DNA of 41,777 nt from contig OMVX01000020.1 of the NCBI GenBank assembly GCA_900314605.1, positions 1 to 41,777 of the forward strand, written 5' to 3'. Positions within the stretch are counted from its first letter, which is position 1, and every line of letters begins with the position of its first letter. Of the stretch, positions 1 through 41,777 are shown in pieces. The notes beneath the pieces are model-generated. The model saw only the letters and a program-made list of their open reading frames with translations, had not been told where the DNA came from and did not search any database. The position numbers and the translations under genes are program-made. This stretch comes from an uncultured Methanobrevibacter sp. Lineage in GTDB: Archaea > Methanobacteriota > Methanobacteria > Methanobacteriales > Methanobacteriaceae.

Positions 1-93
1 TAAATCAAAGAAAAATTAGAAACTTTTTTTAACCAAAAAAATTAATATTTAAAAATTAATATTTAACGCAAGCCTATAAAATTTTACAGACTC
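1..93 (+). repeat. Left arm of a long inverted repeat
   Basis: This stretch is nearly the reverse complement of 41616-41707. The best-matched part ends with CCTATAAAATTTTACAGACTC just before the A-rich run at 94. The two arms align over about 90 bp with scattered differences and a small length change in the A/T-rich middle. It carries no reading frame. It may be the end of an insertion sequence, a MITE or another dispersed repeat; its outer boundary may lie at or beyond the window edge. Confidence 0.8.
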
Positions 94-435
94 AAATAAT
101 AAAAAAAAAAACAAAAAATATGGTAAAAAACTAAAAAAATGTTTTAATGAAAAAATTAAAATTTAATGCTTTAAAAAAATAGGATTTGAATCAAATTAAA
201 ATAAAAAGATAAAAAATTATATATCATCTAAAAAATTGAAAAATTCAATAAGAAAAAAATATATTCAAAAAATCATAATACTTATAAATATTAAAAGCAA
301 TATAATATTATTTATAATATGAATAAATAATTATATATTATAAAAAAATGTAGAAATTAATTTTTTGATAAAACATATAAATTTTTAAAATAAAATACAT
401 TTGATATAATATAAATTATAATGCGAGGTGAGAAG
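94..435. other. Non-coding AT-rich stretch
   Basis: No supportable gene. It is almost pure A/T. The part nearest the next gene holds a TATA-like ACATATAAAT (about 373-382), at a plausible distance for transcription of the plus-strand gene starting at 436. Confidence 0.5.
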
Positions 436-873
436 ATGGAAAAATCCAATATGATTATCTCAATAATTATAGTGCTTTGTATTGCTGCAGGTGTTACTGC
501 ATATGGAGTAACCAATAGTAATAACGGGTTCTTTAAAACTTTACAAGAAGTAGGATCCGATGCAGGTACTGGGCCTGGAAATGTAAGCCTTAATACAAGT
601 AATAATGATGGTAATGGAAATTCCGAAGGTACTTCCGATAGTGGATCTGGTAGTGGTAGTAGTGGTGGAAGTAGTGGTGGAAGTAGTGGTGGAAGTGATA
701 GTGGAGGGGGTGGAGCAGACCCTACAGTAGCAACCTACACTATAACTACCCAAAATGATGATGGAGGATACACCATCTCTTATTACAATGCATATGATGA
801 AAAAATTGGTTTCATCCGATATGATGCAGAAGGTAATCAAATAGGAGGTGGAGGTGGAGCTCCAGGTGGTTAA
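436..873 (+). CDS. Small Gly/Ser-rich membrane-anchored or secreted protein
   Basis: Not a family I recognise; 145 residues. The start is the ATG at 436, because a good ribosome site (GAGGTGA, 425-431) lies four bases upstream; the earlier in-frame ATG at 421 precedes that site. Residues about 5-25 form one hydrophobic helix (signal peptide or anchor). Then comes an Asn/Ser/Gly linker with a 9-bp tandem repeat encoding SSGG units (about 655-700). A compact Tyr/Asp-rich segment follows (TYTITTQNDDGGYTISYYN) and a Gly-rich C-terminus. It is probably extracellular. A hairpin with a T-rich tail follows, so it is likely monocistronic. The function is unknown. Confidence 0.75.
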   Translation: MEKSNMIISIIIVLCIAAGVTAYGVTNSNNGFFKTLQEVGSDAGTGPGNVSLNTSNNDGNGNSEGTSDSGSGSGSSGGSSGGSSGGSDSGGGGADPTVATYTITTQNDDGGYTISYYNAYDEKIGFIRYDAEGNQIGGGGGAPGG

Positions 874-884
874 AAAATAAAAAT

Positions 885-936
885 TTAATTGAATCAGAAC
901 AAAATATCTGATTTAATTTATAAACTTTTATTTTTT
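885..936 (+). terminator. Hairpin and T-run after the Gly-rich gene
   Basis: AATTGAATCAGA (887-898) pairs with TCTGATTTAATT (907-918), with one G-U pair and an eight-base loop. A T-rich stretch follows (927-936). The position just after the stop codon fits a transcription terminator. Confidence 0.5.
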
Positions 937-1132
937 AATTATCTTACTCTAAATAAAATTTAAAAAAATAAAATTAAAAAGAAAAAAAGAAAATATTCTT
1001 TATTTTTCTAATAATTATTTGATTTTATTAAAGACAAAATAAAAATAAATCATAACTTTTTTTATTCAGAAAAAATGTATAAATAAATATTATAAAAGTT
1101 AAAAATCAATGAAAACTGAAATAATAGTTATA

Positions 1133-1141
1133 TTTATATAG
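1133..1141 (+). promoter_or_regulatory. TATA box for the tRNA-Arg(UCU) gene
   Basis: TTTATATAG is centred about 38 bp before the mature tRNA 5' end. This would give a start some 12 bases before the tRNA, a normal archaeal tRNA leader. Confidence 0.5.
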
Positions 1142-1174
1142 TAAAATTAACTTATATCTTATTGTTATAATAAT

Positions 1175-1248
1175 GGGCCAGTAGCCTAGTAGGATAGGGC
1201 GTCGGACTTCTAATCCGAAGATCCCGGGTTCAAATCCCGGCTGGTCCG
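1175..1248 (+). tRNA. tRNA-Arg (anticodon UCU)
   Basis: A complete 74-base cloverleaf. The acceptor GGGCCAG pairs with CTGGTCC, the anticodon stem TCGGA/TCCGA encloses loop CTTCTAA (anticodon TCT, reads AGA), and the T arm is CCGGG-TTCAAAT-CCCGG. The discriminator base is G; no CCA is encoded. The third acceptor pair is G3-U70, the hallmark of alanine tRNAs, which is odd in an arginine tRNA. A second arginine tRNA follows 78 bp downstream and may share the transcript. Confidence 0.95.
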
Positions 1249-1326
1249 TTTAATTACTTATTTTTTAATTATATTTATTTTAAGAAAAGAATAATAGATT
1301 ATAGAAAAAATGATTAATGTTAAGTA

Positions 1327-1400
1327 GGGCTTGTAGCCTAGCTGGATAGGGCGTTAGACTCCTAATCTAAAGACCGTGGGTTCAAATCCCACCAAGCCCG
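1327..1400 (+). tRNA. tRNA-Arg (anticodon CCU)
   Basis: A complete 74-base cloverleaf. The acceptor GGGCTTG pairs fully with CAAGCCC, the anticodon stem TTAGA/TCTAA encloses loop CTCCTAA (anticodon CCT, reads AGG), and the T arm is GTGGG-TTCAAAT-CCCAC. The discriminator is G; no CCA is encoded. Together with the upstream UCU gene it covers both AGR arginine codons. Confidence 0.95.
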
Positions 1401-1632
1401 TTTTAAGAAATATTTTAAATTTATAAATAAATGTTACATTAAAATTAAAATTTCATTAATAAAAAAAATCATAAAAAAATTCTTTAAAAAAAAAACTTAA
1501 TGAAAACTATTTTTAGATAAGTTTAAATACTTTCTTAATTTAATATAATTAATGTATAAAAGATATATATTTAAATTCTTAATTTTGCTAATTTTAAAAA
1601 TTAAATATTAATGAATTTAATTGAAGATTTTT

Positions 1633-1694
1633 TTATAATATTCTTGCTAGAGGGATACCTAAACAGTTCTTGTCAAGTTTGAATATTATATACA
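1633..1694 (+). other. Possible structured RNA or leader element
   Basis: ATAATATTC (1635-1643) pairs perfectly with GAATATTAT (1681-1689), and the enclosed stretch is unusually rich in C and G for this intergenic region (CTAGAGGGATACC, AACAGTTCTTGTC). An ACA trinucleotide at 1692-1694 follows the stem, as in archaeal H/ACA guide RNAs. I could not draw a convincing upper stem or kink-turn, so the class is uncertain; it could also be a ribosomal-protein operon leader. Confidence 0.3.
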
Positions 1695-1697
1695 GAA

Positions 1698-1726
1698 ATA
1701 TTAGCTAAAATTTATATATTAGCTAA
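1698..1726 (+). promoter_or_regulatory. rpl44e promoter with paired palindromic repeats
   Basis: A TATA-like TTTATATAT (1711-1719) lies between two identical copies of ATATTAGCTAA (1698-1708 and 1716-1726), whose core TTAGCTAA is self-complementary. The repeats are 18 bp apart and the second overlaps the TATA edge. The arrangement looks like an operator that could block TBP/TFB or polymerase binding. Confidence 0.5.
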
Positions 1727-1745
1727 TAAAAGTAAAGGTGATTTG

Positions 1746-2024
1746 ATGAAAATTCCAAAAGAAAAAAGGACATATTGTCCATATTGTAAAACTCATACTA
1801 TACATGAAGTTCGAACTGCAAAAAAAAGAAAAGCAAGTGAATTAAAATGGGGACAAAGACAGTTCAGACGTGTAACTGCAGGATACAGAGGTTACCCAAG
1901 ACCACTGCCAAGTGGAAGTAAACCAGTAAAAAAATTAGATTTAAGATACAAATGTAAAGAATGTGGAAAATCCCATATTAGAAAAGCTTTCAGAAGTGGT
2001 AAACCTGAATTTGTAAGTCAATAG
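1746..2024 (+). CDS. rpl44e: Large ribosomal subunit protein eL42 (L44e)
   Basis: A structural protein of the 50S subunit located near the E site. The 92 residues match the family length. Zinc-binding cysteines lie at 11/14 (CPYC) and 70/73 (CKEC), separated by a Lys/Arg-rich stretch. The ATG at 1746 is chosen because GGTGAT sits exactly three bases upstream; the TTG at 1743 would touch that site. It heads the archaeal translation cluster; the S27e start region begins directly after its stop, so the two are co-transcribed. A paired-repeat promoter lies immediately upstream. Confidence 0.95.
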
Positions 2025-2033
2025 GTGTTAATT

Positions 2034-2213
2034 ATGTCTAGCAAAGGTAGAGGAAATTTTTTAAGAGTTAAATGTTTAGACTGTGGAAATGAACAAATAG
2101 TTTTCGATCGTGCAGCTTCTGATGTAAAATGTATTATCTGCGGTAAAACTATTGTAAAATCTCGTGGATCTAAAGCTAAAATTATGGCTCATATCGACGA
2201 AGTTTTAAACTAA
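2034..2213 (+). CDS. rps27e: Small ribosomal subunit protein eS27 (S27e)
   Basis: A 30S subunit protein of 59 residues, normal for archaea. One zinc ribbon is visible: Cys14, Cys17, Cys33 and Cys36. The ATG at 2034 is preferred over the GTG at 2025, because AGGTG (2023-2027), which overlaps the rpl44e stop codon, is the ribosome site. This ties its translation to rpl44e. The conserved order L44e-S27e-aIF2alpha supports the call. Confidence 0.95.
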
Positions 2214-2314
2214 ATATTTATAACATAAATTTTATTAACTAATTTTTTTTTAATATTTGAATTTCAAATAAAAATTTAAAACCTAATATTATTTTTAGAT
2301 ATGAAGGTGTTTGA

Positions 2315-3112
2315 ATGGTTAGAAAACAGAATGAATGGCCTGAAGAAGGAGAACTTATTGTTGCAACAGTTTATAAAGTTCTTCCTTATGGTAGTTTTGC
2401 TAAACTAGAAGAGTATTATGGAAAAGAAGCATTTATCCATATTAGTGAAGTATCTTCTGGTTGGGTTAAAAATATCCGTGACCATGTAAGAGAAAATCAG
2501 AAAATTGTTGCTCGATGTATAAGAGTTAATCCTAAAAAAGGTCATGTTGATGCATCCTTAAAAAGAATTAGGGAAGATCAAAGAACTAAAAAGATTCAGC
2601 AATGGAAAATTGAGCAAAAAGCTGAAAAATTTTTAGAATTATCTGCTAAATCATTAGATAAAGATTTAGATGCTGCTTACGATGAAGTAGGGTATGAATT
2701 AATAGATATATTTGGAGATATATATGGTGCGTTTGAAACTGCTGCTGATGAAGGATCTGAATCTTTAATTAATGAAGGTATTACTAAGGAATGGGCAGAA
2801 GCTATAACTGAAGTTGCTAAGAAAAATATCACCCCTCCAGAAGTACATATTAGTGGATATGTAGATATTCAAACATATTCTCCTAATGGTGTAGAGATTA
2901 TTAAAGAAGCATTACTTGCTGCTGAAGATAATGGTAAAAATAGTGAACATAGTGTAAAAGTACAATGTGTAGGAGCTCCTAGATATCGTATAACTGTTAC
3001 TTCATATGATTATATTTTAGCTGAGAAAGAACTTCAAAAAGCAGCAAAAAGAGCTATAAAAATAATCGAAGAATCTAATGGAAATGGTGAATTTTTACGT
3101 GAATTAGAATAG
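2315..3112 (+). CDS. Translation initiation factor aIF2 subunit alpha
   Basis: The alpha subunit of the heterotrimer that delivers initiator Met-tRNA to the small ribosomal subunit. The 265 residues match the usual length. An S1/OB RNA-binding domain occupies about residues 10-85 ([20 protein letters not shown], then [17 protein letters not shown]). A helical domain follows to about 175, and the C-terminal alpha-beta domain that contacts the gamma subunit ends the protein. The ribosome site AAGGTG is at 2305-2310. It lies about 100 bp after rps27e and upstream of nop10 and a PAC2 gene, the standard archaeal order. Confidence 0.95.
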
Positions 3113-3140
3113 TTTAATTATTAAACTAATCTAATACTTT
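3111..3140 (+). terminator. Possible terminator after the aIF2alpha gene
   Basis: AGTTTAA (3111-3117) and TTAAACT (3121-3127) form a 7-bp hairpin overlapping the stop codon, followed by a T-run (about 3137-3143). The next gene, nop10, starts 300 bp later, so termination or attenuation here is plausible. Confidence 0.35.
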
Positions 3141-3436
3141 TTTTATATTTTTATAGGTATTATAAAGACTTGATATCCTTAATAATAATGTTTTATTTAA
3201 ATGATACTAAAATTTTTAATATATTAGAATGATGATTTATTTATATTATCATGAATAAAAAAAAAAAAAAGATTAAAGTAATCCCTCTAAACAAATAAAT
3301 AGATAAATATATTTTAAATATTTAATAGAATAAAAACATAAAACTAAAAATTAAATATTTATAAAATCTAATTATATTAAAAAATATATGAAAATAAAGA
3401 ATTAAGTCCATATTACAATGCAATTTTGTGATAAAA
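3141..3436. other. Non-coding gap between aIF2alpha and nop10
   Basis: About 300 bp of A/T-rich DNA with no supportable reading frame. It includes a C-box-like ATGATGA at 3229 without a matching D box, and an A-run at 3257-3270. It may hold a separate promoter for nop10; I cannot assign one. Confidence 0.4.
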
Positions 3437-3601
3437 ATGAAAATGAAAATGCATAAATGTAAAAAATGCAATATTTATACTATTAAAGATAAATGCCCTA
3501 AATGTGGTGGAAAATTAAATGTAATTTATCCACCTAAATATTCAATTGAGGATAAATTTGGAAAATATCGTCGAAAATTGAAAAAAGAATCTAAAATGTG
3601 A
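3437..3601 (+). CDS. nop10: rRNA pseudouridylation complex protein Nop10
   Basis: A 54-residue component of the H/ACA ribonucleoprotein, which binds the pseudouridine synthase Cbf5. It shows an N-terminal zinc ribbon with Cys8, Cys11, Cys20 and Cys23 (CKKC, CPKC), the PPKYS motif, and a basic C-terminal helix (KFGKYRRKLKKES). The ATG at 3437 is preferred over in-frame ATGs at 3443 and 3449, because GTGAT (3428-3432) lies four bases before it. The stop is 9 bp before the PAC2 start, so the two are coupled, as in most archaea. Confidence 0.95.
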   Translation: MKMKMHKCKKCNIYTIKDKCPKCGGKLNVIYPPKYSIEDKFGKYRRKLKKESKM

Positions 3602-3610
3602 GGTTTCACC

Positions 3611-4381
3611 ATGAAAAAAACTGAAATTAAGATTATAGAAGAGGTATCATTAGATAATCCTATATTTATAGAAGCACTTCCAGGTATTGGCCATGTGGGT
3701 AAATTAGTTGCTGATCATTTAATTGATGAATTAGAAGCTGTTAAATTTGCTGAAATCTATTCCCCTTATTTTCCTCCACAAGTATTTATTGGTGAAGGAG
3801 GAATAATTGAAAATATGTATAATGAATTATATTATTTAAAATCTCAAGGAGAAGACAAAAGAGATTTTATTATACTGGTAGGTAATACTCAAGGATTATC
3901 AACAGAAGGCCAATACTCATTATGTGGAGATATTCTTGATTTTGTAGAGCCATTAGGAGTTAAAGAAATATTTACTCTTGGCGGAGTCCCAACAGGACAA
4001 CCAGTAGAAAATTCAAGAGTATTTGGTGCAGCTACAGATAGTGAGAAAATTAAAATATTAGAAGAAGTTGGTGTTGAAAGAGCTTCTGAACATGGAATTA
4101 TTGGGGCAAGTGGATTGTTTTTAGGATTAGGGCAACTTAGAGGAATGTCTGGTATATGTTTAATGGGTGAAACTCCAGGTTACTTTATTGATGCTGAATC
4201 AGCAGAAGCAATATTGCTTAAATTATCCAAATTATTGAAAATAGAAGTAAGTACTGATGAACTTGAAAAAAGAGCTGAAGAGACAAAATCTATGATTTTA
4301 AAAGCTCAAAGAATGGAACAAGAAGTAATGTCTCGTCAGATTCCTCAACAGGATGGGGACGACTTACGATATATTGGATAA
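3611..4381 (+). CDS. PAC2-family protein (proteasome assembly chaperone-like)
   Basis: The 256 residues belong to the PAC2 family, related to eukaryotic proteasome assembly chaperones and archaeal PbaA/PbaB. Typical family stretches are [20 protein letters not shown] near residues 22-41, a Gly-rich [10 protein letters not shown] strand-turn near 100, GGVPTG near 125 and [10 protein letters not shown] near 166. It has no membrane segment or catalytic motif and is probably a cytoplasmic assembly factor. The ribosome site GTGAGG overlaps the nop10 stop codon. Linkage to nop10 is conserved in archaea, although the functional tie is unknown. Confidence 0.85.
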
Positions 4382-4530
4382 AAATAAATTTTCTATTTTT
4401 AAAATTTTTTAAAACACTATTTTATTTTATAAAAAAGATAAAACATACTATTTTTAATAAATTATGTATATCATAATATTAAATTGCTAATTTTTTTAAA
4501 AAATAATAAAAAAATAATATTAATGATAAT

Positions 4531-5721
4531 ATGTTAATAAATACAGATTTACATATTCACAGTTGTTTTTCAATGGCTACCTCTAAGGATATGACCATAA
4601 AAAATATTGCATCTAAAGCTAAAGAAAAAGGTTTAAGTTTAGTTGGAACAGGGGATTGCTTTCACCCTAAATGGTTAAATAATATTGAAGAATCAACAGA
4701 ATATATTGGAGATGGAATATATTCAACTGAATACTGTAATTTTGTTCTAACCGTTGAAATTGAAGGATACAAAAAAATTCATCACTTATTAATAATACCA
4801 AACATTGATGTAGCCAAAGAAATAGGAGATAAAATAGTATATGGAAATAAAAAATCAGATGGAAGACCTAAAACAAAACTTAAACCCTCAGAATTATTAG
4901 ATATTGCTCATGATTATAATTGCTTAATTGGACCTGCACACGCATTTACTCCCTGGACCGGAATGTATAAAACATATGATAGCATTTATGACTGTTATGA
5001 TGGAAAAGTTGATTTTGTAGAATTAGGTCTATCAGCAGATACATATATGGCAGATAAAGTAAAAGAACTAAAAGATTTCCCATTTTTATCAAATTCAGAT
5101 GCACATTCTCCATGGCCACATCGATTAGGAAGAGAATTTAATAAAATAGAGATTGATAATATATCTTATACAAGTCTTAAAAATTCAATTAAACATAAGG
5201 GAATTAAAGGAAATTATGGTTTATACCCAAATCTAGGTAAATATCATATGACGGGATGTAGTAAATGTCATAAATTAATAGATCCCCAACTTGCAAAAGA
5301 AAATAATATGGAATGTGTAAACTGTGGAGGTAGAATCAAAAAAGGTGTTGATTATAGAATTAATGAAATTAGTGATTTTAAAAACCCTAAACATCCCAAG
5401 TTTAGACCACCTTATATACATATAATGCCCTTATTAGAGATAATTTCAAAAATTTATAATAAGGGGATTACAACAAAAACAGTGCAAAATATATGGAGAA
5501 ATCTAATAGATAATTTTAAAAATGAAATTGATGTTTTAATAAATAGTCCTATAAATAAAATAGAGAAAATTGACTATAAAACTAGTAAAGGAATAAAAGC
5601 ATTTAGAGAAAATAAAGTTGAAATTATATCCGGTGGTGGGGGAAAATATGGAGAAATATCCTTTAATAAATTAATTGAAAACAATAATCAAGAGTTTATG
5701 ACATTAGATAGTTTTAAATAA
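4531..5721 (+). CDS. EndoQ-like PHP-domain endonuclease
   Basis: 396 residues resembling archaeal endonuclease Q, which nicks DNA 5' of deaminated bases such as uracil and hypoxanthine. The PHP metal-binding motif DLHIHS is at residues 6-11, with further metal ligands in GTGDCFHP (about 40-47), GPAHAFTPW and SNSDAHSPWPHR. A zinc finger follows, with Cys243/Cys246 and Cys262/Cys265, and then a helical C-terminal region. This order of PHP domain, zinc finger and C-terminal domain is the family signature. It stands alone and converges on the GINS gene, 48 bp away. The start site is weak (AATGAT three bases before the ATG). Confidence 0.85.
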   Translation: MLINTDLHIHSCFSMATSKDMTIKNIASKAKEKGLSLVGTGDCFHPKWLNNIEESTEYIGDGIYSTEYCNFVLTVEIEGYKKIHHLLIIPNIDVAKEIGDKIVYGNKKSDGRPKTKLKPSELLDIAHDYNCLIGPAHAFTPWTGMYKTYDSIYDCYDGKVDFVELGLSADTYMADKVKELKDFPFLSNSDAHSPWPHRLGREFNKIEIDNISYTSLKNSIKHKGIKGNYGLYPNLGKYHMTGCSKCHKLIDPQLAKENNMECVNCGGRIKKGVDYRINEISDFKNPKHPKFRPPYIHIMPLLEIISKIYNKGITTKTVQNIWRNLIDNFKNEIDVLINSPINKIEKIDYKTSKGIKAFRENKVEIISGGGGKYGEISFNKLIENNNQEFMTLDSFK

Positions 5722-5769
5722 AAAAATTTAATAATTTAAAGTCTAATAAATTAAATTCTATAAAAAAAA

Positions 5770-6801
5770 TCAAATAATATTTGAAAGAATACGGCCTTTT
5801 CTATTTTTTACAATTACATTTGCATTAATTTTAGGCATAACAACTAAATCTTGAGCTTTAAAAGGGCCATATATTTTCTCATCAACACCAATAAATTGAT
5901 TAAAATCTTTGAAAACAATTACTAATGTATTTTCTTCTAAATTGTTCTTTATAGTTTTTGTATCAATAAAATCTTCTTCTTTTAAATCAATGAATTGTTC
6001 ATCCACAGATTTAAGAATATTATTTAACTGTTTATTTTCATTATTTAGTGATGAAGAACTCATTTTTGATTTATTAGATACTTCTTTAGATTTATGAATT
6101 TTTTTATCCTGAGAAGAATTGTCTTGGCTTAGAGTTTGACTTTTATTTGGTTGATCTTTAATATTATTTTTTTTTAAAGGATTATTTAAATTAGAAATAT
6201 CATTCGAATTTTTAATTTTAGAGTTAATTACCTGCTTTTCAATAGATTCTCTTTTTTCATCTTCTAAAATTTGAGCATTAGAAATTTTATTAAGTCTATT
6301 TATAACTTCATCTTCATGATTATTATTTAAAGAATCTTCAGTATTTGCTTCATTATTTAAAGAAGAGGCTTCTTCATTATTAAAAGAAGAAGAATCTTCA
6401 TTATCCTTTAAATTAATAGAAATATGATTTCTGTAATTTTTAAAATTATCAATTATAGTGTAGTATAGTTTTTCCTCTTCTGGAGATAAATTTAAAGGAA
6501 GAGTATCAACTAAATCAAATTCACCTTTACCTTTAAATAAATGATAAGACCTATGAATGTTTCTAATTGCTGCATCGGCAATTTTATGCTCACGTCTTTC
6601 AAAAATTTCCGTTGCAATTCTTTGAGTATCTTTTAAAAGATAATTTTCTTTTGAAAAAGGGTCATTAGCTACTTTCTCCCTTAAATCATAAATATAAGAA
6701 TAAACTTTATGATAGAAATTAGTATCTACCTTAGCAAGGGAATTAGGGTTACCTCTTTCTTTTTTTTGAATCTTACGTAACTCTTGAAAAAATTCAGCCA
6801 C
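5770..6801 (-). CDS. GINS complex protein (Gins51-like)
   Basis: A replisome scaffold subunit that links the MCM helicase with primase and GAN/Cdc45. The alpha-helical A domain fills about residues 1-125 (AEFFQELRKIQKKERG, then ATEIFERREHKIADAAIRN). The beta-rich B domain is at the C-terminus (FIGVDEKIYGPFKAQDLVVMP). Between them lies an unusually long Asn/Ser/Lys/Glu-rich linker of about 150 residues. I place the start at GTG 6801, because family members begin close to the EFFQELR segment; a TTG at 6810 is the alternative. It lies about 110 bp downstream of pcna on the same strand, so co-expression is likely. Confidence 0.85.
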   Translation of the reverse strand: MAEFFQELRKIQKKERGNPNSLAKVDTNFYHKVYSYIYDLREKVANDPFSKENYLLKDTQRIATEIFERREHKIADAAIRNIHRSYHLFKGKGEFDLVDTLPLNLSPEEEKLYYTIIDNFKNYRNHISINLKDNEDSSSFNNEEASSLNNEANTEDSLNNNHEDEVINRLNKISNAQILEDEKRESIEKQVINSKIKNSNDISNLNNPLKKNNIKDQPNKSQTLSQDNSSQDKKIHKSKEVSNKSKMSSSSLNNENKQLNNILKSVDEQFIDLKEEDFIDTKTIKNNLEENTLVIVFKDFNQFIGVDEKIYGPFKAQDLVVMPKINANVIVKNRKGRILSNII

Positions 6802-6911
6802 AATTAACAACTCACAGAATTCTAAAAATTAGATTATAAACCAAATGAAAAAATTAAAAATTTTAAATAAAAATATTATTTTAATAAAAAATAAAAAAAT
6901 AATAAAACTGA

Positions 6912-7646
6912 TTAATCATCAGATTCTATACGTGGAGCAAGCATAAAACGAAGTTCTCCATCTTCAGAAATCATTTTAAGAGATACTCCTAAAGGCATAT
7001 CGTCTCCTAAATTAATAGTAGCAATATCAGAAAATTTATCTGCTTTAAGCATTTCTCTTACTTTTTCTAAAGAGAAAACTGAGGATGCTTCAGTTTCAAT
7101 TTTTTCCCCATGTATATATTCAATATTTGCATCTCCAAATTCACCTTCAGCAGTTGCTTTAAAAACATCACCATTGACCATGAAAGTAATTTTATCAGAG
7201 AAAATATCTATATCATTAATGGAATCTTTTAAAAGTGCAAATGGAATGTCAAACTCAGTTGGATAAGTTAATGGAGGTGGTGAAGGAGTATCATATTCAA
7301 TATCTATAAGGCGTATTTTGAATTTCCTTTTTGCTTCGCCTTCAAAAGTAATGACAAGATTATTCTCTTCTAAAGATAAAAATACCTTATCATTAGATTT
7401 AGATCTTTTTAAAACCTTCATTAATTCATCAGTGTCAATATTAATTTGTTGAGGTTCATCACAAACATATTCATCAAATAAACTTGCTTTAAGCTCTAAA
7501 TGTACAAAAGTTATATGACTTCTATCAAGAGCATTTAACCTGACACCTTCACTATCAGTCTGTAATTGTACTTCATCAACAATTGATGAAATAGCATCAA
7601 AACTTGTTTTTAAGATACTAGGGTCACTTAATTCTGCTTTAAACAT
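6912..7646 (-). CDS. pcn: DNA polymerase sliding clamp PCNA
   Basis: The ring-forming processivity clamp for replicative polymerases, ligase and repair nucleases. The 244 residues match the archaeal norm. Two clamp folds are visible: the N-terminal half with [16 protein letters not shown] (about 38-53) and the C-terminal half ending in [10 protein letters not shown]. The interdomain region includes the [11 protein letters not shown] segment. The start ATG has GGGGTAGAT upstream. It sits just before the GINS gene, a replisome pairing. The promoter region carries a duplicated sequence. Confidence 0.97.
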
Positions 7647-7671
7647 TTAATCTACCCCTATAAAGTTATAT

Positions 7672-7779
7672 TTCATAAATTTTCATGAACTTAATTAAAC
7701 TTTATAGTAATTTATAAAATTATATACTATAATATTTTTTAATTTTATCCTTTATAAATTTTCATAATCTTAATTAAAA
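7672..7779 (-). repeat. Two imperfect direct repeats in the pcna promoter region
   Basis: A 29-bp sequence at 7672-7700 recurs at 7751-7779 with four differences. The shared core is ATAAATTTTCAT followed by CTTAATTAAA. The period is 79 bp. Read on the minus strand, both copies lie within about 140 bp upstream of the pcna start and each contains or adjoins TATA-like sequence, so this is either a duplicated promoter or a paired binding site. Confidence 0.5.
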
Positions 7780-8037
7780 TTTAAGAATTTTATTATAAAC
7801 CCTGTTGTAAATTCGTATATTATAATTTTACAATAATACTTATCTTTATATTATTAAATATTTAATAATGTTGAACTTTATTGAAAAATAAATATATAAA
7901 TACAATATTCTCTTATTAAATAAATTAAAACAAAAATAATAATATAAAAAGACATGAAAAAGAAAAAAATTAGAAAATAAAAAGATATAAAATAATATTT
8001 ATTTTATAAGATAAATTATTTATAAATGAATTTTATT
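7780..8037. other. Rest of the pcna upstream gap
   Basis: No reading frame or RNA gene recognised. It is A/T-rich DNA between the pcna promoter region and the end of the upstream membrane-protein gene. Confidence 0.4.
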
Positions 8038-8823
8038 TCATTGGCTATTTATGCTCCTTTGTTTTAATTTATCTTTAATGTTACAGTATACAGCACCAAT
8101 TCCCCAATATTGAGTAATAAATACTAAAAGACCAAAAAAGGCGCCCCATAAATCACTGATAAGTGGAATAGGAATTGTAATTGTTTGCAAAGCTGAAAAA
8201 ATTAAAATTAAAAGAGCGATAACTGAAATATGTATAGCATAATTTTTCCATCCTACAATATTAATATCCTTGTAAATAGAAACTAAATTAAATGCTGAAG
8301 TTATACTCTTTGTATCAGCAAGTACAGCAAGCCCTAATTCTGCAAAGAATGTAGTAAGATAAAATATTAATATACTCAAAGAGAAAAAAAGGAAACTATC
8401 TTTAGGATTACTATAAATTAATAACTGAAAAGTATCATAGAAGTCAAAAAATATCTTATGTAAATCAAAGACAGGAAATTGGAAAAATGTTGCAATGTAA
8501 CCTAAAATTATTAATTGGAAGGAGAAATATATAATATAAACAATATTACCTAAAAATCCTAAGTATATTACATCACGAAACTTGATTTTAGGTAATCTAT
8601 AACCATGATTTATCTTATCACGAGTTATTAACATTCCATAACCTGTGACTATAGATGAAAAAATAAACTGGATAATCCATCCTGTAGTAAAATTTTTACC
8701 ATATGATTTTAAAATAAAATCTGAAATGAAACTTATAATCAATATTAATATAAATATTAAAATAAAAAAGGGGATATTATAGCTACAATATCCCCATACA
8801 CTTTTTAATCTTTTTATTGGCAT
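8038..8823 (-). CDS. DUF4013-like integral membrane protein
   Basis: 261 residues with five or six strongly hydrophobic stretches: near 18-38 (PFFILIFILILIISF), 46-62, 85-115, 143-170 and 200-245. A cytoplasmic-looking loop HGYRLPKIKFRDVIYLGF follows the second segment. This organisation, with a G-x-LP motif between helices, is typical of the DUF4013 proteins common in Methanobacteriales; their function is unknown. The ribosome site GAGGGAAG is upstream. It lies between the pcna gene and a second membrane-protein gene, but the gaps on both sides exceed 230 bp, so it is probably its own transcript. Confidence 0.65.
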   Translation of the reverse strand: MPIKRLKSVWGYCSYNIPFFILIFILILIISFISDFILKSYGKNFTTGWIIQFIFSSIVTGYGMLITRDKINHGYRLPKIKFRDVIYLGFLGNIVYIIYFSFQLIILGYIATFFQFPVFDLHKIFFDFYDTFQLLIYSNPKDSFLFFSLSILIFYLTTFFAELGLAVLADTKSITSAFNLVSIYKDINIVGWKNYAIHISVIALLILIFSALQTITIPIPLISDLWGAFFGLLVFITQYWGIGAVYCNIKDKLKQRSINSQ

Positions 8824-9058
8824 TAACTTCCCTCTTAATAATTCTATTATAACAATTTAAATAAATATATATTATCAAATAAACTTAAAAAATATTAAAT
8901 AAATGAATTGAAATTATGAAAATTAAAAAATTGATAAATTAATATTAATTAAAATTAACTAAAAAGAATAAAATTTATCGATAAAACAACATTAAATAAG
9001 AAAATATTGAAAAAAAACAGAATTAAATTAAAACCTATAAAATAAAAGAAAAAATAAG

Positions 9059-10042
9059 TTAATCTTTATCATTAATACTGTTTTTAACTGTTATTTTATA
9101 CTCGTCATCTGGATGATTTGTAATAAATTCTGAATCAAAAGAACTTTTCGTATTACCATATTCATCTATTAAATCAGATTTTACAGTGTCTTCATCATTA
9201 GATAAACTTTTATCCAAATCAACATTACTATACTTAGATAAGAGTTCATCCATATCAGGGTCTTCATCTTCTTCAGAATCAATATTGCGAATTGATTGAG
9301 CAAAATTATCAAATGGAGTTTTAAATGATACAATTTGTAAAATTGAAAATACTATAGATATTGCACCAATAAATATTAATAAAATTGCTAAACCTGATGA
9401 TTCACCTGAAGCAACACTATCTACTACTCTAGCAGACCTATCATAAATTAAATATGCTCCATAAAAAAGAATAATAGCACCAACAATAATTCCAATAATA
9501 GAAATTAAATGTGATTTAAAATTTTTATTTTGGGAAACAGATTCATCCTCATTTTTAGAGTTTGAAAATATATTAAATATAGAATTAACCTTTAAATCAT
9601 CACTATCATTATCTAAATCTTCATCAGATGGTTTTTCTAAATGGTCAGTAGTAATATTTTTAGATTTCGCAGAAGATTTATTATTAATATTATCTTCAAA
9701 TGATTTAGAAGAATCTTTATCTAAACTAAAATAATTTTCCTCTTCCTTAATTTCTAATTTATCAAAACTTAATTTTTCTGCATCTTCCTCATCAATAACA
9801 GATGTTGAATTAATTATATCTTCAGATTCTAAATTATCTAAATTTTGTTTATTAGGGGAAGGTTTAGAAATCTTCCTTTTAATGATTTTCTTTTCAATTT
9901 TTTCATTTGAAACTGAGTTATCAGCATGTATAATATTTGAGGAAGAATCTTCTTCTAGATTAGTTTCTTTAACTTTTTTTATAATATTTTGAAGATTTTT
10001 AATAGATTCTTCATAATTATGTTCTGAGTCTTCATTTGACAT
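9059..10042 (-). CDS. Disordered acidic protein with two membrane helices
   Basis: I do not recognise a family. 327 residues: about 175 N-terminal residues are Ser/Asn/Asp/Glu/Lys-rich and probably disordered. They are followed by two hydrophobic helices around 180-200 (ISIIGIIVGAIILFYGAYLI) and 218-238 (LAILLIFIGAISIVFSILQI), and then a second acidic tail. Both tails should face the same side of the membrane. The start ATG follows GTGAGGA. It lies 20 bp downstream of the TFS gene and is almost certainly co-transcribed with it. The function is unknown. Confidence 0.75.
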   Translation of the reverse strand: MSNEDSEHNYEESIKNLQNIIKKVKETNLEEDSSSNIIHADNSVSNEKIEKKIIKRKISKPSPNKQNLDNLESEDIINSTSVIDEEDAEKLSFDKLEIKEEENYFSLDKDSSKSFEDNINNKSSAKSKNITTDHLEKPSDEDLDNDSDDLKVNSIFNIFSNSKNEDESVSQNKNFKSHLISIIGIIVGAIILFYGAYLIYDRSARVVDSVASGESSGLAILLIFIGAISIVFSILQIVSFKTPFDNFAQSIRNIDSEEDEDPDMDELLSKYSNVDLDKSLSNDEDTVKSDLIDEYGNTKSSFDSEFITNHPDDEYKITVKNSINDKD

Positions 10043-10062
10043 AAAAAATCCTCACATTAGTA

Positions 10063-10380
10063 TTAATCATATTCTCTCCAAGTATGTTTACATTCTGTAC
10101 ATTTAAAAAATCTAGTTGGAGCTTCATCTGCACTACGAGTTTGTAATAGCCACCAAGATGCTTTAGTATTACCACATTTAGGGCAACTAGCTTTAGTAGT
10201 AGGGAGAGTTTCTACATCTTCACCTTTCATAATAATATTATCTTTAGCTTTAATTTTTTCAGATACAGCATATTCATTTGATTTTTCAGAAGATAAATCT
10301 TTTTTAAAATCACAAGAACTGCATTTAATTTTATCACCATTTGGAAGTAACATACCTCCACATTTAGGACAAAATTCCAT
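10063..10380 (-). CDS. Transcription factor S (TFS)
   Basis: The archaeal TFIIS-like transcript cleavage factor, which rescues backtracked RNA polymerase. 105 residues with two zinc ribbons: Cys4/7/20/23 at the N-terminus (RPB9-like) and Cys66/69/94/97 at the C-terminus (TFIIS-like). The catalytic acidic pair Asp85-Glu86 is in SADEAPT at the hairpin tip, so it should be cleavage-active rather than an inhibitory paralogue. The ribosome site GGAGGT is upstream. It is the first gene of a short minus-strand operon with the following membrane-protein gene. Confidence 0.95.
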   Translation of the reverse strand: MEFCPKCGGMLLPNGDKIKCSSCDFKKDLSSEKSNEYAVSEKIKAKDNIIMKGEDVETLPTTKASCPKCGNTKASWWLLQTRSADEAPTRFFKCTECKHTWREYD

Positions 10381-10797
10381 ATTTAACCTCCACTAATACA
10401 ATATTTAATAATATAGAGAATTATATAAAATTTATAAGAAATTTTAATAGATTGTTAAACAAAATTTAAACAATATTAGAACATCTAATATATTTAGGAA
10501 AAGATATTTATCTTCATAATTTTAAATCTTGCCAACACTTTGAATTTTCAAAATATTTACCAGAAATTAATTAAATCTTAAAAAATCTTAAATGATAATT
10601 TTTTTAATTTAAAAATTATAATAAAATTTTCTAATTAAAGTAAATATAAATTAAATCAAAATAAAAATTTAATAGAATATTAAGTTTATATTTTAATTTA
10701 CATAATATAGTATAAAAACTTTTAAGAAAATTTATTAAAAATAAATTATTTAAAAATACTATTTTTATTTATATACATAAAATTTACAAATTTAATC
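10381..10797. other. Non-coding gap between the NUDIX and TFS genes
   Basis: About 420 bp of A/T-rich DNA without a supportable gene. It must contain the TFS promoter (minus strand) and downstream sequence of the NUDIX gene. A short more mixed patch lies at about 10530-10570 (GCCAACACTTTGAATTTTC). I see no defined element. Confidence 0.4.
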
Positions 10798-11217
10798 TTA
10801 ACTTAAATTAAGAGATTTATAAATATCTTTTAAAATATCTTTATGATCAAAAGCTAAATCGGTAGTAAATGCTTCCTCAAAAGTGAAAATTTTTATATCT
10901 TTTGCATCATCAGCTGCTTTTCTATCTACAAAATTACCTTTAGCTAAAAATACAATTGAAACCGTATGGCCCCGAGGGTCACGATTAGGATTAGAGTAAA
11001 CCCCTACTAATTTAGATAATTCAACATCTATACTAGTTTCTTCCTTAGCTTCCCTAACTGCTGCATCTTCCACAGACTCCCCGTAATCTACAAAACCACC
11101 TGGAAAAGCCCAAAAATCTTTATATGGATTATTTTTACGTTTAATAAGTAAAAAATCATTATTCTCATTATAAATAAAAATATCAACAGTTAAAGAAGGT
11201 TTCTTAAAATTATCCAT
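10798..11217 (-). CDS. NUDIX hydrolase
   Basis: 139 residues. The Nudix box starts at Gly41: GFVDYGE to Glu47, then REAKEE at residues 55-60, providing the Mg-binding glutamates. The Gly expected near the end of the box is Ser62, a minor deviation. KRKNNPYKDFWAFPGG before the box resembles ADP-ribose pyrophosphatases and MutT-like housecleaning enzymes; the substrate cannot be fixed from sequence. It has a strong AAGGAGG ribosome site, unlike most neighbours, which use GGTGAT. It appears to be monocistronic. Confidence 0.85.
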   Translation of the reverse strand: MDNFKKPSLTVDIFIYNENNDFLLIKRKNNPYKDFWAFPGGFVDYGESVEDAAVREAKEETSIDVELSKLVGVYSNPNRDPRGHTVSIVFLAKGNFVDRKAADDAKDIKIFTFEEAFTTDLAFDHKDILKDIYKSLNLS

Positions 11218-11486
11218 ATAATGCCCTCCTTTTTAAATATTATAAATGAATTAGTTTAAAAAAAATTCCTTATAATATGGTTATTAAAAAACTAATACCT
11301 AATAAAATAATAATAAAATAATAAATAAGTATTAAAAGTTTTAAAACTATTACTATTCAAATTTATATAAATAGATATGATTTATTTAATTATTAGTTAA
11401 AAATCTAAATATAATCATTAACTAATGTTTAATAATAAAATAATAAAAAGAGGTAAATTCTCTAAATAAGAAGTATTAGAAAACAA

Positions 11487-11759
11487 CTAAATTTGTTCAA
11501 CCAAAGCTTTAAATTCTTCAGTTTCATCTTTAAGAACTTTAGCAGCTTTTAAAAGAGAATTTTTTGCAGATTTTTTCTGTTTAGTTTTAATTGTCATTGT
11601 AGGTTCGCCAATTAAAGGATGATCAATTCCATAAACAGCATATTGTACATCATCATCTTCCATAAGAATTTTTCTCAATACATTACAAAGAGCATGTTTT
11701 TCTCCATGAAGGACAATTTCTAATTCTAATTTTTTATCAGTTAATACTTCGATTTCCAT
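11487..11759 (-). CDS. rpoL: DNA-directed RNA polymerase subunit L (Rpo11)
   Basis: A small RNA polymerase assembly subunit that dimerises with subunit D, equivalent to eukaryotic RPB11. The 90 residues match the family. The motif HALCNVLRKILMEDDDVQYAVYGIDHPL at about 21-48 is diagnostic. It is followed by a helical C-terminus. It lies 140 bp downstream of csl4 on the same strand; the two are neighbours in many archaea, and joint transcription is possible. The ribosome site is weak (GGATTGAT). Confidence 0.95.
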   Translation of the reverse strand: MEIEVLTDKKLELEIVLHGEKHALCNVLRKILMEDDDVQYAVYGIDHPLIGEPTMTIKTKQKKSAKNSLLKAAKVLKDETEEFKALVEQI

Positions 11760-11901
11760 ATTATCAATCCAAATATGATTTTTTTTAACTTATCTAATAA
11801 ATATAATATTAATAATATATTTCATAAAAACAATAAATCTAAAATATAATTAAAAAGGCAATAATATAAATAAATTTTTAATAATAAAATTAATTTAATA
11901 A

Positions 11902-12471
11902 TCAGTACCTATAATTTGAAGAAATTTTACGTTTCTCTTTTTTACCACAAGAGGGGCAAATCATTTCATCTTTCCGACCAGTAGGCTGAAGATAATCTCT
12001 ACATCGAGTGCACATGGCTTTAATAACGCCACATTCTTCATCTTCAGTATTTAAATCTATATTATCGCCAGAAATCCTAGAAACTTTACCCCCTACAATA
12101 TCTCCTATTCTAAATGCATCAGTTAAACGATCAAGATAATCATTTTTAACTTGAGATACATGAATAGCTGCTAAATAAGGTAAAGCTAATTGTCTAGTTT
12201 CATCTTTTTTAGTTTGAACATCAATTAAAGCACGTTGACTACGAACATCTGTAATTTGACCATAAACCAAATCTCCACATTCCAGTAAAACTGGTGCCCC
12301 TGTAAGTGGTGTTACAGAAACCTTTCGATTTTTTGAATCTAAAGTAACATTTCCTAAAATAGAAGATTTAATATGACCATTATCATCAAAAGTCCCTGCA
12401 CCAGGTTCATATTGTTCAATAATTCCTAAAAAATCCCCAGGCATTACTAAATCTCCTGATTTTAAATTCAT
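11902..12471 (-). CDS. csl4: Exosome RNA-binding subunit Csl4
   Basis: A cap subunit of the archaeal exosome, which feeds RNA into the Rrp41-Rrp42 ring. 189 residues: an N-terminal domain to about 60 (KSGDLVMPGDFLGIIEQYEPG), an S1 domain at about 65-145 (GDLVYGQITDVRSQRALIDV to RIGDIVGGKVSRISGDNIDL), and a C-terminal zinc ribbon with CTRC and CPSC pairs at about 154-177. GAGGTG lies upstream of the start. The gene lies directly upstream of rpoL, an order often seen in euryarchaea. Confidence 0.93.
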   Translation of the reverse strand: MNLKSGDLVMPGDFLGIIEQYEPGAGTFDDNGHIKSSILGNVTLDSKNRKVSVTPLTGAPVLLECGDLVYGQITDVRSQRALIDVQTKKDETRQLALPYLAAIHVSQVKNDYLDRLTDAFRIGDIVGGKVSRISGDNIDLNTEDEECGVIKAMCTRCRDYLQPTGRKDEMICPSCGKKEKRKISSNYRY

Positions 12472-12845
12472 TTATACACCTCATAAAAATAAGAAAAAAT
12501 TTATGAAAAATATTTTTAAATATATTATAATAATTTTAATATAATCTAATATTATTATTAATTATGATTTATAAATTTTGTATAATATAAATATATTTAA
12601 TTTTATATAAATTTGGTACTTTCAAAAACTTAAAAGAATTAAAAAAAAACACACACCCTCATCCCAATAATTAATTATAAGTCAAATATTTTTTAAAGTA
12701 GACTTTTCTGTTTATATATTAAATTTTTGCTTTGAATTAAAAACAGAGAAAAAATTAATTGAAAAAATAGATATAACAATATTTTATAAATAAACATGAA
12801 TATTAAGAATTAATTAAAAAAAAATAAAAAAAATAAAAGAAGTAA
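12472..12845. other. Gap between csl4 and dph2
   Basis: No gene recognised. It contains a 20-bp sequence also found upstream of hisF (about 12612-12631) and, on the minus strand, a G-rich patch (GGGATGAGGGTGTGTG) running into nine Ts at about 12641-12666, which looks like the 3' end of a transcript. A TATA-like ATTTAATATATAAA lies about 50 bp before that patch. Confidence 0.4.
12612..12631 (+). repeat. 20-bp dispersed repeat, copy 1
   Basis: TTTGGTACTTTCAAAAACTT, differing by one base from 31493-31512 and in the same orientation. It sits about 140 bp upstream of the csl4 start. Confidence 0.5.
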
Positions 12846-13862
12846 CTAGAGAAGATTATTGTATCTCTCATGGAATAATATTTCATCAAGTTCATAATTT
12901 TCCCATTGACGTTTACCTAATACAATTTCCAATTCTTTAGGAGTAATAAGTGGTTTTTTATACATTTGAGAATCATCAATTGCTATTCTAGGACATGCAG
13001 TAACAATAAAACCTTCTAAATCATTGTAGGCTAAAAGAATATCAGGGTTAATTAAATCTACTAAAATAATATATGCTTCCATATTCTCTTTTTCTAAAGT
13101 TTTTTTAATTTTTTTAGCAAGTGCTAATCTGAATTGACCTTCTTTACTAGATACTAAAATACCCCATCGTTTAACAGACTGAGATTTAACTATTCTAGAA
13201 AATCTTATTCTCAAAATTCTATCAGCATAATCAGATACGTTTCTAACTTCACCATTATATGGATCTACTGCAATAACAGGTGATTTTGTAAATAAATGTA
13301 TACCTACAGGATGGAAATTACCACTACCAATAAATAAATATACATCACTATCCAGTTCTTTAATAGAAGAAAAATTACATCCTAAGACTTGTCCTTTTTT
13401 AATACCTTTAGATGAAGAAGAAATTACAACCTCTTTTCCATTGTCTTCTAAAAAATCACTTATTTCATTTAATAAATGTAAATGTTGAGTGGTAGTTGCA
13501 ATAGCAATTCTATTATAATCATTTAATAAATTTAAAGTTTTTTCTAAATAATTTTTTATATCTATATTTGAATATGCTTCAATAAACATAATAGGAACTT
13601 TATATCTTAAAGGGAGTGGAGTGTGAGCATAGTGAACTATCATATCCACTAGTCCTTCCATTTTATCATCACATACATCACAAGCACCGAAACATGGGTC
13701 TCCAGAAATAATGACATTAGCATCTGTTTCATCTTCTATTTCTTTAGCAATAGATGCTGCATGTACTTTTAAACCTTCTGGAAACTGTAAACCTATGGTT
13801 TTATAATTTTTTTTCTTGATACGGTTAATTACCTTTTCTGTATCCATATTATATATTGACAT
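12846..13862 (-). CDS. dph2: Diphthamide synthesis protein Dph2
   Basis: A radical-type 4Fe-4S enzyme that transfers the 3-amino-3-carboxypropyl group of SAM to the histidine of elongation factor aEF2, the first step of diphthamide synthesis. About 338 residues, normal for archaea. The three conserved cysteines are in [13 protein letters not shown] (about 53-65), in LGCNFSSIK (mid-protein) and in [11 protein letters not shown] near 290. LQFPEGLK near 25 is the family N-terminal motif. I favour ATG 13862, which has TGAT four bases upstream, over ATG 13871, which has no ribosome site. Confidence 0.92.
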
Positions 13863-13986
13863 AATAATCATTTAAAAAAAAGTAAATTAAAATAAATATT
13901 AATAAATAAAAATTAATCATGAAATTAAAAAAAATATAAAAAACTAAAAATTATTAAATTAGGTAAATTAGATAAAATATTATAAA

Positions 13987-14556
13987 CTATTCACCAATTA
14001 TCTTATCAATAACAACTTTACCTTTATCAACATGTAATTTTACAATAGTATCTACTTTACAACCTGTTTCCTTTTCAACAATAAGTTTACCTTCGCCTTT
14101 GTCTATAACAGCGATACAAGTAACAATGTCCACTCCAATTTGTCTTAAACCCTTTATTAAGTTGATTAAAGTTCCACCTGTGCTTACAACATCATCAATT
14201 AATAAAATCCTGTCACCTGCTTTTAAATCATTAACATATAAATTAGATTCAGCATACCCTGTATACTTATGAATTGTGACCTCCCCTGGAAGGCCATAGT
14301 TTCTTTTTCTTATTATTAATGAAGGAATATTTGTTGCAATAGAAAGAGAAGTTGCAAGAGGTATTCCCATTGCCTCAACAGAGACAATTTTATCAACATT
14401 CAAATTGAAGTTTTTCTGAATAACTTCGGTAATTTCCAATAAAACCTGAGGCTTCATAGTTGGAATCCCATCTGTTATAGGATTAACAAAATAATTATAA
14501 TCCCCAAAATGAACTATTGGTGAATTCAATAATGTTTTTTTAGTTTCTTCTAGCAT
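13987..14556 (-). CDS. hpt: Hypoxanthine/guanine phosphoribosyltransferase
   Basis: A purine salvage enzyme that forms IMP or GMP from the base and PRPP. 189 residues from the ATG at 14556, supported by AGGTGAG a few bases upstream; an in-frame extension to 14595 encodes a hydrophobic stretch that is probably not translated. The PRPP-binding motif ILLIDDVVSTGGT is at 117-129, preceded by the loop VEAMGIPLATSL near 56-67 and the flexible loop RKRNYGLPGE. This layout matches the archaeal PRTase family. It is divergent from srp54 across a 367-bp gap. Confidence 0.92.
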   Translation of the reverse strand: MLEETKKTLLNSPIVHFGDYNYFVNPITDGIPTMKPQVLLEITEVIQKNFNLNVDKIVSVEAMGIPLATSLSIATNIPSLIIRKRNYGLPGEVTIHKYTGYAESNLYVNDLKAGDRILLIDDVVSTGGTLINLIKGLRQIGVDIVTCIAVIDKGEGKLIVEKETGCKVDTIVKLHVDKGKVVIDKIIGE

Positions 14557-14923
14557 AAAATACTCACCTATAAAAAGTAAATAAAAAAAAATCAACTTTT
14601 AAATAATCTAATAATTTACTAATATATTATTTTTCTTAATATTTAGTAAATAAATATGATTAAAAATTTTTAAATATATTAAAGATTATTATAATATAAT
14701 TGATTATTAAATATATTATAGTATATAAAATATAATGATAAATGTGAGTACATTATTTTAAATTAAAATTTTTTATTAATAGTTTAAATATTAAATATTA
14801 ATTATTGATTTGAATATTACAAAACTAATGGAAAAATTTGTGAAATATATAAAATATCAATTAAAAGTGTGTAAATAAATATTAAATTAATTTGTTAAAA
14901 TAAAAATAAAACTGGCGGATAAT
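14557..14923. other. Divergent promoter region between hpt and srp54
   Basis: A/T-rich gap without a gene. A TATA-like GAAATATATAAAATATC at about 14842-14858 lies 65-80 bp before the srp54 start. The opposite strand should carry the hpt promoter, for which several TATA-like sequences exist around 14590-14650. Confidence 0.4.
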
Positions 14924-16261
14924 ATGTTAGGAAATTTAGGAGAAAGCCTAAGTAATAGTGTTAAAAAATTAGCAGGAATGACAGTTGTAGATAAAAAAAC
15001 TGTTAAAGAAGTAGTTAAAGATATTCAAAGAGCATTAATTCAATCTGATGTGAATGTTCAACTTGTTTTTAAATTATCTAAAAGAATAGAAGATAGAGCA
15101 CTTAATGAAAAACCGCCAAAAGGAATTACTGCTAGAGAACACGTAATAACAATTATTTATGAAGAAATGGTAAATCTTCTAGGAAAAGATGCAGTAAAAC
15201 TAGAAATTACTGAAAAACCGTTTAAGATATTGTTTTTAGGTCTTCAAGGTAGTGGTAAAACTACTACAATTGGAAAATTATCTAAATATTTAATTAAAAA
15301 AGGATATAATCCTGCAATTGTATGTACAGATACATGGAGACCTGCAGCTTATGAACAATTAAAACAGCTAACTGATGAATTAGATATTTCATTATATGGG
15401 GACCCTGAAAATAAAGATGCACTGGATTTAGCTAAAAAAGGGCTTGAAAAATTTAAAAATCAAAGAATTATTATTTTTGATACTGCAGGACGTCATAAAC
15501 AAGAATCTGATTTAATTGAAGAAATGAATCAATTAGATAAAGTAATTAATCCTTCAGAATCCATACTTGTTATAGATGGTACAATTGGACAAATTGCAGG
15601 TGAACAAGCAAAAGCTTTCTCACAGGCAACAGATATTGGTTCTATTATTATTTCAAAACTTGATGGATCTGGTAAAGGTGGAGGAGCATTATCTGCTGTA
15701 GCAGAAACTGGAGCACCAATTAAATTTATTGGTACTGGAGAAAAAATTGATGACTTTGAAGTATTTGACCCTGAAAGATTTATATCAAGACTACTTGGAA
15801 TGGGAGATATACAAACACTTATTGAAAAAGCAGAGGAAAATATTGATGAAGAAGTTGCAAAAAATACAATGAACAAATTAATGAGTGGTAAATTCACATT
15901 AGTAGATATGCAAAATCAGTTTGAAATGATGAATAATATGGGTCCAATGCAACAGGTTATGAGTATGATACCAGGTTTAGGTAATAAAGTTCCAAAAGAA
16001 TTTACACAAATGACAGAAAACAAAATTGAAAGTTTTAAAATTATAATGTCCTCTATGACAGCTGAAGAAATGGAAAATCCTAAACTTATTAAAAAGTCAA
16101 GAGCTCAAAGAATATCAAGAGGAGCTGGAGTAGAAGAAAAAGAGATTAAGGAACTTTTAAAATACTATAACAACACAAGAAAAGCTATGAAAGGTATTGG
16201 TAAACGGGGTAGCTTTGGTGGAAGAAATGTTAACCGTTTAATGGGCCAATTTATGAGATAA
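14924..16261 (+). CDS. srp54: Signal recognition particle GTPase SRP54
   Basis: Binds signal peptides on ribosomes and docks with FtsY to deliver membrane and secreted proteins to SecYEG. 445 residues: N domain (1-90), G domain with P-loop GLQGSGKTT at 106-114, DTWRPAA, DTAGR near 187-191 and [11 protein letters not shown], and a Met-rich M domain from about 300 ([16 protein letters not shown]) that binds 7S RNA and signal peptides. It ends with the RNA-binding helices around [13 protein letters not shown]. The start has GGCGGAT three bases upstream. pus10 follows after 101 bp on the same strand. Confidence 0.97.
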
Positions 16262-16362
16262 AACTGAAATTTAATAAAATATTTAAGATTAAATATATTT
16301 TTATATTTAAGTATACTTTTTACAACAAATTTTTAATGAATATTTTAATTTAAGTAGATACA

Positions 16363-17589
16363 ATGGAAGATAATACATTAAAAAAGGCAAAAAGATTAAT
16401 TGAACTAAATGAGAATAAAATCTGTAATCATTGTCTTGGACGTAAATTCTCTAAACTTATTGATGGTAAGGATAATGAAGATAGAGGAAGAATTATTAGA
16501 GAAAAATTGGAAATAGAAGAAGCAAGAAATAGTATATGTCCAATATGTAGAAATTTATTTGATAAGATTAACGAATCATTATATGAACGTATAGATCAAA
16601 AAATAAACTATATTAATCTTGAATTTGATAATTTTTTAATTGGTTCACGTGTAGATAAAGATATTCAAAAAATTGATGAAAAGATGAGTGAAGAAATTAA
16701 TGTTGACTGTGAAAATATTAAAAAAGAAATTAATAGAATAATTGGATTATCACTTGAAAAAAGATATAATAAAGAAGTGGAATTTGAAAAAAATAATATA
16801 TTAATGGAAATTAATTTTAAAAAAGAAGAACCGACCGTTTATATTAGAATAAACCCTATTTATATTGAAGGAAAGTACAATAAATTCATCCGAGGAATTC
16901 CTCAAACAAAATGGCCTTGTAGAGAATGTCATGGAAAAGGATGTGATTACTGTAATTATACAGGAAAATTATATCCCGAGTCTGTAGAAGAAATATTATC
17001 TGATATTGTATTAAAATATAGTAAAGGTCGTTCTTGTAAATTCCATGGTGCAGGGAGAGAAGATATAGATGTATTAATGCTAGGTGAAGGTAGACCATTT
17101 GTACTTGAGGTTGTAGAACCAAAAATTAGGAACTTAGATTTAAAACAAATAGAAAAAGAAGTAAATGAATATGCAAATGGTAAAACTAAATATAAGAATC
17201 TTAAATACTGTAAACGTAATAGAAAAGCAGAAATTAAAGTGAGTTCTCCTAATACTTATAAAGTATATGAAGCACTTGTAAAATCTAAAAATAATATTAA
17301 AAAAGAAGATCTAAAGGTTTTAAAAACATTAGATGTAATTGAACAGCAAACTCCTCTTAGAGTTAAACGTAGACGTGCGGATATAATAAGAAAAAAAAGA
17401 GTTATTGAGTTAGAAACAGAGTTTATTGATTCAAATACATTTAAAATGAAAATTAAAACAGAAGGGGGATTATATATCAAAGAACTTATATCCTCAGATG
17501 AAGGAAGAAGTAAACCTAGTGTAAGTGGTCTTTTAAAAACTGAATGTATATGTGAAAGACTTGATGTTCTGGAAGTAAGTAAAAAATAA
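16363..17589 (+). CDS. pus10: tRNA pseudouridine synthase Pus10
   Basis: Makes pseudouridine 54 (and 55) in the T-loop of archaeal tRNAs. 408 residues. The N-terminal zinc site has Cys21/Cys24 and Cys59/Cys62. A second cysteine group, CRECHGKGCDYC at 186-197, is also seen in archaeal homologues. The catalytic motif GREDIDVLMLG is at 231-241, with Asp234 the expected catalytic aspartate, followed by RPFVLEVVEPK. The C-terminal part carries the conserved basic KRRRADIIRKKRV. It is downstream of srp54 and probably co-transcribed. It converges on a membrane-protein gene across 70 bp. Confidence 0.95.
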   Translation: MEDNTLKKAKRLIELNENKICNHCLGRKFSKLIDGKDNEDRGRIIREKLEIEEARNSICPICRNLFDKINESLYERIDQKINYINLEFDNFLIGSRVDKDIQKIDEKMSEEINVDCENIKKEINRIIGLSLEKRYNKEVEFEKNNILMEINFKKEEPTVYIRINPIYIEGKYNKFIRGIPQTKWPCRECHGKGCDYCNYTGKLYPESVEEILSDIVLKYSKGRSCKFHGAGREDIDVLMLGEGRPFVLEVVEPKIRNLDLKQIEKEVNEYANGKTKYKNLKYCKRNRKAEIKVSSPNTYKVYEALVKSKNNIKKEDLKVLKTLDVIEQQTPLRVKRRRADIIRKKRVIELETEFIDSNTFKMKIKTEGGLYIKELISSDEGRSKPSVSGLLKTECICERLDVLEVSKK

Positions 17590-17662
17590 GTTCATTAAAA
17601 TTTAAAATTCAAACACAATAAAAAAAAAAAAAAAAAGGTTTTCAATAATGTGAATATTTATC

Positions 17663-18460
17663 CTAGTTTTCAACATCAATAAAATTCACAATACTTTTTC
17701 TAAAATATTTTGTAGAAATAATACCAATTATTGCTCCAAAAATAGTGAAAAATATTGGTGCATATCCGTTAAACAGGTTATAAGAAAATTGGAATCCCAC
17801 TGAAATTTCTACAATAATATTACATAAAAAACCTAATACAAGTCCAGTTATAATACCTAAAAGACCACCATTAATCAAATCTTTAAATGAACCAAAGATT
17901 GAAACTACTATAAATAAACTTATAAAAAATCCAAATGGATATAAATCGATGGTTTGAGTAAAAAATCCGAAAATATAGGAAAATAATAATGATAGTACAA
18001 CTGAAATAACAATAGAGATTATAGATAGAACAAACAATTTTTTTATCCTAATTGTTTTTTTAATTCCATCAAAAGATTGAATATCGATGTTTAGAGAATT
18101 TCCACATTCAATACAATATTGAGAATCTTCATCAGAAATTTTTGTTTTACAATGAGGACATATTTTATATTCTTTTGATATTGTTTCCTCATTTACATTA
18201 TCTGATTGGTCTACTACATCATCAGCTTTAGAAGATTCATTTTTACTGCTTTCATCTTGTGAATCTTTTTTGGATGATTCTACATCATTGTCTTCCTCTT
18301 TTTTTATTTTTGCACCACATTTTGGACAAAAAATATTGTCTTTTTCTAATTGACAATTACATGAAGGACAAAATAAATTTTCATTTTTTGTCCCGCAATG
18401 TGGACAATAATTTTGATTGTCTATTTCTTTACCACATTTTTGACATTCTACCAATTCCAT
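17663..18460 (-). CDS. Multi-zinc-ribbon membrane protein
   Basis: About 265 residues; no specific family recognised beyond zinc-ribbon domains. The N-terminus stacks CxxC pairs (CQKCG, CPHCG, CPSC, CPKCG; residues about 7-54), then an acidic Ser/Asp linker, another ribbon (CPHCKTKISDEDSQYCIECG, about 100-120), and four hydrophobic helices from about 140 to the end. The ATG at 18460 overlaps its ribosome site; TTG 18454 is an alternative with better spacing. An 18-base A-run just after the gene (T-run on its own strand) may terminate it. Its promoter region was split from its divergent neighbour by an insertion sequence. Confidence 0.75.
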   Translation of the reverse strand: MELVECQKCGKEIDNQNYCPHCGTKNENLFCPSCNCQLEKDNIFCPKCGAKIKKEEDNDVESSKKDSQDESSKNESSKADDVVDQSDNVNEETISKEYKICPHCKTKISDEDSQYCIECGNSLNIDIQSFDGIKKTIRIKKLFVLSIISIVISVVLSLLFSYIFGFFTQTIDLYPFGFFISLFIVVSIFGSFKDLINGGLLGIITGLVLGFLCNIIVEISVGFQFSYNLFNGYAPIFFTIFGAIIGIISTKYFRKSIVNFIDVEN

Positions 18461-18510
18461 CACCCCACTATAAAACTTTTATGTATACAATTTTAGTTTA
18501 ATAATTAATA

Positions 18511-18530
18511 AATTTTTATATAAAGTTTTT
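18511..18530. repeat. Target-site direct repeat, left copy, with TATA box
   Basis: AATTTTTATATAAAGTTTTT, identical to 19782-19801 on the other side of the insertion sequence. It contains a TATA box readable on both strands. This copy is about 50 bp upstream of the minus-strand zinc-ribbon gene. Confidence 0.85.
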
Positions 18531-19783
18531 AGGGACCTGAATTTTTTCAAATAAAATTCAACATAATTGCCCTTATTTTTATAATTTATCATGTTCCTTT
18601 AAGACTGTTTGTAAAAATACAATTTAAAATTACTCTTTTTAATAAAAAAAAGTCTTTAAATCGTTAAATTTAAATAGTATGTGTTATATATATTTATTTG
18701 TGATTAAAAATGAAACACAGATTAAATTTAGATATTAAAGACCTGAATTATAGTTTGTTGAAAGAAATATTTAAAATTATGGATTGCAGAGAATCTTCTG
18801 AAATTTTAGCTTCCTGTGGTTTAAAAACATTGATAAACAAGTATTTACCTTTAAAATCATATTTATCAGTATGTTCTTTGGTTTAGACATTCTATTCATA
18901 TTGAATGAGCTTGAATCTAAAGAAAAACTTCGCAAATACATTAATATTTCTGAAGTTTTAAGTGCTGATCAAGTTTATAAAAATTTTTCGCTACAAGATT
19001 CAAGAGAACTTGTTAAAGCATTAAATCGTGTTTTAAATGGAATAAATCGTGTTAAAAGAAGAGAAAAAAAGACTTTTATTGTTGATGCAACACCAGTGGA
19101 CTTGGATATTAATTTCCATAGAAATAAAAAGACTAAAGAACATCTAAAATCATTGAATTTAAAATGGAGTTATTCTTCTTCTAAAGGATTTTATATTGAA
19201 TTTAAAGCAACAGTTATCATTCATTTCGATAGTATGAATCCTGTTTCTATTTTAATTCATTCTGGAGCTCCCAATGATGCAAAACTTTTTGACGAAATTA
19301 TGGAAAATCTTCAAAAAAGACGTATAATTCAAAAAGGAGATACATTAATTTGATAAAGGATATTATAGCTATAAAAACTACCAATTAGGAATTAGTAAGT
19401 ATAAAATCATTCCTTTTATTTTCCCCAAAGATAATTTCAAAAGAAATAAATTAAATGACCAATTATCCTATCCATTATCCTCATTTATCAAAACAAAGAA
19501 AATTAAAACTGAAAAAAGATTTTTTGAAAAGTTAAAACACAAATTATTAAATAAATTAGATGTTTGGAAAAATTTTAAACCAATTAGAGGAAAAATAGAA
19601 GATTTTTTCAAATTACTCAAACAAGGACTTAACTTAAGAGAAATACATAAATACACACCAAAATCTGTCGAAAAAACAGTATATTTAAATGTATTTTTAG
19701 GAGCCTTAATTATATCACAAGGGTTTAAATCAAAAACAGCCATACAACAATTATCTGAGAAATAAAAATTCAGACCCCTAAAA
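18527..19783 (+). mobile_element. Insertion sequence with DDE transposase, IS4/IS5-like
   Basis: About 1.26 kb. The ends are inverted repeats: TTTTAGGGACCTGAATTTTT at the left matches TTTTAGGGGTCTGAATTTTT (reverse complement of the right end) with two differences. The flanks carry a perfect direct repeat of 14-20 bp, depending on whether the terminal Ts belong to the element. It encodes one DDE-type transposase broken by two frameshifts. I cannot name the exact IS family. It sits between two divergent membrane-protein genes. Confidence 0.85.
18710..19765 (+). pseudogene. Transposase with two frameshifts
   Basis: Three consecutive reading frames make up one DDE transposase of about 350 residues. 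The first runs from ATG 18710 to a TAG at 18884-18886. The second, open from about 18868 to 19353, carries the first catalytic Asp in IVDATPVDLDINFH. The third, from about 19349 to the TAA at 19763-19765, carries the second Asp in FDKGYYSYKNY and the Glu in KIEDFFKLLKQG. The second break looks like loss of one T in ATTTGAT. With both shifts the protein should be inactive unless ribosomes slip; programmed frameshifting is possible but would be needed twice. Confidence 0.85.
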
Positions 19784-19801
19784 TTTTTATATAAAGTTTT
19801 T
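19782..19801. repeat. Target-site direct repeat, right copy, with TATA box
   Basis: AATTTTTATATAAAGTTTTT, identical to the left copy at 18511-18530. Here the TATA box lies about 50-60 bp before the plus-strand gene at 19846, a suitable place for its promoter. Confidence 0.85.
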
Positions 19802-19845
19802 ATATTAAAAAAATAAAAGATAATAGTACCAAAAGGGGTGATAAA

Positions 19846-20892
19846 ATGAAAATGAATTATCATATTTTATTTCTTATAGTTATAATAGGGATTATTTCTG
19901 TAGGTGTTGTTGGTGCTAATGTATTTAATAGTGATTCTTCAATGAAAAAAGAAGTTTTTGATGGTATTACTGTCTCTGTACCAACTGATTCAGAATTTGT
20001 TAAAACAGGAGAAAATGTTTATAAAGATACTAATTATGGAATACAAATTAATACTTTTAAAAACAATAATTCCATGATTAAATACTTAAAAAACTCTAAA
20101 AAATCAAAAATTATTCCAGTTGAAAATCAACCTCCTCAATCAGTTGCTTTTAAAAAAGGCCAATCTTTTAATATTTTAGTTACTAATGGTATTGAAGGAG
20201 TTGCAGTAGGTTCTAAAGATAAAGAACTCACTTCAAAAATAGCTAACAAAGTCACGTTTAGTAATAATCACCATAGTGAAAAACCTGCAGGAGTTCCATT
20301 TATAAGACAACCTATGACTGTAGAAAAAGATTATGATTTAATAATGTTACTTGTTGGAGAAGTAGACAATAAAGTATTTAATACTCTAATATTAGATAAT
20401 ATTCTTCTAAATGTTACAGCAAGTTATAATGAAAATAGATATGAACCATTTGATATGGGAGTTGATGATTCATCTGATGGATCAGGTACATATGTCTCTG
20501 ATATTAAAAATGAAGATGATTTAAAAGATGCATTAAGTGATGCTAATACCTCTTCAAATGATAATTCTGTTGATTCTAACAGTGAAGACATAAGTAATAG
20601 TCAAGATAATCTTGTTCAGTCTAGTGATAATAACCATAAAACCCAAAAGACTCAATCAGGTAATCCATCCAATAGTGTTAGTTCTAGTAACCAACAAGGG
20701 AATTTATCCCTTAGTGAATGTGAACAATTAGTACATGAACAAATATTAGTTAACAATCCTGATTTAAGAATAGGTGAATATTACAATGTTTCAAACGGTT
20801 ATGTTTTCATTATTGTAGACAATTTAAATGAAACTGTTAATCAGGTTACTGTTAATGCATTAACTGGGGAAATTACACCTATCTCTAGTTAA
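19846..20892 (+). CDS. Membrane-anchored extracellular protein, PepSY-like C-terminus
   Basis: 348 residues; no specific family recognised for the body. Residues about 5-25 form a hydrophobic signal or anchor (ILFLIVIIGIISVGVVG). A folded region of about 200 residues follows, then a Ser/Asn/Asp linker at about 215-290 (disordered, probably a cell-wall spacer). The C-terminal 55 residues (ECEQLVHEQIL to VTVNALTGEITPI) resemble a PepSY-type domain: helix, then strands ending in a DxxTGxI-like turn. The start ATG has GGGGTGAT three bases upstream. Its promoter TATA is in the repeat at 19782-19801. It is divergent from the zinc-ribbon gene beyond the insertion sequence. Confidence 0.75.
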   Translation: MKMNYHILFLIVIIGIISVGVVGANVFNSDSSMKKEVFDGITVSVPTDSEFVKTGENVYKDTNYGIQINTFKNNNSMIKYLKNSKKSKIIPVENQPPQSVAFKKGQSFNILVTNGIEGVAVGSKDKELTSKIANKVTFSNNHHSEKPAGVPFIRQPMTVEKDYDLIMLLVGEVDNKVFNTLILDNILLNVTASYNENRYEPFDMGVDDSSDGSGTYVSDIKNEDDLKDALSDANTSSNDNSVDSNSEDISNSQDNLVQSSDNNHKTQKTQSGNPSNSVSSSNQQGNLSLSECEQLVHEQILVNNPDLRIGEYYNVSNGYVFIIVDNLNETVNQVTVNALTGEITPISS

Positions 20893-21543
20893 TTTAACAT
20901 TAACTTTTTTTTTATTTTAATTAATTGATTTTTTTACTTAATTTTTATAAAAATTCATTGAAAAATTAAATAAAAACTAAAGATCTATTTTTTATGTTTA
21001 TGATTATTTAATATTAGATGTTGATTTTATATCATAAACTATTTTTATATCAATTATCAAAAAACTTAAAAATAAATTTTATAACGATTTATTCATCAAT
21101 TTGATTAATAAAAGTTTTGAATGATTTATGTATAAAAAGTTGCCAAAATCATTTATCTAAATTGGAATAGTGCAAATATTAAAAAACTGAAAATATAAAG
21201 GAATATTAAAGATTTTAGCGGAAAATAAAAAAGAAAAGATAATTTATTAAAATCATCAATTTTTTAATATTCAAAGATTAATACTAAAAGTATATTAATA
21301 ACTTTTTAATAATAATTAATTATTATTAATTAATGGAGAAAAGTTTAATTTATAAATTATTTTTCATAAGTAAAATTTTAAAATTTTTATCCATTTTATA
21401 ATATAATTTTATAAAAAACTATATTTTATTATTGAATATTGATTTTTCAGCTTAAAACTTTTAATTATGTTAAACTAAAAGATATAATTAAAATAAACTA
21501 AAATCAATAATTATTATAAAAATAATTATTAGAGGTTATCAAA
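20893..21543. other. 650-bp non-coding gap before rpl21e
   Basis: No gene supported on either strand. It starts with T-runs that could end the upstream transcript and contains a perfect A/T palindrome of 24 bp at 21306-21329. A slightly less A/T-rich patch lies at about 21138-21175 (GTTGCCAAAATCATTTATC, ATTGGAATAGTGC). The rpl21e promoter must lie near the right end; TATA-like sequences occur at 21417-21430 and 21480-21490. Confidence 0.4.
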
Positions 21544-21834
21544 ATGCAAAGATCAAGAGGATTTAAAAGTAGATCAAGAAAAAAATTAACTAAAAAGCCA
21601 CGTGCTGGTCGTTCAAATCCTATTACTAACAAACTCCAAATATTTAAAGAAGGAGATTTAGTACATATTATCATCGACCCAAGTGTTCACAGAGGCCAAC
21701 CTCACTCCAGATTCCATGGAAAAACTGCTGAAGTAATTGGTAAAAGAGGTCAAGCATATTTACTTGGATTAAAAGATGGTAACAAATATAAAGAATTAAT
21801 TGTAAGACCAGATCACTTAAAATTACAAGAGTAG
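21544..21834 (+). CDS. rpl21e: Large ribosomal subunit protein eL21 (L21e)
   Basis: A 50S subunit protein. The 96 residues match archaeal L21e. It has a basic N-terminal tail ([20 protein letters not shown]) and a small barrel with [31 protein letters not shown] (about 34-64). GAGG lies upstream of the ATG. It starts the conserved archaeal run rpl21e-rpoF-DUF655-ksgA-hemK2; its stop codon is part of the rpoF ribosome site (GTAGAT). Confidence 0.96.
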
Positions 21835-21839
21835 ATTAT

Positions 21840-22202
21840 ATGATAGGTAAAAAAACAGTCAGCAAAGAACCGATACCTGTAGCTAAAGTTAAAGATATCC
21901 TTCAAGAATTTAGTGAAGAAAATGAACTTGGCTATGAACAAAATCTTACCTTAGATCATGTAAGTTCATTTAGCAAACTCACACAAGAAGATTCTTTAAA
22001 ATTAATTGAAGAACTTACAGGTGCATTTGATGGTAAAATTACTGAAAAAATAGCAGTTCATATAGCTGATTTATTACCTCAAGATTTAGATGATATGAGA
22101 TTATTATTTGCTAAAGAAAGAGTTTCCCTAAACAAAGAGGAAATGGAAGAAATTCTTAATATTGTAGGTAAATATGATATTATTATAGATGATGAAGAAT
22201 AA
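21840..22202 (+). CDS. rpoF: DNA-directed RNA polymerase subunit F (Rpo4)
   Basis: The stalk subunit that pairs with RpoE, equivalent to eukaryotic RPB4, with roles in promoter opening and RNA handling. The 120 residues are typical. Family features include an N-terminal tip (SKEPIPVAKVKDIL) and a C-terminal HRDC-like helical region with HIADLLPQDLDDMRLLFAKERV (about 75-96). It starts five bases after the rpl21e stop, so translation is coupled. An acidic C-terminus (DIIIDDEE) ends it. Confidence 0.93.
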   Translation: MIGKKTVSKEPIPVAKVKDILQEFSEENELGYEQNLTLDHVSSFSKLTQEDSLKLIEELTGAFDGKITEKIAVHIADLLPQDLDDMRLLFAKERVSLNKEEMEEILNIVGKYDIIIDDEE

Positions 22203-22514
22203 TTCTTTTTTCATCATAATATTTAAAATTAAAATCTATGACTGCTGTTTTTCAACATTTAACAAGTATGAAAGTTTAGTAAATATAATATATAATTTAA
22301 ACTAAAAAAACTTAAACTACAACTTAATTTAAAAAAAAAACTATTTTTGAGAATTCCTATTAATAATGTTAAAAAGTAATTTTACTAAATTAAATATATT
22401 AATTAACATTTATAAAAAAATTAATATTATTTAAAGGAAAAATAATGTAATTAATACTATAAATTTATTTACAGAATTATGACTTAAACTAGATAGCAAA
22501 GAGGAGAGAGTGTT
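22203..22514. other. Gap between rpoF and the DUF655 gene
   Basis: A/T-rich, no gene seen. TATA-like ACTATAAATTTAT at about 22456-22468 lies 50 bp before the DUF655 start, so that gene can have its own promoter despite the conserved order with rpoF. Confidence 0.4.
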
Positions 22515-23162
22515 ATGGCAAATAAAAATCAGCATAATAAGAAAAAAACATTCGTTAAAGAAGAAAATGCAATAATTTTAGATTATCTTAGTTTAGGTTA
22601 TGTTAACGATAAATTAAGTAATTTCAAGAGAAAACCCATTGCACAGGCAATAGGTTGTGAAAAATTCACCCTACTTGAACTTATTCCTAAACCTAATCCT
22701 AATATTGAAATTCATGAAAAAGTTTACATAGGCCCTGGAAAAAGGGATAAAATTAAAACCGTTAAAAAACTTCAATATGAAAATTTAACTGCTACAAGTA
22801 GAATTGAACTTGAATACACTATAAAAGAGATAATTGAAAATGATGAAGAAAAATATGTTCAATTCTTTAATACTGCAGAGCCACTTAGTACAAGATTACA
22901 CAAACTTGAACTTCTACCAGGAATTGGTGAAAAAACAATGTGGGCTATTCTGGAAGCTAGAAAAGAAAAAACTTTTGAAAGTTATGAAGATATTAAAACT
23001 AGAGTTCCTGCCTTACCTGACCCAGTCACTATGATTACAAATAGAGTTCTTCAAGAGCTTAATACTGGAATTGTTAAAAAAGGAAAAAATAAATATTATT
23101 TATTTACCCAAATCCCTTATGGTAGGATAAAAAGGTCTAGAGGGAAAAAAAATAATCGGTAA
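22515..23162 (+). CDS. DUF655 family protein, predicted nucleic-acid binding
   Basis: 215 residues of an archaeal family usually found between rpoF and ksgA. A small barrel-like N-terminal part (about 15-105) includes LDYLSLGYVNDKL, IGCEKFTLLELIPKPNPN and EKVYIGPGKRDKIK. This is followed by helix-hairpin-helix segments with LPGIGEKTMWAILEARKEK (about 136-154), a DNA/RNA backbone-binding motif, and a basic C-terminus. Its neighbourhood suggests a role in rRNA or ribosome maturation; this is inference. GAGGAGAGAGTG precedes the ATG. Confidence 0.88.
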   Translation: MANKNQHNKKKTFVKEENAIILDYLSLGYVNDKLSNFKRKPIAQAIGCEKFTLLELIPKPNPNIEIHEKVYIGPGKRDKIKTVKKLQYENLTATSRIELEYTIKEIIENDEEKYVQFFNTAEPLSTRLHKLELLPGIGEKTMWAILEARKEKTFESYEDIKTRVPALPDPVTMITNRVLQELNTGIVKKGKNKYYLFTQIPYGRIKRSRGKKNNR

Positions 23163-23298
23163 AACATTAAATATTAAAAATATATCATTATATAAATAAA
23201 ATTTTAAAATAAAATTTATTATTCTTATTTTATTAAAAGATATGTATAAAAAACCATTAGATTCTTTCTTTTTAAGTATTTTTTAAAGATGTGATTTA

Positions 23299-24186
23299 TT
23301 GAAAAATAATGGAAATTCATCCCTTGCAAGTCAGACAAAGAATGTTTTATCTAAAAATAATATTAAACTAAAATCCAGTCTTGGACAGAACTTTTTAATT
23401 GATGACAATAAACAAAAACAAATTATTAACTTTGCAAATTTAACAAAAAAGGATACTGTTCTTGAAATAGGTCCTGGAATTGGTACATTAAGTTTAGAAC
23501 TTGCAAAACATGCATTTAAGGTAATTTGTATAGAACAGGATAAATTAGTTGCAGATATATTAGAATCTAGAATAGAAGAAAATTCCATAAACAATATTGA
23601 AATAATTAATGAAGATGCATTGAAAGTTGATTTTCCTAAATTTAATAAAGTAGTTTCCAATTTACCATATCAAATATCTTCACCTATTACATTTAAATTA
23701 CTTGATTATTCTTTTGATAAGGCTGTGTTAATGTACCAAAAAGAATTTGCAGATCGTATGTTAAGTACTGCTGGAGAAAAAAATTACTCTCGATTATCTG
23801 TAATGCTTGCTTTTAGAGTTAATGTAGAATTTCTAATGAATGTTCCTAAAGAATGTTATATGCCAAAACCTAAAGTTAACTCTACAGTTGTAAAATTAAC
23901 TCCAAATTATAAATATAATTTAGAAAATAAAGAAGATAAGCAATTATTTGAATATTATGCGAAAATAGCTAAGGCATTATTCCAACATAAAAATAAAAAA
24001 GCTGAAAATGCTCTAATTAATTCACGACATGAAATCGGATATAATGATAAAAAAGAATTAAAAAAGATTTTAGAAGATATTAAAACAGATAAATTAACTA
24101 ATTATCTCAGTCAAAGGCCTGTAAACTTAAGTCCAGAGGAAATTTTAGAATTAACTAAATTATTAAAAGATTTTATTTTAATATAG
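23299..24186 (+). CDS. ksgA: 16S rRNA dimethyladenosine transferase KsgA/Dim1
   Basis: Dimethylates two adjacent adenines in the 3'-terminal helix of 16S rRNA, a late step of 30S assembly. 295 residues. The SAM-binding motif VLEIGPGIGTLSLEL is at about 54-68, the catalytic NLPY at 121-124 and the target-loop region KEFADRM near 150. QNFLID near 30 is a family signature. The start is a TTG at 23299, supported by GTGAT three bases upstream and by the absence of a better ATG. The HemK2-like gene begins 15 bp after the stop, so both are in one operon. Confidence 0.95.
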   Translation: MKNNGNSSLASQTKNVLSKNNIKLKSSLGQNFLIDDNKQKQIINFANLTKKDTVLEIGPGIGTLSLELAKHAFKVICIEQDKLVADILESRIEENSINNIEIINEDALKVDFPKFNKVVSNLPYQISSPITFKLLDYSFDKAVLMYQKEFADRMLSTAGEKNYSRLSVMLAFRVNVEFLMNVPKECYMPKPKVNSTVVKLTPNYKYNLENKEDKQLFEYYAKIAKALFQHKNKKAENALINSRHEIGYNDKKELKKILEDIKTDKLTNYLSQRPVNLSPEEILELTKLLKDFILI

Positions 24187-24201
24187 AAAATATGTGATTT
24201 G

Positions 24202-24795
24202 ATGAAAATTAATGGTTTTGAAATTGAAACAAATGATTTAGTTTATATCCCTGCAGAAGATACTTTTCTTTTAGCAGAAAATCTTGAAATTAAAAAGAGC
24301 GATAGTGTTTTAGAGATTGGAACAGGAACAGGTACTGTTGCACTTTTTGCATCAAAACTTACGAGTGGTCAAATTACAGTTACAGACATAAATTTTGATG
24401 CACTTGAACTTGCAAGGAAGAATTTTGAAAAAAATAATATAAAAGGAATTGAACTTATTTTTGGAAATTTATTTGAAGAACTTAAAAATAGAAAATTTGA
24501 TGTAATTTTGTTTAATACTCCATATCTACCAACTGAAAAAGATGACATTATTGAGGATGATTTAAATTATGCATTTGATGGTGGAGTAGATGGAAGAAAA
24601 ATTATAGACCCCTTCTTATATGAAGTGAAAAATCATTTAAACAAGGGAGGTTTAGTGCAGTTAATTCAATCATCATTATCAGATATAAATAAAACACTAG
24701 AAATTTTATCAAAAGAAGGTTTTATGTGTGAAATAGCAGGTAGTGAACACTTTTTCTTTGAAGATATTGTACTTATTAATGCATATTTATTATAA
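24202..24795 (+). CDS. HemK2-like protein-(glutamine) methyltransferase
   Basis: The archaeal counterpart of Mtq2/HemK2, which methylates the glutamine of the GGQ motif in release factor aRF1. About 197 residues, with SAM-binding VLEIGTGTGTVALFA near 38-52. The substrate motif NTPY at 105-108 replaces the bacterial NPPY but keeps Asn and Tyr. The start is ATG 24202, because GTGAT lies three bases upstream; the TTG at 24199 touches that site. It is translated right after ksgA. Activity on other substrates cannot be excluded. Confidence 0.9.
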   Translation: MKINGFEIETNDLVYIPAEDTFLLAENLEIKKSDSVLEIGTGTGTVALFASKLTSGQITVTDINFDALELARKNFEKNNIKGIELIFGNLFEELKNRKFDVILFNTPYLPTEKDDIIEDDLNYAFDGGVDGRKIIDPFLYEVKNHLNKGGLVQLIQSSLSDINKTLEILSKEGFMCEIAGSEHFFFEDIVLINAYLL

Positions 24796-25002
24796 AAATC
24801 TTTTATATAAATTTAAGAAAAAAATAAATAATAAAAAGAGAGAATTTATATTTTAAAATATAAAATAAAAAATAGATTCATAGAAAAGTTTTTTAATTTA
24901 TTTATACTAGATTTATAAAAATCATTATTAAATAACTATATAAAAAAATAGCAAATTTTAAAATAAAAAAATTAAATTAATATTTAAAAAGAAATTGTAA
25001 TA

Positions 25003-25863
25003 TTATGCAATTTCTCCATTAAATACTAATTTAGCAGGACCTTCCATAAATGCACCTAAATCTTCACCTTCTTTATATACAGTAAATTTAAGATTACCAC
25101 CAGGTAAATGTAAATGTAGATTAAAATCAAAAAGTCCTAATTTATATCCTGCAATAGCAGTTGAAGTTGCGCCGGTTCCGCAAGCTAAAGTTACACCTGC
25201 ACCTCTTTCCCATGTTCTCATTTTACCTTCATGTTTTGAGATTACTTCTACAAAATGTACATTAATTTTTTCAGGGAAAAGTCTGTGATTTTCTATAGCA
25301 GGACCAAATCTATTAATATCTACATCATCAACATTATCTACAAAAATGATTGCATGAGGATTTCCAACACTTACTGCAGTAAGTTTAAAAATCTCTCCAT
25401 CTACATCTATTTCCTCATCAATACATTCTTCACTATCAAAATTCATTGGGATTTCATCAGCTTTAAATGTGCATGTTCCCATATTTACTCTGAAAAACTT
25501 AGGTTCATTATTTTCTAAGGTAATGTCAATAGTTTTTATTCCACTTTTAGTTTCAACGGTCATAGATTCTGTTTCTAAGATTTTATTAATATATACAAAA
25601 TTTCCGAAACATCTTATCCCATTACCACACATTTCAGCTTCACTACCATCAGGGTTAAACATTCTATAACCTATATCTGCTACATTGGATGTGACAACAA
25701 ATAATACCCCATCTGCTCCTACACCAAAATGTCTATCACATAAAAATCTGCATGCTTCTGGTTTATCAGTTTCTGGAATTTGTGTTGCTTTACTTTCATC
25801 AATAATTACAAAATCATTACCAATACCATGCATTTTTGAAAATTTTAAACCTTTTAAATCCAT
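25003..25863 (-). CDS. dapF: Diaminopimelate epimerase
   Basis: Converts LL- to meso-diaminopimelate, the substrate of LysA. 286 residues, with the two catalytic cysteines Cys79 in EMCGNGIRC and Cys228 in ACGTGATS. FSKMHGIGNDFVIID at the N-terminus is the family signature. Since Methanobacteriales pseudomurein lacks diaminopimelate, its role here should be lysine synthesis. It follows lysA by 11 bp on the same strand; its ribosome site (AGGTG) lies directly after the lysA stop codon. Confidence 0.96.
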   Translation of the reverse strand: MDLKGLKFSKMHGIGNDFVIIDESKATQIPETDKPEACRFLCDRHFGVGADGVLFVVTSNVADIGYRMFNPDGSEAEMCGNGIRCFGNFVYINKILETESMTVETKSGIKTIDITLENNEPKFFRVNMGTCTFKADEIPMNFDSEECIDEEIDVDGEIFKLTAVSVGNPHAIIFVDNVDDVDINRFGPAIENHRLFPEKINVHFVEVISKHEGKMRTWERGAGVTLACGTGATSTAIAGYKLGLFDFNLHLHLPGGNLKFTVYKEGEDLGAFMEGPAKLVFNGEIA

Positions 25864-25874
25864 AATAACACCTA

Positions 25875-27158
25875 TTATTCTAAATGTTCAGGGATAATCT
25901 GACCCTCAAGTAAATCATCAAAAGTTTGAGCTTTACGAACTAAAGTAGCTTCACCATTATTAACAAGTACTTCAGCAGGAAGTGGTCTTGAATTATAATT
26001 AGATGCCATGGTAAATCCATATGCCCCTGCATTTAATATTCCTAAAACATCCCCTTCTTCTACATCAGGAAGAGGTCTATCCCTTGCAAATAAATCTCCA
26101 GATTCACAAACATTACCTGCAACATCAACCTCTTGAGTAATAGGAGCACTCATTTTACTTGCATCTACAATATGATGATAGGAATCATACATTGAAGGTC
26201 TGAGTAATGTATTAAATCCTGCATTAACACCAATAAATTTCCTATAACTTTGTTTTACACTGTTAACTTTAACAAGTAATGTTACTGCATCAGCAACTAA
26301 GTATCTACCTGGTTCAAGATACATTGTAGGTTTACCCATATTATACTCTGAAAGTTTCTCTTTAAAGAAACTAATATTTTCACTAGCAAAGTGGTCTAGA
26401 TCTAATGCTTTCTCTTCTGGTGTATATGGTACACCTACACCACCACCAAAATCAACAAATTCAAAGTCAATACCTGTGTCTTCATGGACTTTACCTGCAA
26501 TATCCATTGTAGAACCTATTGCAAGTTTAAATGGTTCAGGATCTAAAATTCCTGACCCGATATGAGAATGCATACCAATTGGATCAAATCCTAAATCTTT
26601 TGCCATAGCATAAACTTCTGATGCTTCATTATCCATAATACCAAATTTACTCATTACTCCTCCTGTAATAGTATGTTCATGGTGACCTGCACCTACCATA
26701 GGATTAACTCTAAATGATATTTTAAATCCTTTTGGATTAACTACTTCTGAAAGTCTATTAAGTGCTGATACAGAGTCAATATTTAAAATAACCCCCATAT
26801 CATGAACCATTTTAAGTTCTTCATCTGTGATATTATTACCAGTGAACAGTATTCTATCAGGAGAAAATCCTAATTTACGGGATATGTAAACTTCACCAGG
26901 AGATACTGTATCTACACAACATCCCTCACTTTCTAAAATTTTCATAACAGCAAGGTTTGTATTAGCTTTACATGCATAAAATACTTTAAAATCAGGATAA
27001 TATTTTGAAAATGAATTATAAAATTTATTATAATTTTCCCTTATTCTAACCTCATCAATTGCATAAATAGGGCTTCCAAATTCTTCAACTAAATCTAATG
27101 CATCAGCACCACCAATATCTAAATGGTCTTTATCATTGGTTTTGATATTTAAATCCAT
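25875..27158 (-). CDS. lysA: Diaminopimelate decarboxylase
   Basis: A PLP enzyme that decarboxylates meso-diaminopimelate to lysine. 427 residues. The PLP lysine is Lys64 in FYACKAN. Other landmarks are the Gly-rich phosphate loop [27 protein letters not shown] with the intersubunit active-site cysteine, and [18 protein letters not shown] near the end. The ribosome site GGAGGC is upstream. It is the first gene of a lysA-dapF operon that encodes the last two steps of lysine synthesis. Confidence 0.97.
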
Positions 27159-27481
27159 TATATGCCTCCAAATAAAATAATTAATAAAATATATAATTTA
27201 AAAACTGATTCCTTAATATAAATTCATAAAAATTAATTCTAAATAATATTAATAGATAAACTATAATAATATTTAAAAAAAGTTTTCAGATTATATTTAA
27301 ATCTTATAATATATAAATTTATAGAAATCAGTTAAAATTTTAAGTTTAAAGAAGATATTTTAAAAAATTAGTGATAAAATAAGATAGTTATTAAAATAAA
27401 CCAAAATATAAAGAAAATAAAATATAATATTGAATGAAAGGGAAAATAATAAAAAAATAAAGTTGATAAAAAAAATTAAGA
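27159..27481. other. Gap between argD and lysA
   Basis: A/T-rich, no gene seen. It should hold the lysA promoter on the minus strand and the end of the argD transcript; no specific terminator or operator was recognised. Confidence 0.4.
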
Positions 27482-28660
27482 TTAATTATTTATTTTAGAG
27501 AAAATATCATCTAATGCTTGAACCATAGTATCAACATTTTCTTCCGTAATAATTAATGCTGGAGCAAGTCTTAAAACCTTACCTGCAGTACAGTTGATTA
27601 AAATTCCTTTCTCTCTCATTTTATCAACAATATCTCCACCATCCATACTAAGTTCTATACCTATTAATAGACCTAAACCTCTTACATCAGAAATAAGATC
27701 ATATTTTTCTTTAAGTCCATTTAATTTATCTATAGTATATTGGCCCATTTTTTTAGTATTTTCAATTAAATGGTCTTCTGCAATAATATCAAGTACGGTG
27801 TTTGCAGCTGCACATGCAAGGGGATTACCTCCAAAAGTAGAACCATGGTCCCCTGGTTCAAAACCAACAGCAACTTTATCAGTTGCAAGAGTAGCACCTA
27901 TAGGGAAACCTCCTCCTAAACCTTTTGCAAGAGACATAATATCAGGTTTAATTCCATATTGTTCATATGCAAAAAGACTTCCACATCTACCTATTCCAGT
28001 TTGAACCTCATCAATAATTAAAAGAATATCATTATCATGGCATAATTTTTCAACCCCTTTCATATACTCTTTATCAGCTACATTAATTCCACCTTCACCC
28101 TGAACAACTTCTAACATAATTGCACAAGTATCCGCACTTATAGCCTCTTTCATTGCTTTAATATCATTATAGGGCACATATTTAAATCCAGGAGGAACTG
28201 GTTTAAAAGGTTTAGAGAATTTTTCCTGACCTGTAGCTGTAACAGTTAACATGGTTCTTCCATGAAATGATTCTAAAGCTGTTATTATTTCACCTTTACC
28301 TGTATATTTTCTTGCAAGTTTTATTGCAGCTTCATTTGCCTCAGCACCACTGTTTGAGAAAAATACTTTATTAAAGTCTGAAAGATTTGCTAATTTTTCT
28401 GCAAGCTCAACAGCAGGAATATTATAGTAAATATTTGAACAGTGCATAAGTTTTTCAGCTTGTTTTTGTATTGTGCTAACAACCTTTGTGTTAGTTTGAC
28501 CGACATTATTTACAGCAATTCCAGCAAAAAAATCTAAGTATTCATTACCTTCAATATCATAAACTTTAACTCCATGAGCATGGTCAATTACTATTGGTTG
28601 TCTTCCATAAGTATTAAGAAGAAATTTATCATAATTATTAATAACTTGATTAGATTTCAT
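27482..28660 (-). CDS. argD: Acetylornithine aminotransferase
   Basis: A class III PLP aminotransferase of arginine synthesis, which may also serve the succinyl-diaminopimelate step of lysine synthesis. 392 residues. The PLP lysine is Lys246 in SLAKGLGGGFPIGA. DEVQTGIGRCGSLFA carries the PLP-binding Asp, and SNSGAEANEAAIKLAR near 100 binds the cofactor phosphate. The ribosome site GGTGAT lies three bases before the ATG. It stands alone upstream of lysA-dapF on the same strand, and is divergent from the cyclophilin gene. Confidence 0.93.
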   Translation of the reverse strand: MKSNQVINNYDKFLLNTYGRQPIVIDHAHGVKVYDIEGNEYLDFFAGIAVNNVGQTNTKVVSTIQKQAEKLMHCSNIYYNIPAVELAEKLANLSDFNKVFFSNSGAEANEAAIKLARKYTGKGEIITALESFHGRTMLTVTATGQEKFSKPFKPVPPGFKYVPYNDIKAMKEAISADTCAIMLEVVQGEGGINVADKEYMKGVEKLCHDNDILLIIDEVQTGIGRCGSLFAYEQYGIKPDIMSLAKGLGGGFPIGATLATDKVAVGFEPGDHGSTFGGNPLACAAANTVLDIIAEDHLIENTKKMGQYTIDKLNGLKEKYDLISDVRGLGLLIGIELSMDGGDIVDKMREKGILINCTAGKVLRLAPALIITEENVDTMVQALDDIFSKINN

Positions 28661-28900
28661 AAAATCACCTAGATAAATAATAAATAAAAAAATTTTAAAT
28701 TAAATAATAAAATTTCCATAACAATCTCTATTAAGTATGATAAGGATTTAATATAAGTAATTTAAAAAAAAATAATAGAGATAATATACTATTTGTTTTA
28801 TTATAAATATAAATAAATAATAATATAAGTATTATTACTTTTATATTTAAAATAAAAATTAGAATAATTATTATATAATTATTCATTAAAATGTGATAAT

Positions 28901-29329
28901 ATGAAAAAAGCAAGAATTGAAACTGAAAAAGGGGATATTGTTTTAGAATTATTCCCTAATGAAGCTCCTGGTACTGTAGCTAATTTTGAAAAATTAGCAA
29001 ATAGTGGATTTTATGATGGTTTAACTTTCCATAGAGTAATACCTGACTTTGTTATTCAAGGTGGATGTCCAAATGGAAATGGTACAGGAGGACCGGGTTA
29101 TACTATTAAATGTGAAACAGAAGGAAACCCTCACAAACATGGTACCGGTGCACTATCCATGGCACATGCAGGTAAAGATACTGGTGGAAGCCAATTCTTT
29201 ATTACCCACAGTCCACAACCTCATTTAGACGGAGTACATACTGTATTTGGTCAAGTAATTGAAGGTATGGATGTTGTAAATGCAATTAATCCTGGAGATA
29301 AAATGATTAAAGTAACTGTTACAGGTTAA
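28901..29329 (+). CDS. Cyclophilin-type peptidyl-prolyl isomerase
   Basis: Catalyses proline cis-trans isomerisation during protein folding. At 142 residues it is a compact single-domain cyclophilin without signal peptide, so cytoplasmic. The catalytic Arg45 is in [13 protein letters not shown], and [15 protein letters not shown] and [11 protein letters not shown] complete the active site. Such short cyclophilins are common in bacteria and patchy in archaea, so ancient transfer is possible. GTGAT is three bases before the ATG. A T-rich tract follows the stop. Confidence 0.95.
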
Positions 29330-29538
29330 ATAATCATTTACTTTCTTTTAAATAACTTATTTTAATTAACTTTATTTTATTTTACTTTTTTATTTTTTCT
29401 TTATTAACAAAGTTTAATAATTAATTTTTTTCTTTTTTAACTAAATTTAAGAATTAATACTGTAAATCAATAATAGGAAACATAAAAATAAAGAGATTAT
29501 TAAATCCTATTACTGTTAATTATAAAAAAGATAAAAAA

Positions 29539-30519
29539 CTATTTTTTATTTAATTTATCAAATAAACCTGATGTACGTCCATAATTAAATAAGTATAACT
29601 GAACATAACCTGCATATTTACCAAAAGTATCCATTCCAAATTGACGAAGCTCTTTTATTGATATATCTTGATTATTATCAAAATACAAATATGAAACAAT
29701 TCTTTTTATCCAAACATCAGAAGGAAAAGCTTCTAAAAAACCAAATCCATAAAGTAAAATACAATCAGCTACTTTAGGTCCAACACCTTTAATTTTTTTT
29801 ATCTCATCATATGCCTCTTCATATGACATATTAAAAAGCTCATTATAATCATATTTAAAAGTAAATACTTCTGATGCATCTTTAATATATGGAACCCTAT
29901 ATCCAAATCCACAGGATTTAAGGTTATTGGTATAACATTCAATTTCCATTTCTCTACCTGATGCCTCATATTCTTCTAAATTATCTTTATATGCATCAAA
30001 TAGAATTTGAGAAGGTGGAAATTTATAAAATTTTCCTGATGGAAATTCAAATTCATCACCCCATATTTTTTTAAGGTCATTAATTGAATTAACCCATCGT
30101 TTAATTGAATTATTAGAAGAAGAAATAGAAGAAATAATCGCTTCAAATGGATCTGTAGCTCTAAACAATCTAAGACCTTTAGAAAAATCACATGAAGGGG
30201 ATAATTTTTCATCATCTTTTAAAAATTTATAAAATTTTTCCATATCAAAATTTAAATCATATATTTTAGATATTTCACTTTTAATGGATTTTTCTATTTT
30301 ATTTTTATTAACAACTGATTCATCAATATTTTTTGGAAGTTCATAATCAAGATTAAAAGAGTTAATATTATTTTGAGATGATTTTAAAAGTAAAGGAATC
30401 TGGTCTGAGATTATTACATTACAATAAGTATTAGTATCATTATTATATGTCCATGGCGGTTGTGATGTTTGACCAGATGATTGTGTAAGGTTTAAATCAA
30501 TTAAATTATTAAATTTCAT
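29539..30519 (-). CDS. 8-oxoguanine DNA glycosylase/lyase, Ogg1 type
   Basis: A bifunctional base-excision repair enzyme that removes 8-oxoguanine and cuts the abasic site. 326 residues: an N-terminal TBP-like domain (SGQTSQPPWTYNNDTNTYC near 15-33), then the HhH-GPD helical domain. The catalytic pair is Lys249 in KGVGPKVADCI and Asp268 in AFPSDVWIKR, numbers that happen to equal those of human OGG1. It starts 14 bp after hisF on the same strand and is probably co-transcribed, with no obvious functional link. The ribosome site is GGGGTATT. Confidence 0.93.
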   Translation of the reverse strand: MKFNNLIDLNLTQSSGQTSQPPWTYNNDTNTYCNVIISDQIPLLLKSSQNNINSFNLDYELPKNIDESVVNKNKIEKSIKSEISKIYDLNFDMEKFYKFLKDDEKLSPSCDFSKGLRLFRATDPFEAIISSISSSNNSIKRWVNSINDLKKIWGDEFEFPSGKFYKFPPSQILFDAYKDNLEEYEASGREMEIECYTNNLKSCGFGYRVPYIKDASEVFTFKYDYNELFNMSYEEAYDEIKKIKGVGPKVADCILLYGFGFLEAFPSDVWIKRIVSYLYFDNNQDISIKELRQFGMDTFGKYAGYVQLYLFNYGRTSGLFDKLNKK

Positions 30520-30533
30520 AGAATACCCCGTAA

Positions 30534-31379
30534 TTAAACTCTGACATTTATTCCATTATCTTTTAAATATTGTTTTACAACAGGAATAGGATATTCATTA
30601 AAATGAAAAATACTTGCTGCAAGTGCAGCACTAACATCTGTTTTAACAAAAGCCTCTTTAATATCATAAGGAGTACCTACACCCCCTGATGCGATAACTG
30701 GAATATCAACAGCATCATTAATAGCTTTAGTTAAATCTAAATCATATCCTCCTTTAGTCCCATCTCCATCCATGGAAGTTAAAAGAATTTCACCAGCACC
30801 ACGTTTTTCACATTCTATAGCCCAATCTATAGCATCCCTACCTGTAAATTCTCGTCCCCCATATATACTGCAATCAAACCAACAATAAGATTCTTCATCA
30901 GATAGTGGAGAATGTTCTATTTCAATAATATTTTTATCCTTAGCCGCATGAGGACTATTTACATAACGCCTTTTTGCATCAATACCTATAACACATGCTT
31001 GAGACCCTACAATTTTAGATGCTTCATTTATAAGATCAGGATTATGAATAGCGGATGTGTTAGTTGAACATTTATCTGCACCTGCATTAAGCATTTTAAT
31101 ATAATCATCAACTTTTCTGATTCCACCACCAACACATATTGGAATGAATACATTTTCGGTTAATCTTTCAATAACATCAGCCATAGTCTCTCTACGTTCA
31201 TGAGATGCAGTAATATCTAATATTACAATTTCATCTGCCCCATCTTCATAATATTTAGAAGCAAGTTCAACTGGATTTCCAGCATATTTAATTTCTTTAA
31301 ATTCTACACCTTTTACAACACGGCCTTCAGGAACTTGTAAATCACAATCTAAACAAGGAATAATTCTTTTAGTTAACAT
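30534..31379 (-). CDS. hisF: Imidazole glycerol phosphate synthase subunit HisF
   Basis: The cyclase subunit that uses ammonia from HisH to make imidazole glycerol phosphate and AICAR in histidine synthesis. 281 residues forming a TIM barrel. Catalytic Asp11 is in IIPCLDCD and the second aspartate is in GIDAKRR. ASGGVGT and [14 protein letters not shown] bind the phosphates. It is about 30 residues longer than bacterial HisF, because of an insertion around [20 protein letters not shown] before the YGGREFTG strand. No other his gene is nearby. ogg follows in the same operon. Confidence 0.95.
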
Positions 31380-31707
31380 AATATAAACCTTAAAATAATA
31401 TTTAGTTGAAACAATTTGAATAAATGAATAATATATGATTAATACTTAATAAAAATAATCATAATAAATTGAAATATTAATTATAGATATTATTTGGCAC
31501 TTTCAAAAACTTGTGTGATAACTTTTATTTCCATTTTTTTACCTTAGAAAAATTAAGGTTTAAAAAGTTCAAACATAAATATAGAGCTTTTTGCTTTTTT
31601 AGTAATATTTAAAATCAAAAATGTATATATTATTTTTTTAATTCTAAATTTGTCTAATAAAAAAAAAATTTATAAATTATAAAAGATAAAAAGTAGAATG
31701 TTAAATT
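31380..31707. other. Gap between hisF and tRNA-Arg(UCG)
   Basis: No gene. It holds the hisF promoter (minus strand), the second copy of a 20-bp dispersed repeat at 31493-31512, and TATA-like sequence at about 31669-31680 (TTTATAAATTATA), placed well for the tRNA. Confidence 0.4.
31493..31512 (+). repeat. 20-bp dispersed repeat, copy 2
   Basis: TTTGGCACTTTCAAAAACTT, one mismatch to 12612-12631, same orientation. It lies about 115 bp upstream of the minus-strand hisF start. Confidence 0.5.
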
Positions 31708-31781
31708 GGTCCTATGGTCTAGTCTGGAATGACGCAGGACTTCGGATCCTGAGACCGGGGGTTCAAATCCCCCTAGGTCCG
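31708..31781 (+). tRNA. tRNA-Arg (anticodon UCG)
   Basis: A 74-base cloverleaf. The anticodon stem CAGGA/TCCTG encloses loop CTTCGGA (anticodon TCG, reads CGA and probably other CGN), and the T arm is GGGGG-TTCAAAT-CCCCC. The acceptor GGTCCTA/TAGGTCC has a U-U mismatch at positions 3 and 70 (bases 31710 and 31778); all other acceptor pairs match. The discriminator is G; no CCA is encoded. Confidence 0.93.
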
Positions 31782-31835
31782 CTTTAAATTAATAATTATA
31801 TCTATTTTTTTATGAATTTTTATCAAGGTTAATAA

Positions 31836-33620
31836 TTATCTGATTTTTATATAATCATTTTCAACAATAGCTTCCTTAAAGAACCTTGGAATTAATGATT
31901 TATATAATGGACTTCTAAATAGCATTAAAATATCTTTATCCAAAATATAAGTAGTGCAACTATCATCCTCTGCTCTCATTCCCCTACCATAAGATTGCAT
32001 TATTGTCATGACAGTTTTATAAGCATACCAACGCTTGTCCTTTTTTTGTCGGAAATTTATTTGCATATCACCTAAATAAGGAAATGGTATTTTATAAATA
32101 ATCTGGAAACGACAATTATCATAAGGCAGATCTACACCTTCACTCATTGAAGGAGATACTAAAACAAGAGGATTCTTATCTTTTTCAAAGTGTTCTAAAA
32201 CCCTTTCTCTATTAAAAGAAGTGTGTGAAATAAGTCTTGAATTAGGAATATTCTGTGTAATAAATCTAGAATTTTGATAACTATGACTATGAATTAAACC
32301 TTTATCTCTTGAGTGTTTACGTAGAATATCATTAATAATAGGAATAGTTTTAGGAGCTGTATCTTTTATCCTATTTTTAGACATTTTACCAGCAAGTTTA
32401 AGTTCAATAGGTCTTTGCTCTTTAGGAAATGGACTATCAACACTGATATAATAAATTTCATTTTCCTTTAAACCTAACCATTTAGAAAACATTTTATAGG
32501 ACAATATAGTTGCAGACATAAAAATACATACATCAGCATATTTAAATAATAAATTTTTAGCATAATGATGAATTCTAAGAGGTTTAAATGAAACTCCTAA
32601 CTCATCAGCATCAATTACCCAATTTTTAGGTTCTGCATTAAGATATTTTACAATAGATTTTATTTTTTTTGTAGTTCTATCTATTTTGTCAACCTTATTT
32701 TTCTCTAAATTCTTTAAATCTAAATTATTATAAGCATCACTAATAGATTGTAATTCAAGGATCCAATCTTCAATTGAACCATCCTTTAGAGTTTCTTTTG
32801 AAATACGTTTATGAATGTCTTTTTCTAATTTTTGATTTGTTAATTTAAGCTCCAAATTCTTCATTATTTTATATTCGATATTGTGGGCCTCATCAAGAAT
32901 AAGTAAAGACCTTTTAGAAAAGTGTTTAACAAAATTAAGCTCCAAAAATGCATAATCATAATTCATAAGAGTAATTGGAGATTGGATTGCATTAGTTTTC
33001 TGTTGCCAATAATTACAATGGTTATCTGAATTAAAAAAGAAGGGTGCATCATTTGCTGTAGTAAATGCTTCAGTTGAACCTAAGGTAGGGTTTTTACCTA
33101 CTCCATATGGGCAAAAAAAATTAGTTTTATTTAGTGTTGTTTTACATAAACCCATATCACAGGTAACTTCAGCTCCCCCGTTTAAACATGAAAAATTAGC
33201 TCTACCTTTTACAAGAGGGAAATTAAATTCATCTGCATATTGGGACTGTAATTGTTTTGTCATTGTAAGAATATATGCAGAACCATACATTTTAGATAAT
33301 GTTGCAGCAATAGCAGATTTACCTGTTCCTGTACCTGCTTCTAAAATAATATATTTATATCCTTTACTAATGGCATTTTCTATTTCTTGTATGATTTCTA
33401 ATTGTCCTTCTCTAGGAATTTCAAATGGAAAATTATAAATAATATCTTCATGAATATGAGAATATTCTTTTTTTAATTCTTCAATTCTTTCATTATCTAT
33501 ACAGTTATCTTTAATTGAATAAACTTTTGGAATCTTATCTTTATTTTTATTTTGAAATTTCCCACAATTACAATTATCTTTTAACATTCCACAATTAGGA
33601 CAAAATAATGACTCTTCCAT
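31836..33620 (-). CDS. XPD/DinG-like Fe-S DNA helicase
   Basis: A superfamily 2 helicase with 5'-3' polarity expected. 594 residues. A small zinc-ribbon-like N-terminus (CPNCGMLKDNCNCG, 7-20), then PFEIPREGQLEII (Q-motif region), Walker A EAGTGTGKSA near 95-104, and a cysteine set for a 4Fe-4S cluster in FSCLNG, VTCDMGLC and FFCPYG (about 140-170). The DEAH box is in LLILDEAHNIEYK, and motif VI is SYGRGMRAEDD near 565. It probably acts in DNA repair. It has no ribosome site; a TATA-like element 25 bp upstream suggests a leaderless mRNA. Confidence 0.9.
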   Translation of the reverse strand: MEESLFCPNCGMLKDNCNCGKFQNKNKDKIPKVYSIKDNCIDNERIEELKKEYSHIHEDIIYNFPFEIPREGQLEIIQEIENAISKGYKYIILEAGTGTGKSAIAATLSKMYGSAYILTMTKQLQSQYADEFNFPLVKGRANFSCLNGGAEVTCDMGLCKTTLNKTNFFCPYGVGKNPTLGSTEAFTTANDAPFFFNSDNHCNYWQQKTNAIQSPITLMNYDYAFLELNFVKHFSKRSLLILDEAHNIEYKIMKNLELKLTNQKLEKDIHKRISKETLKDGSIEDWILELQSISDAYNNLDLKNLEKNKVDKIDRTTKKIKSIVKYLNAEPKNWVIDADELGVSFKPLRIHHYAKNLLFKYADVCIFMSATILSYKMFSKWLGLKENEIYYISVDSPFPKEQRPIELKLAGKMSKNRIKDTAPKTIPIINDILRKHSRDKGLIHSHSYQNSRFITQNIPNSRLISHTSFNRERVLEHFEKDKNPLVLVSPSMSEGVDLPYDNCRFQIIYKIPFPYLGDMQINFRQKKDKRWYAYKTVMTIMQSYGRGMRAEDDSCTTYILDKDILMLFRSPLYKSLIPRFFKEAIVENDYIKIR

Positions 33621-33865
33621 AAATTAATATTAGATAATATTTATTATAAATATTATGTTAGCATTTGAAAAGAAATAAAAAAAAAATCTTTAAAAATTAG
33701 AATTAATAAAGTTTATTTAATAAGAATATTTTACATTATTATATATAATGATAAAAATCATAAGGTTAAAAAAAATTGATTTTAAAGCTTAATACTAAGT
33801 TTTTTAAAAAAAAATTAAACTTATATAAATTTTAAAAAAAAATATAGAAACTAATAGGTGATATG

Positions 33866-34570
33866 ATGGGTAAAGGTAAGTTATATGGAATAGGAGTAGG
33901 TCCTGGAGATACAGAATTATTAACACTTAAAGCTGCAAAAATATTAGAAAAAGTTCCTGTAATCTGTGCACCACGTGCAGGTAATGAAAAAGAAAGTATT
34001 GCATTATCCATTGTTCAACCAATAATCGATAAAAGACCTGATAGAAAAAAAGTAATGATAGTAGCTCCAATATTTCCTATGAAAGAAGATGTTGAAAGCT
34101 TAAAAAGACATTGGATGGAAGCATCCCTAATAATAGCTGATTACCTTAATAGTGGAAGAGATGTGGCTTTTGTTACATTAGGAGACCCTTCAATATTTTC
34201 AACATTTACTTATGTTCAAAAAAATCTAGAGACGAACTATGAAATTGAAGTAGTACCAGGTATAACCTCATTTACAGCATGTGCTGCAAGAAATGGAAAA
34301 CCTTTAGTTGAAAAAGATGAAATATTAACTGTTGTTCCAAAAATAGATGATAGATTAAAAGATATTCTAAATCAGGGAGATTGTTTTGTAATTATGAAAG
34401 CTTCAAGAAACTCTAAAGAAGTTGAAAAAATTATTAAAAAAGATCCACGAGATAAAACTATCACTTCATTTCAAAATTGTACACAAGAAAATGAAAAAAT
34501 CATTGATGGCTTTTCAAAAGAAAAACCATATTTAACAACTACAATTGTTAAATTTAATGATGAAAAATAA
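33866..34570 (+). CDS. cbiL: Cobalt-precorrin-2 C20-methyltransferase
   Basis: SAM-dependent methylation at C20 in anaerobic cobamide (B12) synthesis, supplying the cofactor for methyl transfer in methanogenesis. 234 residues of the tetrapyrrole methylase fold: GIGVGPGDTELLTLKAA near the N-terminus, VTLGDPSIFSTFTYV near 95-110, and VVPGITSFTACAARNGKPL near 130, which is typical of CbiL/CobI. The start is ATG 33866, with GGTGAT three bases upstream; ATG 33863 is too close to that site. Another pathway gene (cbiH) lies 6 kb downstream, so the pathway is dispersed. Confidence 0.93.
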   Translation: MGKGKLYGIGVGPGDTELLTLKAAKILEKVPVICAPRAGNEKESIALSIVQPIIDKRPDRKKVMIVAPIFPMKEDVESLKRHWMEASLIIADYLNSGRDVAFVTLGDPSIFSTFTYVQKNLETNYEIEVVPGITSFTACAARNGKPLVEKDEILTVVPKIDDRLKDILNQGDCFVIMKASRNSKEVEKIIKKDPRDKTITSFQNCTQENEKIIDGFSKEKPYLTTTIVKFNDEK

Positions 34571-34758
34571 ATTTATTTATAATAAAAATTTAAAGCTTAA
34601 CTTTTTAGAATAAACAAACTAATTAAAAAAAAAAAAGTTTAATTCTTATTTTTTTAATATTTATTATTTTTTATAATAATGAAAAACCATGAAAGGTATA
34701 AGCTTATTTAAAAAAAATTAGATAATAAATAAATAAAATTAAAAATAAAAAGAGATAG

Positions 34759-35580
34759 TTATATATTAAGTGAAGAAACTAAGGTATATTCTTCATCTGT
34801 TGGTTCAATATCGAATATGCAACATTCATCACCCATAGTATAACATTTAATTTCAATAACATTAACCTTATGTTTAAAGTATGAGGAGAAAAGGGCTTCA
34901 AAAATTCCTGCATCTAAATAACATGCTGGTTTTCCAGTTTTTGGAAGAAGGCCACATTCAAAACAATCAACAGAAGTAATTTTATAAGTTTCTCCTATTT
35001 CTATACTTATTTTACCTAAACCTTTTTCTTTCCAAAAATCTTGGATATTTGCAAAGAACATGTTAAAATCTTCATCATAAAACTTATTAAATAAGGATAA
35101 TCCAATATTTACTCCAGTTTCTTTTAATATAGGGTCAATGTTTACCCCCTCTTGAATTAGAGTAGATCTTAATGTGTGGAATAAAAGATAAGAAAATTCA
35201 AAATCTTCACCTGAATCTATAATATTTTTAACTAAAAAATCAATTTTTCTCTCTTCAAGTTCTAAAGGTTCAGATGGTTTAACCTCTCCTAAAAATCTAG
35301 AATTAATATAGAAAACTTTTTTACGATTATCATTTGGATCAAATCTGTAATTAACTATTCCCTCTTCACGTAAAGATTTTAAATGAACTGAGATAGTAGA
35401 TTTAGACCGGCCTGTATTTTCAACAATTTCATTAAATTCCATATCACTATTTTTTAATAATTCTAAAATTGTTAATTTAACAGGACTTTTAACTACATTT
35501 ACACCAACACTATTATCATTTTTTGAAAATATTTGTACAGGTCTAGTTCTGTTTAATTTTTTATTTGAACCGCTTATCAT
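34759..35580 (-). CDS. MsvR-like V4R-domain transcriptional regulator
   Basis: 273 residues. An ArsR-type winged helix lies at about 28-95 (SPVKLTILELLKNSDMEFNEI, then TGRSKSTISVHLKSLREEGI as recognition helix). A linker follows, then a C-terminal V4R domain with Cys residues in DCFECGLLPKTGKPACYLDAG and CYTMGDECCIFDIEP. This architecture matches MsvR, a redox-sensing regulator of Methanobacteriales and Methanosarcinales. The cysteines fit a redox or metal sensor. The start is ATG 35580, three bases after GGGGAT. A palindrome upstream may be an autoregulatory site. Other V4R regulators are the alternative. Confidence 0.8.
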   Translation of the reverse strand: MISGSNKKLNRTRPVQIFSKNDNSVGVNVVKSPVKLTILELLKNSDMEFNEIVENTGRSKSTISVHLKSLREEGIVNYRFDPNDNRKKVFYINSRFLGEVKPSEPLELEERKIDFLVKNIIDSGEDFEFSYLLFHTLRSTLIQEGVNIDPILKETGVNIGLSLFNKFYDEDFNMFFANIQDFWKEKGLGKISIEIGETYKITSVDCFECGLLPKTGKPACYLDAGIFEALFSSYFKHKVNVIEIKCYTMGDECCIFDIEPTDEEYTLVSSLNI

Positions 35581-35612
35581 CAAATCCCCTAAAATTTACA
35601 AAATATAAAGTC

Positions 35613-35628
35613 ATATTATTGATAATAT
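35613..35628 (-). promoter_or_regulatory. Palindrome upstream of the V4R regulator gene
   Basis: ATATTAT-TG-ATAATAT, a perfect 7-bp inverted repeat with a 2-bp spacer, about 33 bp before the start codon. The position suits an operator at the promoter. In such A/T-rich DNA, chance palindromes are frequent. Confidence 0.3.
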
Positions 35629-36077
35629 TAATAAAATATCTACTAAAAGAAAATTATATATTTATTTTTAAAAAAGTTAAATTGTTTCAATATAGACAAA
35701 TAATGGATAATAAATAATAAAAAAATTATTAAATTATTCAAAGTCTTTATAAATAAATATATAATTTATAGTATAATATTCATTATATATAAATGGTTTG
35801 AATAAAACACGAATTGTTAGTAAAAAAAAATAAATATTAATAATAAAAATTCTATGAGATTACTAATTAAGTATAGGATATAAAAAAATTACTAAATTGT
35901 TTATAAAAATAAAAATAAATCTTATTTAATTAAAAAATCTATTATATAAAAATAAAGAAAAAAAGAAATGATATTAATAATTATTTAATAAAGAATTAAT
36001 TTTTAAAAATTCTTTTTCTTTAATACAATTACTAATCTATTATAAATAAATAATTAAAAATTAAAAAAAAATTTAAA
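35629..36077. other. Gap between the regulator and the S2P-type protease
   Basis: About 450 bp of A/T-rich DNA with no supportable gene. TATA-like stretches are abundant (for example 35746-35790), but none can be assigned beyond the regulator promoter. No MsvR-type TTCG/CGAA box pair was found. Confidence 0.4.
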
Positions 36078-37238
36078 CTATAATGAAGATATAATACTCA
36101 TAACTAAACTAAATACTATGATTATTGCTATAAAGCAAGTAAAGAAATCTGTAATTAGTTTAACATTTTCTTCTTTAAATTTATATGATAATACTTCTTT
36201 TAACATTAAACCTCCATCTAGAGGTTTCATAGGAAGAAGGTTAAATAATCCTACAGAAAGATTAATTATATAAATCCATTTTAAAAGATCTTCTAAGACC
36301 ATCCAGCCCCAAGGTAATACATCACCATAAGTTTTTTTAATATTTTCTTTAATTACTGTGTGCTGTTGAGCTTTAATACCCATATACCCTAAAGATTTAT
36401 TATTTGGATTTGTACCTAACTTAAATGTATATGTTCCAGTATTTGTCGAAATATGAGCTTTCGTATTAGGTTTTAAACTTAAAACAGCATCAGAATAGCT
36501 AGTTGCATTTTTAACTATATGATTATTTATTTGGTTAATTACCATTGATTCTTTTAAATGACCCTGAGCAGGAGTACCATCTAAAACTTGAACAATTTCA
36601 ACACCCTGAGAATCATATACAGCAGGATATGCTAAATTTCCTATACCTGCAAATAAAAGTAGTGCAATAATAGCTAAAATAATATTAGCCATAGACCCTG
36701 CACCATAAATTCTAAGTTTAGATTTTCTTGATGCTTTTTCTATTTGCTCTTCATCAGGTTCTACAAAAGCTCCAGGAAGTATAACAAATAGTAATACACC
36801 AATTGATTTAATATCAATACCTTCAACCCTTGCAAGAATTCCATGGGAAAATTCATGTACGACTATCAAAATTGCAAGTGCAATAATACCTGATAAAAAA
36901 GGTATAAAAATTGGAGAACCAGGAACCTCTACACCAGGTATAAGTATAGAAACTGTAGGAGTAGTAAATACTGTTGAAAGAGACTGAATTAAAAGACCAG
37001 TCATAAATATCATTGCTATAAAACATATAACAATACCTACATTCATATACCATCTCCAAAATTTAGGAGAGAAATTAGCAAGTTTATCAATAAATCCTCT
37101 AAATTTTTTAGTTTTTAACATTAAAAGTAAAGGAAAATCAAATTCAAGATTTTCAGAATCTTTATTATATGATTTATAAATAAATGCAATAGTCCATACA
37201 ATAAAAAACCCTATTACATAATACCATATACCATTCAC
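36078..37238 (-). CDS. Site-2 protease-like membrane metalloprotease (M50)
   Basis: Intramembrane zinc protease of 386 residues. An N-terminal helix (WYYVIGFFIVWTIAFI) is followed by helices near 65-95 and 110-130. The zinc site HEFSH is at 128-132 within a membrane segment. A PDZ-like domain fills about 205-285 (GVEIVQVLDGTPAQGHLKESMVINQINN). The second metal motif, NLLPMKPLDGG near 335, supplies the Asp ligand. A final helix ends the protein. The substrate is unknown, possibly a membrane-held regulator. The GTG start at 37238 is supported by GGGAT three bases upstream; the nearby ATG at 37234 is out of frame. Confidence 0.93.
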   Translation of the reverse strand: MNGIWYYVIGFFIVWTIAFIYKSYNKDSENLEFDFPLLLMLKTKKFRGFIDKLANFSPKFWRWYMNVGIVICFIAMIFMTGLLIQSLSTVFTTPTVSILIPGVEVPGSPIFIPFLSGIIALAILIVVHEFSHGILARVEGIDIKSIGVLLFVILPGAFVEPDEEQIEKASRKSKLRIYGAGSMANIILAIIALLLFAGIGNLAYPAVYDSQGVEIVQVLDGTPAQGHLKESMVINQINNHIVKNATSYSDAVLSLKPNTKAHISTNTGTYTFKLGTNPNNKSLGYMGIKAQQHTVIKENIKKTYGDVLPWGWMVLEDLLKWIYIINLSVGLFNLLPMKPLDGGLMLKEVLSYKFKEENVKLITDFFTCFIAIIIVFSLVMSIISSL

Positions 37239-37428
37239 AATATCCCAACTAATTAAATAATTTTAAAAAAAGTTTGATAAAAAAATCTATGAATATAAAT
37301 TAAATTATTTTTATTATAAAAATTATTTATGATTAATCTTATTTATATTTTATAAAATTTCTTTTTAAAAAAGATAAATTCTTAATAAAATTCTTTTAAA
37401 AAATATTTTATGTGAAAATTTAAAAAAA

Positions 37429-39234
37429 TTAAATGAATTTTAATTGTTTATATACTCCTTTATCAAGTATAGGAACTTCTGCTGGTGTAGGATCTATATT
37501 ATATATTTTTTGGAACTCTGTTTGGTTTTGGAATGTTCCAGAATTAATTAAATGTATACCATTATATACTCTATGAGTATTAATATGTACATGGCCTGTA
37601 TGGAATACATCAGGTACATCTTCTATTACCAAATAATCTTCAAGTTCTGATGCAAGTGGAGTCCTATCACCATAAATTGGTGCAAGGTGTCTTTTTTTAA
37701 GTAATTCTTCCATAAGAATATCATTTCTCTCATGTGAAAATCCTTTTACACTCATAGCTAAATCATCAAAACTACGACCATGATAAATTAAAACTTTTAC
37801 TCCATCAAGTGATACATAACCAGGATTTGATATAAATTCAACATTATCTAACTCATATAATGCACTTGCATATTTTTCAGGTACAGCAGGTTGTGGCTCT
37901 GCAACTCTTGAAGCATCATGGTTTCCAGGTGAGATAATTATTTTAATATCATTTCTAATCTGACCTAAATAGCTTGCAGCTTTATCATATTGTTGGCGTA
38001 TATCTTTAATTTCAAGTTCTTGTTCTTGATTAGGATAAACACCTATACCATCCACAATATCTCCACCAATGATAAGGTATTTGACATTTTTTGCAATCTC
38101 TACTTGTTCTTCATTACCATATTCACAATTTATCCACATAATAAACCTTTCAAAAGCTTCAGGAAGAAAAGTTTTACTTCCAATATGTACATCAGATAAA
38201 AATACTATTCCAAAGTCCATTTTTATTTGAGGTATTCTTGGTACATCTGGGTGAATAATTTGATTTGCAATTGCAAGTTTATTATCTCCTGACATTTTAG
38301 TTGCAAGTATACCAACCACTTCATCTTTAACCAATTTTTCAGCTTCACTAATTAATTCTGCATTATCCTTACTAAATAAAACCGGTATTTGACCTGTATC
38401 GTCTTCAAATTCGATCAATTTATGGCCTTTTTTCGTTGTTCTAACTTCATTGACCATTAAAATTAATGCTAAATCACTTTGATCTTTTCCTATCTCCTCT
38501 ATTTTTTGGGCAAGTTTTAATTCAGGTCTTTGTAATAATATTTTAGATTCCTTCTCATAACGACTTTCAAAATAACTAATTAAATTACTAATTTCCCCAC
38601 TAGTATATGATTTTTTACTTGTATCCTGCAAGATTTTAAAATCATATTTTACATTAGTTTTCTCCATGTTTCTTTTATATATAGAATGTTTTTTGGTGTT
38701 TTTAATATCCTCAATCTTCTCAGGTTTAGTGTCTGTTCCAGGATTATATCTAATTTCAGATGCATCAAATTCTTTTTTTTCGTTTTGATTATCATATAAT
38801 CCATTTTTATCCTTTGGTTTATTATTTATCTGATTAGATTTATTGTTTTGATTATTATCAGTTAAAGTTTCATTTTGATTATCAGTTTTTAAAATAGTTT
38901 CTTCATTATTTTTACCGGACAATGAAGATGAATTTGATTTATTAGTACTATCCTTACTTATAGAGTTATCTGGATTATTATCATTATTTGCACTATCAGA
39001 TATTGGATTAGGATGATTGTTTTTAGATTCTTTAATATCTGTATCTAAAATATCCCTAACTATATCTACTGAAACTGAAACATAATCATCCTTATTATAA
39101 TCTCCACTTTTTAATTTTACAATTAATGATGAAGTTAAATTTATAGGATTATCTGATTCTAAAATCAATTTATAAGCTTCTGGAGATAAATTAAAACCTT
39201 TTTTTGCAAATTTAAGTAAAATATCTGAAGACAT
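37429..39234 (-). CDS. polB: DNA polymerase D small subunit (DP1)
   Basis: The proofreading 3'-5' exonuclease subunit of the euryarchaeal replicative polymerase D. 601 residues. An N-terminal helical domain (1-70) is followed by a long Asn/Ser/Asp/Lys-rich linker (about 72-190), an OB fold (about 245-315, LILMVNEVRTTKKGHKLIEF), and a calcineurin-like phosphoesterase domain with metal motifs FLSDVHIGS, GGDIVDG, PGNHDA, YHG and TGHVHINTH. All are intact, so nuclease activity is expected. The large subunit is not in this window. The gene is divergent from a small exported-protein gene. Confidence 0.95.
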   Translation of the reverse strand: MSSDILLKFAKKGFNLSPEAYKLILESDNPINLTSSLIVKLKSGDYNKDDYVSVSVDIVRDILDTDIKESKNNHPNPISDSANNDNNPDNSISKDSTNKSNSSSLSGKNNEETILKTDNQNETLTDNNQNNKSNQINNKPKDKNGLYDNQNEKKEFDASEIRYNPGTDTKPEKIEDIKNTKKHSIYKRNMEKTNVKYDFKILQDTSKKSYTSGEISNLISYFESRYEKESKILLQRPELKLAQKIEEIGKDQSDLALILMVNEVRTTKKGHKLIEFEDDTGQIPVLFSKDNAELISEAEKLVKDEVVGILATKMSGDNKLAIANQIIHPDVPRIPQIKMDFGIVFLSDVHIGSKTFLPEAFERFIMWINCEYGNEEQVEIAKNVKYLIIGGDIVDGIGVYPNQEQELEIKDIRQQYDKAASYLGQIRNDIKIIISPGNHDASRVAEPQPAVPEKYASALYELDNVEFISNPGYVSLDGVKVLIYHGRSFDDLAMSVKGFSHERNDILMEELLKKRHLAPIYGDRTPLASELEDYLVIEDVPDVFHTGHVHINTHRVYNGIHLINSGTFQNQTEFQKIYNIDPTPAEVPILDKGVYKQLKFI

Positions 39235-39383
39235 AATGAACCATCAATAAATTTATGTAGGTATATTTTTATATTACTTTTATAATATATATTTACTAAT
39301 TAATTATGAATTTTAATAAATTCTTAAAAATTATTAATCTTATTAATCTTTAAGTATTTTATTTTATAAAATGAAGTGATAAA

Positions 39384-39938
39384 ATGAATAAAGCCCTTAA
39401 AGGAATCCTTATCATTATTTTATTTATAAGTTTTTTTGAAGCAGGATTAGTAAGTTCTTATACTATAGTAACTTCCCAAGCTCCAGATGTAAAAGGTTTA
39501 ATAGATTTACAAATGGAAACCATTGGTAGTATTTTTTCTCAAGAAAATATTAATAGTGTTGTAATTAAAGAACCTAGCTATATTAATATTACAAATAAAG
39601 AAGACTTTACACAACAACTGCAAAATCAGTCTGGAGTAGATGGAGTCGATTATAATAATTTTACGATATGTACTTATGATTCAACTGATAATGACCAAAT
39701 TAAGATAAATATCACTGCTTATGGATATTCAGCACCAACCTCAAATTCTAATAGTTTAGTGATTAGTGGAACTCCTGATTATAAAATTATCGCTATAGGA
39801 TCAGCTAATAATACTTATGATGGTTATAAAGCTAATTTGGATTCTATAACCATAGTTTCTATCTTAAAAATATATAATCCTAATTCAGTTGATGTTGGAA
39901 ATAGTCAAAATAATAATACTACAGAAGTTAGATATTAA
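39384..39938 (+). CDS. Small exported or membrane-anchored protein
   Basis: No family recognised; 184 residues. Residues about 7-25 are hydrophobic (GILIIILFISFFEAGLV), a signal peptide or anchor. The rest is hydrophilic, with many Asn-x-Ser/Thr sites (potential N-glycosylation), two strand-rich segments and an Asn-rich C-terminal tail. GTGAT lies three to four bases before the ATG. It is divergent from the DP1 gene and may be secreted at the cell surface. The function is unknown. Confidence 0.7.
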   Translation: MNKALKGILIIILFISFFEAGLVSSYTIVTSQAPDVKGLIDLQMETIGSIFSQENINSVVIKEPSYINITNKEDFTQQLQNQSGVDGVDYNNFTICTYDSTDNDQIKINITAYGYSAPTSNSNSLVISGTPDYKIIAIGSANNTYDGYKANLDSITIVSILKIYNPNSVDVGNSQNNNTTEVRY

Positions 39939-40179
39939 ATTATAAATATTTTATTTTTTTAAAAGGACATTTGTATTTTAAATACATAATAAACCCTAAA
40001 AAATCTAAACAATAAATTTTATTTATAATTTCTTTTTTTTAAAAAAAAATATTGGATATTTAAAAGATAATTTAAAATACAGATTTTAGATATGAATTAT
40101 AAAAAGGCTTTATAACTAATTTAAAATTTATTTAAAAAAAAACATCATTAAACTTCAATTAAATAATTATGTTGATAAT

Positions 40180-41250
40180 ATGATAAATATTATAGGAATT
40201 GGGCAAAATAGAGAAAACATGACATTAGGAGCATTAAATGCATTAAAAGAATCTGATGTGATTGTAGGTTATGAAAAATACATAGACTCTATATCTGATA
40301 TTGTTGAAGGAAAAGAAATTATTAAAAAAGGTATGGGGGATGAAGTTAAAAGAGTAGAAATGGCTATTGAAAAAAATTTTGAAGGTAAAACTGTGTCAAT
40401 AGTATCATCAGGAGACCCTGGTGTATTTGGAATGGCAAACGTCTTTTTCCCACTTATAAGTAAATATGATAATATTGATGTTAAAGTTTACCCAGGAGTA
40501 TCTGCTTTAAATTATTCTGCTTCCCTTCTAGGTGCACCATTACATGATTTTGCAGCAATTAGTTTAAGTGACCTTTTAACCCCACTAGCAGAAATTGAAA
40601 ATAAACTACATCATGCATTACTATCAAATCTTATTATAGCGATTTATAATCCAATTAGTAAATCAAGAAAAGAACCATTTAGACTCTTTAAAAAATTAGT
40701 ATTAGAGATTCGTGGGGAAGATACATTAATAGGTATAGTGAATAGTGAAACATATCCATCTAAAGTTAAAGTTGTAAAAATTCAGGATTTAGATGAGGAT
40801 AAAATTAATATGTCTACAACCTTAATTGTTGGAAATAAAATGACCTATAATGAAGGTTCTTATATGATTACACCAAGAGGTTATGTAATTAAATATCAAT
40901 TACATCCAATGACTATAGATTTCTACCAGAAATTTATAAATGGAGAAACACCCACAGGGCCAAATACAGAATGTGAATTTTATCCATGTCATGAGGAAGG
41001 CCAATACTGTGACTTCTGTTATTGTCCGTTTTATCCATGTGGAGACTCTTCAACTGGAGGTAAGTGGATAAAAAATAAGAATATTTGGAATTGTAAAGAC
41101 TGTATGTGGATACATAAAAAAGAAAACATTGACTGTGTAAAACCTCATATAGCCGATATGATTAAAGAACCTAAAGATCTTGTAAAAAATAAAAAAGAAC
41201 TTCTAAAATTACGTAGAGCTTGTATATTAAAAGATCCGAAACATTATTAA
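40180..41250 (+). CDS. cbiH: Cobalt-precorrin-3B C17-methyltransferase with Cys-rich tail
   Basis: A SAM-dependent ring-contracting methyltransferase of anaerobic cobamide synthesis. 356 residues. The methylase domain is at 1-240: NIIGIGQNRENMTLGALNAL (shared fold N-terminus), SSGDPGVFGMANVFFPL near 75 and VYPGVSALNYSASLLGAPL near 105. After residue 255 comes a Cys-rich small domain with CEFYPC, CDFCYCPFYPC, CKDC and a later Cys, probably binding a metal or Fe-S cluster; this extension is common in methanogen CbiH. The start is weak (GTTGAT, three bases before the ATG). Confidence 0.92.
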   Translation: MINIIGIGQNRENMTLGALNALKESDVIVGYEKYIDSISDIVEGKEIIKKGMGDEVKRVEMAIEKNFEGKTVSIVSSGDPGVFGMANVFFPLISKYDNIDVKVYPGVSALNYSASLLGAPLHDFAAISLSDLLTPLAEIENKLHHALLSNLIIAIYNPISKSRKEPFRLFKKLVLEIRGEDTLIGIVNSETYPSKVKVVKIQDLDEDKINMSTTLIVGNKMTYNEGSYMITPRGYVIKYQLHPMTIDFYQKFINGETPTGPNTECEFYPCHEEGQYCDFCYCPFYPCGDSSTGGKWIKNKNIWNCKDCMWIHKKENIDCVKPHIADMIKEPKDLVKNKKELLKLRRACILKDPKHY

Positions 41251-41615
41251 GTATTATAATAATAACTACTCTTTATTATTTTAATTATTTTAAAAACTAT
41301 ATTTTTGCATATTAGTTATAATAAGAATTATTAAATAAATTTAACAACAAACTTTTCAAATTAATTAAAGAAAAAATTGAAAACTTTTTAAAATAACGAA
41401 TAATGACTCTACTTGAGATAAATATAAAATACAAGAAAACAAATTAAAAAAAAAACATTTATTTAAATGTGATTATAAAATCATTAACATATCACAATGA
41501 TTAACTTAAAAGCTATAAATATTATCTAAAAACTGAAAAATAAAACCTTCAAATATATAATTTTAAATTATTTTTTTGTTACAAATTTTAGAAATGAAAA
41601 AAGTAAAAAAAAAAG
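41251..41615. other. Non-coding gap after cbiH
   Basis: No gene seen. TGTGAT (41468-41473) and ATCACA (41491-41496) form a short inverted repeat, and AATCATTAAC/AATGATTAAC lie inside and beside it. The significance is unknown. Confidence 0.4.
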
Positions 41616-41707
41616 GAGTCTGTAAAATTTTATAGGCCTGCATTAAATATTAATTTTTAAAATTTAATTTTTATTTACTTAAAAAAGTTACTAATTTTTC
41701 TTTGATT
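41616..41707 (-). repeat. Right arm of the long inverted repeat
   Basis: Begins with GAGTCTGTAAAATTTTATAG and ends with CTTTGATT. Its reverse complement aligns with 1-93 nearly throughout. The remaining 70 bp to the window end carry no supportable gene; an ATG at 41768 cannot be judged from ten bases. Confidence 0.8.
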
Positions 41708-41777
41708 AAAATATAATAGACTAAAAATAGTAAAATATTTAAATAAGTGAGGACAAATTATATTATATGAAAAAGCA

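Follow-up and report, generated by a model that had tools for sequence, protein, structure and literature searches.

A decayed ISM1-like insertion sequence with a 20-bp direct repeat in the divergent control region of two genes of a Methanobrevibacter-type archaeon

An insertion sequence (IS) that enters the space between two divergent genes raises the question of what becomes of their promoters. The stretch of DNA analysed here (the window, 41,777 nucleotides) is contig C64 of a genome of 2.37 Mb in 103 contigs. It carries an IS between a minus-strand zinc-ribbon gene and a plus-strand gene starting at 19846 (Table 1). Both flanking genes are intact, and the transposase is decayed. We consider it rather probable that an ISM1-like IS split a divergent control region of about 120 bp, duplicated 20 bp that included the TATA box of the right-hand gene, and later decayed.

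Table 1. Features of the divergent locus (positions are those of the window)
Feature	Position	Strand	Basis or remark
Zinc-ribbon gene, start revised to TTG 18454	17663..18454	-	ORF; Pfam Zn_Ribbon_1, DZR; relatives start MVKC/MVEC
Left copy of the 20-bp direct repeat, AAATTTTTATATAAAGTTTT	18510..18529	.	22-nt match extends to 18531
Possible BRE and TATA facing the zinc-ribbon gene (AAAAAC TTTATATA)	18517..18530	-	Sequence; inside left copy
Decayed ISM1-like insertion sequence, 1251 bp	18530..19780	+	Ends TAGGGACCTGAATTTTT / AAAAATTCAGACCCCTA, as in other copies of the genome
Transposase remnant (DDE_Tnp_1), three frame segments	18707..19759	+	tblastn with intact relative; alignment; Pfam PF01609 (intact relative)
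Right copy of the 20-bp direct repeat	19781..19800	.	22-nt match extends to 19802
TTTATATA facing the 19846 gene, at -60	19786..19793	+	Within the conserved range of relatives, -52 to -71
Second TATA-like box, TTTATATTAAAAAA, at -47	19799..19812	+	Only first bases inside repeat
348-aa protein with N-terminal membrane/signal segment, divergent partner of the zinc-ribbon gene	19846..20892	+	ORF

The limits of the IS are given by its ends. These are inverted repeats of 17 bp with the form TAGGG(AC/GT)CTGAATTTTT, and they are common to other copies in the genome; they place the IS at 18530-19780 and thus set the flanking duplication at 20 bp. Allowing up to two mismatches, the 17-bp end is found at 26 places in the genome, and the reversed pattern at one. 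The transposase is 81% identical to that of an intact relative but is frameshifted, with breaks near 18832 and 19350 when the intact relative is used as tblastn query; the relative itself matches PF01609 (1.9e-18). A chimeric origin of the window IS was considered and dropped, as sliding identity, with minus-strand loci left out, gave a closest relative without a clear switch. Part of another copy of the IS, from its right half and 68% identical, lies near the end of the window (41314-41547). In genome G000, many contigs break about 95 bp inside IS copies (contig ends L012-L017, L080, L082, and L083), so the IS is multicopy there and has probably been active recently. One G000 copy (L078/L003, C5:3806-5308) has grown to about 1.5 kb through an inserted stretch close to its left end, part of which is IS end in inverted orientation; the copy still has an intact 8-bp duplication, TAAAATTT.

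On either side of the IS stands a copy of a perfect direct repeat of 20 bp, or 22 nt if the terminal TA of the IS is counted. The window has exactly two occurrences of the 22-nt sequence AAATTTTTATATAAAGTTTTTA, at 18510-18531 and 19781-19802. An earlier note had reported the repeat as the 20-mer AATTTTTATATAAAGTTTTT at both IS ends, and its coordinates (18511-18530 and 19782-19801) and sequence are correct. The 13-mer TTTTTATATAAAG is found at just these two places, while dinucleotide shuffling gives an expectation of 0.09. The repeat holds TTTATATAAA, a perfect palindrome, so its TATA box does read on both strands as had been claimed; TTTATATAAA is present in about 0.7% of upstream 22-mers of this genome. 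The two copies had also been placed at about 50 bp from either gene. They are near both, but the distances differ: the repeat edge is 43 bp from ATG 19846 and 55 bp from TTG 18454.

The second of these distances depends on a revised start codon. Read from TTG 18454, the zinc-ribbon protein begins M-V-E-C-Q-K-C-G, and the TTG stands four bases past a Shine-Dalgarno sequence (GGGGTGAT, 18466-18459), which mirrors the GGGGTGAT-AAA-ATG of the right-hand gene. Where the start of a relative can be read, the protein begins with MVKC or MVEC, and TTG 18454 is therefore the most likely start. Searches of Pfam and NCBIfam with the 348-aa protein of the right-hand gene gave no match. By eye, its C-terminal stretch is PepSY-like.

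The length of the repeat was compared with that in other copies of the element; for this, the sequences just outside the IS ends were paired within each of six genomes. At contig ends of the window genome, flank pairs match over 9, 8, and 8 bp (C23/C33 AAATATCTT, C37/C61 AAGTAGAA, and C38/C51 AAAATATT), and pairs in the other genomes match over 8-10 bp. Copies with both ends in one contig have duplications of 8 bp (C5, described above), 8 bp (G100, AAATAGTT), and 7 bp (G064). Most other full-length copies have flanks without a match, which probably results from recombination or decay. Matches of at least 8 bp were found in 16 of 633 within-genome pairs (window copy included) vs. 22 of 2607 between-genome pairs; A+T-rich 8-mers match by chance, so single flank pairs are weak evidence, while the excess and the AANNNNTT pattern are clear. 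Over 79-81 ends, this target preference consists of TT next to the IS, almost without exception, and of AA at -8/-7, the latter in 59% of ends vs. 16% in the background. The presence of the IS in a promoter is most simply explained by its preference for AANNNNTT in A+T-rich DNA. The window copy falls outside the range of 7-10 bp, and its 20 bp is the only longer duplication found. The repeat was first described as an ordinary target duplication, a description that does not hold because the IS family normally duplicates 7-10 bp.

Two origins of the 20-bp repeat can be put forward. A single aberrant transposition with a staggered cut of 20 bp, about two helical turns, is a good possibility that falls short of being probable. 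It agrees with a perfect repeat that abuts both IS ends with zero offset, and there are precedents in IS1549 and IS1634, distantly related DDE elements with duplications of between 8 and 514 bp and no known mechanism (PMC2266710). Against such a cut, no other copy exceeds 10 bp among the ends surveyed in the six genomes or among full-length copies.

Slightly less likely is a composite repeat, made by two 8-bp events or by one event into a tandem repeat. In one route, insertions with 8-bp duplications (AAATTTTT and AAAGTTTT) would have occurred independently at sites 12 bp from each other and then been joined by recombination between IS copies. The other route would be an 8-bp insertion into a prior 12-bp tandem repeat (ATATAAAGTTTT twice), followed by one substitution. 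Both would keep to the duplication length of the family, and the first eight bases of the repeat (AAATTTTT) and the last eight (AAAGTTTT) each match the 8-bp target pattern, with a likelihood ratio for both ends of about 14, which was computed after the site had been seen and is weakened by being post hoc. The left flank of the copy in C28 and the right flank of that in C85 have 9 bp in common, and IS copies probably do recombine. The cost is that two rare events are required, or else a tandem repeat and a mutation that happened to give a perfect 20-bp match.

Relatives with an undivided region indicate how the locus looked before the insertion. At least nine species of a related genus (g5) have the zinc-ribbon and 348-aa genes side by side in divergent orientation; where measured, the start codons are 98-169 bp apart. 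Without the IS and one of the two repeats, the gap in the window would be 120 bp. These relatives belong to another genus (about 40-62% protein identity) and are not mutually independent, so the empty site itself is one that we infer. The conserved pairing suggests a functional link between the two products, a zinc-ribbon membrane protein and an exported protein of 348 aa.

None of the three other species of the window's own genus has the pair at this place, between Pus10 and L21e. The search for a conspecific empty site gave one contig relative (L024, 87% Pus10 identity), in which the pair is gone except for the zinc-ribbon tail. In this sister species (G002; L024:9297-10749), about 45 bp of the zinc-ribbon 3' end are kept at the same locus, where they adjoin an older, inverted IS remnant of the same type (66% identical). 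The pair is therefore older than the split of the window species and G002, and in G002 it was probably lost through a deletion associated with an IS. The piece kept by G002 also led us to drop the idea that the window species alone had gained the pair horizontally. The comparison with an uninterrupted site that the earlier note called for thus gave a partial answer: the g5 relatives have a short undivided gap with a conserved TATA-like element, and no conspecific site was found.

When about 400 kb of the window genome was searched de novo for promoter motifs, no TATA motif stood out from an order-2 background, and the boxes were therefore judged by conservation. The comparison set was the reconstructed empty site and nine relatives (10 species), the right-facing range searched was -38 to -80, and counts of TTTATAT were tested against 500 dinucleotide shuffles. 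Right-facing TTTATAT is present in nine of the 10 species, at -52 to -71 (shuffle mean 1.7; none of the 500 reaches nine). Left-facing TTTATAT is present in two, a count reached by 78 of the 500 shuffles and thus at chance level. The element lies 61 +/- 7 bp from the start of the right-hand gene and 71 +/- 19 bp from that of the left-hand gene (51 to 105 bp), so no single core element was found whose spacing is conserved for the two genes alike (sd 7 bp right, 19 bp left). Conserved spacing and orientation tie the TTTATAT element to the right-hand gene.

It was originally proposed that one symmetric TATA box had served both genes and that each received a copy, with nothing lost. The palindrome TTTATATAAA agrees with this, as does the BRE-like AAAAAC upstream of TTTATATA in the left copy, toward the zinc-ribbon gene. 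In G101 and G113, which rank among the closest relatives by protein identity, there is one near-palindromic TTTATATTATAAA, which might work in both directions. Symmetric promoters are also known to drive divergent transcription in prokaryotes, according to a passage of PMC12825309 that cites Warman 2021. The proposal is nevertheless less likely than not, because spacing and orientation are conserved for the right-hand gene only, as indicated by the chance-level count of left-facing elements and by the wide spread of distances between the conserved element and the left-hand gene. A further point against a shared box is the second TATA-like box of the right-hand gene (19799-19812), most of which lies beyond the repeat.

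A TATA box that arose by chance in A+T-rich DNA and is used by neither gene is less probable still. Among the 120-nt upstream regions of this genome (85% A+T), 49% have TATATA, 33% have TTTATAT, and 61% have a 10-bp palindrome, so such elements are common; the right-facing element, however, is conserved in presence and spacing across species. The least credible reading is that an IS family whose duplications are normally strictly one-turn (8-10 bp) made a clean two-turn duplication of 20 bp over a symmetric TATA box, and that a divergent promoter was thereby split losslessly into two that both work.

We therefore return to a Methanobrevibacter-type archaeon in which an ISM1-like IS would have inserted into the control region of two divergent genes and then, with time, decayed. 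The insertion would have left two copies of an A+T-rich 20-bp piece with a TATA-like palindrome. In related species the element is one conserved TATA box, positioned to serve the right-hand gene, and since a copy still stands there, this gene would have kept its promoter. The zinc-ribbon gene would have been left with a copy of the same TATA box and an A-rich, BRE-like stretch upstream of it, which it may use. The archaeal TATA box is pseudo-symmetric, and its direction is given by the BRE. The AAAAAC-TTTATATA of the left copy is for this reason a plausible promoter for the zinc-ribbon gene, whether or not it was used earlier. The idea that the insertion gave each gene its own copy is borne out to the extent that a TATA-like element now stands in front of both. 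The boxes may be in use, both genes may still be expressed, and the insertion may have been tolerated.

If so, the locus would illustrate in a concrete case how an IS can enter a divergent promoter without harm, since the bases it duplicates are the promoter core. The preference for A+T-rich AANNNNTT sites suggests that the IS is steered into methanogen TATA regions. Apart from the repeat length, the case is mostly an ordinary one of an A+T-seeking IS in an A+T-rich promoter; a 20-bp repeat in a family that duplicates 7-10 bp poses a small question on target spacing.

Several known systems can be compared with this locus. Like symmetry-based bidirectional promoters (Warman et al. 2021, as described in that passage of PMC12825309), it has a palindromic core between divergent genes, but the orientation of the element is not conserved both ways across relatives. 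With IS1549 and IS1634 it has in common an abnormally long direct repeat, here in one copy alone; elements of the IS1634 family are larger (1.5-2 kb), and the match to the NCBIfam IS1634 model is far below cut-off. The IS4 family (PMC2266710, "IS4 family goes genomic," 2008) also has DDE_Tnp_1 and a duplication of about one helical turn, as in the other copies of our element, and by eye the R(3)E(6)K spacing is present in its transposase. The Y of YREK is not in place, however, and the ends differ (TAGGGG). With the NCBIfam IS4 model (NF033592) the score was 51.5 bits, below the cut-off of 115 bits. ISM1 of Methanobrevibacter smithii (ISNCY/ISM1 group) is about 1.2 kb long and makes an 8-bp duplication. 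The window copy departs from ISM1 in the 20 bp of its repeat and in its frameshifted transposase. The element resembles ISM1, as described, in host group, length, and a single DDE_Tnp_1 transposase, and most of its copies, where readable, carry an 8-bp duplication as well.
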